This document shows positions 1-64,000 of a DNA stretch of 64,000 bases, piece by piece; position 1 is the stretch's first letter, and the number at the start of each line of letters is the position of its first letter. The position numbers were made by a program, and so were the translations under genes. Origin of the DNA: Aliiroseovarius lamellibrachiae. Its GTDB lineage: Bacteria > Pseudomonadota > Alphaproteobacteria > Rhodobacterales > Rhodobacteraceae. The stretch is from positions 310,001-374,000 of the forward strand of contig NZ_JAHEVJ010000002.1 in NCBI RefSeq assembly GCF_018599245.1, read 5' to 3'. A model generated the notes under the pieces. The model ran no database searches, had not been told where the DNA came from, and worked only from the letters and a program-made list of their open reading frames with translations.

Positions 1-714
1 ACCCTCGCCACCGCCTACCGGATGCTGTTTGGCCATGCCCCGCACGAGCTGAAGCCCGGCCAGAATGTTCTGGTTTGGGGCGCGTCAGGCGGTTTGGGAT
101 CATTTGCGATCCAGTTGATCAATGCGGCCGGGGGCAACGCCATCGGTGTGATCTCGGACGAAGACAAACGCGAGTTTGTGATGTCTCTGGGTGCCAAAGG
201 TGTGATCAACCGCAAAGATTTCAGTTGCTGGGGGCAATTGCCCACCGTGAACACGCCGGAATACGCCGCTTGGTTCAAAGAAGTGCGCAAATTCGGCAAA
301 GCGATCTGGGATATCACCGGCAAAGGCAACAATGTCGACATGGTGTTTGAACACCCCGGCGAAGCCACCTTCCCGGTCTCGACCTTCGTGTGCAAAAAAG
401 GCGGGATGATCGTGATTTGTGCCGGCACCTCCGGCTTTAATTGCACCTTTGACGTGCGTTATCTTTGGATGCACCAAAAGCGTGTTCAGGGGTCGCATTT
501 TGCACATCTGAAACAGGCCGCATCGGCAAACCGCATGATGATTGAGCGTCGCATTGACCCTTGCATGTCCGAAGTCTTCCCATGGGATGAGATCCCGCAA
601 GCGCATTTGAAAATGCTGCGCAACGAACACAAGCCGGGCAATATGGCGGTGCTGGTTCAGGCCCCTAAAACCGGTCTGCGCACGTTCGAAGATGCTCTGG
701 ACGCCCGGTCGTAA
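1..714 (+). CDS. ccr: Crotonyl-CoA carboxylase/reductase, 3' part (5' end outside window)
   Basis: The reading frame is open from base 1 and ends at TAA 712-714, giving the last 237 residues. It is an NADPH-binding medium-chain dehydrogenase domain with a Rossmann motif (GASGGLGSFAIQL). The stretches FEHPGEATFPVS and YLWMHQKRVQGSHFAH are characteristic of crotonyl-CoA carboxylase/reductase rather than of ordinary quinone oxidoreductases. The family reductively carboxylates crotonyl-CoA to ethylmalonyl-CoA, the key step of the ethylmalonyl-CoA pathway for C2 assimilation and extender-unit supply. A strong hairpin terminator follows 30 bases after the stop, so this is the end of its transcript. 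Family identity is secure; the N-terminal substrate domain is not visible. Confidence 0.95.
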   Translation, partial: TLATAYRMLFGHAPHELKPGQNVLVWGASGGLGSFAIQLINAAGGNAIGVISDEDKREFVMSLGAKGVINRKDFSCWGQLPTVNTPEYAAWFKEVRKFGKAIWDITGKGNNVDMVFEHPGEATFPVSTFVCKKGGMIVICAGTSGFNCTFDVRYLWMHQKRVQGSHFAHLKQAASANRMMIERRIDPCMSEVFPWDEIPQAHLKMLRNEHKPGNMAVLVQAPKTGLRTFEDALDARS

Positions 715-743
715 CCTTACGCCCTCTGATTGAACCACTTGCC

Positions 744-773
744 CCCCCGCAGCGCCACTGCGGGGGTTTTTCT
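744..773 (+). terminator. Rho-independent terminator of ccr
   Basis: Arms CCCCCGCAG (744-752) and CTGCGGGGG (758-766) form a perfect 9-bp stem with a 5-base loop. They are followed directly by five T. It lies 30 bases after the ccr stop codon. Confidence 0.9.
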
Positions 774-931
774 TTGCCGTTGCCATTCTCTTAGGGTGAT
801 TCGGATAAAATTGATTCGGAAAACGGGGGCGCTCATCACCACTTTTCAGCATTTTTAAACCTTCATCTGTTGAAAAATCAAAAGGTTCCAAAATTCCACC
901 TCACTATTTTAGGGGAGTAAGAACCAGTGAA

Positions 932-960
932 TTAACGATTTTCCCCGCTCGTGCTACGGT
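932..960 (+). promoter_or_regulatory. Candidate promoter for the small ORF and luxR
   Basis: TTAACGA (932-938), 14 bases, then GCTACGGT (953-960). This resembles the alphaproteobacterial housekeeping promoter layout (TTGAC-type -35, GCTA-type -10). A transcript would start near 967, which favours the ATG at 994 over the upstream ATG at 964 for the small ORF. No lux box was recognised. Confidence 0.4.
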
Positions 961-993
961 TGTGTGGAGATGTCACAAAAAACGGGGCTTTAC

Positions 994-1209
994 ATGACGA
1001 ATGAATGGATCATTGATGTTCTTACCGACCTGATGGCTTTTGCTCGCAGAAACAACCTGACCGTCACGGCTGAAACCCTTGACGATGCACGACTGGTTGC
1101 TTTGACCGAACTTGCGAGTGCCGCTGATCGGAAAGCGGAGATGATGCAGTCATATGAAAGCCAGCCTGGAACAGCACCTCAGCTCACTTCAGAACGCGAC
1201 CACGCTTGA
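994..1209 (+). CDS. Small hypothetical protein overlapping luxR
   Basis: Encodes 71 residues from ATG 994 (an in-frame ATG at 964 would give 81). The product starts MTNEWIIDVLTDL, is predicted mainly helical and acidic, and has no signal peptide or membrane segment. I do not recognise a family. Its 3' end overlaps the luxR start by 56 bases in another frame, and luxR lacks a well-spaced ribosome binding site (GGAG at 1137-1140 lies 13 bases before ATG 1154). Translation of luxR may therefore be coupled to this ORF. The start at 994 is chosen because the candidate promoter would make the 964 start nearly leaderless. It could also be a leader ORF with no protein function. Confidence 0.55.
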   Translation: MTNEWIIDVLTDLMAFARRNNLTVTAETLDDARLVALTELASAADRKAEMMQSYESQPGTAPQLTSERDHA

Positions 1210-1867
1210 AGACCTTCAAGGGGTCACAGAAGCGCTGCGCGACCACTATAAAACCAGCCATGTCGTCTACCATTGGGTGAATTCCATAGGCGAACGATTT
1301 GGCGCGGGAACGTACAGCCCGGAATGGGTTGATCGCTATCTTGAAAAAGACTACCTGCGGCTGGATCCGGTGATCTTTGGCTGTTTTCAACGCTTCACGC
1401 CGGTGATTTGGAAAGAGCTTGATTGGTCGTCAAAACCCGCGCGTGCGATGTTGCAGGACGCAATGGATCACGGGCTGGGCAACCAAGGTTATACCATTCC
1501 CATTCGCGGCCCTGCTGGACAGTTTGCGCTGTTCACGCTGAACACGCAGGCGGAGGATCAGGACTGGCATGCGTTTATTGATGCCAATGCCCGCGACCTG
1601 ATGATCCTCGCGCATGAGCTGAACAAAAAGGCGCTGGAATTTGAACAATGGGGCGATGCGGCCACCACCCCAATGCTGTCGCCACGCGAACTGTCGGCGA
1701 TGACCTATCTGGCCAAAGGCATGAACCGCGCGCAGGCGGCGGCTGAGATGACCATCTCAGAGCATACGTTGCGGGTGTATATCGAGAGTGCGCGCCATAA
1801 ATTAGGCGCGCTCAACACCACTCATGCCGTGGCGCGTGCCTTGGCCACTGGGGTGATCATTGTTTGA
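1154..1867 (+). CDS. luxR: LuxR-family acyl-homoserine lactone-responsive regulator
   Basis: A 237-residue protein of standard LuxR length. The N-terminal autoinducer-binding domain carries family residues such as YHW and the aromatic/acidic pocket pattern around residues 35-100. The C-terminal GerE-type helix-turn-helix (about residues 172-232) begins with LSPREL and contains the recognition segment ISEHTLRVYIESARHKLGA. The cognate synthase gene lies 103 bases downstream in the same direction, so this is a paired rather than orphan regulator. By family knowledge it binds an AHL and activates target promoters, often including luxI. The start at 1154 gives the expected N-terminus but lies inside the preceding ORF. 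Confidence 0.93.
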   Translation: MKASLEQHLSSLQNATTLEDLQGVTEALRDHYKTSHVVYHWVNSIGERFGAGTYSPEWVDRYLEKDYLRLDPVIFGCFQRFTPVIWKELDWSSKPARAMLQDAMDHGLGNQGYTIPIRGPAGQFALFTLNTQAEDQDWHAFIDANARDLMILAHELNKKALEFEQWGDAATTPMLSPRELSAMTYLAKGMNRAQAAAEMTISEHTLRVYIESARHKLGALNTTHAVARALATGVIIV

Positions 1868-1886
1868 GGAGAGCCTTGTCTGAAGG

Positions 1887-1908
1887 TTAATCGACCGTGC
1901 GCTACGCT
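1887..1908 (+). promoter_or_regulatory. Candidate luxI promoter
   Basis: TTAATCG (1887-1893) and GCTACGCT (1901-1908) echo the elements before the small ORF (TTAACGA and GCTACGGT), though with a shorter spacer. The luxI start at 1971 has a good ribosome binding site, AAAGGAG at 1957-1963. No convincing dyad lux box is visible. Confidence 0.3.
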
Positions 1909-1970
1909 TGTGGGAATTAACCATTGTGGCGGCATTGTGACCGCAGCTGATCGGACAAAGGAGCCCCACG

Positions 1971-2621
1971 ATGCTGCGCTATCTCTATGCCAACGACCTG
2001 TGCCGTTTCCCTTTGCTGCGTGACACGATGTTTCGTGACCGGGCAGAGCAGTTTTCAAAACGTCTGGGGTGGGCGGTGACCGTCAATGACGCCGGTGAAG
2101 AGCGGGATGAATATGACGCGATGAACCCGCTTTATGTGATCTGGGAAATGGCGGATGGGCGCCATGGTGGATCAATGCGGTTCTTGCCCACCGTGGGGCA
2201 AACCATGGTGAACGACCACTTTAGCCATCTGACCGGCGGTGTGACCATCGAAAGCCCGCTGATCTGGGAATGCACCCGGTTTTGCCTGTCTCCTAATGCT
2301 GATCGCCGTGCCTCGGCCGCCCTGGCGCTGGGCGCGGGCGAGTTGATGTCCGCCTTTAAGCTAAAGCATTACGTCGGCGTGTTTGATCCGCGAATGGAGC
2401 GGATTTACCGCCTGATGGGGCTGGAACCAGAGGTGATCGGCACCGATGGCGAAGGGCGCGAGAAAATCGGCGTGGGCCTTTGGTCGATGAATGACGACGC
2501 TTTTGCCCCCACCCTCAAACGCGTCGGCGTCAACCGTGATGTAAGCCGCAGTTGGTTGCGCTACTCGCTTGCGGGCAAACCGATGCCGGATCTGGGCGAC
2601 AGCTTCGCAGAAACCGCTTAG
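1971..2621 (+). CDS. luxI: LuxI-family acyl-homoserine lactone synthase
   Basis: A 216-residue autoinducer synthase that makes an AHL from S-adenosylmethionine and an acyl-ACP. All the hallmark residues of the family are present: R24, F28, W34, D46, D49, R70, F84, E100 and R103 (local motifs DEYD, GSMRFLPT and ECTRF). AAAGGAG lies eight bases before the ATG. It sits directly downstream of luxR, forming a complete quorum-sensing module, and is followed by a hairpin terminator at 2682-2710. The acyl chain length cannot be read from sequence. Confidence 0.95.
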   Translation: MLRYLYANDLCRFPLLRDTMFRDRAEQFSKRLGWAVTVNDAGEERDEYDAMNPLYVIWEMADGRHGGSMRFLPTVGQTMVNDHFSHLTGGVTIESPLIWECTRFCLSPNADRRASAALALGAGELMSAFKLKHYVGVFDPRMERIYRLMGLEPEVIGTDGEGREKIGVGLWSMNDDAFAPTLKRVGVNRDVSRSWLRYSLAGKPMPDLGDSFAETA

Positions 2622-2681
2622 GCGATCAGAAGGCTGCGGTGGGCGCAGCGGGTGTTGCTTTTGGATATTTATAGAAAGAGG

Positions 2682-2710
2682 AAAAGGCGAAGCGGGAGTT
2701 TCGCCTTTTC
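2682..2710 (+). terminator. Terminator after luxI
   Basis: AAAAGGCGAA (2682-2691) pairs with TTCGCCTTTT (2700-2709) around an 8-base loop. The T-rich arm itself supplies the U tract. Confidence 0.7.
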
Positions 2711-2740
2711 GTGCATTCAGCAAGCGGGTAGGGTCGCGAA

Positions 2741-4279
2741 ATGAGCGAAACTGCCCCCATCATCTATTCCGAAGACCAAGCCGAAGCCCATGACCGTGTG
2801 GCTGACATGCTGCGTGCAGCGGGCGTCAATCTGGATGACGCGCTGCTGACGCCGCTGTCAGATGGAAAATCACAGGTTTTTGCGGTGATGGGCAAGGCGG
2901 GATCGGGTAAGACCCTGTTGCTGGGGCAGCTCTATAAAGCGTTAGAGGCGGCGGGCGTTGATATCGTCTCGGGCGACTACGAAGGCAAAAAGCGCAAAGA
3001 TCGCAGAACCTTGGCCATTCTGGCCCCCACCAACAAAGCGGCGTCCGTGTTGCGGTTGCGCGGCGTGCCGGCCACCACGATCCACCGCATTCTTTATACG
3101 CCCGTCTACGACCCGGAATATGAAAAGATCGCGGAATGGCTGGCGGACAATGGCGAACGGCCCGAGATCGAAGGCCTGACGGATGAGGCGCTTGACCGTG
3201 CTTACGCGTTTTATCAGCAACAAAAATCGATCCCGGGCGCGCTGGCCGCAGCGGGCCTGCGCGGATCAGATTTTATCACCGGGTGGAAACGCCGCGATGA
3301 CCCGCTGGACATCGGTTTTGTCGACGAAAGCTCGATGCTGGATGACAAGCAATTTGAGGATCTGCGCGAGATTTTTCCGACCCTGATCCTGTTTGGCGAC
3401 CCGGCACAGCTGGCCCCAGTTGGTCAATCGGGCACTATGGTTTTTGATAAACTGGGGGACACGCGCAAACTTGAGCTTAGCCGCATTCACCGCCAAGCGG
3501 ATGACAATCCGATCCTTGATCTGGCCCATGCGCTGTCCGATGACAGTCTGAGTTTCGAGACGTTTGAGCGAATGATCGAAGAGGCCGCGCGCCGGGATGA
3601 CCGGGTGGTGGTGGCCCCGCGAGTGAATGCCGATCTGATGTCGAGGTCTCCGGTTTTGGTGTGGCGCAACAAGACCCGTGTGCGCTTGATCACTGCCTTT
3701 CGAGGTGCCTTTGGCGCGCCTGCGGAGGAACTGATGCCGGGCGAGCCGTTGATTTGCGATGGGATTGAGCTGCCTCTGAAACACCGCAAAAAGCGCATCG
3801 ACCTTGAGGCGCGCGGCCTGATCAAAGGCGCGCAATGTGTTTACCTCGGGCCAGGTAAGCGCCCCGGATTTTCGCGTCTGCATGTGATGGGGGCGGAAGA
3901 TCCTCAGGTGTCGGCCGCGTCCATTATCAAAATTGAAATGCCGGACGAAGAAGAACCCTTTATCCCCTTTGCCGCGCGGATGGGGGCGGCGTTTTTGCAT
4001 GGGGCTGCTGTGACCATTCACAAGGCGCAGGGCAGTCAGTGGTCCGATGTTCAGGTGTTCTCACCGGATATTTATGCCGCCGCCCAGATGGGTCGCAAAG
4101 AGGCGGGGATCGCCCTGTGGAAACGCCTCGCCTATGTCGCCATCACGCGGGCCGAAACACGGCTGCATTGGGTTACACGCTATGCGATGGCGCGCCCGGC
4201 GGGGGATCTTGGAACGGATGATTTGCGCGCCCCCGCCGCCCCGTTGCAGTTGCAAACTGAGGGAGAGGACGATGCCTAG
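2741..4279 (+). CDS. RecD-like ATP-dependent DNA helicase / exonuclease subunit
   Basis: A 512-residue superfamily 1 helicase. Walker A is GKAGSGKT (residues 51-58), Walker B is VDESS near residue 194, and LFGDPAQLAPVG matches motif III. TIHKAQGSQ near residue 425 is the RecD/UvrD-type motif V region, and YVAITRAETRLHW is motif VI. It belongs to the group often annotated as ATP-dependent RecD-like helicase or exodeoxyribonuclease V alpha-like. It probably acts alone, because no recB or recC lies nearby. Substrate polarity and nuclease activity cannot be told; no nuclease motif is visible. The stop overlaps the next gene's start by 8 bases, so the two are likely translated from one mRNA. Confidence 0.85.
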   Translation: MSETAPIIYSEDQAEAHDRVADMLRAAGVNLDDALLTPLSDGKSQVFAVMGKAGSGKTLLLGQLYKALEAAGVDIVSGDYEGKKRKDRRTLAILAPTNKAASVLRLRGVPATTIHRILYTPVYDPEYEKIAEWLADNGERPEIEGLTDEALDRAYAFYQQQKSIPGALAAAGLRGSDFITGWKRRDDPLDIGFVDESSMLDDKQFEDLREIFPTLILFGDPAQLAPVGQSGTMVFDKLGDTRKLELSRIHRQADDNPILDLAHALSDDSLSFETFERMIEEAARRDDRVVVAPRVNADLMSRSPVLVWRNKTRVRLITAFRGAFGAPAEELMPGEPLICDGIELPLKHRKKRIDLEARGLIKGAQCVYLGPGKRPGFSRLHVMGAEDPQVSAASIIKIEMPDEEEPFIPFAARMGAAFLHGAAVTIHKAQGSQWSDVQVFSPDIYAAAQMGRKEAGIALWKRLAYVAITRAETRLHWVTRYAMARPAGDLGTDDLRAPAAPLQLQTEGEDDA

Positions 4280-5000
4280 CATATTGATCACAGGGGCCAG
4301 CGCCGGAATTGGTCGTGCGGTGGCCGAGCTGTTTTTGGACAAAGGCTGGACCGTGGGGCTTTTGGCGCGCCGCAAGGAGGCGTTGAACGCGGTGGCCGCC
4401 GGGCGAGAAAACGCCATTGTTCTGCCTGCGGACGTTACGGATGAGGCGGCGGTTCAGGCGGCTGTGTCGTCGTTTGCCGCGAAAGCCGGGCGGTTGGACG
4501 TGCTTTTTAACAACGCCGGGATGTTCACACCTGCGACCACGATTGACGAGGTGTCTTTGGCGGATTGGACGCATGCGGTGAACGTGAATCTGACAGGGAT
4601 GTTCCTATGCGCGCGTGCGGCGTTTGCCCAGATGCGGGCGCAGTCCCCGCAAGGGGGGCGGATCATTAACAACGGGTCGATTTCGGCCCATGTACCGCGT
4701 GAAGGCGCCGTCACCTATACGGTGACCAAACATGGCGTCACCGGCCTGACACGCCAACTGAGCCTTGATGGGCGCGCTTTTGACATCGCCTGTGGGCAAA
4801 TTGACATAGGCAATGCGCGCACTGATTTATTGCAGGGAATTGTCGAGGATGCGGTGGCCGAAGGCGAGGTGCCGCCACCGACCATGGATGTCACTGATGT
4901 GGCGTCATCTGTGTTGCACATGGCCACGCTGCCAGCTGAGGCAAACGTGCAGTTTATGACCGTCATGGCGACAAAGATGCCCTTTATTGGGCGCGGATAA
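4272..5000 (+). CDS. Short-chain dehydrogenase/reductase (SDR)
   Basis: A 242-residue classical SDR. The NAD(P) motif TGASAGIG spans residues 7-14, NNAG spans 80-83, the catalytic Ser is 136 or 138, and the Tyr149-x3-Lys153 pair completes the active site. The reading frame is open back to 4047, but the ATG at 4272 puts the Rossmann glycines at the usual position and overlaps the helicase stop by 8 bases. Substrate is unknown; the family oxidises or reduces alcohols, sugars and ketones. A CTAGAAAA repeat array starts 68 bases after the stop, in the convergent gap with the next gene. Confidence 0.9.
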   Translation: MPSILITGASAGIGRAVAELFLDKGWTVGLLARRKEALNAVAAGRENAIVLPADVTDEAAVQAAVSSFAAKAGRLDVLFNNAGMFTPATTIDEVSLADWTHAVNVNLTGMFLCARAAFAQMRAQSPQGGRIINNGSISAHVPREGAVTYTVTKHGVTGLTRQLSLDGRAFDIACGQIDIGNARTDLLQGIVEDAVAEGEVPPPTMDVTDVASSVLHMATLPAEANVQFMTVMATKMPFIGRG

Positions 5001-5067
5001 CAATTCGACACGCAGTGCTGATTTCTGATGGGGCCTTGACGGAAACCGAGGCTGGGTGTTGGTCTTT

Positions 5068-5180
5068 CTAGAAAACTAGAAAACTAGAAAACTAGAAAAC
5101 TAGAAAACTAGAAAACTAGAAAACTAGAAAACTAGAAAACTAGAAAACTAGAAAACTAGAAAACTAGAAAACTAGTTTTC
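5068..5180. repeat. Tandem array of the octanucleotide CTAGAAAA (array 1)
   Basis: Fourteen CTAG tetramers spaced exactly 8 bases apart give 13 perfect CTAGAAAA units from 5068. The array ends in CTAGTTTTC, so its last unit forms the perfect palindrome GAAAACTAGTTTTC (5167-5180). It lies between convergent genes, 68 bases after the SDR stop and 5 bases before the stop of the minus-strand gene. A second array of the same unit, orientation and right boundary is at 37173-37301. It is not a CRISPR array because there are no spacers. Confidence 0.98.
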
Positions 5181-5185
5181 CCGTA

Positions 5186-5956
5186 TCAACCGCGCTGAAT
5201 GACCCGAAATACTGCTGATGCCCCCCAGCCAGCGGCAATAGCGATGACCAAAGACAACAGGCCATAGATCAGCGGCTGACTATGGGCGAGATTGTAGATC
5301 CAGCGCTCCAGCCCAACTTTACGCACGTTGATCACCGTCTCGTAGTGCGCCGAAACATATCCGCCGCGGGTCAGGAAAATCCGGGTGCGATAGTCCCCTT
5401 CGATCAAGTTCGAAGGAAGGGCGATGCGGGCGTCAAACAACGTGTCTTTATAAATATTGACCGAGTTTTCCACCAGCCGGTAGGTGCCGGCGTTCTCGCG
5501 AATACGGATCAGCGCTTCGGTGAAACTGGTCGGGTCCACATTGGTAAACGGGCTTTCGCTGACCTTGATGGTTTGCGAGACGGACACCAAATGGCGCAGG
5601 TCATCGAGCACGGAAATCGACTTGTCCAGATCAGCCGAGGTTGCAACAGCGTAAAAGCTGGGCGCAGAGGCCAAGTCCAGCGCTTCGGTGTTCACCCAGA
5701 TGCCAAAGCGTTTGTCTTTGCGGCGCACGGTGACCGGTCCACTGGGGCCTTCGACCACCACAACCACCTCTAAAGGTTCATCCGCCGGGGCCGGGGTATC
5801 ACGCTTCACTGCACCAAAGATCAGGATTTCAGAGCCCACAAAGGTCGCATTGATGGACACGAGGTTTTGGCTCAGCCCCGCCACGACTTCTTCGGCGGCG
5901 CGCGCCGGTGACAGGCAAAATGTCAGGGCCATAAGGGCGGCAAACAGGCGCAGCAT
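5186..5956 (-). CDS. TIGR02186-family membrane-anchored protein
   Basis: A 256-residue protein with an N-terminal signal peptide (cleavage expected after PARA), a periplasmic beta-rich domain, and one C-terminal membrane helix (about residues 228-250) followed by a short basic tail. It matches the conserved alphaproteobacterial family TIGR02186, which is typically encoded next to a TauE/SafE (TSUP) transporter, as here. The start codon overlaps the transporter's stop by one base (TGATG), indicating co-translation. Its function is not established; the constant pairing suggests an accessory subunit of the exporter. Confidence 0.85.
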   Translation of the reverse strand: MLRLFAALMALTFCLSPARAAEEVVAGLSQNLVSINATFVGSEILIFGAVKRDTPAPADEPLEVVVVVEGPSGPVTVRRKDKRFGIWVNTEALDLASAPSFYAVATSADLDKSISVLDDLRHLVSVSQTIKVSESPFTNVDPTSFTEALIRIRENAGTYRLVENSVNIYKDTLFDARIALPSNLIEGDYRTRIFLTRGGYVSAHYETVINVRKVGLERWIYNLAHSQPLIYGLLSLVIAIAAGWGASAVFRVIQRG

Positions 5957-6873
5957 CAGTGCCCCCCCCCCTTGCCGATTTCATAAAGCTCCGCGGGCTG
6001 GATCAAGAGATCAAGCGCGAGCTTGCCACAGACCACAATCACCATCAGCGCAAGCAGACTGCGCAGCTGTTCGGCCTTCAGTTTCACCCCAATGCGCGCG
6101 CCAACCTGGGCGCCAACAACACCGCCAATCAGCAATAGAAGCGCAAGCGCCATATCAACCGTATAGTTGGTGGTGGCGTGCAATAGCGTGGTGAAAGCGG
6201 TCACAAAAATGATCTGAAACAGCGAGGTGCCGATAACCACTTTGGTCGGCATGCCCAACAGATAGATCATCGCAGGAACCATAATAAACCCGCCGCCTAC
6301 ACCCATGATCGCGGCCAAAATCCCCACCAGAACCCCCACCAAAAGTGGCGGAATGACCGAGATATACAGCCCCGAGGTGCGGAATTTCATCTTGAAGGGA
6401 AGATTATGCACCCACAGGTGTTTGTGCCGTTTCGAAACCCCGCGACCGCCGCGTGTTTTCAAAAGGGCATTCAGGCTTTCGACAAACATCAGCGCGCCGA
6501 TAATGCCCAAAAACAGCACGTAACACAGCTTAACCAACAGATCGACCTGACCCAATGCCTTGAGCGTGTTAAACAGCTGGACCCCAAATGCGGCGCCCAA
6601 AAGCCCGCCCAACAACAACACCAATCCCATCCTGAGATCGACGGTCTTTCGTTTGAAATGTGCCAAAACACCGGAAAACGAAGAGGCGACAATCTGGGCG
6701 GCCCCCGTGGCCACAGCCACCGCCGGCGGGATGCCGATAAAAAACAAAAGAGGGGTCAAAAGAAACCCACCGCCCACACCAAACATACCAGACAGGATGC
6801 CAACAATCCCGCCGAGTCCCAGAAGCAAAAAGGCATTCACCGAAACTTCGGCGATCGGAAGATAAATTTGCAT
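5956..6873 (-). CDS. TauE/SafE (TSUP) family anion exporter
   Basis: A 305-residue membrane protein with about eight hydrophobic helices. It shows the duplicated TSUP signature, with glycine-rich motifs GMFGVGGGFLLTPLL in the first half and AIMGVGGGFIMVPAM in the second. The family moves sulfite, sulfonates or other small anions across the inner membrane. The distal gene of the pair encodes the TIGR02186 partner. The last codons (GKGGGH) are encoded by a run of ten G on the coding strand (5962-5971), a possible slippage tract. Confidence 0.9.
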   Translation of the reverse strand: MQIYLPIAEVSVNAFLLLGLGGIVGILSGMFGVGGGFLLTPLLFFIGIPPAVAVATGAAQIVASSFSGVLAHFKRKTVDLRMGLVLLLGGLLGAAFGVQLFNTLKALGQVDLLVKLCYVLFLGIIGALMFVESLNALLKTRGGRGVSKRHKHLWVHNLPFKMKFRTSGLYISVIPPLLVGVLVGILAAIMGVGGGFIMVPAMIYLLGMPTKVVIGTSLFQIIFVTAFTTLLHATTNYTVDMALALLLLIGGVVGAQVGARIGVKLKAEQLRSLLALMVIVVCGKLALDLLIQPAELYEIGKGGGH

Positions 6874-6932
6874 CAGCAGACCGATTTTGTCGAAAGGGTT
6901 ATAATCTCTTTTATTGCCGTATTTTCGATCTA

Positions 6933-7736
6933 TTAGTCACGCGTTAAGTACTGGCGAACCACTTTTTCCAGCTTTTTTGCGCCAAGTGGCGCCATAGCTT
7001 TGGTGTGGCTGTGGCTGATCGCTTCATCTGATAGGCCCTGCGCCATGTTTGTGATCACAGAAACCCCCAATACGCGCAACCCAAGAAACCGTGCAAGAAT
7101 CACTTCGGGCACCGTCGACATGCCCACCGCATCGGCCCCAAGGGTGCGAATGGCACGAATTTCGGCGGGGGTTTCAAAGCTTGGCCCTGAATACCACGCA
7201 TAAACGCCGGGCTTTAGGGCGATGCTTTCGCCCGCGGCCAATTCGGTAAAACGGGCGCGCATGTCCGCGTCATATGCGCCGCCCATCGGCACAAACCGTG
7301 CGTCCGACCGCTCGCCAATTAGTGGATTGAGACCCGAGAAGTTGATGTGATCCTCAATCAGCATCAGCTCGCCGGGGGGAATGTCTTGGCGCAAGGAACC
7401 CGCCGCATTGGTCACGATCAAGCGATCGGCGCCCAAGGCTTTCAGAACCTCAAGGGGCAGGCGCATCACATCGCCACGACCGCTTTCATAATAATGCGCG
7501 CGCCCGCCAAAAACGGCGACCCGCGTGCCTTCGAGGGTGCCGATCACAAGGTTGGGGTTATGGCCCGACACGCCGGCATGGGGAAAACCAGCAAGGTCGG
7601 AATAAGGGATTGCAACCCCATCCACAGCATCCGCCAGATGCCCCAGACCAGACCCAAGGATCAAGCCAACCTCAACCGGCGCATCACCTGCTGCCGCGCG
7701 TATGTGCGCGGCCAGCTGATCAGCGTTCTTTGACAT
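6933..7736 (-). CDS. Purine-nucleoside phosphorylase
   Basis: A 267-residue member of the trimeric PNP family. Motifs are GLILGSGLGHLAD (phosphate loop), GGRAHYYESG, TNAAGSL, and YSGPSFETPAEI followed by GADAVGMSTVPE, the purine and ribose site. It cleaves purine nucleosides phosphorolytically to base and ribose-1-phosphate. The start at 7736 (MSKNADQ) is preferred over the longer frame to 7787; it overlaps the permease gene by 17 bases. As the last gene of the BMP-type importer operon it processes the imported nucleosides, which supports nucleosides as the transported substrate. Confidence 0.93.
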   Translation of the reverse strand: MSKNADQLAAHIRAAAGDAPVEVGLILGSGLGHLADAVDGVAIPYSDLAGFPHAGVSGHNPNLVIGTLEGTRVAVFGGRAHYYESGRGDVMRLPLEVLKALGADRLIVTNAAGSLRQDIPPGELMLIEDHINFSGLNPLIGERSDARFVPMGGAYDADMRARFTELAAGESIALKPGVYAWYSGPSFETPAEIRAIRTLGADAVGMSTVPEVILARFLGLRVLGVSVITNMAQGLSDEAISHSHTKAMAPLGAKKLEKVVRQYLTRD

Positions 7737-8685
7737 AAGGCTCGCCCCCGGCTTTGGGGGGAATGGCCTTGCCAATAAAGCCCGCAAGGATGATCACCGT
7801 CAGGATATAAGGCAGTGCTTCCATAAACTGCGCGGGCAGGGTGATGATGCCCAGATCAAGCTTGGGATAGCGGATGGCGATGGCTTGCAACAAACCAAAA
7901 AGCAGCGTTGCTCCCAGTGCGGGCACCGGTTTCCACTTGGCGAAAATCAACGCGGCAAGGGCGATATAACCCCGCCCCGCGCTCATCTCCTTACCAAAGG
8001 CAGACCCCAGCCCGGTTGCCAGATAAATCCCGGCAAGACCGCAGAGCACACCCGCAATGACCATCGAGGTATAGCGCAGACGGATCACCGAAATCCCGGC
8101 TGTGTCCACCGCCGCAGGGTTTTCCCCAACAGCCCGCAGGCGCAGGCCAAAGCGCGTCCGGTAAAGGACAAACCATGAGACAGGCACCAGCAGCAACGCC
8201 ACATACACAAGGATCGTGTGGCCCGAAAGAAGGTCCGAATAAATCGGCCCCAGCACCGGAATATCCGCCACAGCTGAGGCAAACGGCAGCTCAAGATTGG
8301 GAAAGCGTGCCTCCCCGGCAAGGCTGGGCGTGCGCCCCCCAAGCGAGAACCACGCCTCGCCGACCAGAACCGTCAACCCCGAGGCGAGAAAGTTCAGCGC
8401 CACGCCGGAAATCAGCTGATTGCCCTGAAAGGTGATCGAGGCGAGCCCGTGGACCATTGAAAAGGCAACTGACACCGCGATGCCCGCACATAGGCCAATC
8501 CAGACCGATCCTGTGCTGGCGGCAACGGCCGCTGAGAAAAACGCAGAGACAAGGATTTTCCCCTCAAGCCCAATGTCAAAAATCCCGGCACGTTCGGAAA
8601 ACAACCCCGCCAGACAGGCTAGCAAAAGGGGCGTGGCCAGACGTAGAGCACTGTCTGAAATTTGCACAATCGTTAGAAAATCCAT
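7720..8685 (-). CDS. Nucleoside-type ABC transporter permease 2
   Basis: A 321-residue inner-membrane permease of the BPD_transp_2 type with roughly eight to ten hydrophobic helices. The signature segment LYRTRFGLRLRAVGENPAAV is the cytoplasmic coupling loop. It pairs with the 365-residue permease immediately upstream (2-base gap). Together with the two-domain ATPase and the BMP-family binding protein it forms a purine nucleoside importer of the BmpA-NupABC kind. The 3' end overlaps the phosphorylase gene. Confidence 0.9.
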   Translation of the reverse strand: MDFLTIVQISDSALRLATPLLLACLAGLFSERAGIFDIGLEGKILVSAFFSAAVAASTGSVWIGLCAGIAVSVAFSMVHGLASITFQGNQLISGVALNFLASGLTVLVGEAWFSLGGRTPSLAGEARFPNLELPFASAVADIPVLGPIYSDLLSGHTILVYVALLLVPVSWFVLYRTRFGLRLRAVGENPAAVDTAGISVIRLRYTSMVIAGVLCGLAGIYLATGLGSAFGKEMSAGRGYIALAALIFAKWKPVPALGATLLFGLLQAIAIRYPKLDLGIITLPAQFMEALPYILTVIILAGFIGKAIPPKAGGEPYVKER

Positions 8686-8687
8686 GA

Positions 8688-9785
8688 TTATGCCTCCTTC
8701 CGTTTGGCAGCGCGGATAAACATCCGCTCCACCGGTATTCGGATCATATTATCAAGCGCGCCGGTGAAGAGGATCACCAGACCCTGGATCACCAAGACCA
8801 GCTCGCGCGGGATCGACATCCACAGCGCCAACTCGCCGCCACCTTGGTAGAGAAAACCAAACAGAAGCGCCGCCAGAAGCACCCCAAACGGGTGGTTGCG
8901 GCCCATCAGGGCCACGGCGATGCCAATGAAACCGGCCCCTTCGATCGAGTTGATGATCAGCCGTTCGCTTTCGCCCATCGTGTTGTTGATCGACATCATG
9001 CCAGCCAGACCACCGGACAAAAGCATCGCAATCATGGTGATTTTCAGCGGCGAAATCCCGGCGTAGACAGACGCACTTGGGCTTTCGCCAAAGGCCCGGA
9101 TCTCATAGCCGATGCGCGTGCGCCACATCAGGATATAGACCAAAACACAGGCCAAAAGCGCGATGAGCAATGAGATATTCACCGGGGCGGATTTGGAAAA
9201 CGCGATGCCTAAGGGTTCCAGCATCTCGTGGAAGGTCGGCAGGTTGGTGGTCTCAGGAAACTTGGCCGAGGCCGGATCCATCGCGCCTTTGGGGCGCAGC
9301 ACATTGACCAATAAGTAGTTCAGCAAAGAGGCGGCGATAAAGTTGAACATGATGGTGGTGATCACCACATGGCTGCCGCGTTTGGCTTGCAAATAGGCCG
9401 GAATAGCCGCCCAAGCAGCGCCAAACACCGCGCCGCCCAACATGGCGAAAATGATCGCTACCGACCAATGCGGAAAAGGGATGTAAAGGCAGACAAGCGC
9501 CACACCAAGCCCGCCAAGGGCCGCTTGCCCCTCGCCGCCGATGTTAAAAAGCGCGGCCTTAAAGGCAATCGACACCGCAAGCCCGGTGAAGATGAAGTTT
9601 GTGGCATAATAAAGCGTATAGCCCCAGCCATAGGTCGACCCCAAAGCGCCCGACACCATCAGTTTAACCGCTTCAATCGGGTCTTGGCCAATGGCAAGAA
9701 TGACCAGCATCGAAATGCCAAACGCCAGTGTCAGGTTCAAAAGCGGGATCAGCGCGATGTCTGCCCATTTTGGCATCTTCTCCAT
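8688..9785 (-). CDS. Nucleoside-type ABC transporter permease 1
   Basis: A 365-residue BPD_transp_2 permease. The coupling-loop motif is WRTRIGYEIRAFGESPSASV, in the same position and form as in its partner. GGEGQAALGGLG and multiple hydrophobic helices fit the family. Its ATG overlaps the ATPase stop by one base (TGATG), so the operon is translationally coupled. It should form the heterodimeric channel with the gene product of 7720-8685. Confidence 0.9.
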   Translation of the reverse strand: MEKMPKWADIALIPLLNLTLAFGISMLVILAIGQDPIEAVKLMVSGALGSTYGWGYTLYYATNFIFTGLAVSIAFKAALFNIGGEGQAALGGLGVALVCLYIPFPHWSVAIIFAMLGGAVFGAAWAAIPAYLQAKRGSHVVITTIMFNFIAASLLNYLLVNVLRPKGAMDPASAKFPETTNLPTFHEMLEPLGIAFSKSAPVNISLLIALLACVLVYILMWRTRIGYEIRAFGESPSASVYAGISPLKITMIAMLLSGGLAGMMSINNTMGESERLIINSIEGAGFIGIAVALMGRNHPFGVLLAALLFGFLYQGGGELALWMSIPRELVLVIQGLVILFTGALDNMIRIPVERMFIRAAKRKEA

Positions 9786-11398
9786 CAGACGGCCCCCTCT
9801 TTGACAGCGTTTTTGTCGTTGACCACACCTGCCATCAGCAAGCCCAGTTCTTTTTCGTCCGTTTCAGCAGGTAGGCGTTCGCCCATGATTTTCCCATCAA
9901 ACATCACCGCGATCCGGTCAGACAGGGACAGGATTTCCTCAAGTTCAACCGAGACCAGCAAGATCGCCTTGCCCTGATCGCGCAGGGCGACAATTTGCTG
10001 GTGAATGAACTCAATCGCGCCGATGTCGACGCCGCGCGTGGGCTGACCGACAATCAACAGATCCGGGTTGCGCTCGATCTCGCGCGCCACAATGATCTTT
10101 TGCTGGTTGCCGCCGGAAAACGACTTGGCCGCAAGCTGAGGGTTCGGGGGCCGCACATCAAAGCGGTCCATCTTATCCTGCGCGATCTCAACCATTGCGG
10201 CATTGTCCATCAACAGGGCGTTTTTCTGAAACTCCGGCTCATGGTGATAGCCAAAGGCGATGTTCTGCCAGGCGGGAAACTCCATGATCAGCCCGCGTGA
10301 TTGGCGGTCTTCTGGCACATGGGCGATGCCACGTTTGCGCCGCGACCGTGCATCGGAATGTTTCCCGGTCAGATCAAGCTCTTGCCCGTTCACGCGGATG
10401 GACCCGGTGGCCTTTGCATAGCCACCCAACACTTCCATCAGATCGGTCTGGCCATTGCCAGACACCCCCGCGATGCCAAGGATTTCACCTGCGCGAATGG
10501 TCAGATCAATGCCCTTAAGACGTTCAACCCCTTGGTCATCAATGACCCGAAGGTTGGCCACCTCCAGCATTTTTTCACCCACATGTGCGGGCGCTTTATC
10601 CACATGTAACAACACTTTACGCCCAACCATCAGCTCTGCCAGTTGCTCGGGAGTGGTGTCTTTGGTCTTGACGGTGGCGGTCATTTGACCACGCCGCATC
10701 ACCGAAACCGTGTCGGTGATTTCCATGATTTCACGCAGCTTATGCGTGATCAGGATGATCGTTTTGCCCTGCGCGCGCAGCCCTTCGAGGATACGGAACA
10801 GGTGGTCGGCTTCCGCGGGTGTCAGCACCCCGGTCGGCTCGTCCAAAATCAAAATATCCGCCCGGCGATACAGCGCCTTAAGGATCTCAACACGCTGCTG
10901 CATGCCCACACCCAGATCTTCGATCAGGGCATCGGGGTCCACGCGCAGCTCATACTCATCCGCCAGCGCCTGTAGCGCTTTGCGGGCCTTGGCAAGCGAG
11001 GGGCGCAACAGCGCACCATCTTCGACCCCAAGGATCACATTTTCCAGAACCGAAAAGTTTTCAACCAGCTTAAAATGCTGGAACACCATCCCGATGCCCG
11101 CGTTGATTGCGGCCTGACTATCAGGGATCTGCGTCTCGTGTCCGTGGATGTAAATCTCGCCCTCATCCGCTTTGTAAAAGCCGTAAAGGATCGACATCAG
11201 CGTTGATTTGCCCGCGCCATTTTCCCCGATGATCCCATGGATCGTACCGGGTTGCACAGAAATCGAGATGTCTTTGTTCGCCTGCACCGGCCCAAAAGCC
11301 TTGGAAATCCCGCGCAACTCAATGGCGGGGGCTGTGGTCGGGACGCTGGAGGGAGCAGCAGTTGCCTGCTGCCCCTTTGCATTTTGAGGACCGGCCAT
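9785..11398 (-). CDS. Two-domain ABC transporter ATPase (nucleoside importer)
   Basis: A 537-residue protein with two fused nucleotide-binding domains, as in sugar/nucleoside importers of the RbsA type. The first has Walker A GENGAGKST and Walker B LILDEPTGVL. The second has the degenerate P-loop GVSGNGQTD in place of a canonical GxxGxGKS/T, signature FSGGNQQK, and Walker-B-like LLIVGQPTRGVD. A degenerate second site is normal in this family. Gene order (binding protein, ATPase, two permeases, phosphorylase) supports a purine nucleoside uptake role. Confidence 0.92.
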   Translation of the reverse strand: MAGPQNAKGQQATAAPSSVPTTAPAIELRGISKAFGPVQANKDISISVQPGTIHGIIGENGAGKSTLMSILYGFYKADEGEIYIHGHETQIPDSQAAINAGIGMVFQHFKLVENFSVLENVILGVEDGALLRPSLAKARKALQALADEYELRVDPDALIEDLGVGMQQRVEILKALYRRADILILDEPTGVLTPAEADHLFRILEGLRAQGKTIILITHKLREIMEITDTVSVMRRGQMTATVKTKDTTPEQLAELMVGRKVLLHVDKAPAHVGEKMLEVANLRVIDDQGVERLKGIDLTIRAGEILGIAGVSGNGQTDLMEVLGGYAKATGSIRVNGQELDLTGKHSDARSRRKRGIAHVPEDRQSRGLIMEFPAWQNIAFGYHHEPEFQKNALLMDNAAMVEIAQDKMDRFDVRPPNPQLAAKSFSGGNQQKIIVAREIERNPDLLIVGQPTRGVDIGAIEFIHQQIVALRDQGKAILLVSVELEEILSLSDRIAVMFDGKIMGERLPAETDEKELGLLMAGVVNDKNAVKEGAV

Positions 11399-11400
11399 GA

Positions 11401-12399
11401 TCAGAAATCAAGAACCGGGCAAGAATCGTCGCTTGAGTAATCATGCACTTTGATGTCACCCGCGATGATCTTGGCTTTCGCGTCTTCAACAGACGTTTTC
11501 ATGTCTTCGCTGATCAAGGATGCGTTGTTTTCATCCAAAGCATAGCCAACGCCGTCTTGCGACAGGTCCAGCGCTTCAAAACCAACTTCAAGATTTTCGC
11601 CTGCGGTCATGATGTTGTAAACCGCCACGTCAACGCGTTTCAGCATCGAGGTCAGAACCTTGCCTGGGAACAGGTGGTTTTGGTTGCTGTCCACACCAAT
11701 CGACAGAACACCTTCGGCGTCTGCTGCGGCCTGAAGCACACCAATACCGGTGCCGCCTGCCGCGGCATAAACAACGTCAGCGCCTTGCGCGATTTGCGCT
11801 TTGGTCAATTCACCACCACGCACCGGGTCATTCCAAGCGGCCGGCGTGGTGCCGGTCATATTGGCGATGATGGTCGCGTCAGGATTGCCCGCTTTCACAC
11901 CCTGGGCATAGCCACAGGCGAATTTGCGGATAAGCGGCACATCCATGCCACCGATGAAACCAACGGTGCCGGTTTTTGACGCTTTGGCGGCCAGAAGACC
12001 CACCAGATACGAGCCTTCATGCTCAGCAAAGCCAACCACATGTACGTTGGGCGCCTCGACCCAACCGTCAATGGTCACGAATTTGGTGTCTGGATAATCC
12101 GGGGCCACTTCGCTCAAGGGGGTCGACATCGCAAAACCAGTGGTCACAATCGGGTTTGCACCCGCTTCGGCAAACCGGCGCAGGGCCTGTTCACGCTGTG
12201 CTTCGGATTGCAATTCGATTTCAAGGAACTTACCGCCGGTCTCATCGGCCCAACGCTGTGCGCCGCGGAAAGCTGCTTCGTTAAAAGACTTGTCGAACTT
12301 ACCGCCCAGGTCGAAGATGATGGCCGGATCGGCCAATGCGGCCCCAGCAGTCACGGCAACCGCAGCAGCGGCGCCAAGGAATTTCTTCATCAGGGTCAT
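11401..12399 (-). CDS. BMP-family nucleoside-binding protein
   Basis: A 332-residue periplasmic solute-binding protein of the BMP (basic membrane protein) family. It has a signal peptide cleaved near ALA-DP and lacks a lipobox cysteine. Family motifs include FDLGGKFDKSFNEAAFRGAQ, GFAMSTPLSEVAPDYPDTKF, and GVDSNQNHLFPGKVLTSMLK. GGGAG lies six bases upstream of the ATG at 12399. It is the first gene of the importer operon and follows a perfect palindromic operator candidate at 12435-12449. Homologues bind purine nucleosides. Confidence 0.92.
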   Translation of the reverse strand: MTLMKKFLGAAAAVAVTAGAALADPAIIFDLGGKFDKSFNEAAFRGAQRWADETGGKFLEIELQSEAQREQALRRFAEAGANPIVTTGFAMSTPLSEVAPDYPDTKFVTIDGWVEAPNVHVVGFAEHEGSYLVGLLAAKASKTGTVGFIGGMDVPLIRKFACGYAQGVKAGNPDATIIANMTGTTPAAWNDPVRGGELTKAQIAQGADVVYAAAGGTGIGVLQAAADAEGVLSIGVDSNQNHLFPGKVLTSMLKRVDVAVYNIMTAGENLEVGFEALDLSQDGVGYALDENNASLISEDMKTSVEDAKAKIIAGDIKVHDYSSDDSCPVLDF

Positions 12400-12434
12400 G
12401 TGTTTCTCCCGTTTTCGTTTTCCGGGTCACACGG

Positions 12435-12449
12435 GGTCAAAATTTGACC
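12435..12449. promoter_or_regulatory. Perfect palindrome, likely operator of the nucleoside importer operon
   Basis: GGTCAAA-A-TTTGACC, a perfect 7+1+7 dyad 36 bases upstream of the binding-protein start. The position suits a repressor or activator of the five-gene operon. No regulator gene is adjacent. Confidence 0.55.
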
Positions 12450-12588
12450 ATCTGGTGTGATTCCCATTTTTAATGCGAGCAGATCGCTGAAAAGGATCAT
12501 CGGGGATTTTGTGCCGAGGGCAAGGGGCGGGTCAATCTTTTGTTATCCACCGTGGTCCAATATGCCTTATTTTTCTGGGCACTTAACC

Positions 12589-13005
12589 TTAGGGAAAGTG
12601 CTTTTCCATTAAGATTGCATCCTGTTTCGAGCCATCTGCGCGGGTGTAATACCCAACCCGACGACCGGATTCGCGCCATTTTGCACCCATATAAAGTGAT
12701 AGCGCTGACATATTGTCGGCCGCGACCTCTAAAAACGCGCGGGTGGCACCTCGGGTCTGGCTGAGCTGTTCAAACTGTTGCACCAGCTGTCGCCCCAAGC
12801 CTGCGCCCTGTGCATCTGGATGCACCGCGATGGTCAAAAGTTCGCTTTCATCCACAATCACACGTCCCAGCGCAAATCCCGCCTCATCCTCCACAACAAA
12901 AATATGGGGCGAGGCCAAAAGGGCGGCGAATTCATCACCGCTCCATCCGCGCGAGGAGGTGAAGGCCGCGCGGTGAAGATCCGAGAGGTGCCGGGGGTCC
13001 GCCAT
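12589..13005 (-). CDS. rimI: Ribosomal protein S18-alanine N-acetyltransferase
   Basis: A 138-residue GNAT acetyltransferase. The acetyl-CoA loop VHPDAQGAGLGRQLV (Q/RxxGxG/A type) and the C-terminal NMSALSLYMGAKWRESGRRVGYY segment match RimI. It lies two bases after tsaB, a pairing that is very common in bacteria and supports the specific assignment over a generic GNAT. The family acetylates the N-terminal alanine of ribosomal protein S18. Confidence 0.88.
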   Translation of the reverse strand: MADPRHLSDLHRAAFTSSRGWSGDEFAALLASPHIFVVEDEAGFALGRVIVDESELLTIAVHPDAQGAGLGRQLVQQFEQLSQTRGATRAFLEVAADNMSALSLYMGAKWRESGRRVGYYTRADGSKQDAILMEKHFP

Positions 13006-13007
13006 GT

Positions 13008-13682
13008 TCAGTCCAGGATAACCGGCGCGGGGTCGCGAGGCGGGGCGGCATCCGCCGCTCGCAAATAAAGCGGGGCAGGGCGCGGCAAGTCTGCATTATG
13101 CATCCGCATCTGCGCCTTGCGGGCAATCGCCTCGGCCAATGGGTAGGTCGGGTCAAGCACCGACCCCCCGGTCAGCTCGGCAATTTCTTCCGCTCGGTGC
13201 CCCATCACGGCGGCCTCAGCCCGTGCAGGCGGCAAGGGGATATTGTCCAACGTGCCAAGCATCGGGGCCGACTGTGTGCCCGAATTGAAAAGCTGGGTGT
13301 AAACCATGTCCCGGCGCGCATCCAAGCTGATCAGCACGGTGTGATCTTGCCCCAAGGCCATCGCCTCAAGCGTCGAGACCCCCACCGCAGGCACGCCCAG
13401 CGACAGGGCCAGCCCTCGGGCGGCGGCGACGGAAATGCGAATGCCGGTGAAATTGCCGGGGCCGATGCCAACACCAATGGCATCCAGATCCTGATAGGTG
13501 GCGCCCCCTGCGTCCAGCACCTCTTGCAACAACGGCATCAGGCGTTCGGCCTGTCCCTTGGCCATATCTTCGTGGGCGCTGGCCACGACCTGACCATCCC
13601 GCAGCAAAGCGGCCGCGCAATGCGCGGCCGATGTGTCAAACGCCAAAAGGGTTGGATTAGGCGGCAACGGGGCGCACCTCAA
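13008..13682 (-). CDS. tsaB: tRNA threonylcarbamoyladenosine biosynthesis protein TsaB
   Basis: A 224-residue member of the ASKHA-fold TsaB family. LAFDTSAAH at the N-terminus and GVGIGPGNFTGIRI are the family signature motifs. TsaB is the dimerisation partner of TsaD in adding the t6A37 modification to ANN-decoding tRNAs. The gene overlaps the upstream NifU-family gene by 26 bases and is followed by rimI. Confidence 0.92.
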   Translation of the reverse strand: MRCAPLPPNPTLLAFDTSAAHCAAALLRDGQVVASAHEDMAKGQAERLMPLLQEVLDAGGATYQDLDAIGVGIGPGNFTGIRISVAAARGLALSLGVPAVGVSTLEAMALGQDHTVLISLDARRDMVYTQLFNSGTQSAPMLGTLDNIPLPPARAEAAVMGHRAEEIAELTGGSVLDPTYPLAEAIARKAQMRMHNADLPRPAPLYLRAADAAPPRDPAPVILD

Positions 13683-14220
13683 TCACTTCGGGGATGTAGT
13701 GTTTCAACAGGTTTTCAATGCCCATTTTCAGTGTCAATGTGGACGATGGGCAGCCAGCACAGGCCCCTTGCATGTGCAGATAAACGATGCCGCGATCAAA
13801 GCCGTGAAAGGTGATGTCGCCGCCGTCTTGCGCCACGGCTGGGCGTACACGGGTGTCGAGCAGCTCTTTGATTTGCTCAACGATTTCGCTGTCTTCGCCA
13901 GTGTGTTCCGCGTGGCCTGACGCATGGGTTGCGTCATTGGCCATCACGGCGGCACCCGATTGGAAATGCTCCATAATCGCGCCTAGAATGGCCGGTTTCA
14001 CATGATCCCAATCTACGTCATCCGATTTGGTCACGGTCACAAAGTCAGCGCCAAAAAACACGCCGGTCACACCGTTCACGCCAAACACACGTTGCGCCAG
14101 AGGCGAGGCTTCGGCGGCGTCTTTGGTGGGGAAATCAGCCGTACCCGTGCCCAAAACATCCTGACCGGGCAGGAATTTCAACGTGGCGGGGTTCGGAGTG
14201 GATTCGGTTTGAATAAACAT
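13657..14220 (-). CDS. NifU-family Fe-S scaffold/carrier protein
   Basis: A 187-residue protein with an N-terminal Nfu_N domain (MFIQTESTPNPATLKFLPG) and a C-terminal NifU-like domain bearing the cluster-binding CxxC (C154, C157; GACAGCPSS). This two-domain layout is that of alphaproteobacterial/mitochondrial NFU1-type proteins, which deliver Fe-S clusters to client enzymes. The start at 14220 is chosen because MFIQTESTPNP is the conserved N-terminus; the frame extends to 14274. Confidence 0.92.
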   Translation of the reverse strand: MFIQTESTPNPATLKFLPGQDVLGTGTADFPTKDAAEASPLAQRVFGVNGVTGVFFGADFVTVTKSDDVDWDHVKPAILGAIMEHFQSGAAVMANDATHASGHAEHTGEDSEIVEQIKELLDTRVRPAVAQDGGDITFHGFDRGIVYLHMQGACAGCPSSTLTLKMGIENLLKHYIPEVIEVRPVAA

Positions 14221-14371
14221 GGCGCACCTTTTTGAGCGTATCAGGACGGCCCAGCGTGTCAGGCGCATTCCCAAACGTTTTAGTTGGGTTTGATATGCGC
14301 CCGAGGGGGCAAAGTGTCAAGGTTTGCGCGCTGCGACAGGTTTGTCAGACCCGTCGTCGGGAAGAAGGCGC

Positions 14372-14827
14372 TCAGGTGATCTTTTCCAACCGGTCTTTAG
14401 ACATTTCGCCGGGCACAATGGTCATTGGCACGGAAAGCTGGGAAGAGGCGCGCATCATTTGGGTGATGATCGGCCCGGGGCCGGATTTGCCAGAGCCTGC
14501 GCCCAGAACCAGCACGCCCACCTCTGGGTCTTCGTTGATCTGTGCCATGATCTCGGTCATGACCTCGCCTTCGCGGATGACCAGTTTTGGGTCTACGTTC
14601 TGACGGTCGCGCATCCATTTGGCGAACACCTCGAAATGCACAGTGATCCGCTCGCGGGTCTCTTCGCGCATGATGTTGCCAACGCCAATCCAGTGATTGA
14701 ATTCATCTGGCGGAATGATCGACAGCACGGTGACGCCGCCACCGGTATTTGCCGCACGCATGGCGGCAAAGCGCATGGCGTTCAGGCATTCGCGACTGTC
14801 ATCCAGGATCACGAGAAACTTGCGCAT
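14372..14827 (-). CDS. Universal stress protein (UspA family)
   Basis: A 151-residue single-domain USP. It begins with the usual LVILDDS strand and carries an ATP-binding-type glycine loop, GAGSGKSGPGPI. It follows the AbrB-type membrane gene by 35 bases on the same strand and is probably the last gene of that operon. Its client or signal is unknown. Confidence 0.87.
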   Translation of the reverse strand: MRKFLVILDDSRECLNAMRFAAMRAANTGGGVTVLSIIPPDEFNHWIGVGNIMREETRERITVHFEVFAKWMRDRQNVDPKLVIREGEVMTEIMAQINEDPEVGVLVLGAGSGKSGPGPIITQMMRASSQLSVPMTIVPGEMSKDRLEKIT

Positions 14828-14862
14828 TATTGTTCTCCAATAGCTGTGGTCACAAACAGGCG

Positions 14863-15936
14863 TCAGTCTGCATCACGGCGCGGACCCTGTCCATCGGTTT
14901 CGATAGGTCCAGTGCGTGCAAGGCGTGCGGTAAAGCCGGTCAGGATCACGGCCAGCACAATCAAGCGGGCCACATGGGCGGCGGCGACAAAGCTGGGGTC
15001 GGCCCCCATGGCCGCGCCCACAATGACCATGGTTTCCAAGCCGCCCGGCGCAAAACCCACCAGAATGTCCACCAGCGGCAGGCCAGACAGCCACGCGGCC
15101 GGCAGCGCAAAGATCAACGCAAGCCCCACCGTCAGCACCACCACAATCACGCCCGCCAACAGATTGCGGCGCAACTCGGCAAGGCGGATCCCCGCAAAGC
15201 GGGTGCCAATCAGGCTGCCCATCAGGATCAAAACCATCTGCGACACCATTTGCGGCAAGTTGCCCACGACCAGTTCGCTTAAATGTGCGAGCGCGCCGAC
15301 AATCATCGCCCCGATCAGGATCGGCGCAGGCAGCTTGAGGCGCAACAGCACCGGGGCCAAAGCGGCCGCAACAATCAGCTGGCCCAATATGGCCCCCCAG
15401 TCCGCCGAAGCACGCCCATCAGGCAGACCAGCCCCAACCTCGATCCCTGCCCAACGGGCCATAAATGGCACACAAAGCGTCAGCGTGATCAGGCGAAGCG
15501 AGGCAAGGATCGCGGGCCGGGTGATCGACAAAGACAGGCTGTCGGCCAGCGCAATGACAAGGGACAGATGGCCGGGCGCCGTGGACAGGAACGCCTCGTC
15601 CCGATCAAATGGCAGAACGCGCGGTAAGACCCAACGACCAAGGTACGGCGTGACCAAAGTGAGCAGCGCCAGCAAGGCAAACGCGATAGGCCAGCGCGTC
15701 ACAGCGCCCAGGCTGTCAGGCGTCACCATCGACCCCACCGTCAGCCCCACCAGCAAAAAGCCAATGTCGCGCACCGGTTTGGCGATATCCGTCTTGATGC
15801 CCGCCATGCTGGCCGCAGCCACCGCAAGCGCGGGACCGGCCAAAAACCCCAGCGGCATATGTACCGCCCAAGCCAGCGCCGCGCCCGCCGCACCGATGAG
15901 TAGTGTGACCAATGTAGACGTGAAAGCTAAGGGCAA
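14863..15936 (-). CDS. AbrB-family integral membrane protein (PF05145)
   Basis: A 357-residue protein with about ten hydrophobic helices arranged as two repeats. This is the AbrB (formerly putative ammonia monooxygenase) membrane family, unrelated to the Bacillus regulator of the same name. Segments such as DIGFLLVGLTVGSMV and STAPGHLSLVIALADS fit the family. It starts one base after the aminotransferase stop, so the two are one operon. Transport or regulatory function is not established. Confidence 0.82.
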   Translation of the reverse strand: MPLAFTSTLVTLLIGAAGAALAWAVHMPLGFLAGPALAVAAASMAGIKTDIAKPVRDIGFLLVGLTVGSMVTPDSLGAVTRWPIAFALLALLTLVTPYLGRWVLPRVLPFDRDEAFLSTAPGHLSLVIALADSLSLSITRPAILASLRLITLTLCVPFMARWAGIEVGAGLPDGRASADWGAILGQLIVAAALAPVLLRLKLPAPILIGAMIVGALAHLSELVVGNLPQMVSQMVLILMGSLIGTRFAGIRLAELRRNLLAGVIVVVLTVGLALIFALPAAWLSGLPLVDILVGFAPGGLETMVIVGAAMGADPSFVAAAHVARLIVLAVILTGFTARLARTGPIETDGQGPRRDAD

Positions 15937-15937
15937 C

Positions 15938-16813
15938 TTACTGCCCCGAATGGGCCCAATCCCAATACATATCGCGCACGCGCGCTGTCACGGGGCCGGA
16001 CTTCTCGCCAGAGTTATACTGGGTGCCGTCGAATTCGGTCACCGGGGTCAGCTTGCTCATATTGCCAGACAGGAACACCTCGTCCGCGGCGCGCACATCG
16101 TCAAAGCTCATCACCACCTCATGCACCTTCATGCCGTCTGCGCGCATGTTTTCCATGTGGCGCGCGCGGGTGATGCCGGCCAGAAATGTGCCGTTGGGGA
16201 TCGGGGTGAACACCTCGCCGTCACGCACGATAAACACGTTGGAGGACGCACTTTCCGCCACATTGCCCAAAGCATCCGCGACCAGCGCATTGCCGTACCC
16301 TTTGGATTTTGCCTCGGCCATCATCCGCGCGTTGTTGGGGTAAAGACAACCCGCCTTGGCGTTCACCACAGCACTGTCCAGCGTCGGGCGGCAGAACCGC
16401 GTGGTGGTCAGCGTGGTGGTTGCGGTGGGCGGCGCCATTGGGATCTCTTCCAAACAGACCGCAAACCCGGTGGAGCCTTCGCGCGGCAGGATGCCCATTT
16501 CGCCGCCATCCACAGCCCAATACATGGGGCGGATGTAAATCGCTTGGCTGGCGGAATAGGCAGACAGCCCTTCGCGCACAATCTCGACCATCGCGTCGGT
16601 GTCCACCGTGGGCGTGATCATCAGCGCCTCGGCTGACCGGTTCACCCGCGCGCAATGGGCGTCCAGATCCGGGGCCACCCCGTCCACAAACCGGGCGCCG
16701 TCAAACACCGTGGTGCCCAGCCAACTGCCGTGATCAGCGGCCTTCATCACCGCCACATCGCTATTGTGCCATTGGCCGTTGAAATAGGTGCGGATGTTGC
16801 TGCCCGATGCCAT
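15938..16813 (-). CDS. Branched-chain amino acid aminotransferase (class IV)
   Basis: A 291-residue PLP-dependent fold-type IV aminotransferase. The pyridoxal lysine lies in NAKAGCLYPNNARMMAEAKSKGY-type context (motif split: VVNAKAG, then YPNNARMM), and the phosphate-binding loop is ESASSNVF. Family members transaminate leucine, isoleucine and valine. AAAGGAG precedes the ATG. Because Rhodobacteraceae usually encode several BCAT paralogues, I do not assign it as the main ilvE. It heads an operon with the AbrB-type membrane protein and a USP. Confidence 0.85.
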   Translation of the reverse strand: MASGSNIRTYFNGQWHNSDVAVMKAADHGSWLGTTVFDGARFVDGVAPDLDAHCARVNRSAEALMITPTVDTDAMVEIVREGLSAYSASQAIYIRPMYWAVDGGEMGILPREGSTGFAVCLEEIPMAPPTATTTLTTTRFCRPTLDSAVVNAKAGCLYPNNARMMAEAKSKGYGNALVADALGNVAESASSNVFIVRDGEVFTPIPNGTFLAGITRARHMENMRADGMKVHEVVMSFDDVRAADEVFLSGNMSKLTPVTEFDGTQYNSGEKSGPVTARVRDMYWDWAHSGQ

Positions 16814-17164
16814 GGGACGCTCCTTTGGTCGAAAAACGAGGTTGAAATCTGGTGGGGTCGTGATGTTGGCGCAACTTTAACAGCGATAGGTCAGGTGTCC
16901 AGACCTGTACGTCGATGCAACGGTGTTGGCTCCCCAGGCCGGAATGACCGTGTCTTGAGCCCCCCCCAAACACCCCTTTGGGCAGCTGGAACAGCCACCC
17001 AAAGGGGGCGCGCATGCAATGGGGAAGTGACGGGCACGCGCTGGCCTGCGTGGGGGCGTGACGGACGGGCGGGTCAACACGCGGTGTCGCAGGCACCATG
17101 AGGCTAGCCGGTCAACGAAACGATTCTGTGACAGGGTGAGACCACGAGGAATTTCAGAGCGGGG
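16814..17164. other. Intergenic region with a 10-bp inverted repeat
   Basis: No credible coding sequence in these 351 bases between two minus-strand genes. CCCCTTTGGG (16973-16982) and CCCAAAGGGG (16998-17007) form a perfect 10-bp stem with a 15-base loop, next to a run of eight C. It lacks a U tract on either strand, so it is not a standard terminator. The rest should contain the aminotransferase promoter. Confidence 0.6.
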
Positions 17165-17593
17165 TCAGCGAATGCCAATGTCGGCTAGCGCCGAGGCGAT
17201 GTCTGACGGCAATTCATCATCGCCGGGCTTTTCCATGGTCAAATCACGCGGCGCGTCTTCGGGTTTTAGGTATCGCCAGCCCTGAAACGCGCGGCGCGGC
17301 TGGGCCTCGGTGCGGATCACATCAGGCGATAAAACCAGACCGCAGCGGCGAATGCCATCCTCGCCGATCACCTCATCCAGACGAATAATCTGTTGGCGCG
17401 CAAGCACTTGTCCCTTGAAGACCCAATAAAGCGATCCGCCGTCGACAAGTTCAGCTTCGCGTTTGGGCCACATCCGGGTGACATGCATTGGCGTGGGGCG
17501 TTTTGCGGCCTCCATGCGCATGGCTTGCCACGCCTCGAGATCTTCGACTCGCTCGGCCCCTACACAGAGTTTTACCAGATTCACATAGCTCAT
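17165..17593 (-). CDS. DUF1489 family protein
   Basis: A 142-residue alphaproteobacterial conserved protein beginning MSYVNLVKLCVGAE, the typical N-terminus of DUF1489. The frame runs far upstream (to 18118), but that extension overlaps nrdJ in antisense and is not coding. ATG 17605 is an alternative start four codons longer. No signal peptide or membrane helix. Function is unknown. It is divergent from nrdJ, with AT-rich DNA (17600-17645) between them. Confidence 0.85.
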   Translation of the reverse strand: MSYVNLVKLCVGAERVEDLEAWQAMRMEAAKRPTPMHVTRMWPKREAELVDGGSLYWVFKGQVLARQQIIRLDEVIGEDGIRRCGLVLSPDVIRTEAQPRRAFQGWRYLKPEDAPRDLTMEKPGDDELPSDIASALADIGIR

Positions 17594-17663
17594 AGGATTT
17601 ACCATATATATGTGGCGTATCTGTCGCGACACACTAAATGTTGATTTTTCGTGAGGAAAGTTC

Positions 17664-17691
17664 GTGACAGGGGCGCAGCGTTTGTTATACA
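17664..17691 (+). promoter_or_regulatory. Candidate nrdJ promoter
   Basis: GTGACA (17664-17669), a 16-base spacer, and TATACA (17686-17691). Transcription would start near 17698, leaving a leader of about 100 bases with a small hairpin (CATCC-CTGA-GGATG). That is too short for a cobalamin riboswitch. Confidence 0.45.
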
Positions 17692-17798
17692 TGCCATCCC
17701 TGAGGATGATGGGCAAGATCCTGCTGCCGCTGATTTGCCTCTCACACACCCCGCGCGACCACCAAAAACACCACATCCGATAGAAAAGAAAGCCACAC

Positions 17799-20054
17799 AT
17801 GACTCGTTTTGCTGCCCCCATCGCCGAACAAATCTGGGATATGAAGTACCGCCTCAAAACGGCGGAGGGCGATGCGAAGGACAAAACAGTCGAAGACACC
17901 TGGCGCCGCATCGCGCGGTCATTGGCTGAAAATGAACCGGACCGTGAGGCGGAGTTTTTTGACGCGCTGGAAGATTTCAAATATCTGCCCGCAGGCCGCA
18001 TCACCGCGGGCGCTGGCACCGGCCGGTCCGTGACCCTGTTCAACTGCTTTGTCATGGGCACCATCCCAGACAGCATGGCGGGGATTTTCGACATGTTGAA
18101 AGAAGCGGCCCTGACCATGCAGCAAGGCGGCGGGATCGGTTATGATTTTTCAACCATCCGTCCACGCGGCGCGGATGTGATGGGGGTTGCGGCGGACGCC
18201 TCTGGCCCGCTGTCGTTCATGGATGTGTGGGACGCGATGTGCCGGACCATTATGTCGGCAGGCTCACGCCGTGGCGCGATGATGGCGACCATGCGGTGTG
18301 ACCACCCCGATATCGAAGATTTCATCACCGCCAAAGCTGATGCTGCCCGCCTGCGCATGTTCAACATGTCGGTGCTGGTCACGGATGAATTCATGCAAGC
18401 GGTGAAAGACGACGGCAGCCTGGATCTGAAATTTGGTGACCGCGTTTATCACACCGTTCAGGCCCGTGATCTGTGGAATAAGATCATGAAGGCGACCTAT
18501 GATTACGCCGAACCCGGTGTGATTTTCATCGACCGCATCAATCAGATGAACAACCTGAATTACTGCGAGCAGATCGCGGCGACCAACCCTTGCGGTGAAC
18601 AACCCTTGCCGCCCTATGGCGCCTGCCTGCTTGGCTCGGTCAACTTGGCCCGTCTTGTGACCAACCCGTTTGAAAAGAACGCGGAACTGGACCCCGAAGG
18701 GCTGGATAAACTGGTGCGCACCGCCATTCGCATGATGGATAATGTGGTCGACGTGTCAAAATTCCCGCTGGAAGCACAGCGCCAAGAAGCCCAGGCCAAG
18801 CGCCGCATTGGCCTTGGTGTGACCGGTCTGGCGGATGCGCTGTTGATGCTTGGTTTGCGGTATGGTTCCGATGAGGGGGCCGCGCAAACCGAGGCGTGGA
18901 TGAAGCAAATCGCCCGCGCGTCTTACCTTGCCTCCGTGGATCTGGCGAAAGAAAAAGGCGCCTTCCCGCTGTTTGATGCCGAGGCATATCTGTCCTCTGG
19001 CAATATGTTGCAAATGGACGATGACGTGCGCGAGGCGATCCGCGAACACGGCATCCGCAACGCGCTCTTGACGTCGATCGCGCCCACCGGCACCATCTCG
19101 CTTTACGCAGGCAACGTATCGTCCGGCATCGAGCCGGTGTTCGCCTATGCCTACACCCGCAAAGTGCTGCAAAAAGACGGCACCCGCACCGAAGAAGAAG
19201 TGGTGGATTACGCGGTGCAAATGTGGCGCGACAAGTTCGGCGACAAAGAGCTGCCCGACTACTTCGTGAACGCGCAAACCCTTGCCCCGGCGGACCACGT
19301 CAAAATGCAAGCCGCCGCCCAGAAATGGATCGACAGCTCGATTTCCAAAACCATCAACTGCCCCGAAGATATCTCGTTCACCGAATTCAAAGACGTCTAT
19401 CTGCAAGCGTGGGAATTGGGCTGCAAAGGCTGCACCACCTATCGTCCCAACGATGTGACCGGCTCGGTTTTGTCGGTGTCAGAAGACAGCGAAAAAGCGC
19501 CCGAAATCGAAACCGGCGCCGATGTGGTCTATCTGTCCGAACCTTTGGGCCGCCCACAATCGCTCGAAGGTCACACCTATAAGGTCAAATGGCCCGACAG
19601 CGAGCACGCGATCTACATCACCATCAACGATCTGCTGATCAACGGCCACCGCCGCCCGTTTGAAGTGTTCATCAACTCCAAAAACATGGAGCATTTCGCC
19701 TGGACCGTGGCCCTGACCCGGATGATTTCCGCCGTGTTCCGCCGCGGTGGCGAGGTCAGCTTTGTGGTCGAAGAACTGAAAGCCGTGTTTGACCCGCGTG
19801 GCGGGGCCTGGATGGAAGGCAAATACATCCCGTCGATCCTGGCGGCCATCGGCGGCGTGATCGAACGGCATATGGTGGCCACAGGTTCCCTTGAGGCCGA
19901 AGGCATGGCACCAAAAACCGACCCACAAGCCGAGATCATGGCCGTCGGCGAAGCCCCCCGCGGCCCCGCTTGCCCAAGCTGCGGCCAGTTTGAAATGCAA
20001 ATGGTCGAAGGCTGCATGACCTGCCGCAGCTGTGGCCATTCCAAATGCGGCTGA
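17799..20054 (+). CDS. nrdJ: Adenosylcobalamin-dependent ribonucleotide reductase (class II)
   Basis: A 751-residue vitamin B12-dependent reductase converting ribonucleotides to deoxyribonucleotides without a radical-generating partner subunit. The N-x-C-x-E catalytic motif is NPCGEQPLPPYGACLLGS, the first redox cysteine lies in LFNCFVMG, and the substrate phosphate loop is APTGTISLYAGN. The C-terminus ends in paired CxxC motifs (CPSCGQ, CMTCRSCGHSKCG) that serve as the thiol shuttle or zinc ribbon. No nrdAB genes are nearby. A strong terminator follows at 20139-20179. Confidence 0.96.
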   Translation: MTRFAAPIAEQIWDMKYRLKTAEGDAKDKTVEDTWRRIARSLAENEPDREAEFFDALEDFKYLPAGRITAGAGTGRSVTLFNCFVMGTIPDSMAGIFDMLKEAALTMQQGGGIGYDFSTIRPRGADVMGVAADASGPLSFMDVWDAMCRTIMSAGSRRGAMMATMRCDHPDIEDFITAKADAARLRMFNMSVLVTDEFMQAVKDDGSLDLKFGDRVYHTVQARDLWNKIMKATYDYAEPGVIFIDRINQMNNLNYCEQIAATNPCGEQPLPPYGACLLGSVNLARLVTNPFEKNAELDPEGLDKLVRTAIRMMDNVVDVSKFPLEAQRQEAQAKRRIGLGVTGLADALLMLGLRYGSDEGAAQTEAWMKQIARASYLASVDLAKEKGAFPLFDAEAYLSSGNMLQMDDDVREAIREHGIRNALLTSIAPTGTISLYAGNVSSGIEPVFAYAYTRKVLQKDGTRTEEEVVDYAVQMWRDKFGDKELPDYFVNAQTLAPADHVKMQAAAQKWIDSSISKTINCPEDISFTEFKDVYLQAWELGCKGCTTYRPNDVTGSVLSVSEDSEKAPEIETGADVVYLSEPLGRPQSLEGHTYKVKWPDSEHAIYITINDLLINGHRRPFEVFINSKNMEHFAWTVALTRMISAVFRRGGEVSFVVEELKAVFDPRGGAWMEGKYIPSILAAIGGVIERHMVATGSLEAEGMAPKTDPQAEIMAVGEAPRGPACPSCGQFEMQMVEGCMTCRSCGHSKCG

Positions 20055-20400
20055 TTTTAGATTGAACTGATGTTGTTGTGAAAACCCACATCAGTTTGAA
20101 ATTTGACCAGCTTAAGTTGCAATTCTGATCCCTAAAAGTTTGTCATCGCCCCTACCGGGCGGTGGCAAATTTCTTTTTTGGAGTGGATTAAATCCGGTCC
20201 GGCGTTTGGCCATGATCGCTGCCCTGACCGCTGAATTTAGTGAAACGGCCCAAGGCTGAGGGCAGGCAACAAATTGCAGCCTACGTCAGTGTCCAAATTT
20301 CGGGGAGCGCTCAGTCGTCCCTGTGCCCCGCCGTGGCCCATCACATAATTTGTGTCATCAACGGCTTTGCGCGGGGGGATAAACATGGGAAAGTGTTTCC
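20055..20400. other. Intergenic region with nrdJ 3' hairpins and exonuclease promoter
   Basis: No gene. AACTGATGT (20065-20073) pairs with ACATCAGTT (20088-20096) just after the nrdJ stop, followed by the strong terminator at 20139-20179. The remaining 220 bases contain the dyads GGATT-A-AATCC (20183-20193) and CACA-TAATT-TGTG (20342-20354) but no recognised RNA gene. Confidence 0.6.
20139..20179 (+). terminator. Rho-independent terminator after nrdJ
   Basis: TTTGTCATCGCCC (20139-20151) pairs along all 13 bases with GGGCGGTGGCAAA (20157-20169), using two G-U pairs, around the loop CTACC. The tail is TTTCTTTTTT. Confidence 0.9.
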
Positions 20401-21042
20401 ATGGCGCATTCTGCCCCCTTGTCTCTTCCGGCCTGTTTCAATCAGACCACCCCGCTGAACGACCCCCTCAGGTTCATTGCTGTGGATGTCGAAACGGCGG
20501 GATATGACATCGCGAGCATCTGCCAAATTGGTCTCGCTTTCGTCGGCTTCGACGGTTCAATCGCAACGTACAGCGCGTATATCAACCCGTGTGTGCCATT
20601 CGCCGAGGGCAATACACGGTTGCATGGGATCGATGCTGCGACCGTTAGACATGCCCCGCATTTTCAAGCTGTGCTGCCGGATCTGCGTTATCTGTTAGAG
20701 GCATGTCCGCTGGTTCAACATAGCCGGTACGACGAGAAAGCGTTTGGCGCCGCGTGCCAGTTGGCCAAACTTCCGGTGTTGAAATCGGTTTGGTCAGACA
20801 GTGTTAAAATTGCACGCCAAGCCTGGCCGGAGTTGCGCGGCAATGGCGGGCATGGTCTGGCCAACCTGAAAAACGTGCTGGGGCTTCATTTTCGGCACCA
20901 TGACGCAGGGGAAGACGCGCGGGCCGCCGCAGAAGTTGTCCTGAAAGCCGAGGCCGCAATGGGCCGAAAAATCAAGCTGCTCAACACCGCGCAACAGCTG
21001 GTCTTTGATTTTCATCCCCCCGAGGGGGCGCGCCAAGCGTGA
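20401..21042 (+). CDS. DnaQ-like 3'-5' exonuclease
   Basis: A 213-residue DEDD-superfamily exonuclease. Exo I is DVETAG (D29, E31), Exo II lies in the HSRYDEKAF segment, and Exo III is HHDAGEDARAAAEV with its histidine. LHGIDAATV is typical of DNA polymerase III epsilon-like proteins. It lacks the C-terminal extension expected of the replicative proofreading subunit, so it is probably a stand-alone repair or RNA-processing nuclease. The start is taken as the first ATG giving a normal lead into the fold. Confidence 0.87.
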   Translation: MAHSAPLSLPACFNQTTPLNDPLRFIAVDVETAGYDIASICQIGLAFVGFDGSIATYSAYINPCVPFAEGNTRLHGIDAATVRHAPHFQAVLPDLRYLLEACPLVQHSRYDEKAFGAACQLAKLPVLKSVWSDSVKIARQAWPELRGNGGHGLANLKNVLGLHFRHHDAGEDARAAAEVVLKAEAAMGRKIKLLNTAQQLVFDFHPPEGARQA

Positions 21043-21188
21043 GGCGTCAAAATGCCCAGCACGCAGGCCTTCGCGAACACGGAAAATTCCATGAGGTCAA
21101 ACGCGCAATTTATTGAAAAGAGACAGCGCATTTTGCATTTGCGTCGCTTTGTGTCATCTTGTGTCAAACCACAAGAAAGGGCCGCAAA

Positions 21189-21869
21189 ATGCCGATCAAA
21201 GCCGTGATATTTGATGCCTATGGCACCTTGTTTGATGTCTTTTCCGTGGGCGCGCTGGGCGAGGACTTGTTCCCCACAAAAGGCGCGGCTTTGGCCGTGC
21301 TTTGGCGCGACAAACAGATCGAATACACCCGTTTGCGAACCATGTCGGATCAGTATCGCGATTTTTGGAACGTCACACAGGACGCGTTGGCATTTGCCTG
21401 TGACAGCCTTGGTCTGCCCCTTACAGATGCCGCGCGCGATCGGCTGATGCAGCAATACGCTCAGCTCACCGCCTTTGACGAAAACGCCGCCGCCTTGACC
21501 AAATTGCAGGATGCGGGCCTGCCTTTGGGCATCCTGTCCAATGGCACCCCGGACATGTTGCGTTCTGCCGTTGAAAGTGCGGGGTTGGCCCGATTTTTTG
21601 ACCATGTGTTAAGCGCGGACAGCGTGAGGAAATTCAAAACCGCGCCGCAAACCTATCAGCTTGGTCCCGATGCCTTTGGGGTGCCTGTTTCAGACATTCT
21701 TTTTGTCTCATCCAACTGTTGGGATGCATGCGGGGCGACGTGGTTTGGCTATCAAACGCTTTGGCTTAACCGCTACGATCAACCGTTGGAACGCTTAGGG
21801 GTGCGCCCAAACCGCATCGGGTCGGCGCTGACGGATGTGGCCGCCTATGTTGCTGAAATAAACGGTTAA
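21189..21869 (+). CDS. Haloacid dehalogenase, type II
   Basis: A 226-residue HAD-superfamily hydrolase. The nucleophile is D9 in FDAYGTLFD, motif II is LSNGTP, motif III lysine is in KFKTAP, and SSNCWDACGATWFG matches the L-2-haloacid dehalogenase subgroup (usually SSNAWD). The family hydrolyses L-2-haloalkanoic acids such as chloroacetate, but many members act on other substrates. The start at 21189 follows AAGAAAGGG and gives the standard N-terminus. It is convergent with the MocR gene, overlapping its stop by 4 bases. Confidence 0.9.
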   Translation: MPIKAVIFDAYGTLFDVFSVGALGEDLFPTKGAALAVLWRDKQIEYTRLRTMSDQYRDFWNVTQDALAFACDSLGLPLTDAARDRLMQQYAQLTAFDENAAALTKLQDAGLPLGILSNGTPDMLRSAVESAGLARFFDHVLSADSVRKFKTAPQTYQLGPDAFGVPVSDILFVSSNCWDACGATWFGYQTLWLNRYDQPLERLGVRPNRIGSALTDVAAYVAEING

Positions 21870-23284
21870 CCTGCGCGCAGGGCCTGTCGCAAAACCCCCA
21901 ACGCGGGGGCCATTTCGTCGGGGGTGAAGCCGCAAAATCCAAGGACTAAACCGTTGAAATTGCTGTTTTTTGTGGCGTATTCTGACAGGGGGTGGGCCGT
22001 CACGCCCAAATCCGCGGCCCGCGCCGACACCGCGTGATCCGCTAGGCCTTCGTTTAAATGAAAGGTCACCTGCATCCCGGCCTGATGATCCTCAAAATGG
22101 CCAAATTCGGCAAAACCCTGCGCCAAACTGTCGAGCAGAAACTTGCGCCGTTCGCCATAAATGCGCCGCACCCGACGCAGGTGACGGTAAAACTCGCCAG
22201 AGGAAATGAACTCCGCCAAGGGGGCTTGCGGCATCAAGCTGGCTTTTTGCCCAAACCGCCGCATTGTGTCGCGAAAACCGTCGATCAACGGGTCGGGGAC
22301 AATCACGTACCCAAGCCGCAGCGCGCTTGAGAAAATCTTGGAGAAACTGCCGATGTAAAGCGTGCGATCAAGGTGGTCAAAACCGGCCATCGCGGGAATG
22401 GGCCGCCCGGCATATCGAAACTCGCTGTCGTAATCATCCTCGATGATCCAAGCGTCGTGGGATTGCGCCCAGTGGATAAATTCCAGCCGTCGATTGGGCG
22501 ACATCGCCCCGCCCAGCGGGTATTGATGCGAGGGGGTTAAGACCACCAATCGCGGCGCGGTGCCCGGTGGCGGAAGGTCGGCCCCAGCCCCGGTGGCATC
22601 CAGATACATCGGGTCCAAACCCTGCACCTCGGCAAAGTGGCGCAGGGGCAGATAGCCGGGGTTTTCCAAACCGATCCGGTCACCTTCCTGCGCCAGGCTT
22701 CGGGTGCAAATCTCTAGCGCATCGGTGGAGCCTGCGGTGATGATAATCTGATGCGGCGACGCGGTGATCCCGCGCCAGTCCGCCACATGGGCGGCAATGG
22801 CTTGGCGCAGTTTGAAATGGCCAAAAGGGCTGGCCCCCTCAAGCATGGATCGCGGGTCCGTCCGGCAAATTCGCGCGGTGGTTTTGGCCCATTGGGCATG
22901 GGGAAACAGCCGCATATCGGGGCGACCGGCCTGAAACGGATGGGGCGTTGGTGGGGTGTCCCCTTGGGTTTTCGACGGGGTGGGCAGGGGTGTTTTTTGC
23001 GCCAGCTCCACCTCGCCAATTGCACAAACTGTATAGCCCGACCCCTGCACACTGGTCAGATACCCCTCGGCCACCAATTGGTCATAGGCGGTCACGATGG
23101 TCGACCGTGACACGCCAAGTTCCGTTGCCATCGCGCGGGTGGCGGGCAGGCGGGTGCCTTGCGTCAGCGATCCAGAGACAGCGCGCGTGCGAATGACCGT
23201 GCAAATCTGTTCAAACACCGGCACTTTGCTGTGTCGGTCGATGGTGAACGCCAGCGCGGGAATATGTGTCTGGATGCTCGCCAT
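21866..23284 (-). CDS. MocR-family (GntR-aminotransferase fusion) transcriptional regulator
   Basis: A 472-residue fusion of an N-terminal GntR winged helix (about residues 15-85; GVSRSTIVTAYDQL) and a fold-type I PLP aminotransferase-like domain (PLP lysine in GSFSKIFS; EDDYDSEFRY). MocR proteins such as PdxR and GabR sense PLP adducts. The start at 23284 follows a G-rich Shine-Dalgarno; a start at 23323 would run through the candidate operator. Direct repeats just upstream suggest autoregulation. The target is not evident; it follows the molybdoenzyme gene on the same strand. Confidence 0.88.
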   Translation of the reverse strand: MASIQTHIPALAFTIDRHSKVPVFEQICTVIRTRAVSGSLTQGTRLPATRAMATELGVSRSTIVTAYDQLVAEGYLTSVQGSGYTVCAIGEVELAQKTPLPTPSKTQGDTPPTPHPFQAGRPDMRLFPHAQWAKTTARICRTDPRSMLEGASPFGHFKLRQAIAAHVADWRGITASPHQIIITAGSTDALEICTRSLAQEGDRIGLENPGYLPLRHFAEVQGLDPMYLDATGAGADLPPPGTAPRLVVLTPSHQYPLGGAMSPNRRLEFIHWAQSHDAWIIEDDYDSEFRYAGRPIPAMAGFDHLDRTLYIGSFSKIFSSALRLGYVIVPDPLIDGFRDTMRRFGQKASLMPQAPLAEFISSGEFYRHLRRVRRIYGERRKFLLDSLAQGFAEFGHFEDHQAGMQVTFHLNEGLADHAVSARAADLGVTAHPLSEYATKNSNFNGLVLGFCGFTPDEMAPALGVLRQALRAG

Positions 23285-23304
23285 GGTTGCCCCCCCCAAA
23301 TTGG

Positions 23305-23335
23305 TTTGGTCATATCTTGCCATATTGGATGATAT
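23305..23335. promoter_or_regulatory. Direct repeats upstream of the MocR gene
   Basis: Reading the minus strand, ATATCATCCAA (23335-23325) and ATATGACCAAA (23315-23305) are 20 bases apart, two helical turns. MocR proteins of the GabR/PdxR type bind direct repeats at such spacing, so this is a plausible autoregulatory site. Confidence 0.4.
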
Positions 23336-23366
23336 GCTGTGGCCAAAAAGGGGGCAAGCTGTTCGC

Positions 23367-25427
23367 TCAGGCGGTTCTCACATCCACAAAAGTTTCGTGG
23401 TAACAGGCGCCGTCCTCGATATCCGTGCGGATGTCAGCGGGGATCAGCGCGTTCACGGTCAGCCCCGTTTGCGACGTGGCGCGCCAGGTGCCTTTGGGGC
23501 TGTAAAGCACGCCGGGGCGGGTGGCATCGGTCACGACCAATTGCAAGGTAACAGCCCCGCGCGCATTCCAGATTTCGACCGTGGCGCCATCAGAAAGCCC
23601 GCGCGCCTTTGCGTCTTTTGGATGCATTTCAACAACTTCCAACCCCTGTGACGCCGCTTGCCCGCCAAAGGTGGCATTGGTGCGTTTGGTAGAGCTGGGC
23701 GAGATCAGCGTGAACGGCTGGTCCTTGGTCACAGGATCATAACGTGGCACACCAAAGCCAAAACGCGCCTCAAGATCCTGCGAGAAAAGCTCGATTTTAC
23801 CCGAGTCCGTGGCGGGGGTCACGTTGTGGCACATGATCATCGTTTCGCCATCCGGGGCGGCCATTTCAAGGGCGTGGTCCAGCGCAATCTGGCTGGGACG
23901 CGTGCCTTTTAACTGCGGATGTGTCCCGTCAAAGGCGTCATCCATCAGCTGAGCATCAGAGGCCTGAAAGATCGGATCATCATAGCCAAAGCGCGCGGCG
24001 AGCCTGCGGAAAATCTCTGTGTTTGGAAGGCTTTCGCCCACGGGCGGAATAACCGGGGCGGCACGTTGCACATAGTTTTGACCGTAAGCGCCATAGACGT
24101 CATCAATTTCAAATGGGCCAGAGGCGGGCAAGATCACGTCGCAAAACTGCATGCTGTCGGTCATCGCAATATCACAGCCCGCGATGAACAAATCCTCGCG
24201 CATCAACGCCTTGATCAGCGTGCCTTGATCGGGGTGGGTGGCCACGGGATTGTGGTTGTAAATCATCGTGGCCGTGATCGGTACATCCAAGGTGTCGTCC
24301 AGCAATTTCTGGGCCAGATCCACAATGTTCAAAACCCGCGTGCCGGGCTTTTTCAGATGGTCCCCATGCAGTCGCGCGGTGGTTTTGGGCGCGGCAAGGC
24401 CGGATTTTGCAATCACACCGGCCCCAAGTCGCCCGTGGTGGCCCATGAGTGCGGGAAGCGCCATGGCCGCGCGCAATCCAGACCCGCCAGAGCGGCCACG
24501 CTCGATCCCATTCCCCGCTGAACAGGTCATGTTTTTCGCGGCACATATCATGTCGGCGAGCGCGTGAATTTGATCTGCCGCCACGCCACAGACCTTTTCA
24601 ATCTGGGCGATGGAATAGGTCCGTGCCTGCGCCATATAGGCGTCAAACCCGTCGACCCAAGTGGTGATGAACGCCATGTCCAACGCCCCGCGCCGTTCAA
24701 GCTCTGCCGCCAAACCCATCGCCAGCACCACATCGGTGCCGGGGGCGATTTGAAGGTGCATATCGGATTGTTCCGCGATTTTGATGCGCTTGGGGTCGAT
24801 CACCACCAGCTTGGCGCCATTTGCCCGCGCGCGTTTCAAAAGCGGCGCGAGATGCAGGTTTGAGACGGTGACATTGTTGCCCCAGACCAGCACCAGATCC
24901 GCGTGTATGACCTGTTCGGGGGGCATCCCGGGTGCCGCCCCAAACAGTGATGAATAGGCCGTGCCACGCACCGCGCCACACAGCGGCCCGCGGTTCAGCA
25001 TCGTGGCGCCCATGTGATAGAAAAACCGCCGGTCCATGGACCCCGCCGCAAGCTCGCCATGCGGCCCGGCATAGTTGAAGGGCAGCACGCTTTCGGGGCC
25101 GTGTTTGGTGATGGCGCGGGTGAACCCGTCGTGTATCAGATCCAGCGCCGCGTCCCAGGTGATGCGCTCAAACTGGCCGGATCCGCGCGGCCCCACCCGT
25201 TTTAGCGGGTGCGTCAGACGCCCATCCCCATGGGTGAAATCCGGGTAAGAGCGCGCCACTTTGTTGCAAATTACATTGTCCGTATAAGGGTTTGCGCGCG
25301 AGCCTTTCACATCAATGATGGTCCCGTTTTGCACCTTGACGCTTAGGCTGCAGGTGTCGGGGCAATCCAGCGGGCAAACGCTGGGATGTGTGGTTGCAGG
25401 TGCGGACTGCGGGCTGTGGTGTGTCAT
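23367..25427 (-). CDS. Molybdopterin oxidoreductase with N-terminal [4Fe-4S] site
   Basis: A 686-residue member of the DMSO-reductase superfamily. The N-terminal cysteine cluster CPLDCPDTC followed by VICNK binds [4Fe-4S]. The C-terminal molydopterin dinucleotide-binding domain is recognisable (NATFGGQ, LVVTDATRPGVLYSPKG). The conserved tail includes N-L-I-type LTVNALIPA. No TAT signal is present, so it is cytoplasmic. The start at 25427 (MTHHSP) is chosen over the 15-residue longer frame. No partner subunit or cofactor gene is adjacent, so the substrate cannot be inferred. Confidence 0.88.
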   Translation of the reverse strand: MTHHSPQSAPATTHPSVCPLDCPDTCSLSVKVQNGTIIDVKGSRANPYTDNVICNKVARSYPDFTHGDGRLTHPLKRVGPRGSGQFERITWDAALDLIHDGFTRAITKHGPESVLPFNYAGPHGELAAGSMDRRFFYHMGATMLNRGPLCGAVRGTAYSSLFGAAPGMPPEQVIHADLVLVWGNNVTVSNLHLAPLLKRARANGAKLVVIDPKRIKIAEQSDMHLQIAPGTDVVLAMGLAAELERRGALDMAFITTWVDGFDAYMAQARTYSIAQIEKVCGVAADQIHALADMICAAKNMTCSAGNGIERGRSGGSGLRAAMALPALMGHHGRLGAGVIAKSGLAAPKTTARLHGDHLKKPGTRVLNIVDLAQKLLDDTLDVPITATMIYNHNPVATHPDQGTLIKALMREDLFIAGCDIAMTDSMQFCDVILPASGPFEIDDVYGAYGQNYVQRAAPVIPPVGESLPNTEIFRRLAARFGYDDPIFQASDAQLMDDAFDGTHPQLKGTRPSQIALDHALEMAAPDGETMIMCHNVTPATDSGKIELFSQDLEARFGFGVPRYDPVTKDQPFTLISPSSTKRTNATFGGQAASQGLEVVEMHPKDAKARGLSDGATVEIWNARGAVTLQLVVTDATRPGVLYSPKGTWRATSQTGLTVNALIPADIRTDIEDGACYHETFVDVRTA

Positions 25428-25523
25428 GGGAATACCTTGGGCAAACATGTGTTTCACCCAAGGTATCGCCAAAATGGTTCAGTCGTTAAGCGCCAAAATG
25501 GACAAAAACGACCAGACCAATTT

Positions 25524-26627
25524 TTACTTTACGCAGCCCACAAAGCTGTCTGCCATGCCGCGAAGCAGTTGGGTGTAAAGCGCGGGTCCAGGGGTCAGGG
25601 CCGCACCAAGGGGGTCGATCACTTGTGTGCTGACATCGGTGCCTTCAAACACAGTGTTGATCAGGCCCGCGTTGAACTGCGGCTCCGCCAAAGCACAGGT
25701 GATCTGGCCGTCTTTCACCGCGTCACGCAGGGCGGCAATGCGGGCAGGGCTGGGGCGGCTGGCATCGCCCAGCGAAATGGCACCCGCGGCTTTCAACCCA
25801 AAACGTGCTTCGAAATACTGATAGGCGTCGTGAAAGACCACAAACCGCGTGTCCGCGAGGGGGGTAAGCGTTTGGCGGGTGTCTGCGATCAAAGCGTCCA
25901 GCCCTGCGCGGGCAGATTTCGCATTGGCAAGGTACACATCGGCATGTTCCGGGTCGCGTTCGGCCAGTTGATCCGCGATCACACCAAGCCACATTTGCGC
26001 ATTTACCGGGTCGAGCCAGACATGGGGGTCCATGGCGCCTGCGGCGTGGTCGTGATCATGGTCGTGCCCATCGGAATGCTCTGCATCGTGATCCGCGTGG
26101 TCGGCATCGTGGTCGGCATCATGGTCGTCTGCATGATCGTTGTCGTGGTCTTCGTGTTGCGCGTCATCGTGGTCGTCATGGGTTTCATGCGTGTCGTGGT
26201 CATCATGATCGTCGTCATGCGCACCGTGGTGATCCTCGTCGCCAAAGACGGCGGCTTCCCGGAATGGCAACTGCGCGGTCACGCCGTTTTCTGTCAGGGT
26301 CAAACGCGCCGCACCCGCGGCAATCGTGTCCAAAGATTTCTCCAGCCACGGCGTCAAAGTTGGGCCAACCCAAACCACCAAATCCGCATCGGCCAAGGCC
26401 GCGGCCTCTGACGGGCGCATGGAATAGCCGTGTGGCGAGGCCCCCGGCGGCAGGATCAAATCAGGCGTGCCAACGCCTTGCATCACCTGCGCCACAAGCG
26501 CGTGGATGGGGGCGATGTCGGTGGCCACATGCGGGATATGGTCGTGCGCTTGCGCGGCGGGGGTGAAGCCAACAACCAGTGGAAGCAGGGCGGGAAGAAG
26601 GCGAGGGGTGAAAAAGCTGCGCGGCAT
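25524..26627 (-). CDS. znuA: Zinc ABC transporter substrate-binding protein with long His/Asp-rich loop
   Basis: A 367-residue periplasmic zinc-binding protein with a signal peptide ending PAAQA. Conserved ligand regions are IHALVAQVM, SPHGYSMRP and DPHVWLDP. Between them lies a roughly 65-residue insertion made almost only of His and Asp (about residues 148-213, coded by 26040-26240), typical of high-affinity ZnuA but long here. The start at 26627 is chosen to begin the signal peptide (MPRSFF). It is divergent from zur-znuC-znuB, with two Zur boxes between. It captures zinc and passes it to ZnuBC. Confidence 0.95.
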   Translation of the reverse strand: MPRSFFTPRLLPALLPLVVGFTPAAQAHDHIPHVATDIAPIHALVAQVMQGVGTPDLILPPGASPHGYSMRPSEAAALADADLVVWVGPTLTPWLEKSLDTIAAGAARLTLTENGVTAQLPFREAAVFGDEDHHGAHDDDHDDHDTHETHDDHDDAQHEDHDNDHADDHDADHDADHADHDAEHSDGHDHDHDHAAGAMDPHVWLDPVNAQMWLGVIADQLAERDPEHADVYLANAKSARAGLDALIADTRQTLTPLADTRFVVFHDAYQYFEARFGLKAAGAISLGDASRPSPARIAALRDAVKDGQITCALAEPQFNAGLINTVFEGTDVSTQVIDPLGAALTPGPALYTQLLRGMADSFVGCVK

Positions 26628-26645
26628 GTGGTGTCCTAGAGTTGG

Positions 26646-26660
26646 TGTTACTATATAACA
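26646..26660. promoter_or_regulatory. Zur box 1
   Basis: TGTTA-CTATA-TAACA, a perfect 5+5+5 inverted repeat 19 bases upstream of the znuA start. It fits alphaproteobacterial Zur sites (TGTTA...TAACA cores). Confidence 0.8.
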
Positions 26661-26679
26661 TATCGGCACCCTTGCTATC

Positions 26680-26694
26680 TGTTATACTATATCA
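26680..26694. promoter_or_regulatory. Zur box 2
   Basis: TGTTA-TACTA-TATCA, the same dyad with one mismatch, centred 34 bases from box 1 and 34 bases before the zur start. Placed to control zur-znuC-znuB. Confidence 0.7.
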
Positions 26695-26727
26695 TATCAA
26701 GCCCTAAATGACCGGATCGGGATCCCC

Positions 26728-27255
26728 ATGAGCACACCGCCTGCCACACCCATAGACGCCCCCAAAGACACGGTTGGGTTTGCAAAACATGACCACCACG
26801 GCTGCATCGCATCCACCGTTGAGGCGGCGGTAAGCCATTGCACCGACAAAGGCTTACAGCTGACACCCGTGCGCCGCCGCGTGCTTGAAATCCTGCTCAA
26901 ACGCCATCAGGCCATGGGCGCCTATGACATTCTGGATGTGTTGCGCAACGAAGGGCTGGGTGCGCAACCCCCCGTCGCCTACCGCGCGCTGGATTTTCTT
27001 GTGACCAATGGGTTTGCCCATAAGATCGAACGCTTAAACGCCTTTGTCGCCTGCGCGCACCCCTGTCAGGATCACGCGCCGATCTTTATGATCTGCAAGG
27101 AATGTAACGCCGTGGCCGAGACACACAGTGACCTTTCATTGGGGCGTTTGGGGCAGGCCGCCGCCGACGTCGGGTTTGAAATTGAACGTATGGTGGTTGA
27201 GGTCGAAGGCCGTTGCCCCAACTGTAAATCCTCCGTCAAGGGTTCAGCCGCATGA
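26728..27255 (+). CDS. zur: Zinc uptake regulator Zur (Fur family)
   Basis: A 175-residue Fur-family repressor. The winged helix spans about residues 42-95 (LTPVRRRVLEILL, PPVAYRALDFLV). The C-terminal domain carries CAHPC, CKEC and CPNC cysteine pairs for structural and regulatory zinc. Zur represses zinc import when zinc is replete. Its place between znuA and znuCB and the two dyads upstream identify it as Zur rather than Fur or PerR. The stop overlaps the znuC start (ATGA). Confidence 0.95.
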   Translation: MSTPPATPIDAPKDTVGFAKHDHHGCIASTVEAAVSHCTDKGLQLTPVRRRVLEILLKRHQAMGAYDILDVLRNEGLGAQPPVAYRALDFLVTNGFAHKIERLNAFVACAHPCQDHAPIFMICKECNAVAETHSDLSLGRLGQAAADVGFEIERMVVEVEGRCPNCKSSVKGSAA

Positions 27256-28043
27256 GCTTGCTGTCGGTCACAGGCCTGTCCGCGCGACAAGGCGGCAAAC
27301 GGGTGCTGAGCGGGGTGGATTTTTCCATCGACCGGGGCGAGATTGTCACCATTGTCGGGCCAAATGGCTCGGGCAAATCCACCTTGTTGCGGGTGCTGAT
27401 TGGCGCGCTGAAACCAGAGGCCGGACAGATCACCCGCGCCCAGGGGCTGCGGTTGGGATATGTGCCGCAAAAGCTGCATATCGACCCAACCCTGCCGCTG
27501 ACCGTGGCGCGGTTTTTGCAACTTCCCCACCGGGTGCCGGCACAAAAGGCGCGCGATGCGCTGGCCCGGACCGGGGCGCTGGGCCTGTGGGATCAGCAAA
27601 TGGCCGGCCTGTCGGGCGGGCAATTCCAACGTGTGCTTTTGGCGCGCGCTTTGCTGTGTGACCCGGATATTCTGGTGCTGGACGAGGCGACACAGGGTCT
27701 GGATCAACCGGGGTCTGCCGCATTTTACGAGCTGATTGCCCACCTGCGCGGCGACCTGAACTGCGCCGTGTTGATGGTCAGTCACGAGCTGCATGTGGTG
27801 ATGGCGGCCTCTGATCGGGTGCTGTGTCTGAACGGGCATGTCTGTTGTCAGGGCGCGCCGGAACATGTGGCCTCGGCCCCGGAATACCGCGCGTTGTTTG
27901 GCTCTGGCACCCACGGGGCGCTGGCGTTGTACCGCCACGAACATTCCCACAGTCACGATCATCACAGCCATGATCATGCGGATTGCGATCACGACCATTC
28001 CAATGATGGGCATTCAACGCCCCAGTCAGGCGGTGCAGTATGA
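27252..28043 (+). CDS. znuC: Zinc ABC transporter ATPase with His-rich C-terminal tail
   Basis: A 263-residue ABC ATPase: Walker A GPNGSGKST, signature LSGGQFQR, Walker B ILVLDEATQGLD, switch histidine in MVSHELH. The last 30 residues are a His/Asp-rich tail (HEHSHSHDHHSHDH and onward) that may bind zinc in the cytoplasm. The gene overlaps zur and znuB by ATGA junctions, so the three are coupled. It powers zinc import through ZnuB. Confidence 0.95.
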   Translation: MSLLSVTGLSARQGGKRVLSGVDFSIDRGEIVTIVGPNGSGKSTLLRVLIGALKPEAGQITRAQGLRLGYVPQKLHIDPTLPLTVARFLQLPHRVPAQKARDALARTGALGLWDQQMAGLSGGQFQRVLLARALLCDPDILVLDEATQGLDQPGSAAFYELIAHLRGDLNCAVLMVSHELHVVMAASDRVLCLNGHVCCQGAPEHVASAPEYRALFGSGTHGALALYRHEHSHSHDHHSHDHADCDHDHSNDGHSTPQSGGAV

Positions 28044-28846
28044 CCCTTTTTGACGGTTTTATGATCCGTGCCGCCTTGGCCGGGATCGGTGTGTCGCTGG
28101 CCGCGGCCCCGCTGGGCTGTTTTGTGGTCTGGCGGCGTATGGCGTTTTTTGGCGATGCCACGGCGCATGCGGCGATCCTTGGGGTTGCGCTGTCTTTGGC
28201 CTTTGATGCGCCGATCTTTGCGGGGGTGTTGATCGCAGCCCTGACCATGGGATATGCGGTGGCGGTTTTGGGCGCGCGCGGACATGCGATGGACACGATG
28301 CTGGGCGTGCTGTCCCATTCCGCCATCGCCTTTGGCCTTGTGGCGGTGTCCTTTTTGTCTGGTGTGCGCATTGACCTGATGGCCTATCTTTTTGGCGATA
28401 TTCTTGCGGTTGGCCATGCGGATCTTTTGGTGATCTGGGGCGGTGCGCTTCTGGTTTTGGCGCTGTTGTGGTGGCGCTGGTCGGCGCTTTTGACCGCAAC
28501 CCTGAACCCCGATCTGGCCTACGGCGCCGGGCTTGACCCGAAGCGCGAGCAACTGGTGCTGACCCTGGCGTTGGCTGTGGTTGTCGCCGTGGCGATCAAA
28601 GTGGTCGGTGCGCTTTTGATCGGGGCTTTGCTGGTCATTCCCGCCGCCGCCGCGCGCCCCTTGGCACAAACGCCAGAGCGTATGGCGGTGATTGCGGCGG
28701 GCATTGGCGCAGCCTCTGCGCTGGGCGGATTGCAACTGGCGTTTTGGATCGACACGCCAACCGGGCCAACCATTGTGTGCGTTGCTGCGGGTCTGTTTGC
28801 GGTGGCGACGCTGTTGGATGTGCTGCGCAAAAGCGCACGCGCCTGA
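28040..28846 (+). CDS. znuB: Zinc ABC transporter permease
   Basis: A 268-residue ABC-3 family permease with about eight membrane helices. Segments FFGDATAHAAILGVAL and KVVGALLIGALLVIPAAAAR are family hallmarks. ATGA overlap with znuC. It forms the membrane channel of the zinc importer and is the last gene of the operon; no terminator is visible. Confidence 0.95.
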   Translation: MTLFDGFMIRAALAGIGVSLAAAPLGCFVVWRRMAFFGDATAHAAILGVALSLAFDAPIFAGVLIAALTMGYAVAVLGARGHAMDTMLGVLSHSAIAFGLVAVSFLSGVRIDLMAYLFGDILAVGHADLLVIWGGALLVLALLWWRWSALLTATLNPDLAYGAGLDPKREQLVLTLALAVVVAVAIKVVGALLIGALLVIPAAAARPLAQTPERMAVIAAGIGAASALGGLQLAFWIDTPTGPTIVCVAAGLFAVATLLDVLRKSARA

Positions 28847-28987
28847 CTTGCGGATCTGATTGCGGTGCTGAACGGGTGAACCAATTTGCAACAGGTGGCC
28901 TGCGTGATTTTAGACAGATTGTTCGAATCAACGATGCGCTGTTACATAGAAAGCGCGACAGGGTGGGGGCCCTGATTGGGACCTGAC

Positions 28988-29998
28988 ATGCGAGCTTTCA
29001 TGCGCACCATTATTACCGCCCTCACCTTGGGATCATTCCAACGGTTTTCATTCCTCGCAACGCTGAGCTTTTGCGCGGCGTTAGGCGCGGCCACAGTTGG
29101 GTCTGCCCCCGCATATGCCGAGGGGACAAGCCGCTGGGGCGCAAACCTTGGGACAGGTCGCTTTTTCTCCAATGATTTTCTGGGCGACAATAAAGACCGC
29201 TGGCGCAGTGGGGCCTATACAGTGTCCAAACTGCGCGGCCCTTTGGGGCTGACGGGATTGCCCACGCAATTCGGCACGCTGAACGAGCTGCGCTTTGCCA
29301 CGCAAATCATCGCCCCCGCCAACCTTGGCACAGCCGACCCGACCGATCGCCCCTATGTGGGTATGGCGTCTCTTGGGGTGCATTCTCATGCGGTGAAGCG
29401 AGGGGTGGAAATGCGTGTGGGCTTAGATCTGGTCGCCACAGGCCCCTCTACCGGGATCGGCGATTTCCACAGCTGGGTGCATGACGCATTGGGGGCCACG
29501 CCGCCGTCTGATGCCGTGTTGGGCCGGCAAATTGCCGACCACATTTATCCTACGGCCTCGCTGGAAGTGGCACGCCCTTACGCGCTGGACACCAAGATCC
29601 TGGGCCATGTGACCTTGCGCCCGTTTGTGAATGCGCAAGCCGGTGTTGAAAGCTTTGTGCGTATCGGGGGGGACATCCTGATTGGTGCGGCGTTTTCCCA
29701 AGGGGTGCTTTTGCGCGACGAAGTCACGGGGCAATTGTACCAAGGCCTGAACACAGACCCCGCCAAGGGCCTGTCCTTCCTGTTGGGTGCAGATGTGGCC
29801 CATATGTTTGACAGCCAGCTGTTGCGTGCATCCGACGGTGTTACGCTGACCAAGACCCGCACCCGCGCGCGCGCAGGCCTGAAATGGCAAGGCGAACGGG
29901 TGGGGGTGTTTTACGGCGTGACCTATCTGGGCCGTGAATTTGAAGCCCAGCCCGAGGGGCAGATTGTCGGATCGCTCAGCCTCAAACTGGATTTTTAA
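28988..29998 (+). CDS. LpxR-like outer membrane protein (DUF2219 family)
   Basis: A 336-residue protein with a long signal region (cleavage near AYAEG) and a beta-strand-rich body ending in phenylalanine (LSLKLDF), typical of an outer-membrane barrel. The N-terminal N-D-x-x-x-x-D-N arrangement (SNDFLGDNKDRW) and TDRPYVGMASLG match the lipid A deacylase LpxR family, in which these residues bind calcium and the active site. LpxR removes the 3'-acyloxyacyl chain of lipid A. Activity is inferred by family; the start could be one of three nearby ATGs. Confidence 0.78.
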   Translation: MRAFMRTIITALTLGSFQRFSFLATLSFCAALGAATVGSAPAYAEGTSRWGANLGTGRFFSNDFLGDNKDRWRSGAYTVSKLRGPLGLTGLPTQFGTLNELRFATQIIAPANLGTADPTDRPYVGMASLGVHSHAVKRGVEMRVGLDLVATGPSTGIGDFHSWVHDALGATPPSDAVLGRQIADHIYPTASLEVARPYALDTKILGHVTLRPFVNAQAGVESFVRIGGDILIGAAFSQGVLLRDEVTGQLYQGLNTDPAKGLSFLLGADVAHMFDSQLLRASDGVTLTKTRTRARAGLKWQGERVGVFYGVTYLGREFEAQPEGQIVGSLSLKLDF

Positions 29999-30071
29999 GA
30001 CGTCCATTTTTCTCGTTTTAAAGGGGGAAGCGTGGCCTGTCGGACTCACCTATCCGAAAGGTATGAAAAGG

Positions 30072-30113
30072 TTAACGAAATCGCTTAACAGAGCGAATCG
30101 ACCGTGCTATCCT
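30072..30113 (+). promoter_or_regulatory. Candidate promoter with TTAAC direct repeat
   Basis: TTAAC occurs at 30072-30076 and 30085-30089, followed by GCTATCCT (30106-30113) as a -10-like element. The TTAA half-sites are 9 bases apart, not the 7 of a canonical CtrA site. Transcription would begin about 25 bases before the Hint-protein start. Confidence 0.35.
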
Positions 30114-30145
30114 CGGGCCAAATAAAAAAACAAAATGGCAGGTAT

Positions 30146-31213
30146 ATGGGTATGAAGACGGGCTTAATCGGCACGTTTGTCATCTCGTGGGCACAAACAG
30201 AAATCGACGGTTTGGCAGGGGCTGCCAAATCTGCACTTGGGGTTGGGGCAAGCTGGCGTTGGTCAGGTGAACCGCTTCGGGTCGATGGCCCACAGGACAT
30301 TCTTAGGCTACACAACGCCAGCGCAGAGGCGGATCTTCGTCGTCGCGCGGCGAAAATGGTTCATAAACTGGTCGGGGCCGCAATGGATCCTGACACCAGT
30401 GTTGATGCGGTTCAGGTTGACGATCCGCTTTTAAACATGGGGTTTGAGGTCACGGACGGGCACAAAAGCTATACCGTCACGCTGATTGATGTTGGCCCCC
30501 ACGCGCATCCTCTTTTGATGTTTCTTGATGATGTGCCCCCGGCGGATATGGATCTGTGGGTGGTGCATGCGATGCTGGAACCCAGCCACATCAACCGGCT
30601 GACCGATCAGCCCACCGGCGTGATCTGCTTTACCCCCGGCACGCGCATTCGCACGCCCGAGGGCGAGGCGATGGTCGAGCATCTGCGCGAAGGCGACATG
30701 GTGCAAACCCGCGACAATGGTGCGCAAAAAGTGCTGTGGATTGGCCAGCGTCGCATTTCTGGTGCGCGTCTGTTTGCGATGCCAGAGCTGCGGCCCATTC
30801 GCCTTCGGGCCGGGGCCATCACATCGGGGCAACCGGACGAGGATCTTGTGGTCTCGCCGCAGCATCAGGTGCTGATCCGTGGTGATCGCGCGCGCGAGCT
30901 GTTTAATGTGGACGAGGTGCTGGTGCGCGCCCAGGATCTGGTCGATGAACGCCGGGTGTTGATCGACACAATGGCGCGCGAAGTGACCTATTATCATGTG
31001 CTGATGGAAAACCACGAAGTGGTCTGGGCCAACGGCGTGCCGACGGAAAGCTTCCACCCGGCGAACACCTCGCTTGACACCGTTGAAGAACACCAACGCG
31101 CGCGTTTGTTTGAGATGTTCCCGGCGCTGGACTATGACCCGATGGCTTACGGCGATTATGCCCGCCGGTCGCTGAACCAAGCGGAAGCGGCGATTTTGCG
31201 GGGCGTGGCGTAA
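30146..31213 (+). CDS. Hint-domain protein
   Basis: A 355-residue protein of the roseobacter Hint (hedgehog/intein) family. The Hint module starts at CFTPGTRIRTPEG with its leading cysteine and continues through EHLREGDMVQTRDNG, LVVSPQHQVLI and the C-terminal block YYHVLMENHEVVWANGVPTESF. The N-terminal 160 residues are beta-rich and not recognised. There is no complete splicing junction, so it is not an intein; members are thought to self-process or anchor. Starts at 30146 and 30152 are both possible. Confidence 0.82.
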   Translation: MGMKTGLIGTFVISWAQTEIDGLAGAAKSALGVGASWRWSGEPLRVDGPQDILRLHNASAEADLRRRAAKMVHKLVGAAMDPDTSVDAVQVDDPLLNMGFEVTDGHKSYTVTLIDVGPHAHPLLMFLDDVPPADMDLWVVHAMLEPSHINRLTDQPTGVICFTPGTRIRTPEGEAMVEHLREGDMVQTRDNGAQKVLWIGQRRISGARLFAMPELRPIRLRAGAITSGQPDEDLVVSPQHQVLIRGDRARELFNVDEVLVRAQDLVDERRVLIDTMAREVTYYHVLMENHEVVWANGVPTESFHPANTSLDTVEEHQRARLFEMFPALDYDPMAYGDYARRSLNQAEAAILRGVA

Positions 31214-31236
31214 AGGAACACATGCTTGCAAGTGAT

Positions 31237-31279
31237 ATTGGCCTCAGAACCGGTGACTGGTTTTGGGGCCAATTTCTTT
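31237..31279 (+). terminator. Terminator after the Hint-domain gene
   Basis: A 15-bp stem, ATTGGCCTCAGAACC (31237-31251) with GGTTTTGGGGCCAAT (31259-31273) including G-U pairs, with tail TTCTTT. Confidence 0.8.
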
Positions 31280-31371
31280 GCCGCCACAGCTTGCGCAATG
31301 CGCCTTGACTGAGAACAAGGCAGGTGGCGTGCAAACCGCGTAGTCTCGGATCCACAAATGGGAGGAGACAC

Positions 31372-31794
31372 ATGTATCAGCACATCATGGTTCCGGTGGA
31401 TCTGGCCGAAAAAGAGGGGCTGCACAAAGCGGTGCAGGTGGCGGCCGATCTGGCCTTGCACTATGGCGCGCGTATGACGTTGGTCAGCGTAAGTGGCGGT
31501 TTGCAAGGCAAGGTGTCACATTCGCACGCTGAATACGGGCGACGTCTGGCGCTTTATGCCGATGAGATTGCAGCCGAACATGGCATTCACGTCGACAGCC
31601 TGAATTACGGCGTGCCTGATCCAAGTGTCGAAGTGGACCAAAAGCTGATCCAAGCGATTGATGATCTGGCGGCCGATCTGGTGGTGATGGCCAGCCATCA
31701 ACCGGGCTGGGTCGAATATTTCATCAACTCACACGGTGGGCGATTGGCCAGCCACGCCAAAATCTCGGTCTTTGTGGTGCGTGAGGGGGCGTGA
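31372..31794 (+). CDS. Universal stress protein (UspA family)
   Basis: A 140-residue USP starting MYQHIMVPVDL, preceded by GGGAGGAG five bases upstream. The C-terminal half has DLVVMASHQPGWVEYFINSHGGRLASHA, close to the nucleotide-binding loop pattern G-x2-G-x9-G of the family but with substitutions. It stands alone between two terminators or promoters. Role unknown beyond the family's stress link. Confidence 0.88.
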   Translation: MYQHIMVPVDLAEKEGLHKAVQVAADLALHYGARMTLVSVSGGLQGKVSHSHAEYGRRLALYADEIAAEHGIHVDSLNYGVPDPSVEVDQKLIQAIDDLAADLVVMASHQPGWVEYFINSHGGRLASHAKISVFVVREGA

Positions 31795-31845
31795 GGGGGA
31801 TTGCGATCTTTCCGGGTGGGCGGGGCGCCAAACCCCACTTCGCCG

Positions 31846-31873
31846 TTGACTCCCCCCGCCACCCCGCTATAAG
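31846..31873 (+). promoter_or_regulatory. rpsD promoter
   Basis: TTGACT (31846-31851), 16 bases, TATAAG (31868-31873) within GCTATAAGC, a close match to the alphaproteobacterial housekeeping consensus. Confidence 0.7.
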
Positions 31874-32097
31874 CGCCCAGTCGGTCCCCTTGGGGGCCGC
31901 ATTCATTTGGTGTTGGTGGCCCTCGCAAGAGGATGCCTGTCAAGCCCCAGAGCCCCGACCATTTTAGGGTGTGCCATAAGGCCCCTTAACTTGCCGGATC
32001 CGGCCCGAAGGCAAGAGGACAACGCCCTTTTAATCGGCACAAGGCCCATTCGGGGTTGGTTTGCACATAACGGGAATGATCGCAGCCGCGATTGAGA

Positions 32098-32123
32098 CCC
32101 GAAAAGTGGGAACCGGTTTTCGG
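32098..32123. repeat. Alphaproteobacterial palindromic repeat (CCGAAAA...TTTTCGG)
   Basis: CCGAAAA (32099-32105) and TTTTCGG (32117-32123) flank GTGGGAACCGG. The core GTGGGAACCGGTTTTCGG matches, from memory, a dispersed repeat found many times in Rhizobiales genomes. Here it forms a hairpin 36 bases upstream of the rpsD start. Confidence 0.6.
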
Positions 32124-32158
32124 AAAAGTCGAAATGCCATCTATAAAGGATATCAGCT

Positions 32159-32779
32159 GTGACGAAACGTACCGCTGCCAAGTATAAAATTGACCGCCGC
32201 ATGGGCGAAAACATCTGGGGCCGTCCGAAATCCCCGGTGAACCGTCGTGAATATGGCCCCGGCCAGCACGGCCAGCGCCGCAAGGGCAAACTGTCGGACT
32301 TCGGTCTGCAGCTGCGCGCCAAGCAGAAGCTGAAAGGCTACTACGGCGACCTGACCGAGAAACAGTTCCGCCGCATCTATACCGAAGCTGAGCGTGTAAA
32401 AGGCGACACCGGTGAAAACCTGATCGGCCTCTTGGAACGCCGCCTGGACGCTGTTGTGTACCGCGCCAAGCTGGTTCCAACCGTTTTTGCCGCCCGTCAG
32501 TTCGTGAACCACGGCCATGTGACCGTGAACGGCCAAAAAGTGAACATCCCTTCCTACCGTGTGAAAGAAGGCGACGTGATCGAAGTGCGCGAGAAATCCA
32601 AGCAAATGGCTTTGGTTCTTGAAGCCGTTGCTTTGGCCGAGCGTGACGTTCCGGATTACCTGGACGTTGACCACTCGAAACTGACCGCCACCTTCACCCG
32701 CACCCCCGGCCTGTCCGACGTGCCATACCCGGTGATGATGGAACCCAACCTGGTGGTTGAATTCTACGCGAAGAACTAA
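32159..32779 (+). CDS. rpsD: 30S ribosomal protein S4
   Basis: A 206-residue S4, starting at GTG with AAAGGA nine bases upstream. The N-terminus ([20 protein letters not shown]) and the S4 RNA-binding domain ([28 protein letters not shown]) are clear. S4 nucleates 30S assembly. It is monocistronic, with its own promoter and terminator, as is usual in Rhodobacteraceae. Codon use is strongly biased, as expected for a highly expressed gene. Confidence 0.98.
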
Positions 32780-32784
32780 GGCGT

Positions 32785-32883
32785 TTTGCGGGTCTGAAAG
32801 GACAAAGTATCGGTTTTTGCGTTCGAGCCGCTGGCAAAGTCAGAGGCGAGAGGCAGCGAAAACCGATCCGCTTAAACCGCAAA
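32785..32883 (+). other. Structured 3' region of rpsD, candidate small RNA
   Basis: Nested stems between the rpsD stop and its terminator: outer TTTGCGG (32785-32791) with CCGCAAA (32877-32883), inner ATCGGTTTTTGC (32809-32820) with GCGAAAACCGAT (32856-32867), and a small CGCTG/CAGCG stem inside. Ending at the terminator (32914-32944), this would make a stable RNA of about 160 bases. Confidence 0.45.
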
Positions 32884-32913
32884 CACCTCTCTTCGCCGAC
32901 ACAGAGAAGTATC

Positions 32914-32944
32914 AAAGGGCTGCGCAAAAGCGCGGCCCTTTTTC
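32914..32944 (+). terminator. rpsD terminator
   Basis: GGGCTGCGC (32917-32925) and GCGCGGCCC (32930-32938) pair around AAAA, with tail TTTTT. Confidence 0.9.
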
Positions 32945-33020
32945 GTTGGCGCTACGAAAGCTATGAGTGCCATGACAGGCTCAACTCAAAGCCTCACCGC
33001 GTCGCCCTTAGTCGCTGATG

Positions 33021-33959
33021 TCAGGCCTCTGCCCGCGTTTTGATCACGCTTAAAATCGCTTGGTGGAAATCTTCAAAGAAGAAATTATGCCAAAACTTTG
33101 CGTACCACCCAAGCTTTGAACCATCATAGGTTTGGGTGGTCAGGGTCAAACGGGTTTTGTCCCCGACGCTGTTGATTTGATAAGAGCCTGAAAGAACATC
33201 AAAATACCGCCCTCCCACCTCGATGTGGGGATCTTCAATGCCCTGTGCGGCCCAACCCTTTGGAAATTCAAATACCCATGAAATACGGCGGTTTTCGACG
33301 ACTTCTGTGATCCGTTCAAGAAAATGCACGTCCTCCCCCCAAAAGGAATGGCGCACCGATCCGGCAGGGGATTGGGTCCAAACGGCGGATGTTGGTTTTG
33401 GAACCCCGAGCCAATGTGACAGATGAGTTGGAACTTCTGACGGTTGAATGTCCGGAATGGATTTGACCATCTCAAAAACTTTCTCGGCAGGTGCGTCAAT
33501 GAGAACATCATGGGATATAACATATGTTTTGGGCTCGCTGGGCAAAAGGCTGGCGCAAAAAATTGCGACCAAGGGCAGGGCAAACACCGTTTTGGCGCCT
33601 TTGGTTTCGGTCTTCCATCGCAGATAGATGAGATACGTTAGCCCGCCAATCATGCTGGCACCGAGCAGCGGGGCGATCGCCATGGCAATGCAGATCAACC
33701 CTTCAAGTTTGAAGACAAAAGATCCTGTGAAACTGCCGAGCATCGTCGCCGCCAAAAACAAGACACTCGCCCCAAAAGAACGAAAGGTTCCTTTCGGACG
33801 AAAATGCACTATCACGGCACCGGCGATAAAGGGAAACCCAAGCAAAAACACAATACTGACCGTGTCGACACTCAAGGCCAACGCGCCAACGTAAAGCGCA
33901 ATGAGGGCCATAGACAGGAAGATAATCGGTGCGAGTATACGCGATAATTTCGCTAGCAT
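33021..33959 (-). CDS. Membrane-anchored SRPBCC-domain protein
   Basis: A 312-residue protein with about five hydrophobic helices in the first 135 residues and a soluble SRPBCC (START/polyketide-cyclase-like) domain after them, starting near ISHDVLIDAPAEKVFEMV. The helix-grip fold binds hydrophobic ligands, but no ligand or pathway is suggested by the neighbours (rpsD and hisC). Base composition looks slightly more AT-rich than its neighbours. Start at the first ATG of the frame. Confidence 0.75.
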   Translation of the reverse strand: MLAKLSRILAPIIFLSMALIALYVGALALSVDTVSIVFLLGFPFIAGAVIVHFRPKGTFRSFGASVLFLAATMLGSFTGSFVFKLEGLICIAMAIAPLLGASMIGGLTYLIYLRWKTETKGAKTVFALPLVAIFCASLLPSEPKTYVISHDVLIDAPAEKVFEMVKSIPDIQPSEVPTHLSHWLGVPKPTSAVWTQSPAGSVRHSFWGEDVHFLERITEVVENRRISWVFEFPKGWAAQGIEDPHIEVGGRYFDVLSGSYQINSVGDKTRLTLTTQTYDGSKLGWYAKFWHNFFFEDFHQAILSVIKTRAEA

Positions 33960-34033
33960 AATTGGATGTCCACGCAGCTGATGTGCGAATCACTTACTTC
34001 AATCTTGGATATCTACAAACCATTCCACTTTGT

Positions 34034-34059
34034 TTGACTGTGTGCAACCGTGCCTCGCT
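34034..34059 (+). promoter_or_regulatory. Candidate hisC promoter
   Basis: TTGACTG (34034-34040) and GCTGATTA (34052-34059), an alphaproteobacterial-type pair about 130 bases before hisC. Confidence 0.35.
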
Positions 34060-34189
34060 GTGCTGATTAAAACGGGCGCGGGCCCCGCACCCCAAAGCCA
34101 CACCTTCCCCCCGATCCCACATGTTAGCGCTTTCCCCCTTCCACCACCCAGCCACGCCCTGTAAAGCCTTGAACAAAGGAGAAACGGTG

Positions 34190-35338
34190 ATGGCGAAGAT
34201 CGAACCCCTTGCTGGGATCAAAAAGATCAAACCCTATGTGGGCGGCGCGGCCAAGGTTGCGGGCGTCACAAATGTGACCAAGCTCAGCTCAAATGAAAAC
34301 CCGTTTGGGCCAAGCCCGGCGGCGGTTGAGGCGTTCCAGCGCGCGGGCCATGACTTGCACCGTTATCCCAATACCGATCACGCCGCCTTGCGCACCGCCA
34401 TTGGCGATCTGCACGGGCTCGACCCTGACCGTATTATTTGCGGCGTCGGATCCGATGAGATCATCACCTTCCTCTGTCAGGCCTTCGCCGGGCCAGGGGA
34501 TGAGGTGATCTATACCGAACACGGTTTTTCGATGTATAAAATCTCGGCCCGTGCGGCTGGGGCGACCCCCGTTGAAGTGGCTGAGCGGGATCGCTTGGTC
34601 GACGTTGATGCGATCCTTGCGGGTGTCACCGCCAAAACCCGGCTGGTGTTCATCGCCAATCCCGGCAACCCCACCGGCACCATGATCGGCGTCGGGGAAC
34701 TTGCGCGCCTCGCGGAAAACCTGCCGGAAAACGTGCTGTTGGTGCTGGATGGCGCCTATGTGGAATATGTCGAAGGCTTTGATGGCGGGGCCTCCCTTGT
34801 GACCATGCGCGACAATGTTTTCATGACGCGGACGTTTTCGAAAATGTACGGCCTTGGCGGGCTGCGCATTGGGTGGGGGTACGGCACACCCGAGGTGATT
34901 GACTACCTCAATCGCGTCCGGGGGCCGTTTAACCTGTCGATGCCACAACTCGCCGCCGCAGAAGCCGCGTTGCACGACCGTGCCCATGTGGCCCGCTGCC
35001 TGAGTGAAAACACCCGCCTGCGTGCGTGGTTGGCCGAGGCATTGGCCGAACATGGCGTGCCGTCCGACACCTCTTGCGCCAACTTTATCCTTGCGCGGTT
35101 TGCCAGTGAAGACGAGGCAAATGCCGTGGATGATTTTATGCAATCCGAAGGCGTGATTGTGCGCCGGGTTGCGGGCTATGGCTTGCCAAACTGCCTGCGG
35201 ATCACGGTGGGGGACGAAGCGTCCTGCCGCCGTGTGGCCCACCTGATTGGCCGCTTTAAAGGCGTGATCCCTGCGCCAGACCCTAAGATTTCGGGCAAGA
35301 AGGACGACAAAAAGGGCGACCAAAAGGAAGACGCATGA
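34190..35338 (+). CDS. hisC: Histidinol-phosphate aminotransferase
   Basis: A 382-residue fold-type I PLP aminotransferase. Motifs: [35 protein letters not shown], and the PLP lysine in [17 protein letters not shown]. HisC converts imidazole-acetol phosphate to histidinol phosphate; in Rhodobacterales the enzyme beside tyrA may also act on aromatic precursors. AAAGGAG precedes ATG 34190. The last 19 residues are a Lys/Asp-rich tail ([13 protein letters not shown]) absent from typical HisC. ATGA overlap with the next gene. Confidence 0.92.
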
Positions 35339-36255
35339 CACAGATCTATGACCGCGTTGCCCTGATCGGCCTTGGCCTGATTGCATCGTCAATGGCGCAC
35401 GGAATGCGCCGCGCAGGCCTTGCGGGCGAAATCGTCGGCACCGCCCGTTCCGCTGAAACCCGAGACACCGCGCGCGCCCTTGGCTTTTGTGACCGGATCG
35501 AAGACACCGCCGCCGAGGCCGTCAAAGGCGCGGATCTGGTGGTGCTGGCTGTGCCCGTTGGCGTCATGGGCAATATTGCCAAAGAGATCGCACCCCATTT
35601 GGCCAAAGGGGCCACCGTGACCGACGTGGGATCGGTCAAGCAATCGGTGATCGACATGGTTGGTCCGCATCTGCCCGACCTCGTTGATTTCATCCCGGGA
35701 CACCCGCTTGCTGGCACGGAACACTCTGGGCCAAACTCTGGTTTTGCCGAACTTTTTGACAATCGTTGGTGCATCTTGGTGCCCAATGGCGCGGATGCGG
35801 CGGCCACCGCGCGTCTGCGCAAATTCTGGGAAGGTTTGGGATCTAACGTCGAGGAAATGGGACCAGAGCACCACGATCTCGTGCTGGCCGTGACCAGCCA
35901 CACCCCGCACCTTATCGCTTATACGATGGTCGGGGTGGCGGATGATTTGGGCCGCGTGACCGACAGCGAAGTGATCAAATATTCGGCCGCCGGGTTTCGC
36001 GATTTTACCCGGATTGCCGCCTCTGATCCCACCATGTGGCGCGATGTCTTTCTGACCAACAAAGAGGCGACGCTGGAAATTCTGGGTCGTTTCACCGAAG
36101 AGCTGTTTGCGCTGCAACGTGCCATTCGCACCGGTGATGGCGAGGCGCTTTTTGATTATTTCACCCACACCCGCGCCATTCGACGCAGCATTATCGAAGC
36201 GGGTCAGGACACCGATGCGCCGGACTTTGGTCGTGGCGCTGGGGCACAAGAATGA
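35335..36255 (+). CDS. Prephenate/arogenate dehydrogenase
   Basis: A 306-residue TyrA-family enzyme. The dinucleotide motif is [12 protein letters not shown], the active-site segment is [13 protein letters not shown], and [12 protein letters not shown] follows. It oxidatively decarboxylates prephenate or arogenate toward tyrosine. It is coupled to hisC by ATGA and to the extensin gene by another ATGA. No ACT domain is present. Substrate choice cannot be read from sequence. Confidence 0.92.
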
Positions 36256-37130
36256 CCCTGCGGGCGGCTCTTTTTGCTGGACTGGCTGTGACGCTGATGG
36301 CGGGCACGGCGCTGGCTTATGCCCCTGAGACGTCGTTGCGCCCAGAACCGCGCCCCGGTTCTGGAACCGTTGCCCCAAAAGTGGCCGTCAGGTTTGACGC
36401 GAAAATTCGCCCCAAGCCCCGCCCTACAGCCCACACCCAAACCACGGCACCGATGGTCAGCCTGTCCAACACCACAACCGCCGCTGTGTTTGGTGATCAG
36501 GCACTGACCCGGTCCTTGCGCCCCCTGCCACGCCCCAAACAGCGTGTGATGCAAGCCACCGCCCCCTTGGCCACGGCACTGCCGACCCCAAAACCTGCCG
36601 GGCGCAAAGGGTCAATTTGCGGTGTGAAAGCGATCAAAGGTCAGGCGTTGTCGTCGATCCCCGGCAAGCTTTCGGGATGCGGCGTGTCCAAACCGATGCG
36701 CGTGACCGAGGTGTCGGGCGTGCGGTTAAGCCAGGGCGCGATCATGGATTGCGACACGGCCAAAGCCCTGAATTCCTGGGTGCGCAAAGGGGTCTTTCCT
36801 GCGGTCGGTCGGTTGGGCGGCGGCCCTTCTGAGCTGAAGGTGATTGCGCATTATTCATGCCGCACACGGAACAACAAGCCGGGCGCAAAAATCTCGGAAC
36901 ATGGGCGTGGGCGCGCGGTGGACATCGCCGGTGTGACCTTGAAGAACGGGGCGTATTTGAGCGTGCTGAAAGGCTGGCGTGATCCGGTGCAGGGCAAGGT
37001 TCTTAAGGCGATGCATGCCGCGGCGTGTGGGCCATTTGGCACTGTGTTGGGGCCAAACTCCGACAAGTATCACAAGGATCACCTGCATTTGGACACCGCC
37101 AAATATCGCAGCGGATCATATTGTCGTTGA
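36252..37130 (+). CDS. Extensin-like family protein (periplasmic)
   Basis: A 292-residue protein with a signal peptide (cleavage near ALAYA), a proline-rich linker, and a C-terminal extensin_C domain. That domain has SEHGRGRAVDIAG and YHKDHLHLD, the H/D/H pattern of M15-like peptidases, and several cysteines (CGV, MDCD, YSCR, AACG, YCR) suited to disulfides. It is probably a periplasmic cell-wall enzyme. It overlaps tyrA by four bases although the functions look unrelated; this order is conserved in relatives as far as I recall. A CTAGAAAA array starts 43 bases after its stop. Confidence 0.87.
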   Translation: MTLRAALFAGLAVTLMAGTALAYAPETSLRPEPRPGSGTVAPKVAVRFDAKIRPKPRPTAHTQTTAPMVSLSNTTTAAVFGDQALTRSLRPLPRPKQRVMQATAPLATALPTPKPAGRKGSICGVKAIKGQALSSIPGKLSGCGVSKPMRVTEVSGVRLSQGAIMDCDTAKALNSWVRKGVFPAVGRLGGGPSELKVIAHYSCRTRNNKPGAKISEHGRGRAVDIAGVTLKNGAYLSVLKGWRDPVQGKVLKAMHAAACGPFGTVLGPNSDKYHKDHLHLDTAKYRSGSYCR

Positions 37131-37172
37131 GCGAATGAGGCTTGACGCCAATCCCAATAAGGGTCGACTTCA

Positions 37173-37301
37173 CTAGAAAACTAGAAAACTAGAAAACTAG
37201 AAAACTAGAAAACTAGAAAACTAGAAAACTAGAAAACTAGAAAACTAGAAAACTAGAAAACTAGAAAACTAGAAAACTAGAAAACTAGAAAACTAGTTTT
37301 C
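37173..37301. repeat. Tandem array of the octanucleotide CTAGAAAA (array 2)
   Basis: Sixteen CTAG tetramers at exact 8-base spacing (15 full units), ending CTAGTTTTC so that the last 14 bases (37288-37301) are the palindrome GAAAACTAGTTTTC. It lies between convergent genes, 43 bases after the extensin stop and 25 before the DUF2125 stop. Same unit, strand and right boundary as the array at 5068-5180, with two more units. Confidence 0.98.
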
Positions 37302-37325
37302 CGGTTTTTGATCGCGCGCGTGGAC

Positions 37326-38327
37326 TTAGCGAATTTTCAGCACGGGGGCGCGACCAATGGGAATGGGCCCCAAGGTCACATAACCGCCCGAAAAGCCCAA
37401 CGTTACATCCAGGCTCTCGCGGCCCCCGGACAGGCCCGCCACAAATTGCAGCGCTCCGGTCAGCGTGCTGACGAATTCTGGCGCAATGGCGCCTGACGTT
37501 TCGGCCACCGCAATCATCTGACGCCAGTTGTTGGCTTTGATCGCGATTTCGCCGGTGGGAATTCCGGCTTCGTCGATCTCAAGCGTTCCCCCCATTTTCA
37601 CATCCATCTCCCCCCATTTTGCTGTCAACAAGGTCAGATCCAAATGGCGCGGCTGTGGGCGGGCGTGTTCAATGGCGAAGCGGTCCCAGGGCGCGGAAAA
37701 TCCCATGTTCGCCTTTACCGTGACGCCATCAAAGACCGGCGGCAGCACGCTGTCGGGGCCAAGGCTTTGTACAAATTCTGAGGCGGGGATCAGGTTTTTG
37801 GCTTCAAAATAGACCTCATGAAGGTTGCTGTCCGCATCCAACAGACGCGTGGCCAATTGCCCGCTGTCCAGATGTGCTTGCCATCCAATCGATGAGACAA
37901 GCGACATGTTTTCAATCACAAATGTTGCGCGATCAAGGGGCAGGTCCGGGTGGGGGGCCACCACCAGAGACCCTTTGAAATCGTCGGCGGTGATGTCAAT
38001 TTTCTGGGTCGGGGCTGACAGGCGCTGCACCCCCGGCCAGACCGCGATCACATGGTTGGGTTTATAGCTGAGCGCGAGGATCTGGAACTCCTCTGCGTTC
38101 CAAGCAAGGCCCGTTTCGGGATCGGCCAAGGACAATCCCGTGATCACTGTGTCAAACCGATTGGGAAAGCCACGCACCTTCAGGTCGTCATATTCGGCCA
38201 CCCAACCGTCCGGACCACGCTCGTCAAACCACTGCACAAATGCACGTTCGGCACTTGATGCGCCAACCCACCAATACCCGGCCCACAGCCCGGCCAACAC
38301 AAGGGTAATGACGATCAGTTTGCGCAT
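37326..38327 (-). CDS. DUF2125 family protein
   Basis: A 333-residue alphaproteobacterial conserved protein. One N-terminal hydrophobic segment (about residues 4-22) serves as signal or anchor; the rest is a beta-rich periplasmic domain. The VRGFPNRFDTVITGLSL region is typical of DUF2125. Function unknown. Divergent from the chaC gene with 65 bases between. Confidence 0.87.
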   Translation of the reverse strand: MRKLIVITLVLAGLWAGYWWVGASSAERAFVQWFDERGPDGWVAEYDDLKVRGFPNRFDTVITGLSLADPETGLAWNAEEFQILALSYKPNHVIAVWPGVQRLSAPTQKIDITADDFKGSLVVAPHPDLPLDRATFVIENMSLVSSIGWQAHLDSGQLATRLLDADSNLHEVYFEAKNLIPASEFVQSLGPDSVLPPVFDGVTVKANMGFSAPWDRFAIEHARPQPRHLDLTLLTAKWGEMDVKMGGTLEIDEAGIPTGEIAIKANNWRQMIAVAETSGAIAPEFVSTLTGALQFVAGLSGGRESLDVTLGFSGGYVTLGPIPIGRAPVLKIR

Positions 38328-38392
38328 GGTGCTTTCCTCTTTTGTCCGCTCAATTTATACGACCCTTATAGGGCGCGAAGAGGACAGGTGAA

Positions 38393-38935
38393 ATGGACAA
38401 GAACGAGCTTTGGGTGTTTGGGTATGGATCTTTGCTCTGGCACCCCGGATTTGACCACGACGAAGCAGTGATTGCCACGCTTTCGGGGTATCACCGGTCG
38501 TTTTGCATGCGCTCAATCCACCATCGCGGCACCGATGAACATCCCGGTTTGGTGCTGGCGCTGGACGAAGGGGACGCCACCTGTCAGGGCATCGCCTTTC
38601 GCGTCACCCCCGGCACGGAAGCCCCCACAATGGCCGCGCTGCGTGAACGCGAACTCGTGTCTTCGGCCTATCTGGAAAAAACCCTGACGTTGTCCCTGAA
38701 AGATGGCCGCAATGTCACCGCTGTCACCTATGTGATTGACCCCGAGCATGTGCAATATTGCCATCTGCAGCTTGAGGAACAGGCGCAGATCATCGCCACG
38801 GCGGTCGGCGGGCGCGGCCCCAACACCGATTATCTTTTTAACACCGCCGATCACCTGACGGATCTGGGGATCACTGATCCCGAACTCAGCTGGCTTGCCA
38901 ACCGCGTACGCGAGATTGCCCCAAACGCGACTTGA
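38393..38935 (+). CDS. Gamma-glutamylcyclotransferase (ChaC family)
   Basis: A 180-residue ChaC-like enzyme. The substrate-binding motif YGSLLWHPGFD is at residues 11-21, and the catalytic glutamate lies in LREREL. The family degrades glutathione to 5-oxoproline and Cys-Gly in the cytoplasm. No neighbour links it to a pathway. Confidence 0.92.
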   Translation: MDKNELWVFGYGSLLWHPGFDHDEAVIATLSGYHRSFCMRSIHHRGTDEHPGLVLALDEGDATCQGIAFRVTPGTEAPTMAALRERELVSSAYLEKTLTLSLKDGRNVTAVTYVIDPEHVQYCHLQLEEQAQIIATAVGGRGPNTDYLFNTADHLTDLGITDPELSWLANRVREIAPNAT

Positions 38936-38987
38936 TCCTTGGCAGGGCGCACAATCGCGCCTATCGTAGCCCCAAAGCAATATCGCG

Positions 38988-40259
38988 ATGGGAACCAACC
39001 CGATGGATGAGCCGAACCGCCGGTCGCAATTTACGCGCCGCAAAGAGGTCGAGCCGCAGTTTTCTCAACCGTTCCGCCAGATCTTTGTGATGCTGGTGGT
39101 GCTGGCCCTTGTGGGCGCGGGGCTTTTTGTCGCCCTGCCTCAGGTCCTGCCGGTGTTTCTGGCCAACCTTTACCTCAACGCCTTTATCCTTTTGGTCTTT
39201 GTGATCGGGCTGCTCGCGTGTTTCTGGCAGGTCTGGCAGGTGACGTCGTCTGTGATCTGGATCGAGGGGTTTGTGGGCGATCGTGACGGGCATAACCCCG
39301 ACCGCGCGCCACGTATTCTGGCGGCCTTGGCCAAACTGCTCAGCGCACGGCGGGCCCGATTGCAAATTGGCGCGGCGTCTTCGCGGTCCATCCTCGACAG
39401 TGTGGCGACCCGGATTGACGAGGCCCGTGACATCACGCGCTACATCGTGAACCTGCTGATTTTCCTGGGCCTTTTGGGCACGTTTTACGGGCTGGCCACC
39501 ACGGTGCCTGCGGTGGTGGAAACCATCCGCTCGCTTGCCCCAACCGAAGGCGAAGGCAGCACCGAGGTCTTTAACCGGTTGATGAGCGGGCTTGAAAAAC
39601 AGCTGGGCGGCATGGGCACGGCATTTTCATCGTCGCTTTTAGGGCTTGCGGGGTCATTGGTTGTTGGGCTGATGGAGCTGTTTGCGGGCCACGGTCAAAA
39701 CCGCTTTTACCGCGAACTCGAAGAATGGCTGTCGACCATCACCAAGCTGGGCGTGGCCGCGCCAGATGGCGACGGTGACGGGGACAGCGGCGGTGGGAAC
39801 AACCTTGCCGCGACCTATATGGGCGTGATGGCCGAACAGGTCGACGCGATCCAGAACATGTTCATGCAAACCGACGTGAACCGCGCAGCTTTGGACGCGC
39901 GGCTGGGGCAATTGGCGGACAATGTGGAACGCCTGACTGCAGAGCTAAGCGAAGAACAAACCGCGCCAGAGCCAGCCCCGCCGCCCGCCGCCCCCGACAT
40001 TGCCCCGGTGCTGATGCCCGTTCTGACCCGATTGGCCGACGGACAAGACCGGATCATCACAGCGCTTGAAGGACAGGGTGAGCTGGGACCGCAGGTCGAT
40101 GCTGAAAGCCGAATGCGCCTGCGCTCGCTTGATGTGCAGCTGTTGCGTATCCTTGAGGAAATGCAGGCTGGTCGCCAAGAAAGCCTCGCGGATATTCGCG
40201 GTGATCTGGCCAACCTGACCCATGTGATCCGCGTGGCCTCCGGTCAGGATCGGGGCTGA
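38988..40259 (+). CDS. MotA/TolQ/ExbB-like proton channel protein
   Basis: A 423-residue membrane protein. It has an N-terminal pair of helices (about residues 33-80), a central MotA/TolQ/ExbB core (NLLIFLGLLGTFYGLATTVP and GLEKQLGGMGTAFSSSLLGLAGSLVVGL), and an extended cytoplasmic C-terminus with an Asp/Gly linker, coiled coil and Pro-rich segment. It is followed after 3 bases by a MotB-like gene, so the pair forms a stator-like unit. ATG 39003 is an alternative start. Confidence 0.85.
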   Translation: MGTNPMDEPNRRSQFTRRKEVEPQFSQPFRQIFVMLVVLALVGAGLFVALPQVLPVFLANLYLNAFILLVFVIGLLACFWQVWQVTSSVIWIEGFVGDRDGHNPDRAPRILAALAKLLSARRARLQIGAASSRSILDSVATRIDEARDITRYIVNLLIFLGLLGTFYGLATTVPAVVETIRSLAPTEGEGSTEVFNRLMSGLEKQLGGMGTAFSSSLLGLAGSLVVGLMELFAGHGQNRFYRELEEWLSTITKLGVAAPDGDGDGDSGGGNNLAATYMGVMAEQVDAIQNMFMQTDVNRAALDARLGQLADNVERLTAELSEEQTAPEPAPPPAAPDIAPVLMPVLTRLADGQDRIITALEGQGELGPQVDAESRMRLRSLDVQLLRILEEMQAGRQESLADIRGDLANLTHVIRVASGQDRG

Positions 40260-40262
40260 GTG

Positions 40263-41978
40263 ATGGCGATGACCCGGCGATCTGTGAACCGAATGAGCGG
40301 CACTATCTGGCCGGGGTTCGTGGACGCCATGACCGCACTTTTGCTGGTGCTGTTTTTCGTGTTGACCATCTTTATGGTGGTGCAATTTGTGCTGCGCGAA
40401 ACCATTTCCGGGCAGGCACACGAGCTGGACGAACTGTCATCACAGGTGGCGGGCTTGGCCGATGCGCTGGGGTTGGAACGCAACCGATCCGCCGCTTTGG
40501 AAGGGCAGGTGGGGTCGCTGTCCGCCACCCTGTCTGAGGCCCGCGCGATTTCCGAGGCGCAATCCGCGCTGATCACCCAGCTGACCGCGCAAACCGAAGA
40601 ACAAGCCGCACAGATCACCAGCTTTGAAGCGCAGGTCGCAACCCTTTTATCCCAACGTGACACCGCCCTTGCCGCGGGCGAACAGATGACGGCAAAGATC
40701 GAAGATCTGGAAGCCGCCAAAGCCACGCTGATCTCTGATCAAGAGGCGCTGCAACTGGCGCTGACCCAAGCGCGTGGTGAAATTGACGCCGGTGTCGAGG
40801 CCGCGCGTTTGGCGGCGGCAAAACGCGAAGCACTTGAGGCCTTGGTGGCCGACTTAAAGGTTAAAGTGACTGAGGGTGAACAGGCCCTGAGCACAGAAGA
40901 GGCCGGACGTTTGGCCGAGGCCGCCGCCGCCCAAGCCTTGCGCGAAAAGTTGCTGAACGCCGACGATGAATTGACCGCAATGACACTGGCCCTTGAGGCG
41001 CAGCGCAAAGAGGCCGAGGACACATTGACCTTGCTGGCCGCTGCCAAAGCGGCGGGCGCTGATCTGGACGGTCGCTTGGCCGCCGCAGTTTTGGAGCTTG
41101 AGGCGCTGAAGGCGGATGAAGGTCGGGCCGAGACGCTGAGTGCCGAATTACGGGCGGCCTTGGCGGCGCGTCTGAACGCCGAGGCGCAGGTGGATCAAGC
41201 GGTTTCAGAGGCCGAGGAACGCAAACGCCTGTTGGCCGCCGCCAATCTGGCCCTGTCCAACGAAGAGGCCGCATCGGCAGAAAGCGCGCGCAAAGTCACT
41301 TTGTTGAATGAACAGGTGGCGGCGCTGCGTGCGCAGCTCAATGGGCTTCAGTCCATTCTCGATGACAGTGCGTCAAAAGATGAGGCAGCACAGGTGCAGA
41401 TCCAGCAATTGGGCACACAGTTGAACGCCGCGCTCGCGCGGGTGGCATCCGAGGAAAGCAAGCGCGCCGCCTTGGAAGAGGCTGAACGCAAGCGGCTTGA
41501 GGAAGAGGCCAAAGAGCTGGCCGCTTACCGGTCGGAATTCTTCGGCAAACTCAAGCAAATTCTGGGCAATCGTGAAGGCATCAAAATCGTTGGCGACCGC
41601 TTTGTGTTCTCCTCCGAAGTGCTGTTCACCAGCGGCGACGCCGTGTTGCAACCCGAAGGCAAAGCGCAGGTCGCCAAAGTGGCCGCGCTGTTGTCCGAGG
41701 TCGCGGGCGACATCCCCGATGAGGTGGATTGGATCATTCGCGTCGATGGCCACACCGACAACATCCCGCTGTTGGGCACCGGGGATTTTCGCAACAATTG
41801 GGAGCTGAGCCAAGCCCGCGCCCTGTCTGTGGTGGAATATATGATCAATGATCTGGGCTTTCCGCCCGGTCGACTGGCCGCCACCGGTTTCGGCGAATAT
41901 CGTCCTGTGAACCCGGCTGATACCCGTGAAGCGCGCGCGCAAAACCGACGGATTGAACTGAAACTGACCGAGCGTTAA
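40263..41978 (+). CDS. MotB/OmpA-like protein with long coiled coil
   Basis: A 571-residue protein. One N-terminal helix carries the conserved proton-site aspartate (D22, GFVDAMTALLLVL). Then come about 370 residues of Ala/Glu-rich coiled coil, and a C-terminal OmpA-type peptidoglycan-binding domain (VDGHTDNIPL, NWELSQARALSVV, NRRIELKLTE). It pairs with the MotA/ExbB-like gene upstream. The long coil would span the periplasm. It is not a flagellar gene by context. GTG 40260 is an alternative start. Confidence 0.87.
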   Translation: MAMTRRSVNRMSGTIWPGFVDAMTALLLVLFFVLTIFMVVQFVLRETISGQAHELDELSSQVAGLADALGLERNRSAALEGQVGSLSATLSEARAISEAQSALITQLTAQTEEQAAQITSFEAQVATLLSQRDTALAAGEQMTAKIEDLEAAKATLISDQEALQLALTQARGEIDAGVEAARLAAAKREALEALVADLKVKVTEGEQALSTEEAGRLAEAAAAQALREKLLNADDELTAMTLALEAQRKEAEDTLTLLAAAKAAGADLDGRLAAAVLELEALKADEGRAETLSAELRAALAARLNAEAQVDQAVSEAEERKRLLAAANLALSNEEAASAESARKVTLLNEQVAALRAQLNGLQSILDDSASKDEAAQVQIQQLGTQLNAALARVASEESKRAALEEAERKRLEEEAKELAAYRSEFFGKLKQILGNREGIKIVGDRFVFSSEVLFTSGDAVLQPEGKAQVAKVAALLSEVAGDIPDEVDWIIRVDGHTDNIPLLGTGDFRNNWELSQARALSVVEYMINDLGFPPGRLAATGFGEYRPVNPADTREARAQNRRIELKLTER

Positions 41979-42943
41979 TGCACGTCGATGTCAGACCGGT
42001 GGGCATCCACCACGATGCCATCCCGGATCAACCAACTTGACACCGCATAGGTCCCCGTTGGCCAAGGGGTTTTGGTTTTCTTGCCAATGGCGCGAAAGGC
42101 AAGCACTTGGGTCTTTTTCATAAGAACGTCTTCGTCAAGGATCATCCCGGTTGGCCCGTCGATCTGAAGGCGCAGGATGTCACCCGCGCGCGGGCCGTAA
42201 ACAAAGCTCCACCCGACAAGGGCGGGGGCATTGGGGGCCAGACTGATGTGCTGCGCGGCCCCGGATTTTACGTCTTCAAAACGGGGGATGTTTGGTGCAA
42301 ACCCGGATGAGGCGATGCCGCCCATAGGGTAAGCGATTGGGGTCTGCCACAGTTGGTCATTGGCAGATGTGTCGCCGCATTCGGCATGGGCATCGGGGGC
42401 AAAGGGGTCGACCACCTCGCCGTCTTTGCGAAAGGAAATATGCAGATGTGGATATTGCGTTTTGCCTGACAGGCCGACCTGACCCAACACTTGTCCCATG
42501 CGCACGGATTGGCCCTTTTCAACGGCGACACTGCCTTTTCGAAGATGGCAATATTGGCTGACCCAGCCGCCGCCGTGGTCCACAACCACGCCATTTCCAC
42601 ATTCGATCCCATCCACATTCGGGGCGTTTTCAGCGCCGTACACTGCCTCGTCCACACCGTCGCGCACCCCGCGCACACGGCCGGGGGCGGCGGCCAAGAC
42701 ATCAACGCCTTTGTCCATCGCCGCATGTGAGGGAAGGGCGAAGTCGGTGCCTTTGTGGGTGTCATAAGACCGCGCACCACAGGTGTAATCCGCCACCCCA
42801 TCGCTGGGATCTGCATCGACAAGATTTAGGATGAAACAGGTGTCGCCCAGCGTGCAATCAATGGGCTGGGCAAAAGAAGGATCGCGCGCCACGGCCGGGG
42901 CCGCAGCGCACACCATTAGGATCATCGCCCAAAAGAGGCGCAT
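41975..42943 (-). CDS. M23-family peptidase (LytM domain)
   Basis: A 322-residue secreted protein with a signal peptide (PAVARD). The LytM domain has HKGTDFALP with the first zinc His/Asp and YPHLHISF with the HxH motif, so it looks catalytically complete. It should cut peptidoglycan cross-links. The stop overlaps the convergent MotB-like gene by 4 bases, and the start abuts the clpA stop on the same strand (1-base overlap). Confidence 0.9.
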   Translation of the reverse strand: MRLFWAMILMVCAAAPAVARDPSFAQPIDCTLGDTCFILNLVDADPSDGVADYTCGARSYDTHKGTDFALPSHAAMDKGVDVLAAAPGRVRGVRDGVDEAVYGAENAPNVDGIECGNGVVVDHGGGWVSQYCHLRKGSVAVEKGQSVRMGQVLGQVGLSGKTQYPHLHISFRKDGEVVDPFAPDAHAECGDTSANDQLWQTPIAYPMGGIASSGFAPNIPRFEDVKSGAAQHISLAPNAPALVGWSFVYGPRAGDILRLQIDGPTGMILDEDVLMKKTQVLAFRAIGKKTKTPWPTGTYAVSSWLIRDGIVVDAHRSDIDVH

Positions 42944-45270
42944 TAGTCCGCCGTCAAAAGCGGTGGCTTTTTCTTGGACCCAAGCTGGGCGTTTTTCGGT
43001 TTCTCCATACGAAGATCCAGCTCGCCAGCTTTCACGCCAACCTGCACCATGCCGCCCTTGGCAAGCTTGCCAAACAACAGCTCTTCGGCCAGCGGCTTTT
43101 TGATGTGCTCTTGGATCACACGGCCCAAGGGGCGCGCGCCCATGCGGTCATCATAGCCTTTTTCGGCAATCCATTCGGCGGCCGCACGGGTCAGTTCAAT
43201 TGTCACGCCACGGTCCAAAAGCTGGGCCTCAAGCTGCATCACGAACTTCTCAACCACTTGCAAGATCACCTCTTTGCCCAATGGGGCAAAGCTGATCACC
43301 GCGTCCAGACGGTTGCGGAATTCTGGCGTAAAGGTCCGTTCAATCGCGGCGGTGTCTTCGCCGGTTCGACGTTCCCGACCAAAGCCCACAGCAGATTTCG
43401 CCTGTTCAGACGCGCCCGCATTTGAGGTCATGATCAGCACCACATTGCGGAAGCTCACCGTGCGCCCGTTGTGGTCCGTCAGCTCGCCATTATCCATGAC
43501 TTGCAACAGGATATTATAGACATCCGGGTGCGCCTTTTCCATTTCATCCAGAAGCAGCACACAATGGGGATGTTGATCCACACCGTCGGTCAAAAGCCCG
43601 CCCTGATCAAAGCCGACATAGCCGGGGGGCGCGCCAATCAGGCGCGAAACGGCGTGTTTCTCCATATATTCTGACATATCAAAGCGCAGAAGTTCCACAC
43701 CCAGATTGTCGGCCAGCTGTTTGGCGACCTCGGTTTTCCCGACACCTGTTGGCCCGGCAAACAGATAGTTGCCGATCGGTTTTTCAGGTTCGCGCAGACC
43801 GGCACGGGCCAGTTTGATCGCCGAGGACAGCGCATCAATGGCTTTGTCCTGACCAAACACCACGCGCTTCAGCGATCTCTCCAGATCGCGCAGGGTTTCG
43901 GCATCATCTTTCGACACGCTTTTCGGCGGAATGCGGGCGATTTTGGCCACAACAGCTTCGATTTCCTTCACGCCGATATTTTTGCGGCGTTTGCTTTCTG
44001 CGACCAGATGTTGGGCGGCCCCGGCCTCATCAATCACATCAATCGCTTTATCCGGCAGCTTGCGGTCGTTCACATAACGATCCGACAGCTCCACTGCGGT
44101 TTTGATCGCATCGGCGGTGTATTTCACCCCGTGATGCTCTTCAAAATACGGCTTCAACCCTTTCAGGATCTTGATCGCATCATCCACAGAGGGTTCATTC
44201 ACGTCGATTTTCTGGAACCGGCGGCTGAGCGCGCGGTCCTTTTCAAAATGCTGACGGAACTCTTTATAGGTGGTGGATCCCATGCAGCGCAGTTTCCCGC
44301 CCTGAAGCGCAGGCTTCAGCAGGTTAGAGGCATCCATCGCCCCACCTGACGTGGCACCCGCACCGATCACCGTGTGAATTTCGTCAATGAACAGCACCGC
44401 ATCCGGGTGATCTTCAAGCTCTTTCATCACCGCTTTCAGACGCTCTTCGAAATCGCCGCGATAACGGGTGCCTGCCAAAAGCGCGCCCATATCCAGCGAA
44501 TAAATGGTGGTTTCCGACAGGATTTCCGGGATTTCACCGGCAATGATCTTGGTGGCAAGCCCTTCGGCGATGGCGGTTTTGCCCACACCCGGATCGCCCA
44601 CCAAAAGCGGGTTGTTTTTACGGCGGCGGCACAGCACCTGAATGGCGCGCTCCACCTCGTGATCGCGACCGATCAGCGGGTCAATATCGCCTTCACGCGC
44701 CTTGGCGTTCAGATCGACGCAATATTTACCCAGGGCCGTTTCTTTTTCCTCAGCCGGCTCTGCATCGGTCGCCATTTCGTCTTCGAAATCAGGCGTGCCA
44801 GAGATCGGGCGCGAATCGCCAAAGCTGGGGTCTTTTGCCACGCCGTGCGCGATGTAATTCACCGCGTCATAGCGGGTCATATCCTGTTCTTGCAGGAAAA
44901 ATGCCGCATTAGATTCGCGTTCCGCAAAGATCGCGACCAGCACATTGGCGCCGGTTACTTCGGTGCGGCCAGAGCTTTGCACATGGATCGCGGCGCGTTG
45001 GATCACGCGCTGGAAGGCGGCCGTTGGCACGGCTTCATTGCCCTCGAGATCGGTGATCAAGGTTGAAAGTTCTTCGTCAATGAACTCAAGCAACACTTTT
45101 CGCAATTCCCCGAGATCCACGGAACAGGCCTGCAACACGCGGGCGGCATCCGGTTCATCAAGCAGCGACAGAAGCAGATGCTCCAGCGTTGCCAGTTCAT
45201 GCTTGCGCTCATTTGCCAGGCCTAGGGCGTGGTGAATGGCGTCTTCGAGCGGTTTAGAAAAGGACGGCAC
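42943..45270 (-). CDS. clpA: ATP-dependent Clp protease ATP-binding subunit ClpA
   Basis: A 775-residue AAA+ unfoldase: N domain repeats (residues 1-150), first AAA with Walker [14 protein letters not shown], second AAA with [13 protein letters not shown] and [14 protein letters not shown]. The VGF tripeptide in [10 protein letters not shown] serves as the ClpP-binding loop. It starts at GTG 45270, preceded by GAGGAG eight bases upstream; the frame to 45339 has no such site. The adaptor gene clpS, often next to clpA, is not adjacent here. Confidence 0.95.
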
Positions 45271-45417
45271 GTGGCATTCTCCTCGTAATCTGCGCAGTTT
45301 TTTACTGCGTGGGGTCTTGGCCCCCCAGATTGGCCTCATATGTTTAAGTTTCGGTTTTCCCAGCGGTTCTTCAAGCCTTTTATTCTCAATTTCTTGCGAA
45401 TATGGCGTGAAGACCCT

Positions 45418-46230
45418 TTAAAAGCTGTCTTTTCGGCGGCGGATTTCCGCGAAAACCTCGGTGTTTGGGGCGCTTTCCATACCGATGGCGGCTTTCACCT
45501 CGGGTAAATGAGCGCGTAAATAGGGGTTTGTGGCCAGTTCAAGTGATAAAAGAGACGGCACAGTGGGCTGTTTCTCGGCACGTTTGGCGGTGATCTGATG
45601 CTGGCGGGTGGCCAGTGCGGCGTTGTCAGGGTCTATGGTCACCGCAAAAGCGGCGTTGGCGGCCGTGTATTCATGACCAGAACAGATTTGGGTATGGGGC
45701 GGCAGTTTTGCAAGAGCCGACAGGCTTTCATACATCTGATCAGGTGTGCCTTCGAACAAACGCCCACATCCCAGCGCCATCAAACTGTCGCCGGTAAAGG
45801 CCACGGCGCTGTCAGGCAGATGATACGCGATATGGCCCACGGTGTGCCCCGGCACGTCGATGATATCAACGCGGTGTCCGACAAATTCAAAACTGTCCCC
45901 GGCCACAACAGGGCGCGCCAAAGGGGGCAGGCGGTGGGCGTCCACCTCGGCCCCAACCACCAGCGCGCCGGTGGATTTCACCAGATCCGCGACCCCGTCG
46001 ATGTGATCCCAATGGTGATGGGTCAGCCAAATTTCCGACAATTGCCAACCGCGCTTGGCCAACTCCGCCTCAATCGGTGCGGCCTCGCCCACGTCGATGA
46101 CGGCGGTGGCACCACTGGCGGGATCATGTAGCAAATAGGTATAGTTATCGCCCAGATAGGGCAGTGTGACCAAGGTAAGATCAGCGGGCAAATGATGGGT
46201 CTGAACAGGGGTCTCAGTGGCGAATGACAT
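45418..46230 (-). CDS. gloB: Hydroxyacylglutathione hydrolase (glyoxalase II)
   Basis: A 270-residue metallo-beta-lactamase-fold enzyme. Zinc motif THHHWDHIDG, further ligands in PGHTVGHIAY, FTGDSLM and GHEYTAAN, and a C-terminal domain ending RRRKDSF. It hydrolyses S-lactoylglutathione in methylglyoxal detoxification. AAAGGAG precedes the ATG. Divergent from the DUF938 gene. Confidence 0.94.
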   Translation of the reverse strand: MSFATETPVQTHHLPADLTLVTLPYLGDNYTYLLHDPASGATAVIDVGEAAPIEAELAKRGWQLSEIWLTHHHWDHIDGVADLVKSTGALVVGAEVDAHRLPPLARPVVAGDSFEFVGHRVDIIDVPGHTVGHIAYHLPDSAVAFTGDSLMALGCGRLFEGTPDQMYESLSALAKLPPHTQICSGHEYTAANAAFAVTIDPDNAALATRQHQITAKRAEKQPTVPSLLSLELATNPYLRAHLPEVKAAIGMESAPNTEVFAEIRRRKDSF

Positions 46231-46368
46231 GCACGCTCCTTTAGGGCTGGGGAACCAGTCTTGCGCAATTCGCCCGAAGGCTCAATACTGCTTTGGGTGA
46301 GATATGCGTTTTGCCGGGTAAATGATTGGTTCATTTGTGTGGGGCGGTATGGCGATTTGGGGGGCTGC

Positions 46369-47025
46369 ATGGCTGGGGAAAGGCCACATTCTGTGGCATG
46401 TATTGCAAATGAAGAGGTCCAGGATGGGCGTCTCAGCGCGCCGTCGGCGGCCCGCAATATCGCGCCGATCCTAACCGCCTTACGTCCTTATTTGCCTGAA
46501 AATGGCTATGCGTTGGAGCTTGCCTCGGGCACGGGGGAGCACGCAATTTCCTATGCGCGGACCTTTCCCGGAATTGTCTGGCAGCCCACTGACATTGCCA
46601 CCGAACGTCTTGACAGCATTGATGCCTGGCGCGCCCAGGCGGGGTTGCGCAATATGCGGCTGGCACAGTTTCTGGACGCGACCCAACCCGATTGGTGCGC
46701 CGACGGGTTTGACGTGATGATCACCGTGAACCTTCTGCATCTGATTTCCGGGCCTGCGATGCGCGCCGTTGTGGCCGGTGTGGCCCGCAGCCTAGCGGTC
46801 GGCGGGCGATGGTGTCTTTACGGGCCTTTCAGGTCCGGTGGCGGGTTTAGGTCTGAGGGCGACCGCGCGTTCCACCAATCGCTCTCCTCGCATGATCCCG
46901 ATATCGGCTATAAAGACGTGGAAACGGTTGAGGCGACAGCGGATCAACACGGGTTTGCCTGTCTGGCGCGACTTGAAATGCCCGCCAACAATCTGATGCT
47001 GATCTTTGAGAAACGCCCGCACTGA
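46369..47025 (+). CDS. DUF938 methyltransferase-like protein
   Basis: A 218-residue protein. N-terminal RLSAPSAARNIAPI and the SAM-type motif ALELASGTGEHA are typical of DUF938, with LYGPFRSGGGF further on. It has a class I methyltransferase-like fold, but the substrate is unknown. The start at 46369 is chosen because the frame upstream to 46261 overlaps the gloB promoter. Confidence 0.87.
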   Translation: MAGERPHSVACIANEEVQDGRLSAPSAARNIAPILTALRPYLPENGYALELASGTGEHAISYARTFPGIVWQPTDIATERLDSIDAWRAQAGLRNMRLAQFLDATQPDWCADGFDVMITVNLLHLISGPAMRAVVAGVARSLAVGGRWCLYGPFRSGGGFRSEGDRAFHQSLSSHDPDIGYKDVETVEATADQHGFACLARLEMPANNLMLIFEKRPH

Positions 47026-47210
47026 GGCGCGATGGATTGCGCCACAAGCGATGCCGCCAAAAGACACACCTGAATAGGGCTTGGCATTTCACTCCTTTTC
47101 GCAAAAACTGCCCGCAAGAGATCTTCCTTTTGAGGGGATCAAAGCCAGCGTTTATCGCGGTGCGCCTGCGCCGCTCAAATTGGGGCAGTCTTTGAGGCTG
47201 AGGTCGGTTC

Positions 47211-47978
47211 ATGCATCTTGATGTGCAAGATCTTCGCAATTTCTATTACCGCAGCACCCTTGGGCGCTCGGCGCAGAAATCTGTGCGTGATAAAGTGATG
47301 GCGCTGTGGCCGCCGGACCGCAGCAAGGGGCAGACGGTGGTGGGCTTTGGCTTTGCCGTGCCTTTGCTGCGCCCGTATCTGCCGACCGCGCGCCGGGTGA
47401 TTGGCTTGATGCCTGCGCCCCAAGGGGTGATGCCTTGGCCCGCGGGCATGGCCAATGTGTCGGCCTTGGTGGAAGAAACGATCTGGCCGCTGGAAACCGG
47501 TGTGGTGGATAAGCTGGTGGTGATGCACGGGCTGGAAACTTCGGAAAACCCGATCTTTGTGCTGGATGAGATTTACCGCGTGCTTGGCCCCGGTGGCCGC
47601 GCGCTTTTTGTTGTGCCCAATCGCGCCGGGCTTTGGGCGCGCTCTGACAAAACACCGTTTGGTTTTGGGCGCCCCTATTCGGCGGGGCAACTTGAGGGGC
47701 AATTGAAGGCCTATGGGTTTAAGGTCGAACGCCACCTATCTGCGCTTTACCAACCGCCATCCTCGCGCCGCTTCTGGTTAAAAACCGGCGCGTTCTGGGA
47801 GCGTGTCGGCCAGCAATTGCCCATCGTGATGGGCGGCGGTGTGCTGATGGTCGAAGTCTCCAAACAAATCCCCGCCCCCAAACGCCCCAAACTGGCGCAA
47901 GCCGTCCGCCGTCCACTGAAAGTGCTTGAGGGGATGGGCGTGCCCGAACCCTCGGCGTCAAAACTGCCGGGGGCGTAA
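47211..47978 (+). CDS. Class I SAM-dependent methyltransferase (UbiE-like)
   Basis: A 255-residue protein. [11 protein letters not shown] stands in place of the usual glycine-rich motif I, so SAM binding is atypical. [12 protein letters not shown] and [20 protein letters not shown] match motifs of methyltransferase type 11. The C-terminal 40 residues are basic and Pro-rich. Family members near gloB are common in Rhodobacteraceae; substrate unknown. Confidence 0.8.
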
Positions 47979-48560
47979 GGGTGGGGATCTGCGTCGTCGG
48001 TCAGGTGAAATTGCGCAGACTGGCAGTTCCCCGGCCTGACGCAAATGGTTCATCAAGGAGACGATGTTTTCTGCGCCTCTGAAAATGCAATCACCTGCGC
48101 GCCCGATCCGCTTGTCTTCACCCTCACGGCCAATCCGTTTCACACTACCGCTGTCACCTGTTTCAGCCACCGAACAAAATAGAATCACACGTCGTTTTTG
48201 TGTCGTTGAAGGGCGAAAAGGCGGGTGTTTTCGATGGAAACGGACCATTTACGCGAGTTATTAACCTGAGAAATGGTTTCGGTATGCAATTGTATCCAAT
48301 AAACATCGCCACGTTCATACGCCACAGGTTTGCCGAATTATCCTATGCCCAAAGGCATCTGGCCCACTCTCACCCGGGAACGGCAAAAAAATCACTGCTT
48401 ATGTTGGCGTTAAACCCGTTCATCCCTGTTGCGACGAAGGGTTTTCCCTGTTACACCCCGACGCGATTTAGATGACACGCGAAGAACGCGGCATCACTTA
48501 GGCCGCCCCGATTTGCCACCCGGCAGATTTCGAAGGGGCTCAGACATCGGAAGGGTGGAC
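47979..48560. other. Long intergenic region upstream of the ATP synthase operon
   Basis: No gene supported in these 582 bases. A 66-codon ORF at 48064-48264 has AAGGAG three bases upstream, but the spacing is poor and the protein is low in complexity. GTCAGG/CCTGAC (48000-48005, 48035-48040) forms a stem after the methyltransferase gene. The atp promoter should lie near 48429-48457. Confidence 0.5.
48429..48457 (+). promoter_or_regulatory. Candidate atp operon promoter
   Basis: TTGCGA (48429-48434), 17 bases, TACACC (48452-48457). It would give a leader of about 100 bases before atpH. The match to consensus is moderate. Confidence 0.35.
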
Positions 48561-49121
48561 GTGTCCGAACCAGTCTCGATTTCAACTGGCATTGCCCAGC
48601 GTTATGCCACAGCCGTCTTTGAATTGGCCAAAGAGGGTAAGAAACTGAAAGCCGTGGAAGGGGATCTTGATGCCCTTGAAGCTGTTCTCGCCGATAGTGC
48701 GGATTTCCGTAACCTGATCACGTCACCGGTCTATACCCGTGATGAACAGGGTGCGGGCGTTGGTGCCATCGCCAAACAAATGAAACTTTCGCCAATGGTG
48801 GCAAACGTGCTGGGTCTTATGGCCCAGAAACGACGTTTGTTTGCTTTGCCTCAACTGGTTGCTGCCCTTCGTGCCGCAATTGCTGAGGACAAAGGTGAGG
48901 TGACCGCAGAGGTCACCGCAGCCAAAGCCATGACCAAGGCGCAACAAGACAAACTTGCCAAATCGCTGAAAGCGTCCATTGGCAAGGATGTGAAGGTTAA
49001 TGTGGCCGTGGATGAGGATCTCATCGGCGGTCTCGTTGTGAAAGTGGGTTCGCGGATGATCGATACGTCGATCAAAGCGAAGCTTGATGCATTGCAGAAT
49101 TCCATGAAAGAGGTCGGATAA
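48561..49121 (+). CDS. atpH: ATP synthase F1 delta subunit
   Basis: A 186-residue delta subunit from GTG 48561, preceded by GGAAGGG five bases upstream. The N-terminal six-helix domain starts [17 protein letters not shown]. The C-terminal [22 protein letters not shown] is the family signature. It is the stalk protein joining F1 to the b subunits. First gene of atpHAGDC; the stop overlaps the atpA start by one base (TAATG). The frame upstream to 48429 is not needed for full length. Confidence 0.95.
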
Positions 49122-50659
49122 TGGGTATCCAAGCAGCAGAAATTTCTGCGATCCTTAAGGACCAGATCAAAAACTTTGGCCAAGACGCCGAAGTGGCCGA
49201 AGTTGGCCGCGTGTTGTCCGTCGGTGACGGTATCGCGCGTGTGTATGGTCTGGACAACATCCAAGCAGGTGAGATGGTCGAATTCCCCGGTGGTATCCGC
49301 GGAATGGCCTTGAACCTCGAAGCAGACAACGTTGGTGTTGTTATCTTCGGCTCGGACCGCGACATTAAAGAAGGCGACACCGTTAAACGGACCAACGCCA
49401 TCGTTGACGTTCCAACCGGTGATGAACTTTTGGGTCGCGTCGTAGACGGCCTTGGCAACCCGATCGACGGCAAAGGCCCGATCAAAACGTCCAAGCGTTC
49501 CGTTGCCGACGTGAAAGCACCGGGCATCATCCCGCGTAAATCGGTTCACGAACCGATGGCAACTGGCCTTAAGTCGGTTGACGCGATGATCCCAATTGGC
49601 CGTGGCCAGCGCGAACTTATCATTGGCGACCGCCAAACGGGTAAAACCGCTGTGGCCCTCGACGCCATCCTGAACCAAAAATCCTACAACGAAGCCGCTG
49701 GCGACGATGAAGGCAAGAAACTTTACTGTGTGTATGTTGCGATCGGCCAAAAGCGTTCGACCGTGGCACAGCTGGTGAAGAAACTGGAAGAAAGCGGCGC
49801 GATTGAATATTCGATCGTTGTGGCTGCCACCGCTTCTGACCCGGCCCCAATGCAGTTCCTGGCACCCTATGCTGCGACCGCAATGGCTGAACACTTCCGT
49901 GACAACGGCCGCCACGCGCTGATCATCTATGATGATCTGTCAAAGCAAGCTGTGTCTTACCGCCAGATGTCGCTTTTGCTGCGTCGTCCACCCGGTCGTG
50001 AAGCCTACCCTGGTGACGTTTTCTATCTTCACTCGCGCCTTCTGGAACGTTCGGCAAAACTGAACGAAGATTACGGTTCCGGTTCCTTGACCGCGCTGCC
50101 CGTGATTGAAACCCAAGGTGGCGACGTTTCCGCGTTTATTCCAACCAACGTGATTTCGATCACCGACGGTCAGATCTTCTTGGAAACTGAACTGTTTTAC
50201 CAAGGGATCCGTCCTGCTGTGAACACCGGTCTGTCGGTGTCGCGCGTTGGCTCCTCGGCGCAAACCAAAGCGATGTCTTCGGTTGCTGGCCCGGTTAAAC
50301 TGTCGCTTGCTCAGTACCGCGAAATGGCTGCCTTTGCGCAGTTTGGTTCCGACCTCGACGCCTCGACCCAGCAATTGCTGAACCGTGGTGCGCGTCTGAC
50401 CGAACTGATGAAACAGGCGCAGTATTCGCCGCTGACCAACGCCGAGATTGTTTGCGTGATCTACGCAGGCACCAACGGTTACCTGGACAAAGTAGAGCTG
50501 ACCTCGGTTGGTCGTTTTGAAACTGGCCTCTTGAACCACCTGCGTTCCAAGCACGCTGACCTTCTGGACGATATCACCAACAATGACCGTAAGGTTAAAG
50601 GTGAGCTTGAGGACAAAGTCAAAGCTGCGCTGGACGCGTTCGCCGCTGACTTCGCTTAA
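49121..50659 (+). CDS. atpA: ATP synthase F1 alpha subunit
   Basis: A 512-residue alpha subunit of standard length. P-loop [11 protein letters not shown], signature [17 protein letters not shown], and [24 protein letters not shown]. It is the non-catalytic nucleotide-binding subunit of F1 and provides the arginine finger to beta. One-base overlap with atpH. Confidence 0.99.
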
Positions 50660-50673
50660 GGGGGCATAGAACC

Positions 50674-52997
<2,324 letters not shown>

Positions 52998-53055
52998 TCT
53001 GGGACCGTGACGGGGTGGGCCTGCCCACCCCCGACCATCTTTAAGGAGACCCAAA

Positions 53056-53466
53056 ATGGCTGATACGATGCAATTCGATCTGGTGTCGCCCGAGCGCCGC
53101 CTCGCGTCACTGCAGGCCACCGCAGTTCAGCTGCCGGGTGCCGATGGCGATATGACCGCCATGCCGAACCACGCGCCAACCATCACAACGCTTCGCCCCG
53201 GCATCGTTCGTGTGGAAAGCCCCGAAGGCAACGCCGATTTCGCCGTGTCCGGGGGCTTCGCCGAAGTGTCCGCAACCGGTATGTCGGTTCTGGCTGAACG
53301 CGCCGTTCCAGTGGCCGAGATGACGCAAGACGTGGTGAACAGCTTTGTTCAAGACGCCGCTGACGCATCTTCAAATGCGACCGCTGAAAACCTGGACGCC
53401 CTCGCCAAACGCACCGTGGACATCGCGGCAATGGCAAGCGAACTGGGCCTGAACGCGAACAGCTGA
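53056..53466 (+). CDS. atpC: ATP synthase F1 epsilon subunit
   Basis: A 136-residue subunit. The N-terminal beta-sandwich ([27 protein letters not shown]) is complete and the C-terminal helical part is short, as in many alphaproteobacteria. It couples the rotor and may inhibit ATP hydrolysis. AAGGAG precedes the start. A bidirectional terminator follows. Confidence 0.97.
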
Positions 53467-53485
53467 TCCACGATCACAAGACACG

Positions 53486-53517
53486 AAAAAGCCCCGCCGT
53501 TTGGTGGGGCTTTTTTT
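53486..53517. terminator. Bidirectional terminator between atpC and ddaH
   Basis: AAGCCCCGCC (53489-53498) and GGTGGGGCTT (53503-53512) form a 10-bp stem with loop GTTT, followed by a T run and preceded by an A run, so it can act for both convergent transcripts. Confidence 0.92.
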
Positions 53518-53577
53518 ATGACATAATCTGGCCTGCCCGGTCGGCGGCCCGTGACCCGCGCCGTAACACCGGCTGTC

Positions 53578-54360
53578 TTAGAACCGCAGCGACAAACATG
53601 ACATGCCACCATCAAGCTTGGCACATTCCGAGTTGTTGATTGTGACCACGTCAAACCCGGCCTTGTCCAGCATCTCTGCTGTGCGCGGGAACCCCGCTGG
53701 GCAGAGCACATATTGGTTGAACCGAATGCTGTTGGCCGCGGGTTCTTCGCCCTCGGCGACATGCAAAACACGGTAGCCCTCAAAACACCCCGACGCATCC
53801 AAGCGCCGCGTCGACAGGATGGTGTCTTCGTTCAGCAACGAGCAATCGGTCTTGAAATGCAACACGCCGGGCGGGGTGAAAACTTCGCGCAGCGCATGCC
53901 CCCATTCGGCGACAATCTCGGCCAGTTCCGCAACACCCGCCGCATCGGTTCGGTCCGACCGGCCAACCAAGACCTCGCGCCCCGTCACCAGAATATCCCC
54001 GCCTTCGATATGCCCCGGTCCAGTGATCTGACGCACATCTTGATAGACCGCACGCAGGGCGGGTTCCATTTCGGCCACTTCCCCCATGCGGCTCGGTGCG
54101 CCGGGCCGCATCAGGATCGCCCCTTGCGGCAAACACAGCGCGGTATCCTCAACAAATACAGCGTCCGGAAAGGCATCCAGCGGCGGCAGTTCGATCACCT
54201 TGGCCCCCGTCCGTTTCAGGGTCGCGACATAATGGGCATGGTCCGCCAGCATCTGGTCAAGATCCGGTACGCCTATGTCTTCGGCGCGCAGCCCGTCGAT
54301 GATACTGGCCGAAGGACGGCGGGTGATGGCGTGTGAAAATTCAAAACTTGGATGGGTCAT
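53578..54360 (-). CDS. ddaH: Dimethylarginine dimethylaminohydrolase-like amidinotransferase
   Basis: A 260-residue member of the guanidino-group modifying family. Motifs are FVEDTALCLP, GPGHIEGGDIL, the catalytic histidine in LHFKTDCSLL, and the nucleophile Cys255 in DGGMSC near the C-terminus. DDAH hydrolyses N-omega-methylated arginines to citrulline and methylamines; related enzymes act on arginine. It overlaps the aruI-type gene by four bases as the last gene of an arginine catabolism operon, so its true substrate may be arginine, methylarginine or a pathway intermediate. Confidence 0.85.
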   Translation of the reverse strand: MTHPSFEFSHAITRRPSASIIDGLRAEDIGVPDLDQMLADHAHYVATLKRTGAKVIELPPLDAFPDAVFVEDTALCLPQGAILMRPGAPSRMGEVAEMEPALRAVYQDVRQITGPGHIEGGDILVTGREVLVGRSDRTDAAGVAELAEIVAEWGHALREVFTPPGVLHFKTDCSLLNEDTILSTRRLDASGCFEGYRVLHVAEGEEPAANSIRFNQYVLCPAGFPRTAEMLDKAGFDVVTINNSECAKLDGGMSCLSLRF

Positions 54361-55973
54361 TGGGGGCTCGTTTCGTAACCGGGGCGTGCCACATTCGGCG
54401 CGCGAATTTCGATTAAGGTTGGTCCGTCGTGCGATGTTGCAGAAGACAGCGCCGAGGCGATCGCCTTTGCGTCATCGCCACAGCGCCAGAACGGCATCTC
54501 GTGGGCGTTGGCGATATGTTCAAAATCCGGGGGCGTTGGGTCGCAGCCGACAACCGTCACATCAACGGCCTGCATCGAGGTTGCGATTTCCTGATAGCCA
54601 TGGTTGTTCCAAATCACAAAAGTAATGGGCAGGTTTTCATCAACGGCGCACATCATTTCAGGCAAGCTGAATTGCGCTCCGCCATCGCCGGAAATACAGA
54701 TAACCCGCGCCGAGGGCTCCGCGATCGCTGCCCCAATTGCGGCCGGAATACCGTAGCCAAGCGCACCAAACCCAGTGGCCGCATTGAACCAGCCCCCCGG
54801 TCGATCATGGTCGTAATAAAGATTGCCCGCATAGATCGGATAGGCAGAATCGCCCACAAAAATCGCGTTCGGCACGGCGTCTCTTGCGGCATTAAGAATT
54901 TCGGAGAGCGCACGCATCTCCGGCCCAAGTTCGTCAAAGGCGGCGTTGCGCGTCTGGGCGGCTCGCGCGGCTCCACCTGTGTTTGCGCGCGGGGCCGCAA
55001 GCTGCGAGGTCAGCACGTCCAGCACCTCCGCCGTATCCCCCAAAATTGTCAAATCGGCCCTGTGGCGGGCAAGCTGCTCGGCGCAGCGATCAACGCGGAT
55101 CAAGGTGTTGATCTGCGGCATCACACCGGTGGCATACATGTCGTAATCGGTTTGACCCAGCTCGGTGCCGAACGCCAGAACAAGATCCGATGCCTCGATC
55201 AACGCGCGCACCGCGGTCAGGCTTGGGCTGGCCGGAATGCCCAGCGGGTGATCAAATAAAACCCCACGGGCATTGACGGTTTGCACAACCGGGGCCCCCA
55301 GTTTTTCGGCAAATGCCCGAAGCTGCCTGGCGGCATGGCGCGTCCCACCGCCGGCCAGAATGACGGGCGCGCGGGCGTTTGAAATCATCTGTACCGCCTG
55401 TTTGATCTTTGCGGCATCGACGGGTGGTGCGCCGTTAGACGGCACGAGGAGGGGCGGTTGGGGCGCCTCTGCTCCTGCAACGTCCAGGGGGATCTCGACG
55501 TGGGTTGGCCCCGGACGCCCAGACCGAAAGGGGGCAAAGGCGCTGTCCAATGCAGGCGCCAAATCATCCGCACATTCCACCCGTTCCGACACCAAAGCCA
55601 CCGTTCGGGCCAAAGCTTGCTGATCTGGTAATTCGTGCAAATGGCCCAGGCCTTTGCCCAGACTGTCGGTGGCGTTTACCCCCGACACCACCAGCATCGG
55701 CACGCTATCGGCGCGGGCTTGTCCCATGGCCGTCAGCGTATTGGTCAGGCCGGGACCGGTGATCACAAAAGCCACCCCCGGTTTGCCGGACGTGCGCGCA
55801 TAGCCATCCGCCATAAACCCGGCCCCCTGTTCGTGCCGCGGGGTGACATGACGAATAGAGGAGGCCGCGAGCCCGCGATAAAGCTCGATTGTATGCACGC
55901 CGGGGATGCCAAACACACAGTCGACACCGCGCGCGGTCAAATGGGCAACCAGTGCCTCGCCAATGCTGGTCAT
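54357..55973 (-). CDS. aruI: 5-guanidino-2-oxopentanoate decarboxylase-like ThDP enzyme
   Basis: A 538-residue thiamine-diphosphate enzyme of the acetolactate synthase/benzoylformate decarboxylase type. The ThDP-activating glutamate is E48 (PRHEQGAGFMADGYAR) and the metal/diphosphate motif is GDGGAQFSLPEM...NNHGY. Its partner aminotransferase and the arginine-type importer point to AruI, which decarboxylates 2-ketoarginine to 4-guanidinobutyraldehyde. Four-base overlaps on both sides show coupled translation. A different 2-oxo acid substrate is possible. Confidence 0.82.
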   Translation of the reverse strand: MTSIGEALVAHLTARGVDCVFGIPGVHTIELYRGLAASSIRHVTPRHEQGAGFMADGYARTSGKPGVAFVITGPGLTNTLTAMGQARADSVPMLVVSGVNATDSLGKGLGHLHELPDQQALARTVALVSERVECADDLAPALDSAFAPFRSGRPGPTHVEIPLDVAGAEAPQPPLLVPSNGAPPVDAAKIKQAVQMISNARAPVILAGGGTRHAARQLRAFAEKLGAPVVQTVNARGVLFDHPLGIPASPSLTAVRALIEASDLVLAFGTELGQTDYDMYATGVMPQINTLIRVDRCAEQLARHRADLTILGDTAEVLDVLTSQLAAPRANTGGAARAAQTRNAAFDELGPEMRALSEILNAARDAVPNAIFVGDSAYPIYAGNLYYDHDRPGGWFNAATGFGALGYGIPAAIGAAIAEPSARVICISGDGGAQFSLPEMMCAVDENLPITFVIWNNHGYQEIATSMQAVDVTVVGCDPTPPDFEHIANAHEMPFWRCGDDAKAIASALSSATSHDGPTLIEIRAPNVARPGYETSPQ

Positions 55974-57166
55974 GCGGTTTCCAATTGCAATTGGGCCGCG
56001 TGCTGGATGATCCGATCACAGGCGCTGTCAAAGATTTCATCATCAACCGTCAACGCGATCCGCACCCATCCGTCAAGCGTGGTGCCGAACGAGGATCCAG
56101 GCATGACCGCCACATTTCCGTGTTCCAGCAGATGAAGCGCATAAGTGTTGCCACTTAATCCGGTCGAGGACACGTCGATCATGGCAAACATTCCGGCGTT
56201 CGGTTGGTGAACCTTCAGGCTGCTGTGTTCCGCCAGACGGCTGGCAAGAGTTTCTGCCCGCGCCGCATAGCGCTTGCGCATGCCCGGTGCCACCTCTGAC
56301 CCGTCGCGAATGGCCTTTTCGGTCATATCGGCGATGAACGGCTGGTTGCCAAACAACATGGTTTCAGACAGGGGCAACAAGGCTTCGGTGAAGGCGGCTG
56401 GCCCCACGCACCACCCGCTGCGAAATCCCGGTGCGGCGTGTGATTTCGAGATCGACGAGACCACAATCACCCGGTCCGCAAGCTCTGGCCGCGACAAGGG
56501 CGAGACAAAACGTGATCCGTCGAAAATCAACTCTTCATAAACCTCATCCGATATGATCCACAGGTCGTGTTTCACCGCCAAGGCGCCAATCGCGTCAATG
56601 TCCGCCTCGGTCAGGATGGACCCGGTGGGATTATGTGGCGTCGTCAAAAGAAGCGCGGTGGTTTTGGGCGTGATCCGCGCGGCGATATCATCGGCGCCGA
56701 TGCGAAACCCGTTTTCGGGGCGCAAGGGCACCGGCACCATATCGGCGCCGCTGGCACGGATTACACCTTCGTATGTGGCATACATCGGATCCCCAACCAG
56801 CACTTCGCAACCGGCCTCAGCAACGCCCATGAGCACCGCAAAAAGCGATGTCTGCGTGCCGGGAAAACACATCACCTGATCGGCGCTGATCGTGCGACCG
56901 GATCTTTGGCTGTAACGGTCGGCCAGCGCCGCGCGAAGCCCCGCTTCGCCGCGCCCGTTGGAATAGGTTGTGCGCCCCGCGCGCATCGCGGTTTCCGCGG
57001 CATCAATCAACGGGGTTGGGGTCGGCACATCCGGCTCGCCAATGGTCACGTCGATGACGTCCCGGCCTTGGGCGATCAGGTCTTTTGCCTTTAAATTGAC
57101 TTCCCATTTGGCCCCACCCAACCCTGACAGGCGGGCCGTGATTTCAGTATTTCTCATGACTGACAT
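55970..57166 (-). CDS. PLP aminotransferase, probable arginine:pyruvate transaminase (AruH-like)
   Basis: A 398-residue fold-type I aminotransferase (class I/II). NPTGS, DEVYEEL, and the PLP lysine in SSISKSHAAPGFRSGW are present. In the arginine transaminase pathway AruH makes 2-ketoarginine for AruI, which is encoded right after it here with a 4-base overlap. The start may be 57166 or 57154 (MRNTE); either way it overlaps or abuts the TetR gene stop. Confidence 0.83.
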   Translation of the reverse strand: MSVMRNTEITARLSGLGGAKWEVNLKAKDLIAQGRDVIDVTIGEPDVPTPTPLIDAAETAMRAGRTTYSNGRGEAGLRAALADRYSQRSGRTISADQVMCFPGTQTSLFAVLMGVAEAGCEVLVGDPMYATYEGVIRASGADMVPVPLRPENGFRIGADDIAARITPKTTALLLTTPHNPTGSILTEADIDAIGALAVKHDLWIISDEVYEELIFDGSRFVSPLSRPELADRVIVVSSISKSHAAPGFRSGWCVGPAAFTEALLPLSETMLFGNQPFIADMTEKAIRDGSEVAPGMRKRYAARAETLASRLAEHSSLKVHQPNAGMFAMIDVSSTGLSGNTYALHLLEHGNVAVMPGSSFGTTLDGWVRIALTVDDEIFDSACDRIIQHAAQLQLETA

Positions 57167-57804
57167 CCTGTGTTTTGCAGTTCTAATCCGATGATTGCAC
57201 CCACCGAGCGCAAGCCGATTTCAGGCAGTTCGCCCGGTTTAAAGGCCCCCGGAAGCGCGCCGCCTTCCATCCACAAGCCGTCGATGACGGCATTGCAGGC
57301 AATGGCGAGATGGCGCAGTTTTTCTGGGGCGGTGGCGATCGTCGCCTCGTCCAAGGCGTCCGCAATCAGGGCTTCGAGCCGATCGCGAAAGTCATGGTAT
57401 GTTTGCTCGTGGATCTCACGCATGCGCGTATCTTCGCGGACCTTGTTTAGAAAACTGGCCCACAGCATGACCGAGCTGGGGTCAACAACCGGGGGCGACA
57501 AACCCGCCGTCACAAACGCCGCCAATCGCCCCACGGCGGGGGCGTCGTCGGGCACGTTCAAAGACGCGGTCAGATTGGTCATATGGCTCATGTGATATGT
57601 GTAAGCCGCCGAAATTAAATCTTCTTTTGATGAGAAGTGATGCCGAATCAAACCTTGGGTCACATCCGCACGTTCCGCGATTGCGCGCACTGTGGCACCC
57701 CGAACACCCTGTTCAGCGATCAAATCGAGGGCGGCAACGATCAAGGCTTCTTTGCGTTGTTTTGCGGGTTCGCGCCGGAATTTCGGAGTGGTTCTTGTCA
57801 CCAT
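57154..57804 (-). CDS. TetR-family transcriptional regulator (BetI-like)
   Basis: A 216-residue repressor. The N-terminal helix-turn-helix (about residues 20-65; GATVRAIAERADVTQGLIRHHFSSKEDL split by the two helices) is of BetI type. ATG 57804 follows GAGG by four bases and is preferred over a TTG at 57813. It is the first gene of the operon aruH-like, aruI, ddaH. A perfect dyad lies 15 bases upstream, consistent with autoregulation and control of the divergent importer. Confidence 0.87.
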   Translation of the reverse strand: MVTRTTPKFRREPAKQRKEALIVAALDLIAEQGVRGATVRAIAERADVTQGLIRHHFSSKEDLISAAYTYHMSHMTNLTASLNVPDDAPAVGRLAAFVTAGLSPPVVDPSSVMLWASFLNKVREDTRMREIHEQTYHDFRDRLEALIADALDEATIATAPEKLRHLAIACNAVIDGLWMEGGALPGAFKPGELPEIGLRSVGAIIGLELQNTGCQS

Positions 57805-57818
57805 GTGCCTCAAAGATT

Positions 57819-57840
57819 TAATTATACACTTGCATAATTA
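57819..57840. promoter_or_regulatory. Dyad operator for the TetR regulator
   Basis: TAATTAT (57819-57825) and ATAATTA (57834-57840) are a perfect inverted repeat separated by 8 bases, just upstream of the regulator and between the two divergent units. Confidence 0.65.
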
Positions 57841-57863
57841 CTGAACTCACGCCTTACTACAAC

Positions 57864-57954
57864 CCAGAAAATAGCGCCGCAAAATAGGGCCAGACAGTGG
57901 GACCAAAAACTGGGACCAGAAAATAGGGCCGGAAAACAGGGCCGGAACATGGGG
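57864..57954. repeat. Seven degenerate tandem copies of a 13-bp repeat
   Basis: Cut every 13 bases from 57864, the DNA reads CCAGAAAATAGCG, CCGCAAAATAGGG, CCAGACAGTGGGA, CCAAAAACTGGGA, CCAGAAAATAGGG, CCGGAAAACAGGG, CCGGAACATGGGG. Consensus CCRGAAAATAGGG. The last unit supplies the GGGGAAG ribosome binding site of the importer ATPase gene. Confidence 0.9.
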
Positions 57955-57966
57955 AAGTTGATGGCA

Positions 57967-58761
57967 ATGTCAGATGTGGCGGCCAAGGAAAATCAGGTGT
58001 CAGACGCGCAAAGCGAAGCCATTCGCGTGACCGATTTGCACAAATCCTTTGGCGCGCTAGAGGTGCTGAAGGGTGTCTCATTGACGGCCCACAAGGGGGA
58101 TGTTGTTGCGATTATTGGCGGCAGCGGATCGGGAAAATCCACCTTCCTGAGGTGCATCAATTTTCTAGAGACCCCCAGCTCTGGTCAGATTGTGGTCAAT
58201 GGCGAAGAGATCCAGATGCGCGCGGACGGCACGCCGGTTCATCGCAAACAAATCGAACGGATTCGCACCCGGCTTGGCATGGTGTTTCAGGCGTTTAACC
58301 TTTGGACACATCGCACTTTGCTTGAAAATGTGATCGAGGTGCCCGTCTATGTGCTGAACGTCCCGCGGGCCGCGGCGATTGAACGGGCCAAGGTTCTTTT
58401 GGATCGGGTTGGGCTTGGCGATAAGGCCGACACATTCCCCTCGTTTTTATCCGGTGGTCAGCAACAGCGTGCGGCCATCGCCCGCGCCCTTGCTGTGGAC
58501 CCCAGCGTGATGCTGTTTGACGAACCCACCAGCGCGCTGGACCCGGAACTGGTGGGCGAAGTGCTGACGGTTATTCGGGATCTGGCCGCAGAAGGGCGCA
58601 CGATGTTGCTGGTCACCCACGAAATGAAATTCGCCCGCGAGGTGGCCACCCACGTCGTCTATCTTTTTGAAGGGCGCATCGAAGAACAAGGCCCCCCGGC
58701 CGAGCTATTCGGCAATCCAAAATCCGCACGACTGAAGCAGTTCCTGCAAACGGTCGGCTAA
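57967..58761 (+). CDS. Polar amino acid ABC transporter ATPase (HisP/AotP type)
   Basis: A 264-residue ABC ATPase: Walker A GGSGSGKST, Q-loop in VFQAFNLWTH, signature LSGGQQQRAAIARAL, Walker B VMLFDEPTSALDPE. HisP/ArtP-type, for basic or polar amino acids. ATG 57967 is nine bases from GGGGAAG; ATGs at 57949 (inside the repeat array) and 57961 are alternatives. First gene of a four-gene importer operon divergent from the arginine operon, so arginine or a methylated arginine is the likely cargo. Confidence 0.92.
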   Translation: MSDVAAKENQVSDAQSEAIRVTDLHKSFGALEVLKGVSLTAHKGDVVAIIGGSGSGKSTFLRCINFLETPSSGQIVVNGEEIQMRADGTPVHRKQIERIRTRLGMVFQAFNLWTHRTLLENVIEVPVYVLNVPRAAAIERAKVLLDRVGLGDKADTFPSFLSGGQQQRAAIARALAVDPSVMLFDEPTSALDPELVGEVLTVIRDLAAEGRTMLLVTHEMKFAREVATHVVYLFEGRIEEQGPPAELFGNPKSARLKQFLQTVG

Positions 58762-58793
58762 TTTAATATCGAAACCAACATGGGAGATAACAG

Positions 58794-59564
58794 ATGAAGA
58801 TCAAGACAGTATTGGCCGCTGGCCTGACAACAGTGGTGATGGCCGGTGCGGCATCCGCTGATCAAGTGAAAATCGGAATTGCCGCTGAACCCTATCCTCC
58901 GTTTGCTTCGTTGGATGCGTCCGGCACCTGGGTTGGTTGGGAAATCGAAGTGATTGACGCGGTCTGTGCGGCGGCCAAGCTTGATTGTGTGATTACACCT
59001 GTCGCATGGGATGGCATCATTCCGTCGCTGACGGGCCAACAGATTGATGCGATCATGGCCTCAATGTCGATCACCGAAGAGCGCCTGAAAACCATTGATT
59101 TCAGCGACGCCTATTACAACACGCCAGCCGTGATTGTGGCAGATAAATCTATGGATATCGCGCCGACCCCAGCCTCATTGGCGGGCAAAATCATCGGCGT
59201 CCAAGCCTCGACCATTCACCAGGCCTATGCCAATGCATATTTTGGTGACGCGGCCGAAATTCGTGTTTACCAAACACAGGATGAAGCGAACCAGGATCTG
59301 TTTGCGGGCCGGATTGACGCCACGCAGGCTGACAGCATCGCGATGGCGGATTTCGTCGGTTCGGATGCGGGGGCCTGTTGCGAAATCAAAGGGCCAGTTG
59401 CGAATGACGTTTCTATTCTGGGCAAGGGCGTTGGTGCGGGCATCCGCAAAGGGGATGATGCGCTTCGAGAAAGCCTGAATGCGGGCATTGCGGCGATCCT
59501 TGCGGATGGCACCCACGCGGCGATTACCGCGCGGTATTTCACCACCAGCATCTACAGCGAATAA
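58794..59564 (+). CDS. Polar amino acid ABC transporter substrate-binding protein
   Basis: A 256-residue periplasmic protein of SBP family 3, with a signal peptide (GAASAD). KIGIAAEPYPPFASLD and GWEIEVIDAVCAAAKLDC are typical of the lysine-arginine-ornithine branch. The aromatic and acidic residues expected to hold a basic side chain are present near the N-terminus. It should deliver arginine-like ligands to the two permeases downstream. Confidence 0.92.
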   Translation: MKIKTVLAAGLTTVVMAGAASADQVKIGIAAEPYPPFASLDASGTWVGWEIEVIDAVCAAAKLDCVITPVAWDGIIPSLTGQQIDAIMASMSITEERLKTIDFSDAYYNTPAVIVADKSMDIAPTPASLAGKIIGVQASTIHQAYANAYFGDAAEIRVYQTQDEANQDLFAGRIDATQADSIAMADFVGSDAGACCEIKGPVANDVSILGKGVGAGIRKGDDALRESLNAGIAAILADGTHAAITARYFTTSIYSE

Positions 59565-59573
59565 GGTCTCGTC

Positions 59574-60326
59574 TTGGAGCTGATCCTTGAAACGCTTGGC
59601 TTGGCCAAAAGCGCGGAACTGTTGTCGCTCAGCCCTCCGGGGTGGGGTGGTAACCTTCTGCGCGGCCTTGTCAATTCGCTGCAAATCGCGTTTGGCGCGT
59701 TTGGCTTTGGGCTGATCATCGGGCTTTTCGGGGCGTCAGGGAAACTTTATGGCGGGGTGGTTCTTCGCGATCTCCTTGCCATTTATACAACTGTGATCAG
59801 GGCGGTGCCGGAATTGGTTCTGATCCTGATCCTTTATTACGTCGGTACAGATCTGATCAATCAAGTGTCACAGGCCTTGGGGTATGGACGGGTGGAAATC
59901 AGCGGCGTTGTGGCGGGCATCTGGGTGTTGGGCATCGTGCAAGGCGCCTATGCCACCGAGGTGCTGCGCGGCGCGATCCAAGCGGTCCCCACCGGTCAGA
60001 TCGAGGCGGCACGCGCCTATGGCATGCCACCCATGTTGTTGATGCGACGCGTCACCATCCCGGCGATGATGTCCTACGCCACGCCGGGGCTTGCCAACCT
60101 GTGGCTGATCGCCACCAAAGACACAGCCCTTTTGGCCATCGTTGGCTTTAGCGAACTGACCTTGGAAACGCGTCAGGCGGCCTCTAGCACACGGGCCTAT
60201 TTCACCTTTTTTCTGGCGGCTGGGGCGCTTTACCTGATCGTCACATTGTTCTCAGGCGTGATTTTCGCGCGTATTGAAAAATGGGCGCGCCGGGGGCAGC
60301 CCTCGTTGAAGGGGACGGGCCGATGA
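59574..60326 (+). CDS. Polar amino acid ABC transporter permease 1
   Basis: A 250-residue HisM/HisQ-type permease with about five helices and the EAA loop EAARAYGMPPMLLMRRVTIP. It starts at TTG 59574, eight bases after AAGG; no ATG fits the expected N-terminus. ATGA overlap with the next permease. Confidence 0.9.
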   Translation: MELILETLGLAKSAELLSLSPPGWGGNLLRGLVNSLQIAFGAFGFGLIIGLFGASGKLYGGVVLRDLLAIYTTVIRAVPELVLILILYYVGTDLINQVSQALGYGRVEISGVVAGIWVLGIVQGAYATEVLRGAIQAVPTGQIEAARAYGMPPMLLMRRVTIPAMMSYATPGLANLWLIATKDTALLAIVGFSELTLETRQAASSTRAYFTFFLAAGALYLIVTLFSGVIFARIEKWARRGQPSLKGTGR

Positions 60327-61096
60327 AGACCCTGCGCGCCCTTATGCAACCGCACCGCATTGTGCTGATTGTGCTGTTTGCCGCCCTGGTGATTTGGTGT
60401 GCGGTGTCCTTGCGCTGGGACTGGATCCCGGACTATGCCCCCCTTGCAATAGAGGGCTTATGGCGCACCATTTGGATCTTGGTCGTGACCTGCGTGCTGG
60501 GGTTTTTGCTGGCCGTGCCACTTGGTCTGGCACAGGCGATTGGGCCTTGGTATCTGTCCATGCCAGCCAGAATGTTTTGCACGGTGATCCGCGGAACACC
60601 TTTGTTGCTTCAGATCTGGCTATTGTACTATGGGCTGGGGTCGCTGTTTCCGCAAATTCCCTGGATCCGCAGCAGCGAGCTGTGGCCCTATTTGCGTCAG
60701 GCCTGGCCCTATGCGGTGCTGGCGCTGACCCTGTCATATGCGGGATATGAAGGCGAGGTGATGCGCGGTGCGTTTGCCAGCGTCAACAAAGGCCAGCTTG
60801 AGGCCGCCAATGCCTTTGGGATGCCGCGCTTTACCGCCTTTCGCCGGATCTGGTTGCCGCAGGCCATTCGCAGCGTCTTGCCGACCCTTGGCGGGGAGAC
60901 GATCCTGCAGCTCAAGGCGACACCATTGGTGGCAACCATCACCGTGGTCGAGATCTATTCGGTGTCCTCTCGCGTGCGGTCTGACACGTTCATCGTGTAT
61001 GAACCGCTGCTTTTGCTGGCGGTGTTTTACATGTTGATCGCGGGGGGCATCAATTTGCTGTTCCGCCGGTTCGAAAAGCAGGTCCCCGGTGTGTGA
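60323..61096 (+). CDS. Polar amino acid ABC transporter permease 2
   Basis: A 257-residue permease of the same type, with the EAA loop LEAANAFGMPRFTAFRRIWLP and five helices. The start at 60323 forms an ATGA overlap with permease 1. It completes the importer as a heterodimer. Confidence 0.9.
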   Translation: MKTLRALMQPHRIVLIVLFAALVIWCAVSLRWDWIPDYAPLAIEGLWRTIWILVVTCVLGFLLAVPLGLAQAIGPWYLSMPARMFCTVIRGTPLLLQIWLLYYGLGSLFPQIPWIRSSELWPYLRQAWPYAVLALTLSYAGYEGEVMRGAFASVNKGQLEAANAFGMPRFTAFRRIWLPQAIRSVLPTLGGETILQLKATPLVATITVVEIYSVSSRVRSDTFIVYEPLLLLAVFYMLIAGGINLLFRRFEKQVPGV

Positions 61097-61240
61097 CTGG
61101 ATGTGCATCAGGGGGAAGTGCGCCGGCGCAATCTTACGGCGGCGGTTGATTATGCGCCCGAACGGACCCCGAGCCTGAGCCAAGCGAACACCGGCTGTGC
61201 GGCAAGGGCGAATTTGCAGCAACCGACCTGCCGTGGCCGC

Positions 61241-61259
61241 ACTTTAAACTGTTTAAAGT
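61241..61259. promoter_or_regulatory. Perfect 19-bp palindrome
   Basis: ACTTTAAAC-T-GTTTAAAGT, a 9+1+9 inverted repeat, about 280 bases upstream of the MFS gene. Likely a regulator site. Confidence 0.6.
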
Positions 61260-61305
61260 TTTGGCTGACCGTCGTGAAAAACATTAAAGTTTCCCCTTTT
61301 ACCCC

Positions 61306-61357
61306 CTTTAAAGAGTTTACAGTTTTGCGATCCAAATCTTTAAAGAGTTTACAGTTT
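61306..61357. repeat. 20-bp direct repeat, 32-bp period
   Basis: CTTTAAAGAGTTTACAGTTT occurs identically at 61306-61325 and 61338-61357. Start-to-start distance is 32 bases, about three helical turns. It shares the TTTAAAG core with the palindrome at 61241. Confidence 0.9.
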
Positions 61358-61539
61358 CATCGCCCCATGCCGCGCGTTTTTGATTGCCCCCGCGCGCTGA
61401 TTTCGGCACTGATGACCGCATCTAATGCGTTTCGAGTTTTCATTGAAGCATCTGTCATCGCGTTTTGCATTTGAGCGAAGCGAAAAGGCCGCAAACAAGC
61501 GATACAACGTGAGCCAGAAACGCTCTAATTGAGGTTATC

Positions 61540-62748
61540 ATGCACAGCCGTTCCGCCCTTTGGTTTATTCTTGCGACACTTTTTTTGGATGCGATTGGGA
61601 TCGGGATTGTCTTTCCCATCATGCCGGATCTGATGGCACGCGTTGGCGCGGCCAGCACCGCAGATGGCGCCATATGGGGCGGTATCCTGATGGCGTCCTA
61701 TGCCGCGATGCAGTTCCTGTTTGCGCCGTTTATTGGTGGGATATCAGATGCTTATGGTCGTCGCCCAGTTCTTCTTGTCGCACTTCTTGCCTTGGTCGTG
61801 GACTATGTGATCATGGCGCTTTCAACCGGGTTTTGGATGCTGCTGGTGGGCCGGGCGCTGGCCGGGATTGCAGGCGGCACCTATATCACCGCCACGGCAT
61901 ATCTGTCGGATATCTCAAAACCAGAAGAGCGTGCGGCGAACTTTGGCCTGATCGGGGCGGCCTTTGGCATCGGGTTTGTGGTGGGGCCGGGGATCGGCGG
62001 GCTGGTCGCCACATGGCATATCACCGCGCCGTTTTGGTTGGCCGCGGGGCTGGCCGGGGTCAATGTTCTGTTCGGAATTTTCGTTTTGCCAGAAAGCCTT
62101 AGCCCGGAAAAACGGCGACGGATCACCCGCCGGGACATCAACCCCTTCAGCTCGATCCTTGATGCGTTTCGCCTGCCGGGGCTGGGCTTGCCGCTGGTGC
62201 TTTTGTTCATTTTTGAGTTCGCAAATATGGTCTATCCCACCCTTTGGGCGTTCTGGACCAAAGAGGTGTTTGGCTGGAATGCGGCGCTGATTGGCATGAC
62301 ACTTTCGGCGTATGGCATCGCGATTGCGATCACGCAAGGCGGCGTGATGCGCATCCTGATCCCACGCTTGGGTGAGTATAAAACCCTTATGTTTTCAGTT
62401 GGTTGCGCCCTTATCGCCTTTTTGACTTTTGGGCTGACGGCGTCGGTTTACGTGATGTTCGGCTTTCTGTTCATCGCCGCCTTATCGGATATGGCGCCGC
62501 CCACGATGACCGCGATCATGGCCAATCTGGTGTCGGATGACCGTCAGGGGCTGTTGCAGGGGGTGATTGCCTCGTTAGGGTCTATCTCGGCCGTTGTGGC
62601 CCCGGTGGTGATGACCGGGTTGTTCCAAGCCTTCGCCGATGACACGGGCGCATACTATCTGCCCGGTGCACCATTTTTGTTTTCCGGGGTGCTTCTGGCG
62701 CTGGCATTTCCGTTCTTTCTAAGGTTAAGACATCGCGGAACGTCTTGA
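61540..62748 (+). CDS. TetA-like MFS drug/H+ antiporter
   Basis: A 402-residue membrane protein with about twelve helices. The N-terminus DAIGIGIVFPIMPDL, motif A GGISDAYGRRPVLL and motif C-like GFVVGPGIGGLV match the TCR/Tet (DHA1) group. These export tetracyclines or other amphiphiles; chromosomal members in marine alphaproteobacteria often have no known drug. It has its own promoter region with unusual repeats upstream; no tetR-like gene is adjacent. Confidence 0.87.
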   Translation: MHSRSALWFILATLFLDAIGIGIVFPIMPDLMARVGAASTADGAIWGGILMASYAAMQFLFAPFIGGISDAYGRRPVLLVALLALVVDYVIMALSTGFWMLLVGRALAGIAGGTYITATAYLSDISKPEERAANFGLIGAAFGIGFVVGPGIGGLVATWHITAPFWLAAGLAGVNVLFGIFVLPESLSPEKRRRITRRDINPFSSILDAFRLPGLGLPLVLLFIFEFANMVYPTLWAFWTKEVFGWNAALIGMTLSAYGIAIAITQGGVMRILIPRLGEYKTLMFSVGCALIAFLTFGLTASVYVMFGFLFIAALSDMAPPTMTAIMANLVSDDRQGLLQGVIASLGSISAVVAPVVMTGLFQAFADDTGAYYLPGAPFLFSGVLLALAFPFFLRLRHRGTS

Positions 62749-62788
62749 AAAAGCCGTTTTTATTTGGCCTACTGGCGAAACAGGCAAG

Positions 62789-63151
62789 ATGGATACAACC
62801 ATGAGGATTTTTCAACGTAATCGGCTTGGGATTGAACAAGGCAGCCGTGTTTTGTTCTCGGATTTCGAGCATGATGGCGAGATGTGGACCGGCAGCGGCC
62901 CGCGTGAATTCCGCGCGGCTGTGAGCTTTGATGCCCGGTTTGACGAACTGCCCGTGGTTCAGGTGAGCATGTCGATGTGGGATATTTCCGGCGATACCAA
63001 TCAGCGTGCAGACATCACCGCGGAGCATATTTCACACGAGGGGTTCGAGATTGTGTTTCGCACTTGGGGCGATACGCGCGTGGCACGCATCCGCGCCGAT
63101 TGGCTGGCGCTGGGGGGAATGAGCGACCCGGACAATTGGGATGTGGACTAG
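62789..63151 (+). CDS. H-type lectin domain protein
   Basis: A 120-residue protein with one H-type lectin domain (about residues 38-110). FDELPVVQVSMSMWDIS, the EHISHEGFEIVFRTWGDT block and a final IRADWLALG are family hallmarks, as in discoidin-type carbohydrate-binding proteins. No signal peptide, so it is cytoplasmic or released by another route. Ligand unknown. ATG 62801 is an alternative start. Confidence 0.85.
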   Translation: MDTTMRIFQRNRLGIEQGSRVLFSDFEHDGEMWTGSGPREFRAAVSFDARFDELPVVQVSMSMWDISGDTNQRADITAEHISHEGFEIVFRTWGDTRVARIRADWLALGGMSDPDNWDVD

Positions 63152-63175
63152 GTCAGGATGTCCAGACTGAGCAGC

Positions 63176-63200
63176 AAAAAGGGCCCCGAGGGGCCCTTTG
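63176..63200 (-). terminator. Terminator of prs
   Basis: AAAGGGCCCC (63178-63187) and GGGGCCCTTT (63190-63199) form a 10-bp stem with a 2-base gap at the tip. On the minus strand it ends in TTTTT. It lies 28 bases after the prs stop and also separates the lectin gene. Confidence 0.85.
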
Positions 63201-63227
63201 GTATTTGGCCTAAGGATTTGAATTACC

Positions 63228-64000
63228 TCAGGAATACATGCCTTCGTAAAGGGGCTCTAGCGTGCCGTGATCAAACAAGGAAGACACGGACATGCCGCCT
63301 GCGATGTTTTGGATCGCTTGGGCAAACATCGGTGCGGTGGGCACGATGCGAATGTTTGGTGCGTTTTCCACAGCCTCGGTTGGGGCGATGGAATCTGTCA
63401 GCACAAGCGACTTCATGACCGAATTGGTCACGCGTTCCACCGCGGGGCCGGACATGACGCCATGGGTGATATAGGCGTGCACTTCTTGTGCGCCTTTTTC
63501 CATCAGAACTTCGGCGGCTTTGCAAAGCGTACCTGCGGTGTCACAGATGTCATCGACGATGATACAACGCTTGCCGGTTACATCACCAATCACGGTCATT
63601 TCCGCAATTTCGCCTGCTTTTTCGCGACGTTTATCGACGATCGCAAGAGGGGCGTTGATGCGTTTGGCCAGTTCGCGCGCGCGCGCCACACCGCCAACAT
63701 CAGGCGAGATCACCATCACGTCTTCAAGGCAATCTTTAAAGTGGTGTTTCACGTCCAGCGCAAACACTGGGCTTGCATAAAGGTTGTCCACGGGGATGTC
63801 GAAAAACCCTTGGATCTGCGTGGCATGAAGGTCCATGGTCAGCACGCGTTCGATGCCGGATTGGGCAATCATATTTGCGACCAGTTTGGCGGAAATCGGG
63901 GTGCGCGCTTTGGTGCGACGATCCTGACGGGCATAGCCGAAATAGGGGATCACGGCGGTGATACGCGCGGCGGATGAGCGACGCAGCGTGTCTGAGATGA
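63228..64000 (-). CDS. prs: Ribose-phosphate pyrophosphokinase, 3' part (5' end outside window)
   Basis: The last 256 residues of PRPP synthetase. The frame is open to the window edge ([16 protein letters not shown] leads into [13 protein letters not shown]). [14 protein letters not shown] is the signature region and [14 protein letters not shown] the PRPP-binding loop. It makes PRPP from ribose-5-phosphate and ATP for nucleotide, histidine and tryptophan synthesis. Terminated by the hairpin at 63176-63200. Confidence 0.97.

Follow-up and report, generated by a model that had tools for sequence, protein, structure and literature searches.

The window, the whole 64,000-nucleotide stretch of Aliiroseovarius lamellibrachiae DNA analyzed here, contains two perfect arrays of the octanucleotide CTAGAAAA (Table 1). 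Array 1 sits between an SDR gene and an Alph_Pro_TM gene in a gap of 185 bases (5001-5185), 113 of which are filled by the array and its cap. Tandem Repeats Finder (TRF) assigns it a period of 8, 13.5 copies, and 100% matches. It terminates in GAAAACTAGTTTTC, with the last base at 5180, and 5 bases separate this end from the minus-strand ORF, which ends at 5186. Array 2, flanked by extensin-like and DUF2125 genes, is identical to array 1 in unit, strand, and cap, and also occupies a convergent gap. The genes flanking both arrays are ordinary. A first-pass annotation had described array 1 as 13 perfect units with this end and this distance to the stop, and had pointed to a second array alike in unit, strand, boundary, and convergent setting; TRF and the coordinates bear out both descriptions.

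Table 1 Features of the two array loci in the window
Feature	Position	Strand	Remarks
SDR gene (PF00106)	4272-5000	+	Left neighbor of array 1; context, outside the element
TTGAC	5036-5040	+	27 bases ahead of array 1, directed toward it
Array 1	5068-5175	+	13 perfect CTAGAAAA units and final CTAG; TRF and sequence
Terminator-like hairpin	5158-5181	-	10 pairs, loop of 4, T-rich tail; ~5 bases past the minus-strand stop
Cap palindrome of array 1, AAAACTAGTTTT	5168-5179	.	TTTTC runs to 5180
Alph_Pro_TM gene (PF09608)	5186-5956	-	Right neighbor of array 1; context
Extensin-like gene	36252-37130	+	Left neighbor of array 2; context
TTGAC	37142-37146	+	26 bases ahead of array 2, directed toward it
Array 2	37173-37296	+	15 CTAGAAAA units and final CTAG, then TTTTC; TRF
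Terminator-like hit at array 2 cap	37279-37302	-	Hits on both strands
Terminator-like hit at array 2 cap	37280-37301	+	Hits on both strands
Cap palindrome of array 2, AAAACTAGTTTT	37289-37300	.	
DUF2125 gene	37326-38327	-	Right neighbor of array 2; context

CTAGAAAACTAGAAAA is found 26 times across the window (array 1, 12; array 2, 14) and 0 times in 100 shuffles. Perfect 8-mer arrays of at least four copies are confined to these two in the window and number zero in twenty 20-kb congeneric stretches, and none of the remaining ten TRF rows of the window has a period of 8. Two other repeats were observed. An imperfect 13-base repeat at 57864-57947 contains CCAGAAAA and CCGGAAAA words and lies directly ahead of an ORF that starts at 57949; it could be a degenerate member of the family or have no connection with it. 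At 26096-26179, the 12-base repeat CGTGGTCGTCAT is present in seven copies with 69% matches.

The array family in the A. lamellibrachiae genome

The genome of the species (G000; 3.34 Mb in 20 contigs) yields 165 overlapping matches to a two-unit pattern and, at a threshold of at least 2 units, 20 assembled arrays, the window arrays being two of these. One unit is present at many intergenic loci, as in the repeat families of the Xanthomonas/Nostoc type. The spacers at the 20 loci read AAAA in 183 of 187 cases, and the remaining four are terminal TTTT. The 12-base palindrome AAAACTAGTTTT has 14 copies in G000 and its reversed control has none. With 20 arrays and this palindrome count, the suggestion that the window arrays belong to a genomic family and are not the product of chance is upheld.

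Arrays are also carried by Aliiroseovarius sp. KMU-50 (G398), A. crassostreae CV919-312 (G394), and the MAG UBA2553 (G400); these names, and Paenihalocynthiibacter styelae for G298, were inferred for the labels. We compiled 66 arrays from the four species, after removing forms of fewer than 2 units. Thirty lack the plain TTTTC cap (10 end in TATTC, 20 in other sequences), and 2 further arrays end in N. In the four array-bearing species, the cap palindrome AAAACTAGTTTT has copy numbers of 14, 13, 12, and 9, so that each genome holds 9-14 copies of a short intergenic palindrome in the manner of REP sequences; among 17 array-free species, one has a single copy and 16 have none.

Distribution and empty sites

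The three-unit pattern was found in 2 of 394 genomes in an even sample of the bacterial family, the own genome counted, and the array family in 4 of the 21 Aliiroseovarius species. The first-pass annotation had made its reading depend on conservation in relatives, which does exist but is confined to these few genomes. A midpoint-rooted tree built from two genes and covering 20 of the 21 species groups the four array-bearing ones (split support, 100). One Aliiroseovarius clade carries the family, in which many arrays keep their intergenic place and differ in unit number.

At three compared loci, array-free relatives are without the insert. The L042 locus is a short gap with no array in 16/16 array-free species and contains extra DNA in the four array-bearing ones. 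L038 has no array in 15/15 alignable array-free loci (two more loci were uninformative). At the array 1 locus, the array is absent and the gap sequence unrelated in 8/8 alignable array-free species, one of the compared loci being without the SDR side, and the same is true of the array-bearing KMU-50. For L278, the upstream flank could not be placed in 16 array-free loci.

We looked for traces of a mobile element. Relative to the empty sites, L042 and L038 contain extra DNA whose ends are too diverged to fix, as regards the terminal inverted repeats and target duplications of a MITE or insertion sequence. A RAYT or other Y1 transposase (PF01797, Y1_Tnp) was rejected as the mover, with 0 matches in G000, G398, and G400, that is, in three of the four array-bearing genomes, 8 in G394, and 1 weak match in the array-free G412. 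A pre-existing TTGAC serving as an IS200/IS605-type target was likewise rejected, since inspection by eye found none in the short gaps of array-free species (16/16 at L042 and 15/15 at L038). A single spread of the palindrome within one clade, with slippage afterwards, fits these observations well.

Gene context and predicted hairpins

Overlap with a called gene is at most 12 bases in 117 of 118 arrays from all organisms, as judged by our own simple gene caller, and several of the 118 overlap a stop codon. At one locus in four species (L001, L211, L272, L285), the upstream gene takes its TAG stop from the initial CTAG of the array.

The G000 arrays lie in 6 convergent, 10 tandem, and 4 divergent gaps, and the 66 arrays of the four species in 20, 35, and 11, respectively. 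Against a background of 152 gaps of at least 60 bases (24 convergent, 29 divergent), the convergent arrays are in excess (20/66 versus 24/152, p = 0.017, an optimistic value because orthologs are counted repeatedly) and divergent gaps are not avoided (11/66, p = 0.85). The convergent setting is a mild preference and not a defining trait, contrary to what the two window arrays had suggested, as G000 itself has just 6/20. The first-pass annotation had named two outcomes that would speak against it, random orientation or a total of two copies; the weak orientation bias goes some way toward the first, and the 20 arrays dispose of the second. Gene 3' ends lie closer to the arrays than 5' ends (medians of 57 and 105 bases). 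Capped arrays face 3' ends in 23/34 cases versus 14/30, a difference that is not significant (p = 0.13).

Terminator scans found one hit at array 1 (shuffles: mean 0.2, sd 0.4) and two at array 2 (mean 0.5, sd 0.7). Both window caps have the hairpin followed by a T-tract that is characteristic of intrinsic terminators, the T-tract being imperfect; the U-tracts are interrupted by CTAG or CYGG. Because CTAG is self-complementary, transcripts of both strands are predicted to form a ladder in which CUAG helices alternate with 4 x 4 internal loops and the cap closes the structure. The predicted minus-strand folds reach -25.7 kcal/mol (z -6.9) for array 1 and -28.6 kcal/mol (z -4.8) for array 2. The array 1 plus strand has a z of -8.2 with an unpaired centroid, suggesting that many registers compete. 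In KMU-50, a two-unit cap with its U-tract is predicted to form a 12-pair hairpin (-14.1, z -3.8); the one-unit form in G400 folds no better than shuffles (z -0.03). By eye, the arrays at L275 and L280 adjoin GC-rich terminators. The predicted folds make insulation at transcript ends, one of the roles first proposed, plausible.

We tentatively favor, at somewhat less than an even chance, the reading in which a REP-like palindrome spread a single time, lengthens through slippage, and provides hairpins at 3' ends as a weak terminator or protector. The founder would have been a short palindrome resembling AAAACYGGAAAACTAGTTTTCYGGTTTT, with TTGAC ~25 bases off, spreading in the manner of REP or MITE elements. 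Its 8-base internal repeat would lengthen and shorten by slippage on the hairpin, and extra units would be tolerated because any register still folds. The RNA ladder and cap would then work as an intrinsic terminator of low strength or as a hairpin that protects 3' ends; within the window, they would serve the minus-strand genes that end 5 (array 1) and 24 (array 2) bases before the array. Judging from folding and position, termination would be the most economical function. Against it stand the 11 arrays in divergent gaps, which have no adjoining gene in need of a terminator; the 30 without a plain cap, the broken U-tracts, the GC-rich terminators beside L275 and L280, the poor fold of the one-unit form, and the non-significant facing of 3' ends also weigh against the favored explanation, which leaves TTGAC unaccounted for and has no transposase linked to the arrays.

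Orthologous arrays keep their place and change in length

Twelve groups unite a G000 array with a counterpart in one or more of UBA2553, KMU-50, and A. crassostreae; the aligned flanks are ~69-97% identical. UBA2553 has a counterpart with an array or a seed for 19/20 G000 loci (L037 was not covered), so the same gaps are used in relatives at variable lengths, as in the families of the Xanthomonas/Nostoc type. Fifteen pairs could be compared after setting aside L035 and L042 (N runs) and L036 and L205 (changed unit). Their G000/UBA2553 unit numbers are 6/6, 4/6, 14/8, 2/1, 9/7, 7/1, 13/2, 6/8, 12/7, 10/2, 5/1, 10/1 (L043), 4/2, 14/10, and 12/13, unequal in 14 of the 15; some short arrays in UBA2553 may reflect assembly collapse because this genome is a MAG. 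Between G000 and KMU-50, the numbers are 6/10, 4/4, 9/7, 7/4, 15/6, 6/5, 12/3, 10/11, 5/6, and 6/12, unequal in nine of the ten listed groups. The further suggestion that array 1 is a slippage-prone locus gains support from these unequal orthologs.

Such changes at fixed places also speak for a rather unlikely explanation, a neutral VNTR in which the palindrome invaded once and keeps slipping, contraction purges or fixes mutant units, and the arrays have no function. Whole arrays have indeed changed their unit. In UBA2553, L292 (the counterpart of L036) has about ten CCAGAAAA units, with the CTAG core altered in most units, and L288 (the counterpart of L205) has at least 7 CTGGAAAA units, with the core altered in most. 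L209 (= L080) of A. crassostreae has 11 CTAGGAAA units adjoining three CTAGAAAA, where the orthologs L033 and L115 are all CTAGAAAA, and the whole array at L274 is converted to CTAGAAAG units. Mutant units filling single arrays (L292, L288, L209) are what slippage predicts, and at one locus the array is flipped (L129 versus L153). Unless copies are re-seeded, neutrality is hard to reconcile with the uniformity of the AAAA spacers and with the retention of TTGAC when G000 is compared with KMU-50 or A. crassostreae, the intervening spacers being about half identical (9/28 to 20/28).

A TTGAC motif at a set distance

TTGAC lies 17-36 bases away and is directed at the array in 39/66 arrays, against ~3.9 predicted by the intergenic rate in the window; 2 are directed away. 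For G000 alone, the count is 14/20. TTGAC is the most enriched pentamer, present in 51/176 flanks of 94 arrays (orthologs included) versus 5 and 2 in control zones. Its side follows the array end: in plain-capped arrays, TTGA[CT] is found on the side opposite the cap in 18 cases and on the cap side in 1; where the array has another end, the motif is on that side in 13 cases and on the far side in 3. TATTC-ended arrays (4 versus 3) follow no rule. TTGA[CT] is absent beside 22/66 arrays, and at L040 the end of the gene upstream is overlapped by the TTGAC. Of 19 ortholog pairs, which are hand-picked and overlapping, 18 keep TTGA[CT] across intervening spacers that are 9/28 to 26/28 identical. Beyond these pairs, TTGAC is kept in L041/L284 and lost in at least 3 (L038 versus L321, L038 versus L322, L257 versus L007). 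A hairpin formed between TTGAC and the array was rejected (mean z -0.22, SE 0.16, 39 cases); folds upstream of TTGAC have a mean z of -0.65 (SE 0.23).

The excess of TTGAC, its side rule (18 to 1 and 13 to 3), its retention between orthologs, and the near-invariant AAAA spacers would all be expected of a platform for a putative DNA-binding protein that coats the arrays and organizes or silences DNA. The protein would read the 8-base register, with TTGAC as an anchor two to three helical turns off, and selection on binding would preserve unit, TTGAC, and place. We consider this unlikely. No binding protein was found: TrpR (PF01371) was rejected, staying under the cut-off in 21/21 genomes of the genus (best in G000, 19.1 bits; cut-off, 27). 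The CTAG core that would be read is itself altered in most units at L292 and L288, and the ortholog evidence is tempered by the selection of the 19 pairs and the losses outside them. CTAG depletion elsewhere also differs little. The observed/expected ratio is 0.56 in the window outside the arrays, and CTAG is depleted in array-free congeners too; in random 20-kb stretches, it is 0.41 (0.22-0.54) in array-bearing and 0.53 (0.30-0.73) in array-free genomes. CTAG avoidance peculiar to array-bearing genomes was rejected on these grounds: at array-chosen loci the values are 0.73 versus 0.91, but the random-stretch ranges overlap.

CTAG arrays outside the genus

A scan of species genomes gave at least 102 stretches with arrays of CTAGAAAA. 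Among the matches listed are Thalassobius, Halocynthiibacter, Maritimibacter, Robiginitomaculum MAGs, four Vibrio, Photobacterium, Pseudoalteromonas, Thalassotalea, a Bacteroidales, and a Paludibacteraceae MAG. Among these matches outside the genus, the arrays have a patchy distribution within Vibrio, Robiginitomaculum, and Bacteroidales. Several non-genus taxa have CTAG runs with the spacers GAA, ATAA, CAAA, AGAG, TAC, or AAAAT, recurring every 7, 8, or 9 bases, where CTAG is constant by construction because only CTAG runs were sought; units other than CTAGAAAA are under-counted because the loci were found by CTAGAAAA. These arrays are either kin of the Aliiroseovarius family or convergent. 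The Vibrio array loci L087, L095, and L134 have neighboring gene families in common, and the place of the array is perhaps conserved in Vibrio too.

No gene was linked to the arrays across taxa within three genes on each side, which also counts against the protein platform. Phage origin was rejected, with 0 exact matches in IMG/VR, as was plasmid origin, with none in PLSDB, where a repeat filter may hide matches. Looser IMG/VR patterns matched 75 stretches for CTAG-N4 x4, at least 120 for CTAG-N3 x4 (no control), and at least 120 for GATC-N4 x4; the comparison of 75 with at least 120 indicates no special excess of CTAG-N4. It is quite improbable that CTAG-core arrays are the trace of one trans-acting system reading or writing short repeats at 7-9-base steps, patchy in marine Alphaproteobacteria, Vibrionales and relatives, and Bacteroidales, and TTGAC-anchored in Rhodobacteraceae, with arrays maintained or used as chromosome-wide stations.

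TTGAC as a candidate promoter element

CTTGAC occurs 26 times in the zone versus 0 and 0 in the control zones, and TTGAC lies opposite the cap in 18/19 capped arrays with a one-sided motif. Both would suit a small transcription unit with TTGAC as the -35 box, a short RNA beginning at the array, and termination at the cap, as would a raised mean -10 score 15-18 bases from TTGAC (-0.76 versus -3.06 for 131 TTGACA in random stretches), which the A+T-rich array start can explain; yet a -10 box above 3 bits is found in just 1/39, array 1 has no promoter-like site, the site near array 2 bypasses its TTGAC, and Rfam gives 0 matches in the whole window at the gathering score, leaving this the least credible of our readings. 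TTGAC as a promoter is not supported by a test that is weak in this genus, where 36 gene-upstream TTGAC likewise have no clear -10 box.

Relation to known repeats and significance

We found no earlier report of CTAGAAAA arrays in the open-access literature, and the available text of PMC12699852 contains neither CTAG nor an octanucleotide. The closest published kind, as far as the available text goes, is the dispersed intergenic heptamers GGGAATC and GGGGA(C/T)T of Xanthomonas and Nostoc (PMC4692102), which also mentions Calothrix heptanucleotides. In the portions of that paper available, the heptamers share with our arrays one unit at many intergenic loci, mostly in the same gaps in relatives and at varying lengths; generally no association with mobile elements was found there, and the authors left the function open. 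The Aliiroseovarius unit differs from those described there in being A+T-rich and 8 bases long and in having a core that is its own complement; the arrays also have a palindromic cap and a TTGAC placed at a set distance. Divergent gaps, under-represented for the heptamers according to the same text, are not avoided here, and for our arrays empty sites in relatives are documented. G-quadruplexes are not expected in the Aliiroseovarius arrays, which have no G-runs.

Cyanobacterial STRR sequences are short tandem intergenic arrays at many places, like ours, with units of 7 bases; we know of no cap or anchor in them. REP sequences have a GTAG or GGAG head at the foot of the hairpin. REP and REPIN palindromes are moved by RAYT, according to the available text of PMC8049555. 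The Aliiroseovarius element resembles them as a short dispersed intergenic palindrome and differs in its tandem octamer and in the missing Y1 transposase of three of the four array-bearing genomes. The trp operator of TrpR reads CTAG-N4-CTAG, with CTAG half-sites 8 bases apart as in the arrays, which, unlike this single operator, lie at about twenty places per genome, in a genus with no TrpR over the cut-off. Intrinsic bidirectional terminators share with the cap a hairpin and a T-rich tail on one or both strands, whereas the arrays are A+T-rich, repeat-extended, and present in divergent gaps too.

The family amounts to a natural experiment, with about twenty loci per genome holding one repeat, empty sites in sister species, varied lengths, and a TTGAC at a set distance that is mostly kept while its surroundings drift. 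The arrays could double as strain markers in these marine bacteria. They allow a direct approach to the role of dispersed short repeats in bacteria, a question that the authors of PMC4692102 left open.
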